From Acanthamoeba castellanii str. Neff (lineage: Eukaryota; Discosea; Longamoebia; Acanthamoebidae), in assembly GCF_000313135.1 (NCBI RefSeq), contig NW_004457441.1, positions 13,692-30,440 of the forward strand: a stretch of DNA of 16,749 nucleotides. The letters run 5' to 3'. The notes below the pieces were generated by a model that was not told the origin of the DNA, did no database searches, and saw only the letters and a program-made list of their open reading frames with translations. This document shows positions 1 through 16,749 of the stretch, piece after piece. Made by a program: the position numbers and the translations under genes. Positions within the stretch are counted from its first letter, which is position 1. The number at the start of each line of letters is the position of its first letter.

Positions 1-2000
<2,000 letters not shown>

Positions 2001-2922
2001 GTCTCAAATAAATAACCGAGAGATGAGAGAAGTGGTACCGGAGGAGGAGATGCCTCGCGAAGTAGCGCCTAATCGAAGCATGGAAGTTTGTGACATTCGG
2101 ACAAAGGGAGTGCCTACGATCGTGGCAGATGGAGTGGCCATGTAGGTGGTCGTGGCCAAGTACCGAGAACGAGCCGCCATTTTGTTCCTTATTCAAGATC
2201 TTGCGGATGAGGATTTACGGGCTTCAGCGCCTATCGATCGAAACAGGAATCAGGCACAAATCTGTGGGCAAGGAACGTAAAATAATCGCCAATTAGCCCA
2301 CTAATACGTTCTACAGATTTCGTATTCCCGAATGGCGATGGCGAGTAGGACGTTACCGACCACTCTGCCGGTGCAGGAGAAAGAAAAGGGATGGTTGATG
2401 GTGTGCAGCAGGCCTCTCCAATCTACTGTCCAAGATGGTAGCGTCAACGAAATTAGAGGAACACCCACACAGGCGTGGTTTCTCCACTTGACCCACCGCT
2501 GTCCCTTTCTGTGTCTGCAGGAAAAACAAAGAGAAAAAGCGGGAAAGCGAAAGGAAACGAGGTCCCCAACGGTTACTAGCTGGTCCTTTTTGTCTATGGA
2601 AGATCGTCGTTGAGATTGGGGTATTCCCCAACGTCCCTGTGCGAGCTGTTGGGAAGAGTGGGGTGACCTTCATTAACCCTCCGGCCTACACTCGCCACCT
2701 GAGGTGCACGCAGAGAGAGCAGGTTGTGTTTACGAGGGCCACCTGGCCGAGTAGGATGTCAAACAGTTCGAGAGCTGCAACAGCTTGTGGCGTCGTGGCA
2801 CCGCGTTGCACCGGCCAGGCCTTAGTGCACCGTTCCGGCTTTTACACAGACGGAGTTAGATCTTGAAACAGAAAAATGTTTATTATTTCTGATTGAACAC
2901 TCCGGACCTCAAATCACACAAC
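2001..2922. other. Gene-poor spacer between divergent LETM1 and the lysine-rich gene
   Basis: This 922-base stretch separates two divergent starts (LETM1 at 2000, lysine-rich gene at 2923) and must hold both promoters. I recognise no gene in it. Open frames exist (for example 2332-2613 plus, 93 codons, and 2090-2296 plus), but their translations show no family motif. Short fragments on the minus strand near 2730-2830 read like coding sequence but end at stops, so they could be gene remnants. AT-rich sequence at 2860-3010 surrounds the lysine-rich gene start. Confidence 0.6.
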
Positions 2923-3541
2923 ATGGGCAAGCAAAAGACCAAAAGTATGCTCTGCCAAACTTTGCACCTATTTGTCTCAATATACAGCAGATTTTTTGAT
3001 AAATCTAAATCAAATTGCCATTCTTGATAAAGAAACTTGATGCCACCATTCACCGTCAACTCATCCGCTCACCTCTCTTTTCCTGGGCAGAGACCTCCAT
3101 GGACGTGGACAAGCCAAAGGCCAAGCCCGCGGCAGCGCCCGCCGCACCACCAGCGGCCGACGACGGCTGGACCACCACGCCCGTCACACAGAACCCCTTC
3201 ATGCTGCAGCTCCTCGGCGAACAGGGCGCCGCCGCGCTGCAGAGCACAATGCCAGCGCCCACGTCAGAACCCGCGACACCGAGGAGGTACATGCCTCCCT
3301 GCGCGCGTGTCGTGTCGTGTGTTTCTGACTCTGTGTGCGCACACGTGTGCGGTTGTTGGGTAGTGGCGCACTGGGCGTGGCGGGCAAGAAGATCAAGAAG
3401 CAGGAGTCGCGCAAGAGCAAGGTGCGCAAGGCCAAGAAGTCGGCCAAGGCCACCACCGTCTCCGAGAAGCTCCAGGCCCGCGCCCAGAACGAAGCCAACC
3501 AAAAGAAAAAGAAGGAGAAGTGGAAGCACCTCTGGGAGTAG
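2923..3541 (+). CDS. Small lysine-rich protein, 131 residues, possible nucleolar/ribosome-assembly factor
   Basis: Three exons, 2923-2944, 3091-3286 and 3364-3541, join in frame and end at TAG. The first exon encodes only MGKQKTK, so the gene is missed if micro-exons are ignored. The second encodes an Ala/Pro-rich linker followed by GWTTTPVTQNPFMLQLLGEQ (about 33-52), a hydrophobic segment. The third is strongly basic (KKIKKQESRKSKVRKAKKSA) and ends KKKKEKWKHLWE at the stop. The layout resembles small nuclear ribosome-biogenesis proteins such as the fungal Alb1 type, but this is a resemblance of composition only. The splice sites are canonical (AAAA/GTATGC, CCTGGGCAG; GAGGAG/GTACAT, GTTGGGTAG). 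It converges on the GluRS gene, stop to stop 87 bases apart. The gene structure is firm; the function is not. Confidence 0.8.
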
Positions 3542-3569
3542 TCGAATCAAAACCTTCTTCATCAGATTC

Positions 3570-3600
3570 CTCTTCTTCTTCTTCTTCTTCTTCTTCTTCA
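3570..3600. repeat. (CTT)n tract in the short convergent intergenic gap
   Basis: About nine CTT triplets lie between the stop of the lysine-rich gene (3541) and the stop of GluRS (3631-3629). Both 3' untranslated regions and polyadenylation signals must use this small space, so the two transcripts probably overlap in antisense here. Confidence 0.9.
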
Positions 3601-3628
3601 AGCCAATGGTGATGATGATGATAGTCGC

Positions 3629-4795
3629 TTACTGGGCGGCGGCCTTCTTGTTCTTGGCCTGCTGGGCCTTGCCCTTGGCAGGCGCGGCGGCGGCGGCAGC
3701 GGAAGAGGTATCGGCGATCTCCTCCTTGTGGCCATCGGGGATCTGGATGAGCACGAGCGGCTGGGCGGCGTCGAAGCCCAGGTAGGGCTGGTCGACGATG
3801 AAGTAGCCCCTGCGCTCCAGCTGCAGCCGGTCGCCCTTCTGGGCCAGCCTCAGGTTGGGGTCGCCGAGGGTGCTCGTCACGCTGATGATGTTGGGGTTGA
3901 CCCACTGCTTGAAGTCCTCGTCCTCGGCCAGCTTGGACTTGGTGATCAGGTAGCCGTACTTGCGCAGGTCGACCTGATGATGGTTCACATTTATCAGTGT
4001 GTGTGTGCGGTGTGCGGTGTGTGTGGTGGAAAACACGGGTGGGGGGGGGAAAATACTGGAATGAGATCGTCGATGACGGGCAGCCAGGTGAGCTTCCACT
4101 TGGTGGTGGTGAAATCGCCCTCCAGGTGCAGCTCGCCCTCCATGGCGGTCACCACGCCGTCGTCGGACTTGGTGATCTTCCTCACGATAGCGTTACCCCA
4201 GTTCATCAGCGTGAACTGTTCCAGTTACAACAAAACACGACACGACACGACACGACATACACGACACGCACACGCGGGTGAGTACGAAGTCGTAGGAGAT
4301 GGGAAAAGGGCAACCCAAGCGGCGTGACGTACCTCCTCATTGTCCTTGAGGATCTTGGCGTCCTCCTGCTCCAGGTAGACGGTGTTGGTGAAGGTCAGGA
4401 CCTTCTCGCCGAGCTCCAAGTTCTTGCGGTGGCGAGGCACCGACTTGGTGTAGGGCGTGGCAGGGCCTGCATCGAGCAACAAAAGAGTCATTTATGTGTT
4501 GTGTGTGCGGTGTGTCATGTCGAGTCGTGCCGTGTGTGGTACCGTTGGTGAGGTGGAACGGCACTTTCTTGCTGGTCTCTATGGCGGTGTAGCGGGGGAT
4601 GACGGGATCGATGATCTGCTTGTTGAGCGCCCACAGCTTCTCCATCTCCTGGAGGTTGGTGCGGGACGACGAGCCCTGGGCGATGATGAACTCGCGCAGC
4701 GCCTCCACCGTCAGACCGCGACGCAGCACACCTGAGCGCATAATACAACAATAGATCAGCCCGTGTGTGTTTGTGTGTGTTTGTGTGTGTGTGTA

Positions 4796-4836
<41 letters not shown>

Positions 4837-6812
4837 TTATGCGTACCCTGGAGGGTGGGGAAGGCAGGAGAGTTCCAGCCCTCGACGATGCCCTTGTCGA
4901 CGAAGTACTGCAGCTTACGCTTGGAGAGCAGAGTGTACTGGAAGTTGAGTCGGCTGAAGTCCTTGATCTTGGGGTGGTGCGCCAGGTCGAGGTTCTCGAG
5001 GAACCACTTGTACTGGCCATCCCTGTCGTGGTACTCGTTGGACCGACCGGCGTGGGTCACACCCTCAATCGAGTCCACGATGGGGCACGCGAAATCGTAG
5101 ATCGGGTACACCTTGTACTTGGATCTGTGTGGCATCGAACGCAGTGTCAGCTCTCAGGCATTCACCACACACACACACACACGACCGCACATGCTCAACA
5201 ACAAGGCGGCGCTTACCCAGTCCTGTGGTGAGGAATGAGAACCACGCGGAAGATGTTGGGGTCCCTCATGCAGCCGACCTTGGACTGCATGTCGATCTTG
5301 GCGCGCAGCACGCATTTCTGGCCCTCGGGCGAGCCGAGCTTCATCTCTTGCCACTGGCGGAGGCTCTCCTCGATGGGCTGGTTACGGAAGGGGGACTCGA
5401 TCATCGCCTTCCTCATGGTCTTGAGCTGCACGAGTACAACAATAATAACGGTTAACATATTATTGGCGTAAGCGAAGAAAAGAATGAAGAAAAAGAATGA
5501 AGGATTTACCTCCTCGTTGGGGGTGGTGTCGATGTAGGCGAGGCCCTTCTTGATGAGGTACTCGGCCTTCTCGATGATGAGGTCAAAGTAATCGGACGTG
5601 TAGGTGATCTTCGCCGGCACGATGCCCAGGGTGGCCAGATCAGCAGTGATGCTATCCACAAACTCGTTCTGTTGTAGCGCACACACAACACGACCATAAT
5701 TCAGAAGAAGAAAAAGAACGAAAAAAGAGAGAAAATACGTACGCTCTCCTTGGTGGGGTTGGTGTCGTCGAAGCGGAGGATGAGCTTGCCGTTGTACATG
5801 TGGGCATAGTGGTAGTTGAGCAGAGCGGCCTTGACGTGGCCCATGTGGAGGTAGCCCGACGGCTCCGGAGGGAACCGAGTGACGACCTTGCCCTCCTCAG
5901 CGCCCTCGAGCTCCTGGTACTTGGCCTTGGAGGCCGCCTTGCGCCCACCGGCAGCCGCGCCAGCCGCGGCCGCAGCCTCCTCGGTCTTGACAGTACCGCC
6001 GGCGTACTTGGTCGACACCGCCACGAACTGAGGCAGCGAGTCCACGTACTTGAACCACCTGGAGCTCACGTCAACAAACCGCACACACGACACAGACACA
6101 ATCGCACACGCACACACATACCGGACGAGGTGCTCGTTGGCATGCTTGGTCTGGGAGGCCTTGGCCCAGAGGGGGTGGAGCTTGAGGGCGCCCCACACGC
6201 CGATGTCGGCCAGGGTGACGCCGTAGCCCACGAAGAACGTGCGCAGGGTCAGGTGGGCGTCCAGCAGGCGGAGGGCGGCGTTGAAGGCCTCCTCGTCGGT
6301 GACCTTCTTCGACAGACGCACCAGCGCCAGCTCGAGCCACTGGTCCACCTGTGATGCATCAATTGGCGGAGGCAGCCAAAGGACATTAGAGTTGATTAAT
6401 CGTGCTACTCGCGTAGTACAACGCGAATTGGGATTTCCGTACGTTGCTCTGGGCCTTGGCATCCTCACCAGCAAGACCCTTCGAGGGGTCCTGCCTCGAG
6501 ATGTAACGCGCGATCACGTGATCGCCCCTCAGCACGTCTCTGCATAGAACCCAGAACAATCAAAAAATGGCCTAGAAATCTTGCGCTTGAAAATTTGGCA
6601 GAGGATAACGAGACGAAGTAGAGCCAAGATGAAGAAATTGAGGAGTGCTGCTTGTACCCTTGCGGGAAGAAGGCAAGTTCGGTGATCTCCTGATCCTTGT
6701 CATTCTTGGGAGTGAACTTGATGCCGGTCTTCTTGTCTTGCGGCACGAACTCGGCAGTGACCAGAGCCGTCAGCGGGGGGTCCGATTTGGGGAATCTTGC
6801 GATGACCGACAT
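3629..6812 (-). CDS. GluRS: Cytosolic glutamyl-tRNA synthetase, 755 residues, 11 exons
   Basis: Class I enzyme that charges tRNA-Glu with glutamate. Exons on the minus strand: 6812-6658, 6539-6443, 6348-6122, 6058-5743, 5668-5510, 5425-5217, 5124-4847, 4731-4543, 4466-4333, 4215-4057 and 3973-3629. Every junction keeps the frame, giving 756 codons with TAA. Residues 1-180 resemble the GST-C-like N-terminal domain of eukaryotic GluRS/EPRS (protein interaction). An Ala-rich linker (about 188-202) precedes the catalytic core: [14 protein letters not shown] holds the HIGH motif as HMGH (231-234), then [23 protein letters not shown], and SKRKL (455-459) as the KMSKS equivalent. The C-terminal beta-barrel contains DEDFKQWVN and [11 protein letters not shown], with a low-complexity Ala/Lys tail. 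An in-frame Met lies 45 bases upstream (6857), but [18 protein letters not shown] fits the family start better. It is of the archaeal/eukaryotic type, not bacterial, so cytosolic. Confidence 0.96.
4236..4257. repeat. (CACGA)n pentamer tract in GluRS intron 9
   Basis: Four to five copies of CACGA lie in the intron 4332-4216, immediately upstream (in the transcript sense, as TCGTG) of the acceptor of exon 10. The same pentamer recurs in introns of the F-box and LETM1 genes. Confidence 0.9.
4762..4835. repeat. Long interrupted (TG)n microsatellite in GluRS intron 7
   Basis: More than 30 TG units with three TTTG/ATTTG interruptions fill most of the intron 4846-4732. It is the longest simple repeat in the window and likely varies in length between strains. 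Confidence 0.95.
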
Positions 6813-7018
6813 CTCTCGCTCTTCTTGCAGATGATCACAACAAAGAACAAAAAGCAAACAAATAAATATTTATTTATTGTGCACTATTTCTTTTCCCTGT
6901 TTTTTCTGCGTACACAAAAGCTGAACTTGGTGTGCAACCGCTGTGCAACCAGCCTGACCTTGCCATGGCCCGGGCCACCCTTGATGTGTTCGCCGATCGG
7001 CGGCCGAGGTACACGACT

Positions 7019-7340
7019 CTACTTGGGCGCGCGGTGGATGTCGTGCAGGTTGCGCAGCGAAGCCCGAGACTGGGCCGACGTCATGCTGAGGTCGGCGTTG
7101 AACTCAGCCAGCCGTTGCGAGTTGGTCGCCAGTCGCTTCGTCTCTTCCGCCAGCCGCTCGAGTGCTGGTGGTCAAGCGAACGTGCAGCGCGGCGGAGCAG
7201 AAAAGGAATCTCGTAAGATTGGTGCGTGGTGTATGTTGATTGGAACATGGTGCGGAAGCATATGTGGAGGGTGACGTATGATGGAAGAGCAGGGTCTGGT
7301 AGTCTTCAGAACGGTCCCGTCGCCCCCTCGCTTCGTTCAT
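7019..7340 (-). CDS. Small helical protein, about 79 residues, unknown function
   Basis: The secure part is the last exon, 7164-7019. It opens with LERLAEETKRLATNSQRLAE and ends HDIHRAPK at TAG: 47 residues, charged and helix-forming, with no closer recognition. An in-frame TGA just upstream forces an acceptor at CACCAG/CA. The proposed first exon, 7340-7247, begins MNEARGRRDRSEDYQTLLFH. It uses a weak donor, GTTCCA, but its phase matches the acceptor and the intron would be 82 bases. It lies head to head with the deiodinase gene (181 bases between starts) and just upstream of GluRS on the same strand. The length and helicity would suit a small subunit of a coiled-coil complex, but I cannot name one. 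Confidence 0.45.
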
Positions 7341-7521
7341 CTTTTTGTTTATTTTGCGGATTTGGTGTTTCTCTAACTTTCTTTATGCTGACGTGGAAAT
7401 AGATCGAGAAATGGCCATTTCTCGCCCAATTGTCGGTTGGTAAGCCAAGGTCCGGCCTTGCCTGGCCGGCATTGCGCGTCAACATCACCTCCTGCTGTCC
7501 GTGCCGCCGCTGTGGGTGTGC

Positions 7522-8670
7522 ATGAGCCAATCTTTCCTGGTGCTGCTGCTATGGGTACCTCCTTCAGCTACGATTGTTAGCAGCATTTATGTGTGTAGCG
7601 TAGAAGCAAAGTCTGACGCTCATGCTCGCAGGGGTGGGTCAGGGTAGTAAGGGCGCTGTGGCACTATGTGAAAGCGATGCCTGTCTTCATGCCCTACATC
7701 AAGCGTAGCCCTGCTACTGCTGCGTTTGTGGGTGTCACCTGTGGCAGCAAGAGCGCTGTGCTCTGGGGCCTTGCAAAGGGTACGTACCCCTTGTCCACTC
7801 TCTGAATTGGAGGACCAAAGCCTCACCACTCGCTGTAGGTGCTTTCTTCTCTGGGGTCCAGGCCAACAGAGTACTCCCAAGCGAGGGCTTGCTTGAACTG
7901 GGTGACGCGGTTCCTGATGTGGTGCTCCATGACCCCAGAACCAACTCCAACATCACACTCACCAACATTCTTGGTACTCTTCCTCAACACGCTGCGGTCA
8001 CAGGCCTGCCTAACGCTCATCTCATGCTCCTACTAGGCGAGCATGGCAACATGCCAATTGTGCTCAATTTTGGCAGCATCACCTGACCACCGTGGAGGCT
8101 GAACCTGTCCAAGGTTCAGGCCATGGCCGACAAGCACCGCCACAAGGTGCACTTTGGTCCTTCCTCCACACCAAGACGTGAATACCTCAACTTCGTTGTT
8201 TTGTTCAAAAACAATGCAGGCTGTGTTCCTGTCGGTCTACATTGACGAAGCACATCCAGCTGACGGCTGGGCGCTGCAATGCAATGATGACGATGGTGTG
8301 TGTTTCAGGCGCCCTCAAACTCTCAACCAGGTTTGATCTCGCCCTCTTCCTCCTCCACACTGACGATTATGAGTCTCATCCCTGTATCATGCAGCGGGTA
8401 GCCCTGGCGCGCCAAGCTGAGACGTTCGGCCACCATCTCCCACTCTATGGTACCCTCCACCCCATCCGCACCATCACATCTTCTTGTGTAACTGAACTGT
8501 TTTGCTATGTGCGCGTAGTGGACCACATGAACGATCGGGCCTGCGCCTTGTTCAGCGCCTGGCCAGAGCGTCTCTACATTGTCCAGAGCGGCCGTATAGA
8601 GTTCAAGGGCGGCCCCGGCCCGTTCGGCTACATTCTTCAAGACATTGACGAATGGCTGGCCGACCACTGA
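7522..8670 (+). CDS. DIO: Iodothyronine-deiodinase-like selenoprotein with selenocysteine at an in-frame TGA
   Basis: Six exons, 7522-7554, 7632-7779, 7839-8146, 8220-8330, 8395-8449 and 8519-8670, join in phase to 807 bases, or 268 residues if TGA 8084-8086 is read as selenocysteine (residue 143). The N-terminus is hydrophobic (MSQSFLVLLLWGWVRVV), as in membrane-anchored deiodinases. The thioredoxin-like core has the active site VLNFGSIT-Sec-PPWR (Sec where the family has it), then SVYIDEAHPADGW (168-180), with the conserved Glu-Ala-His at 173-175. The C-terminus has RLYIVQSGRIEFKGGPGPFGY and ends DIDEWLADH. Animal deiodinases remove iodine from thyroid hormones; Dictyostelium has a related selenoprotein. 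The substrate in an amoeba is unknown. The position of a second catalytic His in animal D1 appears to be Pro195 here. The start at 7522 is the Met of a short exon with matching phase; it is less certain than the rest. Confidence 0.9.
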
Positions 8671-8704
8671 GACGAGGCAAGTCGAAGAAGAAGGAGATCT
8701 CGCA

Positions 8705-8782
8705 CTGCGGTCTGCGCATGAAGCGGTGGTCCCAAACACCAACCCCCTGGTGCGGACCACCAGCTGATCCAGCGGACTGCAG
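8705..8782 (+). promoter_or_regulatory. Form II SECIS element in the 3' UTR of the deiodinase gene
   Basis: Read by eye as RNA structure. Helix I pairs 8705-8715 with 8772-8782 (11 pairs, two of them G-U). The non-Watson-Crick core is ATGA at 8718-8721 opposite TGAT at 8765-8768. Helix II pairs AGC GGTGGTCC (8722-8732) with GGACCACC and GCT (8754-8761 and 8763-8765), with one bulged A at 8762. Twelve nucleotides after the ATGA come the unpaired AAA (8734-8736), then a mini-stem CACCA/TGGTG closing the apical loop. That is the layout of a form II SECIS, which directs Sec insertion at the upstream TGA. It starts 35 bases after the stop codon. Confidence 0.9.
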
Positions 8783-8829
8783 GCAGCTCTCTTTCGAAGA
8801 CTGACTCCACCACCAGTGCAATATTCTGT

Positions 8830-8849
8830 TCGGCCCGAATTCGGGCCGA
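8830..8849. repeat. 20-bp perfect palindrome upstream of the pirin gene
   Basis: TCGGCCCGAATTCGGGCCGA equals its own reverse complement. It lies about 145 bases before the pirin start and 48 bases past the SECIS. The half-site CGGGCCGA repeats at 8853-8860. It could be a dimeric factor-binding site for pirin or a structure ending the selenoprotein transcript; neither is shown. Confidence 0.85.
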
Positions 8850-8994
8850 CGGCGGGCCGAGTTTGGAAGATGACAAAATGGATTACATAAGGCCAAGATG
8901 GACCGCTTCATCTTCATAAACAACAACCAACAGCAGCACTACTACTCACACTCGTACGGTAACCCGCTCGCAAGAAGAACAAACAGAAGAAAAG

Positions 8995-9949
8995 ATGAGC
9001 AGCCTGGCCAAGCGCATCAAGATTAGGCGGTCGCAGGAGAGGGGCCACGCCAAGCACGGGTGGCTGAACACCTACCACACCTTCTCCTTCGCCATGTACC
9101 ACGACCCGCGCTTCACCGGCTGGTCCAGCCTCCGCGTACTCAACGAAGACCGCGTAGCGCCCAGCCAGGTACTACACCTCTTTTGCTTCTACACACACCT
9201 TTTTAATCTTCGCTCTTCCTTTCATCTCTACGCTTCCAAATGCTGACATCTGTGCATTCGGACAGGGATTTGGCGCGCATCCGCACAGCAACTACGAGAT
9301 CTTCAGCTACGTGATCTCGGGCAGCCTCGAGCACAGGGACACGCTGTCCAACCGCGAGGTGATCAAGCGCGGCGGCGTCCAGTTCACCTCGGCCGGCAGC
9401 GGCATCATGCACAGCGAGTACAACCACTCGCGCACCAAGCCGGTCCACTTCCTCCAGATCTGGCTCAAGCCCGACCAGCGCGAGCTCGAGCCCAACTATC
9501 AGACCGTCGACTTCACCGACGAGGAGAAGCACGGCCGGCTCTGTCTCATCGTCACCTCCAAGTACCACGGCGCTGACCAGAACACCAACAACAACAACAA
9601 GAAGACGAAGGCCGACACCAGTGCCGATGAGCTGAAGGAGGAGAAGACGCCCATCGTCATCAACCAGAACGCGCAGGTCTACGCGTCGCTGCTGGCCAGG
9701 GACGAGGCGGTGTCGTACGGCTTCGGCCCGGAGCGGTGCGGCTACGTCCACGTGTGCGACACGGGCGGCCGCCTGCGTCTGCTGGACGACCGCAGCGACG
9801 AGGAGATCGTGCTCGAGGCCGGCGACGGCGCCTTCATCCAGGCCGGCACGCGCCTGCAGCTCGTGGGCGCCAACGCCGCGGAGGAGGACGGCAAGCGCGT
9901 CGAGTTCCTGCTCTTCGACCTCGTCAAGGAGAAGGGCAGCTCGTGGTGA
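8995..9949 (+). CDS. PIR: Pirin-family cupin protein, 285 residues
   Basis: Pirins are bicupin iron proteins; members act as transcription co-regulators in animals or as quercetin 2,3-dioxygenases in bacteria. Two exons, 8995-9168 and 9266-9949, join in phase 0 and end at TGA. The N-terminal cupin carries the metal ligands H63, H65, H107 and E109 in [13 protein letters not shown] and [11 protein letters not shown], equivalent to the His-His-His-Glu set of human pirin. The C-terminal cupin contains [18 protein letters not shown] and RVEFLLFDL. An Asn/Lys-rich insertion (about 172-192, encoded by AAC repeats) separates the domains. The sequence looks closer to the bacterial YhhW type than to animal nuclear pirin, so bacterial origin is possible but unproved. 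It follows the selenoprotein on the same strand. Confidence 0.93.
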
Positions 9950-10385
9950 TGGCCCTTCTTCCATCGATTGCTCCACCACATCACCACTTTCGTGTACATA
10001 AAGCCACGGATCGTGCTTTTCTCTCTCTTTTTTTACATTCTAGAACGACACCGTCACGACACCGTCGTTCTCCTCGACAAGCAGCAGCCAACAATGAACT
10101 CCACTTTTGCACGCCAGCCTTTGCGTAAAGAAGAAGAGCTTTGGACAAATAGACAACAACAGACCTCCCCCCCCTCCGATCAGTGCGAAAAGGAGGAGTC
10201 GGGTGCGGGAGACGCCCCCTTGCGAGCGGCGAACAGAACGGCATTCCGCAGCAGCAGCGGAATGTCCGAGTTCCAATCGTACCACCCTCCTGCACGGCCG
10301 GGGGATGATGAAAGAGGGTTAGCAATGTCGCCGCACGACACACACGAACACGCCGCACACTCGCGAACACGCACTCGGGTGCGTG
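9950..10385. other. Convergent 3' spacer between pirin and F-box genes, with two hairpins
   Basis: No gene is recognised in this 436-base gap between two stop codons. Two clear inverted repeats lie in it. AGAACGAC (10042-10049) pairs with GTCGTTCT (10064-10071), and the same place holds a tandem direct repeat ACGACACCGTC (10045-10055, 10056-10066). CATTCCGC (10242-10249) pairs with GCGGAATG (10257-10264) around a seven-base AGCAGCA loop. Open frames crossing the gap show no family motifs. Confidence 0.7.
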
Positions 10386-12512
10386 TCACATGTCATCAGC
10401 GTGAGGGGTACCGGTGCAGGGGTCGTCCTTGGAGACGGGGAAGAAGTTGAGGAAGACGGTCTTGCCCCACTCCTGCTCCTCCTGGTCGGGCTTGGCGGGC
10501 TTCTCCGGCTGCGGCTGCGGTTGCGGCCCCGACTCGCACATGTCATCGCCGCTGCTGTCGTCGGGCGATCGCTCTCCGGCTTGGCTGCGATCTGACCCCT
10601 GCTCCTGTTTCTGCTCGGCCGCGGCGGCCTCTTCCTGCTCCTCCCGCCGGGCCTTCTCCTCTTCTTCGCGGGACTTGGCTCGGTTGGCCTCGCCGTCGAG
10701 CACCACCACCAGCGGCACCCCGTCCTCGTACTCACCCACCACCCTGCACCACACAATAGAGAAATATAATATAAATATAATATAAACTACAATAAATAAA
10801 ACATAAAAATCAAAATAGATGTAAATAAAAATGCTGACGTGGCGTGGCTGTGCGTACTGGGCGAGGGGATCGATTTGGCCCAGGCAGCGGCTGCCGTGGC
10901 GCGTGGTGTCGATCTGGGAGTTGCGCACGCCGGTCATGATCGGGTGTCTGCTCTTCTCCCGCTTCTGGTGGGCGTCGCCAACCGGCGGATAGAGCCGATT
11001 GGCGGGCTTGATGGGGTAGAAGCTCTCGGTCCACTTGCCCTGCAGCTGGTAGCTCTGTCGTGTGCGTCGTGTGCGTCGTGTCGTGTGTCGTGTCGTGTGT
11101 CGTGTCGTCAGCAGTAGAGCGGCGCGAAGCTTCCGGGGGAGTATAGATACCTTCATGTGCGTGTAGATGCAGAAGATAACGCCTCCGCCCGACTTGAGAA
11201 ACGCCGGAGGCCGTCGCCCAGTGATTTCTGTACAGAAACGTGCGCGTGCGGTGAGCGCGTGTCGTGTGTGTCGTGTCGTGTGTCGTGTGTGTTGAAGGCC
11301 AGACAGAGAGCAGCAGTGAAGGTACCTTCATTGTCTCACTGCCGGACATGGCGGCGAAGTAGATGATCGTGTCATACTTCATGAAGAGGTTGTCATCGTA
11401 GTCGACATAGCTGTAGAACCCTGCGGCGGGTTGGCCGCCTTGTTGTCGTGATTGCACATGAGGTGGCATATGTCGGCGTGAATGCCAAACTTCTTCAGCT
11501 GCCTGTGTGTGTGTGTGTTAGTGTAAAAGATAGAATTAATCGACAAAAAACATGACCCAGAAAGGAGCGAAATGTGTTGTGTGCACACCTGATGGTGTCC
11601 ATGTCGTAGTTGTTGTTGTGGGACGTGTGGTAGGTCACCACCAGAACCCGCAGAGTCTGCATTTCCGACACTCGCGTAAGCTCCAAAAACACGACACACG
11701 ACACGCACCACACACACAGCTAAGAAGAAGAAGAAGAAAGAGAAGAGCACTTTGCGACGGAGGTATTCGCGGCGCCAGTCGATGGGGTAGTTATCATCGA
11801 AGGCCTGCTGAAGCGATCGGCCGGCGTCGACCAGCCACGGATCGCTCTCGCTGCCCCTCTCGTCGCGCCACGCACCCTCGGGCGGCGGCTGCACTCCCCG
11901 CCGCGCATCGTTCTCCTGTAGTTCCCCCCGCCGCTGTCAGTCATCGTCGCTTTCGTTCTTTTGCTCCTTCGTTCTTCGTTCTTTGTGCCGCACGACACGA
12001 CACACACGGCACGACACGCGCGGGCAAGGGTGCAGCGTACGGGCAGCTCGACGTTGGGTCGGGCGAAGTGGAGGCGGCGCCAGTGCGGGAGCCAGAGGGC
12101 GGGGTCGAGGGCCAGGCTGCGCCAGAGCCGGCTGGTGCGGGCCACGTCGCCGGCCAGGTGGGCCAGGGGCACGAAGCCGAGCACGTGCTGCATGACCTCG
12201 ACCGGCAGGACCTCCTCGATCGACACATCTTCCGGCGACCGCGTAGAAGATGATGATGAAGAGTCGTCGATGTCATGGAGAGAAGAGAAAGGGGGGATGG
12301 AATGAGCAAGAGGGAGAGCAAGAACATTCGATGGGAGAATGAAAGGATGAAGAGGAGGAAGAGCATGATGATGACGATGAAGAGTGCTGCATGTTCTTGT
12401 CCATAGGAATGTTGATGGGAGCAGAAGATGAAGAAGATGAAGATGGAGAAGATGAAGAAGAGATTTGAGGAAGAGCAAGGTGGTGGAAGAAGCTGCTGGG
12501 CGTAGTAGCCAT
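10386..12512 (-). CDS. F-box protein fused to a glutamine-amidotransferase/ThuA-like domain
   Basis: Probable SCF ubiquitin-ligase receptor. Minus-strand exons: 12512-12326 (tentative, Ser-rich start MATTPSSFFHH), 12228-12041, 11933-11751 (or from 11915), 11680-11589, 11502-11326, 11227-11151, 11054-10858 and 10743-10386. The second exon is the F-box (VSIEEVLPVEVMQHVLGFVP, then LWRSLALDPALW). Next comes a segment rich in acidic and aromatic residues (DPWLVDAGRSLQQAF, then DWRREYLRRK), then an alpha/beta domain with LRVLVVTYHTSHNNNYDM, DTIIYFAAMSG, LKSGGGVIF, HPIMTGV and YEDGVPLVVVLDG, as in class I amidotransferase-like or ThuA folds. I see no convincing Cys-His-Glu triad. A Glu/Gln-rich insertion separates the last strand, TVFLNFFPVSKD, from the rest. 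Near 11411-11460 and 11193-11227 the best-matching frame needs a shift or an unusual splice (see findings). The first exon and start are weak. Confidence 0.68.
11057..11108. repeat. CGTGT-type repeat tract in an F-box gene intron
   Basis: Imperfect repeats of TCGTGTGCG and TCGTGTCGTGTG fill the start of the minus-strand intron 11150-11055, next to the acceptor of the exon at 11054. A sister tract lies at about 11257-11295 in the preceding intron. Confidence 0.85.
12240..12490. repeat. GAAGAT/GATGAA-rich low-complexity block
   Basis: The plus strand is made largely of GAA, GAT and GAG triplets; on the minus strand the same bases read TCTTCATCT, giving Ser runs. This is the 5' part of the F-box gene and may be coding (poly-Ser N-terminus) or 5' UTR. 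Replication slippage here could explain why the start frame is not clean. Confidence 0.7.
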
Positions 12513-13043
12513 TCCTCTACGTTTTCCTCAAACAAAAACAAACAAAAGAAAGAGAGCTTCGCTACACTTCGTCTTCTACTGCGCAAGTAGAAGGCGGAAG
12601 GAAGCGAAGAGGTGCTGTGCAGAGAGAGAGAGCGGTGGTGGGTAGAGGGGGAATGAAAAAAACAAAGGGAAGGAGTTGGGGGCGGGAGGGCGACGTTGTC
12701 CTGATGATGGCAGCGCCGGCCATGATCCGGTTGACGGCTGCGGCTGGCGGAAGCCAAACCGCCGAAGACCTCTCGCGGAGATAAACACGACAACCGTTGG
12801 CACTTACACACAAATCCTCACAATTGCATAATTAATATTGACAAGATAGTCCGTTTGATATTTATTTTCATTATTTATTTTACTTATAAAATTATTAATA
12901 GTAACAGAAAAAGAAAGAAAGAAAAAAAGAATGAATGCGACCGGTTTGCGGACGTCTTCGTTTGTGGCAAAGTGGTAGAGGTACAGGCTGGTGAGGGACT
13001 AAGCCATCATCAGCATCAGTCGAGAGTGTTTGGGGGGGGGGCT
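12513..13043. other. Spacer between the F-box gene start and the coiled-coil gene stop
   Basis: No gene is recognised. A minus-strand frame stays open up to 12811, in phase with the F-box exon, so 5' exons or 5' UTR of that gene may lie here; a GTAGAG donor at 12520 and Met codons at 12811 and 12725 are candidates. The part 12830-12930 is AT- and A-rich and probably contains the 3' end or promoter signals of the neighbours. Confidence 0.5.
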
Positions 13044-14368
13044 TTACACGGTGCGCTTGTTGTAACCGCCCTTGCTGGCCGGCAGATAGGCCCGCCGCTC
13101 GTGCAGCTCGCGCTCCATCCACCACGACCCACCGAGCGGCAGCGTGTTCTTGACCTCCTCCAGGTAGGCCTCGGCCGCCGACAGCCGCTGCTTGGCCTCC
13201 TCCAGCGCCGCCTCGGCCGCCGCCTTGGCCTCCTCAGCGCGCTGGCGACCAGCCTCGGCCTCGCGTCGGGCGGCCTGGGCGGCGGCGCGGGCGGTCGACG
13301 CGCGCTCGGTGGCTTCGCGCGCGGCCTGCGCAGCGCGCTCGGCCTTCTTCACAGCGGCCTCCTGCGTGATCTTGGCCTTGCGCAGCGGCAGCGGGTCCGA
13401 CGACAGGTGCTGGGCCAGCTCGTTCTTGGCCCGGTTCTTGGCCACGATGGAGCCCTCCTCGGAGAGCCGCGTGAGCTCGGCCGTGCGCGCGTTGAAGGCC
13501 TCCTCCTGGGCCTGGAGCTCGTGGAGCGCGGCGTCGAGCTCCTGCTTGGCCGCCCGCAGCTCCTCCTCGCGCGCGTGCGCCTCCTGCTCCTTGGCGATGG
13601 CCTCCTGCTCGGCGGCCTTGGCGTCGGCCTCCTGGCGGGTGGCGGTGCGCACGGCCTCGGCGGCCTCCTGGTCGCGAGCCTCCGACGCCTGGAACGCCGC
13701 CGTCACCTGCCCCCAAAAAGAAAACAAACGAAAAGAAAAAGCAAAAAAAAGAAAAGAAAAGCGGTTGATCAGAGATGAACACCCCATTTCTCTTCAAGAT
13801 GGAGCACAGTGATAGAGGTGAAGAGGCCAGGGCGTGCGGTGGGTGGTGTGGGGGTGGGGGGGTACCTCGTCGAGGAGCTTCTGGGCCTTTTCGATGTCAT
13901 CCTTGTTGCCCTGGGGCGCGTTGACCAGCTCCTTCCAGTCGACCCCATACTTGAAGATGAGCATGTGGATCAGTGGCACCTTCTTGGCCACGCCCGTCTC
14001 GATCGCCCCCAGCGACCGCAACCTGCACGCCACCAGTTCATCAATCTTTGTTAAGCCCCATGAAAAAGATGTGCAACCCCAAGAAGAAGAGGAGGGAGGG
14101 CGGCGGGGGGGGGGTACTTGTCGCGCATGGCCTGGACGGTCATGGTCTCCTTGAAGTGCTCGAGGAACCGGTGGGCCTGGAACTCGTCGAGCTCGGTGCC
14201 GTCGGCCTTGCGCTCCAGGTCCAGCTCGGCGGCCTTGTGCACAAAGCTCCACAGCTTCTCGGCCTCGCCCTTGGCCTGCAGCTGGTCCCAGAAGGCGTTG
14301 AGGAACCACACGGCCTGGTCCTTGTAGGGCCGCGCCGCCAGCTGCGCCAACTTCTGCTTCTCTGCCAT
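13044..14368 (-). CDS. Coiled-coil protein with helical N-terminal module, 356 residues, uncharacterised
   Basis: Three exons, 14368-14118, 14022-13866 and 13706-13044, join in frame and end at TAA. Residues 1-136 form a helical module: KDQAVWFLNAFWDQLQAKGE, LDEFQAHRFLEHFKETMTV, then KVPLIHMLIFKYGVDWKELV. Residues about 137-325 are an Ala/Glu/Arg-rich continuous coiled coil without prolines until its end. The C-terminus has an unusual aromatic tail, GGSWWMERELHERRAYLP (about 328-345). I have the impression that similar N-terminal and tail motifs occur in unnamed proteins of other protists, but cannot verify it. It may be a cytoskeletal or scaffold protein; no catalytic motif is visible. The start is the first Met and fits the module. 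Coding GC is very high, which produces long false frames on the opposite strand. Confidence 0.87.
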
Positions 14369-14615
14369 GATGCTTTGCTCTGCTCTGCTCTTCTTCTCTT
14401 CTCTGCTTTGCTCTCTGCTCTGCTCCTCGCAGCACTTCCTCAGCTGGCTGGTTTTCCTTTATTTAATTTTATTCTACGCTCTTTGATTGGTTGGTGGTTG
14501 TCCTTCACGAAGAGGCGTAAGCAACATGCCTTGTGCTGGCCAAAGGGGAGAGAGGAAGAGTACTTACAAAGATCTTGTGGGATTGTGTGTCTATTTACAA
14601 TCTTTGTGGAGTTGT

Positions 14616-16283
14616 TCAGAAGCAAAGATGGACCCTGTCCTCCAATGAAGGAGACTGCAGTGGTGGTGATGCCAAATTGTTGGGCACAACTGTGGTACGT
14701 GCAGCAGGAGTGATGTGGGAGGCATCCCTGAACTGGCGCCACTCCAGCTCGGCTCTCTGCTTCAGCTGATCACAGTACAGCTCCAGCTTCTCTTGGTGCT
14801 GCTCTTCATCATCACATGCTCCCTCCTGTGCCCAGGGAGGGCATCTCACCCCGAGCACATCCTCCACACACACCACTGCGCATCGCAGCTGTGTTGTGGT
14901 ACACAAACATCATACAACATCACACAACACAGCTAAGAATGTTGGCGTACAACACACCGTTCCCATCGTTGTTGGGAATGGTACGTACCTGGCCTGTGGG
15001 TCCGTAGAAGAACTGCGCTCTGATGTGGGCGTCGACCATGTGGCCCGTTCGCTGCATCATCTCCGCACGTTGCCACACGATATCACTCACACCCATCGGC
15101 TCCCTTGAACCAGCCAACGGCGCATTCAATATGATGATATGATGATACGATGGCGATGATTAGCTTGAACCAATGAGTCGGAGGAGAATGAATCAAAGCG
15201 GTGAGATGATTGGAGGGGGGGGGGCTGGCACCTACCCGGTGCCGAAGAGAAGGCGGTGGAGCTGCCAGGTCTTGTCGGGCACGAGAATCATGAATGTGCG
15301 CGGTTTGGAGAACAGCAAATCCTCCTGCGAGTGGCCCACCAGTCGGCACAGCTGCGGGTTGACAAACATGTGCCGAGCTTGCAGCGGTCCGGCGAAATAG
15401 CTCACAAGTGTAGGCTTCCTGCCACCGCCCCACATTGCAACCGCCCAACCGAACCACCAATCAGTCAACTCCACTTCATCAGTGCCGTTGGTTGGCCGGG
15501 TGGTGCACATGCTGAGCTGGTGGTGGTGGGTGGTACCCAGGATCGGCACCGACGAAGGGTCTGCCGCGCATGTCGTAGTCCCGAAGGAACGGGAACTGTT
15601 GGAGCACCACACGATCGCTGATGACGACCGGCGACGACGCCTGCGGACAATACGGTTGATGTGGGATGACGGCGGCGGTGGCGGGTCGACAGCGATCTGC
15701 CTTCTGTTCCAACCTTGGCTGGTCCGAGTGCGGTGGTGCGTGTTGGTGTTGGGCGACCAGCGATCGGAGCTCGCGCAGGGCCTCGCGGTGCTTGCGCTGG
15801 CGTTTCTTCAGGCGGGCGTTGTCGTGCTCGAGCTGGCGCACCCGCTTGACCAACCCATTGAGGGCCTCCGCGAGAAAGACGCCCGATTTGGCGCTGTCGC
15901 CCGTGGGTGGCCCACCGAGCGCTGCCGTAGGTACCGCCACCGGTGGTTTCTCTTTCCTCGTCCAGTCGGCCGAAGGGTGGGGCTGGCTGGGCATTGGTGC
16001 GGTTACGGCTGGCGTCGGCTGTGGCACGATCGCCACTTGGCGCCGCGCCGGTTCGGTGCCTGTGAACAGGCAGGATTAGTATAAAATACTAAAATAAATA
16101 TAAATGTAAATATAAATAAATACAGAGAAACCCCCCACGTCGGGAAAAAATGAAGGGGGACGTACCTCGACTGGGGCGACGGGGCCTTCCGCGGCCTCGC
16201 GGCTTGGGTGGTTGGGCAGAAGGATGAGAGCAGTTTGTTGTCTGCATTGTTGAGCCGGGCGCTCCGGGGACCCAGTTCTCCAT
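14616..16283 (-). CDS. AT-hook, coiled-coil and PAS-like protein, probable transcription regulator, 403 residues
   Basis: Five exons, 16283-16166, 16059-15537, 15418-15236, 15103-14989 and 14888-14616, join in frame and end at TGA. Residues 28-36 are PRGRGRPRR, a classic AT-hook that binds the minor groove. Residues 100-143 form a basic amphipathic coil (VKRVRQLEHDNARLKKRQRK onward), similar to a leucine-zipper region but lacking a clear bZIP basic signature. Residues about 190-330 look like a PAS-type domain: MFVNPQLCRLVGHSQEDLLF, then RTFMILVPDKT and DIVWQRAEMM. Fungal ERT1/AcuK regulators have a similar PAS segment behind a zinc cluster; no zinc cluster is seen here. The C-terminal part contains an acidic stretch and a helix rich in Glu/Arg (DQLKQRAELEWRQFRDASH). 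The Met at 16283 is chosen as the first before the AT-hook. The frame remains open upstream to 16487, so a longer N-terminus is possible. Confidence 0.75.
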
Positions 16284-16496
16284 CTTGACACTCTTGGGTG
16301 TGCTCTTGTGTGGTAACGCGTTTGGACATATAATATTATCTCCACATCGCTGATTAAATAACGCTAAAATCCCCGTGTTGTAAACTGTCTTTAGCACGAT
16401 GAGCGCCTTGAGGTTCCTCTCGAGCACGAACTGCGGGCCATGCCTGAACAGCCCCTCGAGCGCCACGTGGCTGCCCTCACCCACCAATAAGAACGC
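16284..16496 (-). other. Exon-like block of uncertain membership
   Basis: From 16487 down to 16385 the minus strand is GC-rich and reads well in one frame (GEGSHVALEGLFRHGPQFVL, then ERNLKALIVLKTV). That frame is the same as the first exon of the AT-hook gene. Below 16380 it becomes AT-rich. It could be a 5' extension of the AT-hook gene or a last exon of the gene at the right edge: a GTGAGC donor at 16501 and a TGTTCAG acceptor near 16445 join in phase. Confidence 0.4.
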
Positions 16497-16749
16497 TCAC
16501 GTCATATCTTCGATCGAAAGGTCGTTGGCTATTCTGGAATAGTAGTAGTCGTCGTTAGTAGGAGATCAGTTGGTTACCTGGCGACGTTGAGGCCGTTGGC
16601 CGCCAGCAGCACCATGATGCTCGGCGAGCTGCTCCCCACCAGCGGCAGAACAACTGTGTTGACGTCGGTGGCTGCTGCCGACCATCCCCCGCATCCTGGT
16701 GGGCTCCCCTTGGTCCCCGCTGTGGAGGTCGGCCGGGGCCGACGGTGGG
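16497..16749 (-). CDS. 3' part of an unrecognised gene, cut by the window edge
   Basis: An exon from the window edge to 16578 reads TVVLPLVGSSSPSIMVLLAA, then NGLNVA, and splices (AG/GTAACC to TATTCCAG, phase 2) to a short exon 16533-16497 encoding RIANDLSIEDMT and then TGA. The phase agreement and clean splice sites support a real gene, but I do not recognise the family. The TGA may not be the true end, because GTGAGC overlaps it and would act as a good donor to the block on its left. Confidence 0.5.

What the first reader, a model, noticed from the sequence alone, without database searches (positions are those of the whole stretch)
7522..8670. Deiodinase-like selenoprotein in an amoeba genome, hidden behind an in-frame TGA
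The TGA at 8084-8086 falls exactly at the selenocysteine position of the deiodinase active site (FGSIT-Sec-PPW). Coding sequence continues for 125 more residues through family hallmarks (SVYIDEAHPADGW, GGPGPFGY). All five splice junctions are in phase. Deiodinases are best known from vertebrates; an amoeba has no thyroid hormone, so the substrate is open. Standard annotation would truncate or split the gene.
Basis: partly seen in the sequence, partly recalled or inferred. Interest (0 to 1): 0.9.

Follow-up and report, generated by a model that had tools for sequence, protein, structure and literature searches.

The report
Acanthamoeba deiodinase-like selenoprotein gene
An Acanthamoeba gene that public annotation cuts short at a TGA codon is very probably a full-length selenium-containing relative of the enzymes that activate thyroid hormone, and its active site follows a bacterial rather than a vertebrate design.

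Summary
Confirmed. One in-frame TGA (8084-8086, residue 122) sits at the catalytic selenocysteine position. Database proteins match both halves as spliced: P0122 ends at the TGA, P0008 starts at the first Met after it. NCBI's Acanthamoeba castellanii Neff entry ACA1_176740 is this gene truncated at the TGA. A pattern shared with two other selenoprotein SECIS elements (SelW-like, SPS2) matches only those three places in the 38.4-Mb genome. The genome has tRNA-Sec (UCA) and exon-level matches to eEFSec, SBP2, SepSecS, PSTK and SPS2. It is a new member of a known kind: deiodinase-like selenoproteins are published from Dictyostelium and bacteria. New is the active site: it lacks the proximal Cys, distal Cys, second loop-D His and clamp Arg of Dio3, but carries Cys170 in loop D like acidobacterial and myxobacterial Sec forms, where loop-D and distal Cys are nearly mutually exclusive. 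I infer a thiol-recycled redox or dehalogenating selenoenzyme, not a thyroid-hormone enzyme.

The parts
7522..7554 (+). exon 1 (start codon ATG 7522; hydrophobic N-terminus)
   Evidence: same N-terminus in P0122
7632..7779 (+). exon 2
   Evidence: P0122
7839..7973 (+). exon 3
   Evidence: P0122
8037..8146 (+). exon 4, holds the active site FGSIT-Sec-PPW
   Evidence: P0122 ends here at the TGA, P0008 begins here at the first Met after it
8084..8086 (+). in-frame TGA, read as selenocysteine (residue 122)
   Evidence: 74 of 79 readable bacterial homologues carry TGA at the same place
8220..8330 (+). exon 5 (SVYIDEAHPADGW, loop D with Cys163 and Cys170)
   Evidence: P0008
8395..8449 (+). exon 6
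   Evidence: P0008
8519..8670 (+). exon 7 (WPERLY, GGPGPFGY, terminal stop TGA 8668-8670)
   Evidence: P0008
8702..8784 (+). type II SECIS element behind the stop: helix I, 6x6 internal loop with AUGA (8718) opposite GA, helix II of 11 pairs with one bulge, CAAA, 5-pair mini-helix and 6-nt loop

Best explanation
The locus is an intact Acanthamoeba gene for a deiodinase-family selenoprotein. Supported by comparison, not by experiment: UGA at codon 122 is decoded as Sec with the help of the SECIS behind the stop, SBP2, eEFSec and tRNA-Sec, and translation ends at the second UGA. That stop lies 47 nt before the SECIS AUGA; I recall (no call) that Sec decoding needs a longer distance, so the SECIS would serve codon 122, 425 nt upstream of it in the mRNA, and not the terminator (inference). 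The product has a thioredoxin-like catalytic domain behind a hydrophobic N-terminus. Inferred mechanism: the Sec122 selenolate takes an oxidising group (halogen cation or peroxide oxygen) from a small molecule; Ser119, Thr121, Tyr149, Glu152 and His154, which align with the proposed deiodinase proton relay, supply the proton; Cys170 in loop D then forms a selenenyl sulphide with Sec122, which glutathione or thioredoxin reduces. It is probably not a thyroid-hormone enzyme.
For: Frame, introns and Sec position. Pfam 130.5 bits; PDB sequences Dio3 1.7e-27 and Dio2 1.7e-22. Halves seen as spliced database proteins; Neff annotation ends at the same place. SECIS: fold -49.5 kcal/mol, z -5.94, 0 of 200 shuffles as stable; 1 of 2000 shuffles of 8671-8892 passes the same scanner settings; pattern at 3 places in 38.4 Mb, each behind a selenoprotein gene, backwards control 0. 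Sec machinery. The gene's own terminator is TGA, so UGA is not generally reassigned. TGA at the same codon in 74 of 79 readable bacterial relatives. Relay residues S119, T121, Y149, E152, H154 conserved (roles from passages of PMC11592359, numbering to Dio3 is mine). Loop-D Cys among 74 bacterial Sec forms: 39 loop-D only, 31 a Cys 58-83 residues after Sec only, 1 both, 1 proximal only, 2 none; absent from all 5 Cys forms (which corrects).
Against: No protein-level proof of Sec. Rfam SECIS_1 does not match the element, even on a 381-base stretch at E up to 10, nor in the genome search (where 4 of 14 control genomes also ring, all below cut-off). My scanner alone is not specific: 40 raw hits in 236,952 bases scanned, and by core energy the window element is second to a GTGA hit that is no known SECIS. 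The scanner settings were set after seeing the element. The genome pattern was written with all three SECIS elements in view, so finding these three is by construction; only the lack of other hits and the empty control inform. Protein matches to the machinery are exon by exon and below the whole-protein cut-offs (PSTK 38.3 of 382 bits, SepSecS best 74.6 of 225, SelD-type 25.5 bits for the SPS2 locus). The thioredoxin reductase selenoprotein published for A. castellanii (PMC8038987) was not found here with TIGR01438. The N-terminal hydrophobic stretch is weak for a membrane anchor (best 19-residue mean 1.28). The Cys170 role rests on residue patterns alone; no structure was predicted. The distal window of 58-83 residues is wider than the 69-76 given for Dio1-3.
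Confidence: 0.85

Rival explanations
1. The TGA is an ordinary stop. The gene is a pseudogene or makes only a short 121-residue protein, and the downstream frame is a relic.
For: Public annotation ends there (P0123, ACA1_176740); the downstream half is recorded as a separate protein (P0008).
Against: The downstream 125 codons are open, conserved and spliced in frame. The TGA is at the family's Sec position in 74 of 79 readable bacterial relatives. A SECIS follows. The same end point appears in the Neff record and in P0122.
Confidence: 0.03
2. TGA is a sequencing error or a recent mutation of a Cys codon (TGC or TGT).
For: Cys forms of the family exist: 5 of 79 readable bacterial loci, and P0001, P0005.
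Against: The Neff protein and the 'lgn' protein P0122 also end at this codon; a SECIS would have no reason to exist.
Confidence: 0.02
3. A true selenoprotein that works as a selenium-dependent peroxidase (peroxiredoxin-like) on lipid or organic hydroperoxides rather than as a dehalogenase.
For: Dio3 clamp Arg275 and second loop-D His219 align with Pro230 and Pro174. PMC11592359 describes a peroxiredoxin motif in deiodinases (passages). PMC1088965 suggests a redox role for bacterial members (passages). P0001 is named peroxiredoxin by its source.
Against: The EAHP loop D and five relay residues are deiodinase features; no activity data.
Confidence: 0.45
4. It is a dehalogenase with a natural non-thyroid substrate, a halogenated molecule made by the amoeba or taken up with food.
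For: Family chemistry; five of six relay residues kept.
Against: The Dictyostelium homologue didA was ruled out as the DIF-1 dechlorinase because null mutants keep the activity (PMC3205185, passages). No halogenated signal is known to me from Acanthamoeba (recalled, not searched).
Confidence: 0.25

Closest known systems
Dictyostelium discoideum deiodinase-like selenoprotein (didA)
   Same: Amoebozoan, UGA-encoded Sec, type II SECIS with AAA in the apical bulge (PMC2375036, passages; gene name from PMC3205185, passages)
   Different: Its sequence is not held, so place in the tree and loop-D Cys are not compared; its SECIS is described with an extremely long mini-stem and two U-U mismatches, not seen here
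Bacterial deiodinase-like selenoproteins (acidobacterial and myxobacterial type)
   Same: Sec at the same codon; loop D with [VI]C[YF]; 39 of 74 Sec loci have this Cys and neither a proximal nor a distal one, like the amoeba; up to 44% identity over the matched part among the 80 loci kept
   Different: The amoeba gene has six introns and a eukaryotic SECIS behind the stop; the bacterial genes were not tested in detail for bacterial hairpins (five folded)
Vertebrate iodothyronine deiodinases Dio1-3
   Same: Catalytic domain, Sec, EAHP loop, ERLY; Ser, Thr, Tyr, Glu and first His of the proposed proton relay
   Different: Against Dio3: proximal Cys168 is Ile120, distal Cys239 absent, second relay His219 is Pro174 with no His in loop D at all, clamp Arg275 is Pro230; extra Cys163 and Cys170 in loop D
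Acanthamoeba castellanii thioredoxin reductase TrxR-L
   Same: Predicted selenoprotein of the same genus, also truncated at UGA in the database (PMC8038987, passages)
   Different: Different enzyme; its SECIS is described there as type 1

Membership tests
Eukaryotic selenoproteins | in-frame UGA with conserved coding sequence on both sides | tested here: met
Eukaryotic selenoproteins | SECIS behind the stop (AUGA/GA core, helix II, AAR) | tested here: met
   the Rfam SECIS_1 model does not match it
Eukaryotic selenoproteins | Sec machinery in the same genome | tested here: met
   tRNA-Sec 72.2 bits over cut-off, anticodon TCA (8, 25); eEFSec fragment 3.8e-39 to 5izk; SBP2 exon 6.9e-13, only PDB match at E up to 0.01; SepSecS 9 exon matches; PSTK 3 exon matches, weak; SPS2 with TGA, weak profile match, read by eye (23, 30)
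Eukaryotic selenoproteins | Sec present in the protein | not testable with these tools
   needs 75Se labelling or mass spectrometry
Deiodinase family PF00837 | profile match over the curated cut-off | tested here: met
   130.5 bits against 27
Deiodinase family PF00837 | catalytic Sec (or Cys) after the FGSxT strand | tested here: met
   residue 122
Iodothyronine deiodinase (true thyroid-hormone enzyme) | full proposed proton relay Ser-Thr-Tyr-Glu-His-His | tested here: not met
   five of six kept; second His aligns with Pro174 and loop D has no His
Iodothyronine deiodinase (true thyroid-hormone enzyme) | basic clamp residue (Arg275 in Dio3, Lys241 in Dio2) | tested here: not met
   Pro230
Iodothyronine deiodinase (true thyroid-hormone enzyme) | proximal Cys (Dio1, Dio3) and distal Cys 69-76 residues after Sec (Dio1-3) | tested here: not met
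   Ile120; Cys only at 41, 48 and 84 residues after Sec
Iodothyronine deiodinase (true thyroid-hormone enzyme) | deiodination of T4 or T3 | not testable with these tools
   enzyme assay needed
Bacterial-type Sec-deiodinase with loop-D Cys | [VI]C[YF] in loop D together with Sec | tested here: met
   Cys170 in GVCFRRPQT; 40 of 74 bacterial Sec loci
Bacterial-type Sec-deiodinase with loop-D Cys | one clade with the bacterial loop-D Cys rows | tested here: inconclusive
   best tree puts the amoeba and P0117 on the side of the eukaryote-like and animal rows (89/81, not starred), but holding 59 loop-D-Cys rows together is not rejected, p-AU 0.283

The most novel reading that the evidence does not exclude
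The gene descends from a soil-bacterial Sec-deiodinase whose UGA was first decoded with a bacterial hairpin inside the coding sequence, and was re-equipped in the amoeba with introns and a eukaryotic SECIS behind the stop. It would be a selenoprotein that changed decoding systems while keeping its Sec, and a third recycling design (loop-D Cys) beside the proximal and distal cysteines of vertebrate deiodinases.
Probability: 0.2. Interest if true: 0.75.

Novelty: new member of a known kind. Interest (0 to 1): 0.5.

Why it matters
It corrects a truncated, nameless gene in a widely used amoeba and adds a well-supported selenoprotein to a genus where another selenoenzyme is studied as a possible drug target (PMC11459619, search listing with start of abstract only). 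It gives a eukaryotic deiodinase relative with bacterial-type active-site cysteines, in which two open questions, how oxidised deiodinases are recycled and what the family did without thyroid hormone, can be tested by single Cys exchanges.

Tried and rejected
Rfam SECIS_1 as a detector: no match at the locus and one sub-threshold match in the genome (28.3 bits, cut-off 35), which lies behind a SelW-like gene. A covariance model of three SECIS elements (R1) was given a wrong structure by RNAalifold and not used; further alignments meant for a better model put gaps inside the stem and were dropped for a sequence pattern. TIGR01438 for the published TrxR-L: the matches read by eye as glutathione-reductase-like (C145) and another reductase (C124), and no Cys-TGA-Gly end was found in the stretches looked at. 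The top SelB-profile matches read by eye as EF1A, EF-Tu, an EF1A paralogue, an EF2-type GTPase and eIF2-gamma; the eEFSec is on C73. Cofilin matches C62 and C200 gave no species information. Viral contigs: 18 stretches match the peptide patterns, none encodes a relative by tblastn. My first count of loop-D Cys (39 loop-D only, 30 distal only, 2 both) used a pattern that wrongly took a distal Cys of L108 for loop D; one search corrects it. No structure prediction was run, because the spliced protein is not a straight translation of the window, as the tool requires. A search for print on an Acanthamoeba deiodinase: papers holding the words were 1, 7 (6 listed), 7 (6 listed) and 2; judged by titles, abstract starts and the passages read, none describes it. 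An earlier count gave residue 121 and 8719; 122 and 8718 are right.

Full report
What is there. On the + strand at 7522-8670 lies a seven-exon gene. All six introns (59-77 nt) are GT-AG; the joined coding sequence is 744 nt and contains a single in-frame TGA before its terminal TGA. The internal TGA, 8084-8086, is codon 122 of 247, between FGSIT and PPW.

Independent support for the gene model. A protein search with the read-through product, then with an alignment of it and its four hits, returned P0008 (113 aa, 27 contigs), identical to residues 135-247; it starts at the first methionine after the TGA and runs across introns 4, 5 and 6 without them. A search with the first 121 residues returned two proteins: P0122 (121 aa, 119 identical), which crosses introns 1, 2 and 3 and ends at the TGA, and P0123, NCBI's ACA1_176740 of A. 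castellanii Neff, 95 aa, 'uncharacterized', which starts 26 residues later, also ends in FGSIT at the TGA and differs from P0122 at two junctions. Unspliced DNA could not give P0008 and P0122, so I take them to come from transcripts; I could not fetch their contigs.

Species. An actophorin exon of this genome is identical to PDB actophorin 1ahq over 76 of 76 aligned residues (that 1ahq is the A. castellanii protein is recalled). With P0122 and P0123, the window is Acanthamoeba, close to but not the same as Neff.

Family. Pfam-A gives one family, PF00837, 130.5 bits over residues 107-244. PDB sequences give Dio3 (1.7e-27) and Dio2 (1.7e-22), then thioredoxins at 0.096 and above. In the genome search the family matched three stretches, all at this locus.

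SECIS. 47 nt after the stop stands AUGA (8718). The stretch 8700-8787 folds at -49.5 kcal/mol (z -5.94, 0 of 200 shuffles as stable), paired from 8702 to 8784: helix I, a 6x6 internal loop with AUGA opposite GA, an 11-pair helix II with one bulge, CAAA, a 5-pair mini-helix and a 6-nt loop. This is the type II form (features as in passages of PMC13188914, and PMC2375036). In 2000 dinucleotide shuffles of 8671-8892, one passed the same scanner settings, which were set after seeing the real element. The scanner alone is not specific: 40 raw hits in 236,952 bases of fetched sequence, both strands, the window element second by core energy. Rfam SECIS_1 does not match the window element; its one genome match, 28.3 bits, below cut-off (4 of 14 control genomes also ring, below cut-off), lies behind a SelW-like gene whose exon join gives Cys-Asn-Ala-TGA (CxxU; my reading). 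The scanner found a third element behind a selenophosphate synthetase with KG-TGA-GCKV (motif recalled). Written with these three in view, the pattern ATGAAGN8CCNAAN{24,30}CTGA matches exactly those three places in 38,447,144 bases; read backwards it matches none.

Machinery. tRNA-Sec, 72.2 bits, the only one of 8 matches over the cut-off, anticodon TCA; the two weaker matches checked are tRNA-Ser. eEFSec on C73, a typed fragment of which matches 5izk, selenocysteine-specific elongation factor, at 3.8e-39. An L7Ae-type exon on C32 whose only PDB match at E up to 0.01 is SBP2, 6.9e-13. SepSecS, nine exon matches on C242. PSTK, three exon matches on C34, best 1.1e-8. SPS2 on C44 (25.5 bits) and a further SelD-type gene on C161. 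Being split by introns, SepSecS, PSTK, SelD-type and SelB-type matches stay below the whole-protein cut-offs.

Relatives. In the collection of one genome per species, 94 stretches encode a relative, of which the best 80 were kept. The active site could be read in 79 of 80 (not L095): 74 carry TGA, 4 TGC, 1 TGT at the Sec position. Bacterial deiodinase-like selenoproteins are known since 2005 (PMC1088965, passages). The viral collection gave none. The tree used 139 of 201 rows after thinning at 80% likeness; P0008, P0122 and P0123 (the same gene), L095 and short rows were left out beforehand; of 360 protein hits only the 120 listed could be used; 142 columns, too few to resolve many forks. The amoeba joins P0117 (116 aa, source jgi, 52% identical) at 100/95. 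That pair lies on one side of a split with 41 rows that include Dio2, Dio3 and mostly proteins with a His in loop D, two of them from a eukaryote collection (89/81, below the tool's mark); the other 96 rows are bacterial-type. The root is at the midpoint only. Holding 59 loop-D-Cys rows, the amoeba among them, together is not rejected (p-AU 0.283). So transfer from bacteria is neither shown nor excluded. Dictyostelium could not be placed, since its sequence is not held.

Active site. Against Dio3, the amoeba keeps Ser119, Thr121, Tyr149, Glu152, His154 (Dio3 Ser167, Thr169, Tyr197, Glu200, His202) and Glu214 (Glu259). It has Pro174 for His219, Pro230 for Arg275, Ile120 for the proximal Cys168 and no distal Cys239 equivalent; loop D has no His. 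Roles are taken from passages of PMC11592359 and PMC9141512, the transfer from Dio2 to Dio3 numbers being mine: relay and clamp, and, for the proximal Cys of Dio1, reduction by glutathione; [quoted passage not shown] The amoeba has Cys163 and Cys170 in loop D. Among the 74 bacterial Sec forms, 39 have a loop-D Cys only, 31 a Cys 58-83 residues after Sec only, 1 both, 1 a proximal Cys only, 2 none; among the 5 Cys forms none has the loop-D Cys and 4 have the distal one. These loci are related, so they are not 74 independent cases. The Cys-form rows L053, P0001 and P0005 form one group inside the loop-D clade and lack that Cys as well. This is what one expects if one partner thiol per enzyme resolves the oxidised selenium. 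The role of Cys170 is an inference; no structure or assay backs it.

Function. Best guess: a redox selenoenzyme, possibly membrane-bound, recycled by thiols, acting on a halogenated or peroxidised small molecule. Dehalogenation and peroxidase action cannot be told apart here. In Dictyostelium the homologue is not the DIF-1 dechlorinase (PMC3205185, passages). The N-terminal hydrophobic stretch (best mean 1.28) is modest, so a membrane anchor is a possibility only.

Novelty. Family and amoebozoan occurrence are known (PMC2375036, passages). In the held library I found no paper on an Acanthamoeba deiodinase (judged by titles, abstract starts and passages). The gene model with SECIS, the link to the truncated Neff record and the bacterial-type loop-D Cys in a eukaryote are, as far as these searches reach, new.

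Noticed in passing
L020 / G000:C122:57993-58062 (-): SelW-like selenoprotein gene with a spliced Cys-Asn-Ala-TGA motif (read by eye) and a SECIS sharing the ATGAAG...CC.AA...CTGA pattern.
   Followed up: partly
L026 / G000:C44:868648-869342 (-): Selenophosphate synthetase SPS2 with TGA in KG-TGA-GCKV (read by eye) and a SECIS of the same pattern; a further SelD-type gene, whose Sec position I did not check, is on C161.
   Followed up: partly
G000:C145, G000:C124: The thioredoxin reductase selenoprotein published for A. castellanii was not found with TIGR01438; only glutathione-reductase-like and another reductase gene appeared.
   Followed up: partly
L047-L126 (bacterial loci): Of 79 readable bacterial deiodinase-like genes 74 carry TGA at the active site, and loop-D Cys and distal Cys are almost mutually exclusive.
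   Followed up: partly
P0123 (NCBI ACA1_176740): The Neff reference protein of this gene is truncated at the TGA, starts 26 residues late and differs at two splice junctions from the spliced form P0122.
   Followed up: yes
P0002-P0004, P0015, P0056, P0062, P0113: Deiodinase-like proteins, P0056 and P0113 from a eukaryote collection, whose predicted start lies just after the Sec position; perhaps further selenoproteins cut at UGA.
   Followed up: no
window 8995-9949 (+): Pirin gene directly downstream; its ATG at 8995 is 211 nt after the end of the SECIS.
   Followed up: no
window 3629-6513 (-): Glutaminyl/glutamyl-tRNA synthetase gene in several exons on the other strand.
   Followed up: no
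window 365-1051 (-), 11720-12817 (-), 13044-13793 (-): LETM1-like ribosome-binding domain, F-box-like domain and F-actin-bundling C-terminal domain genes.
   Followed up: no
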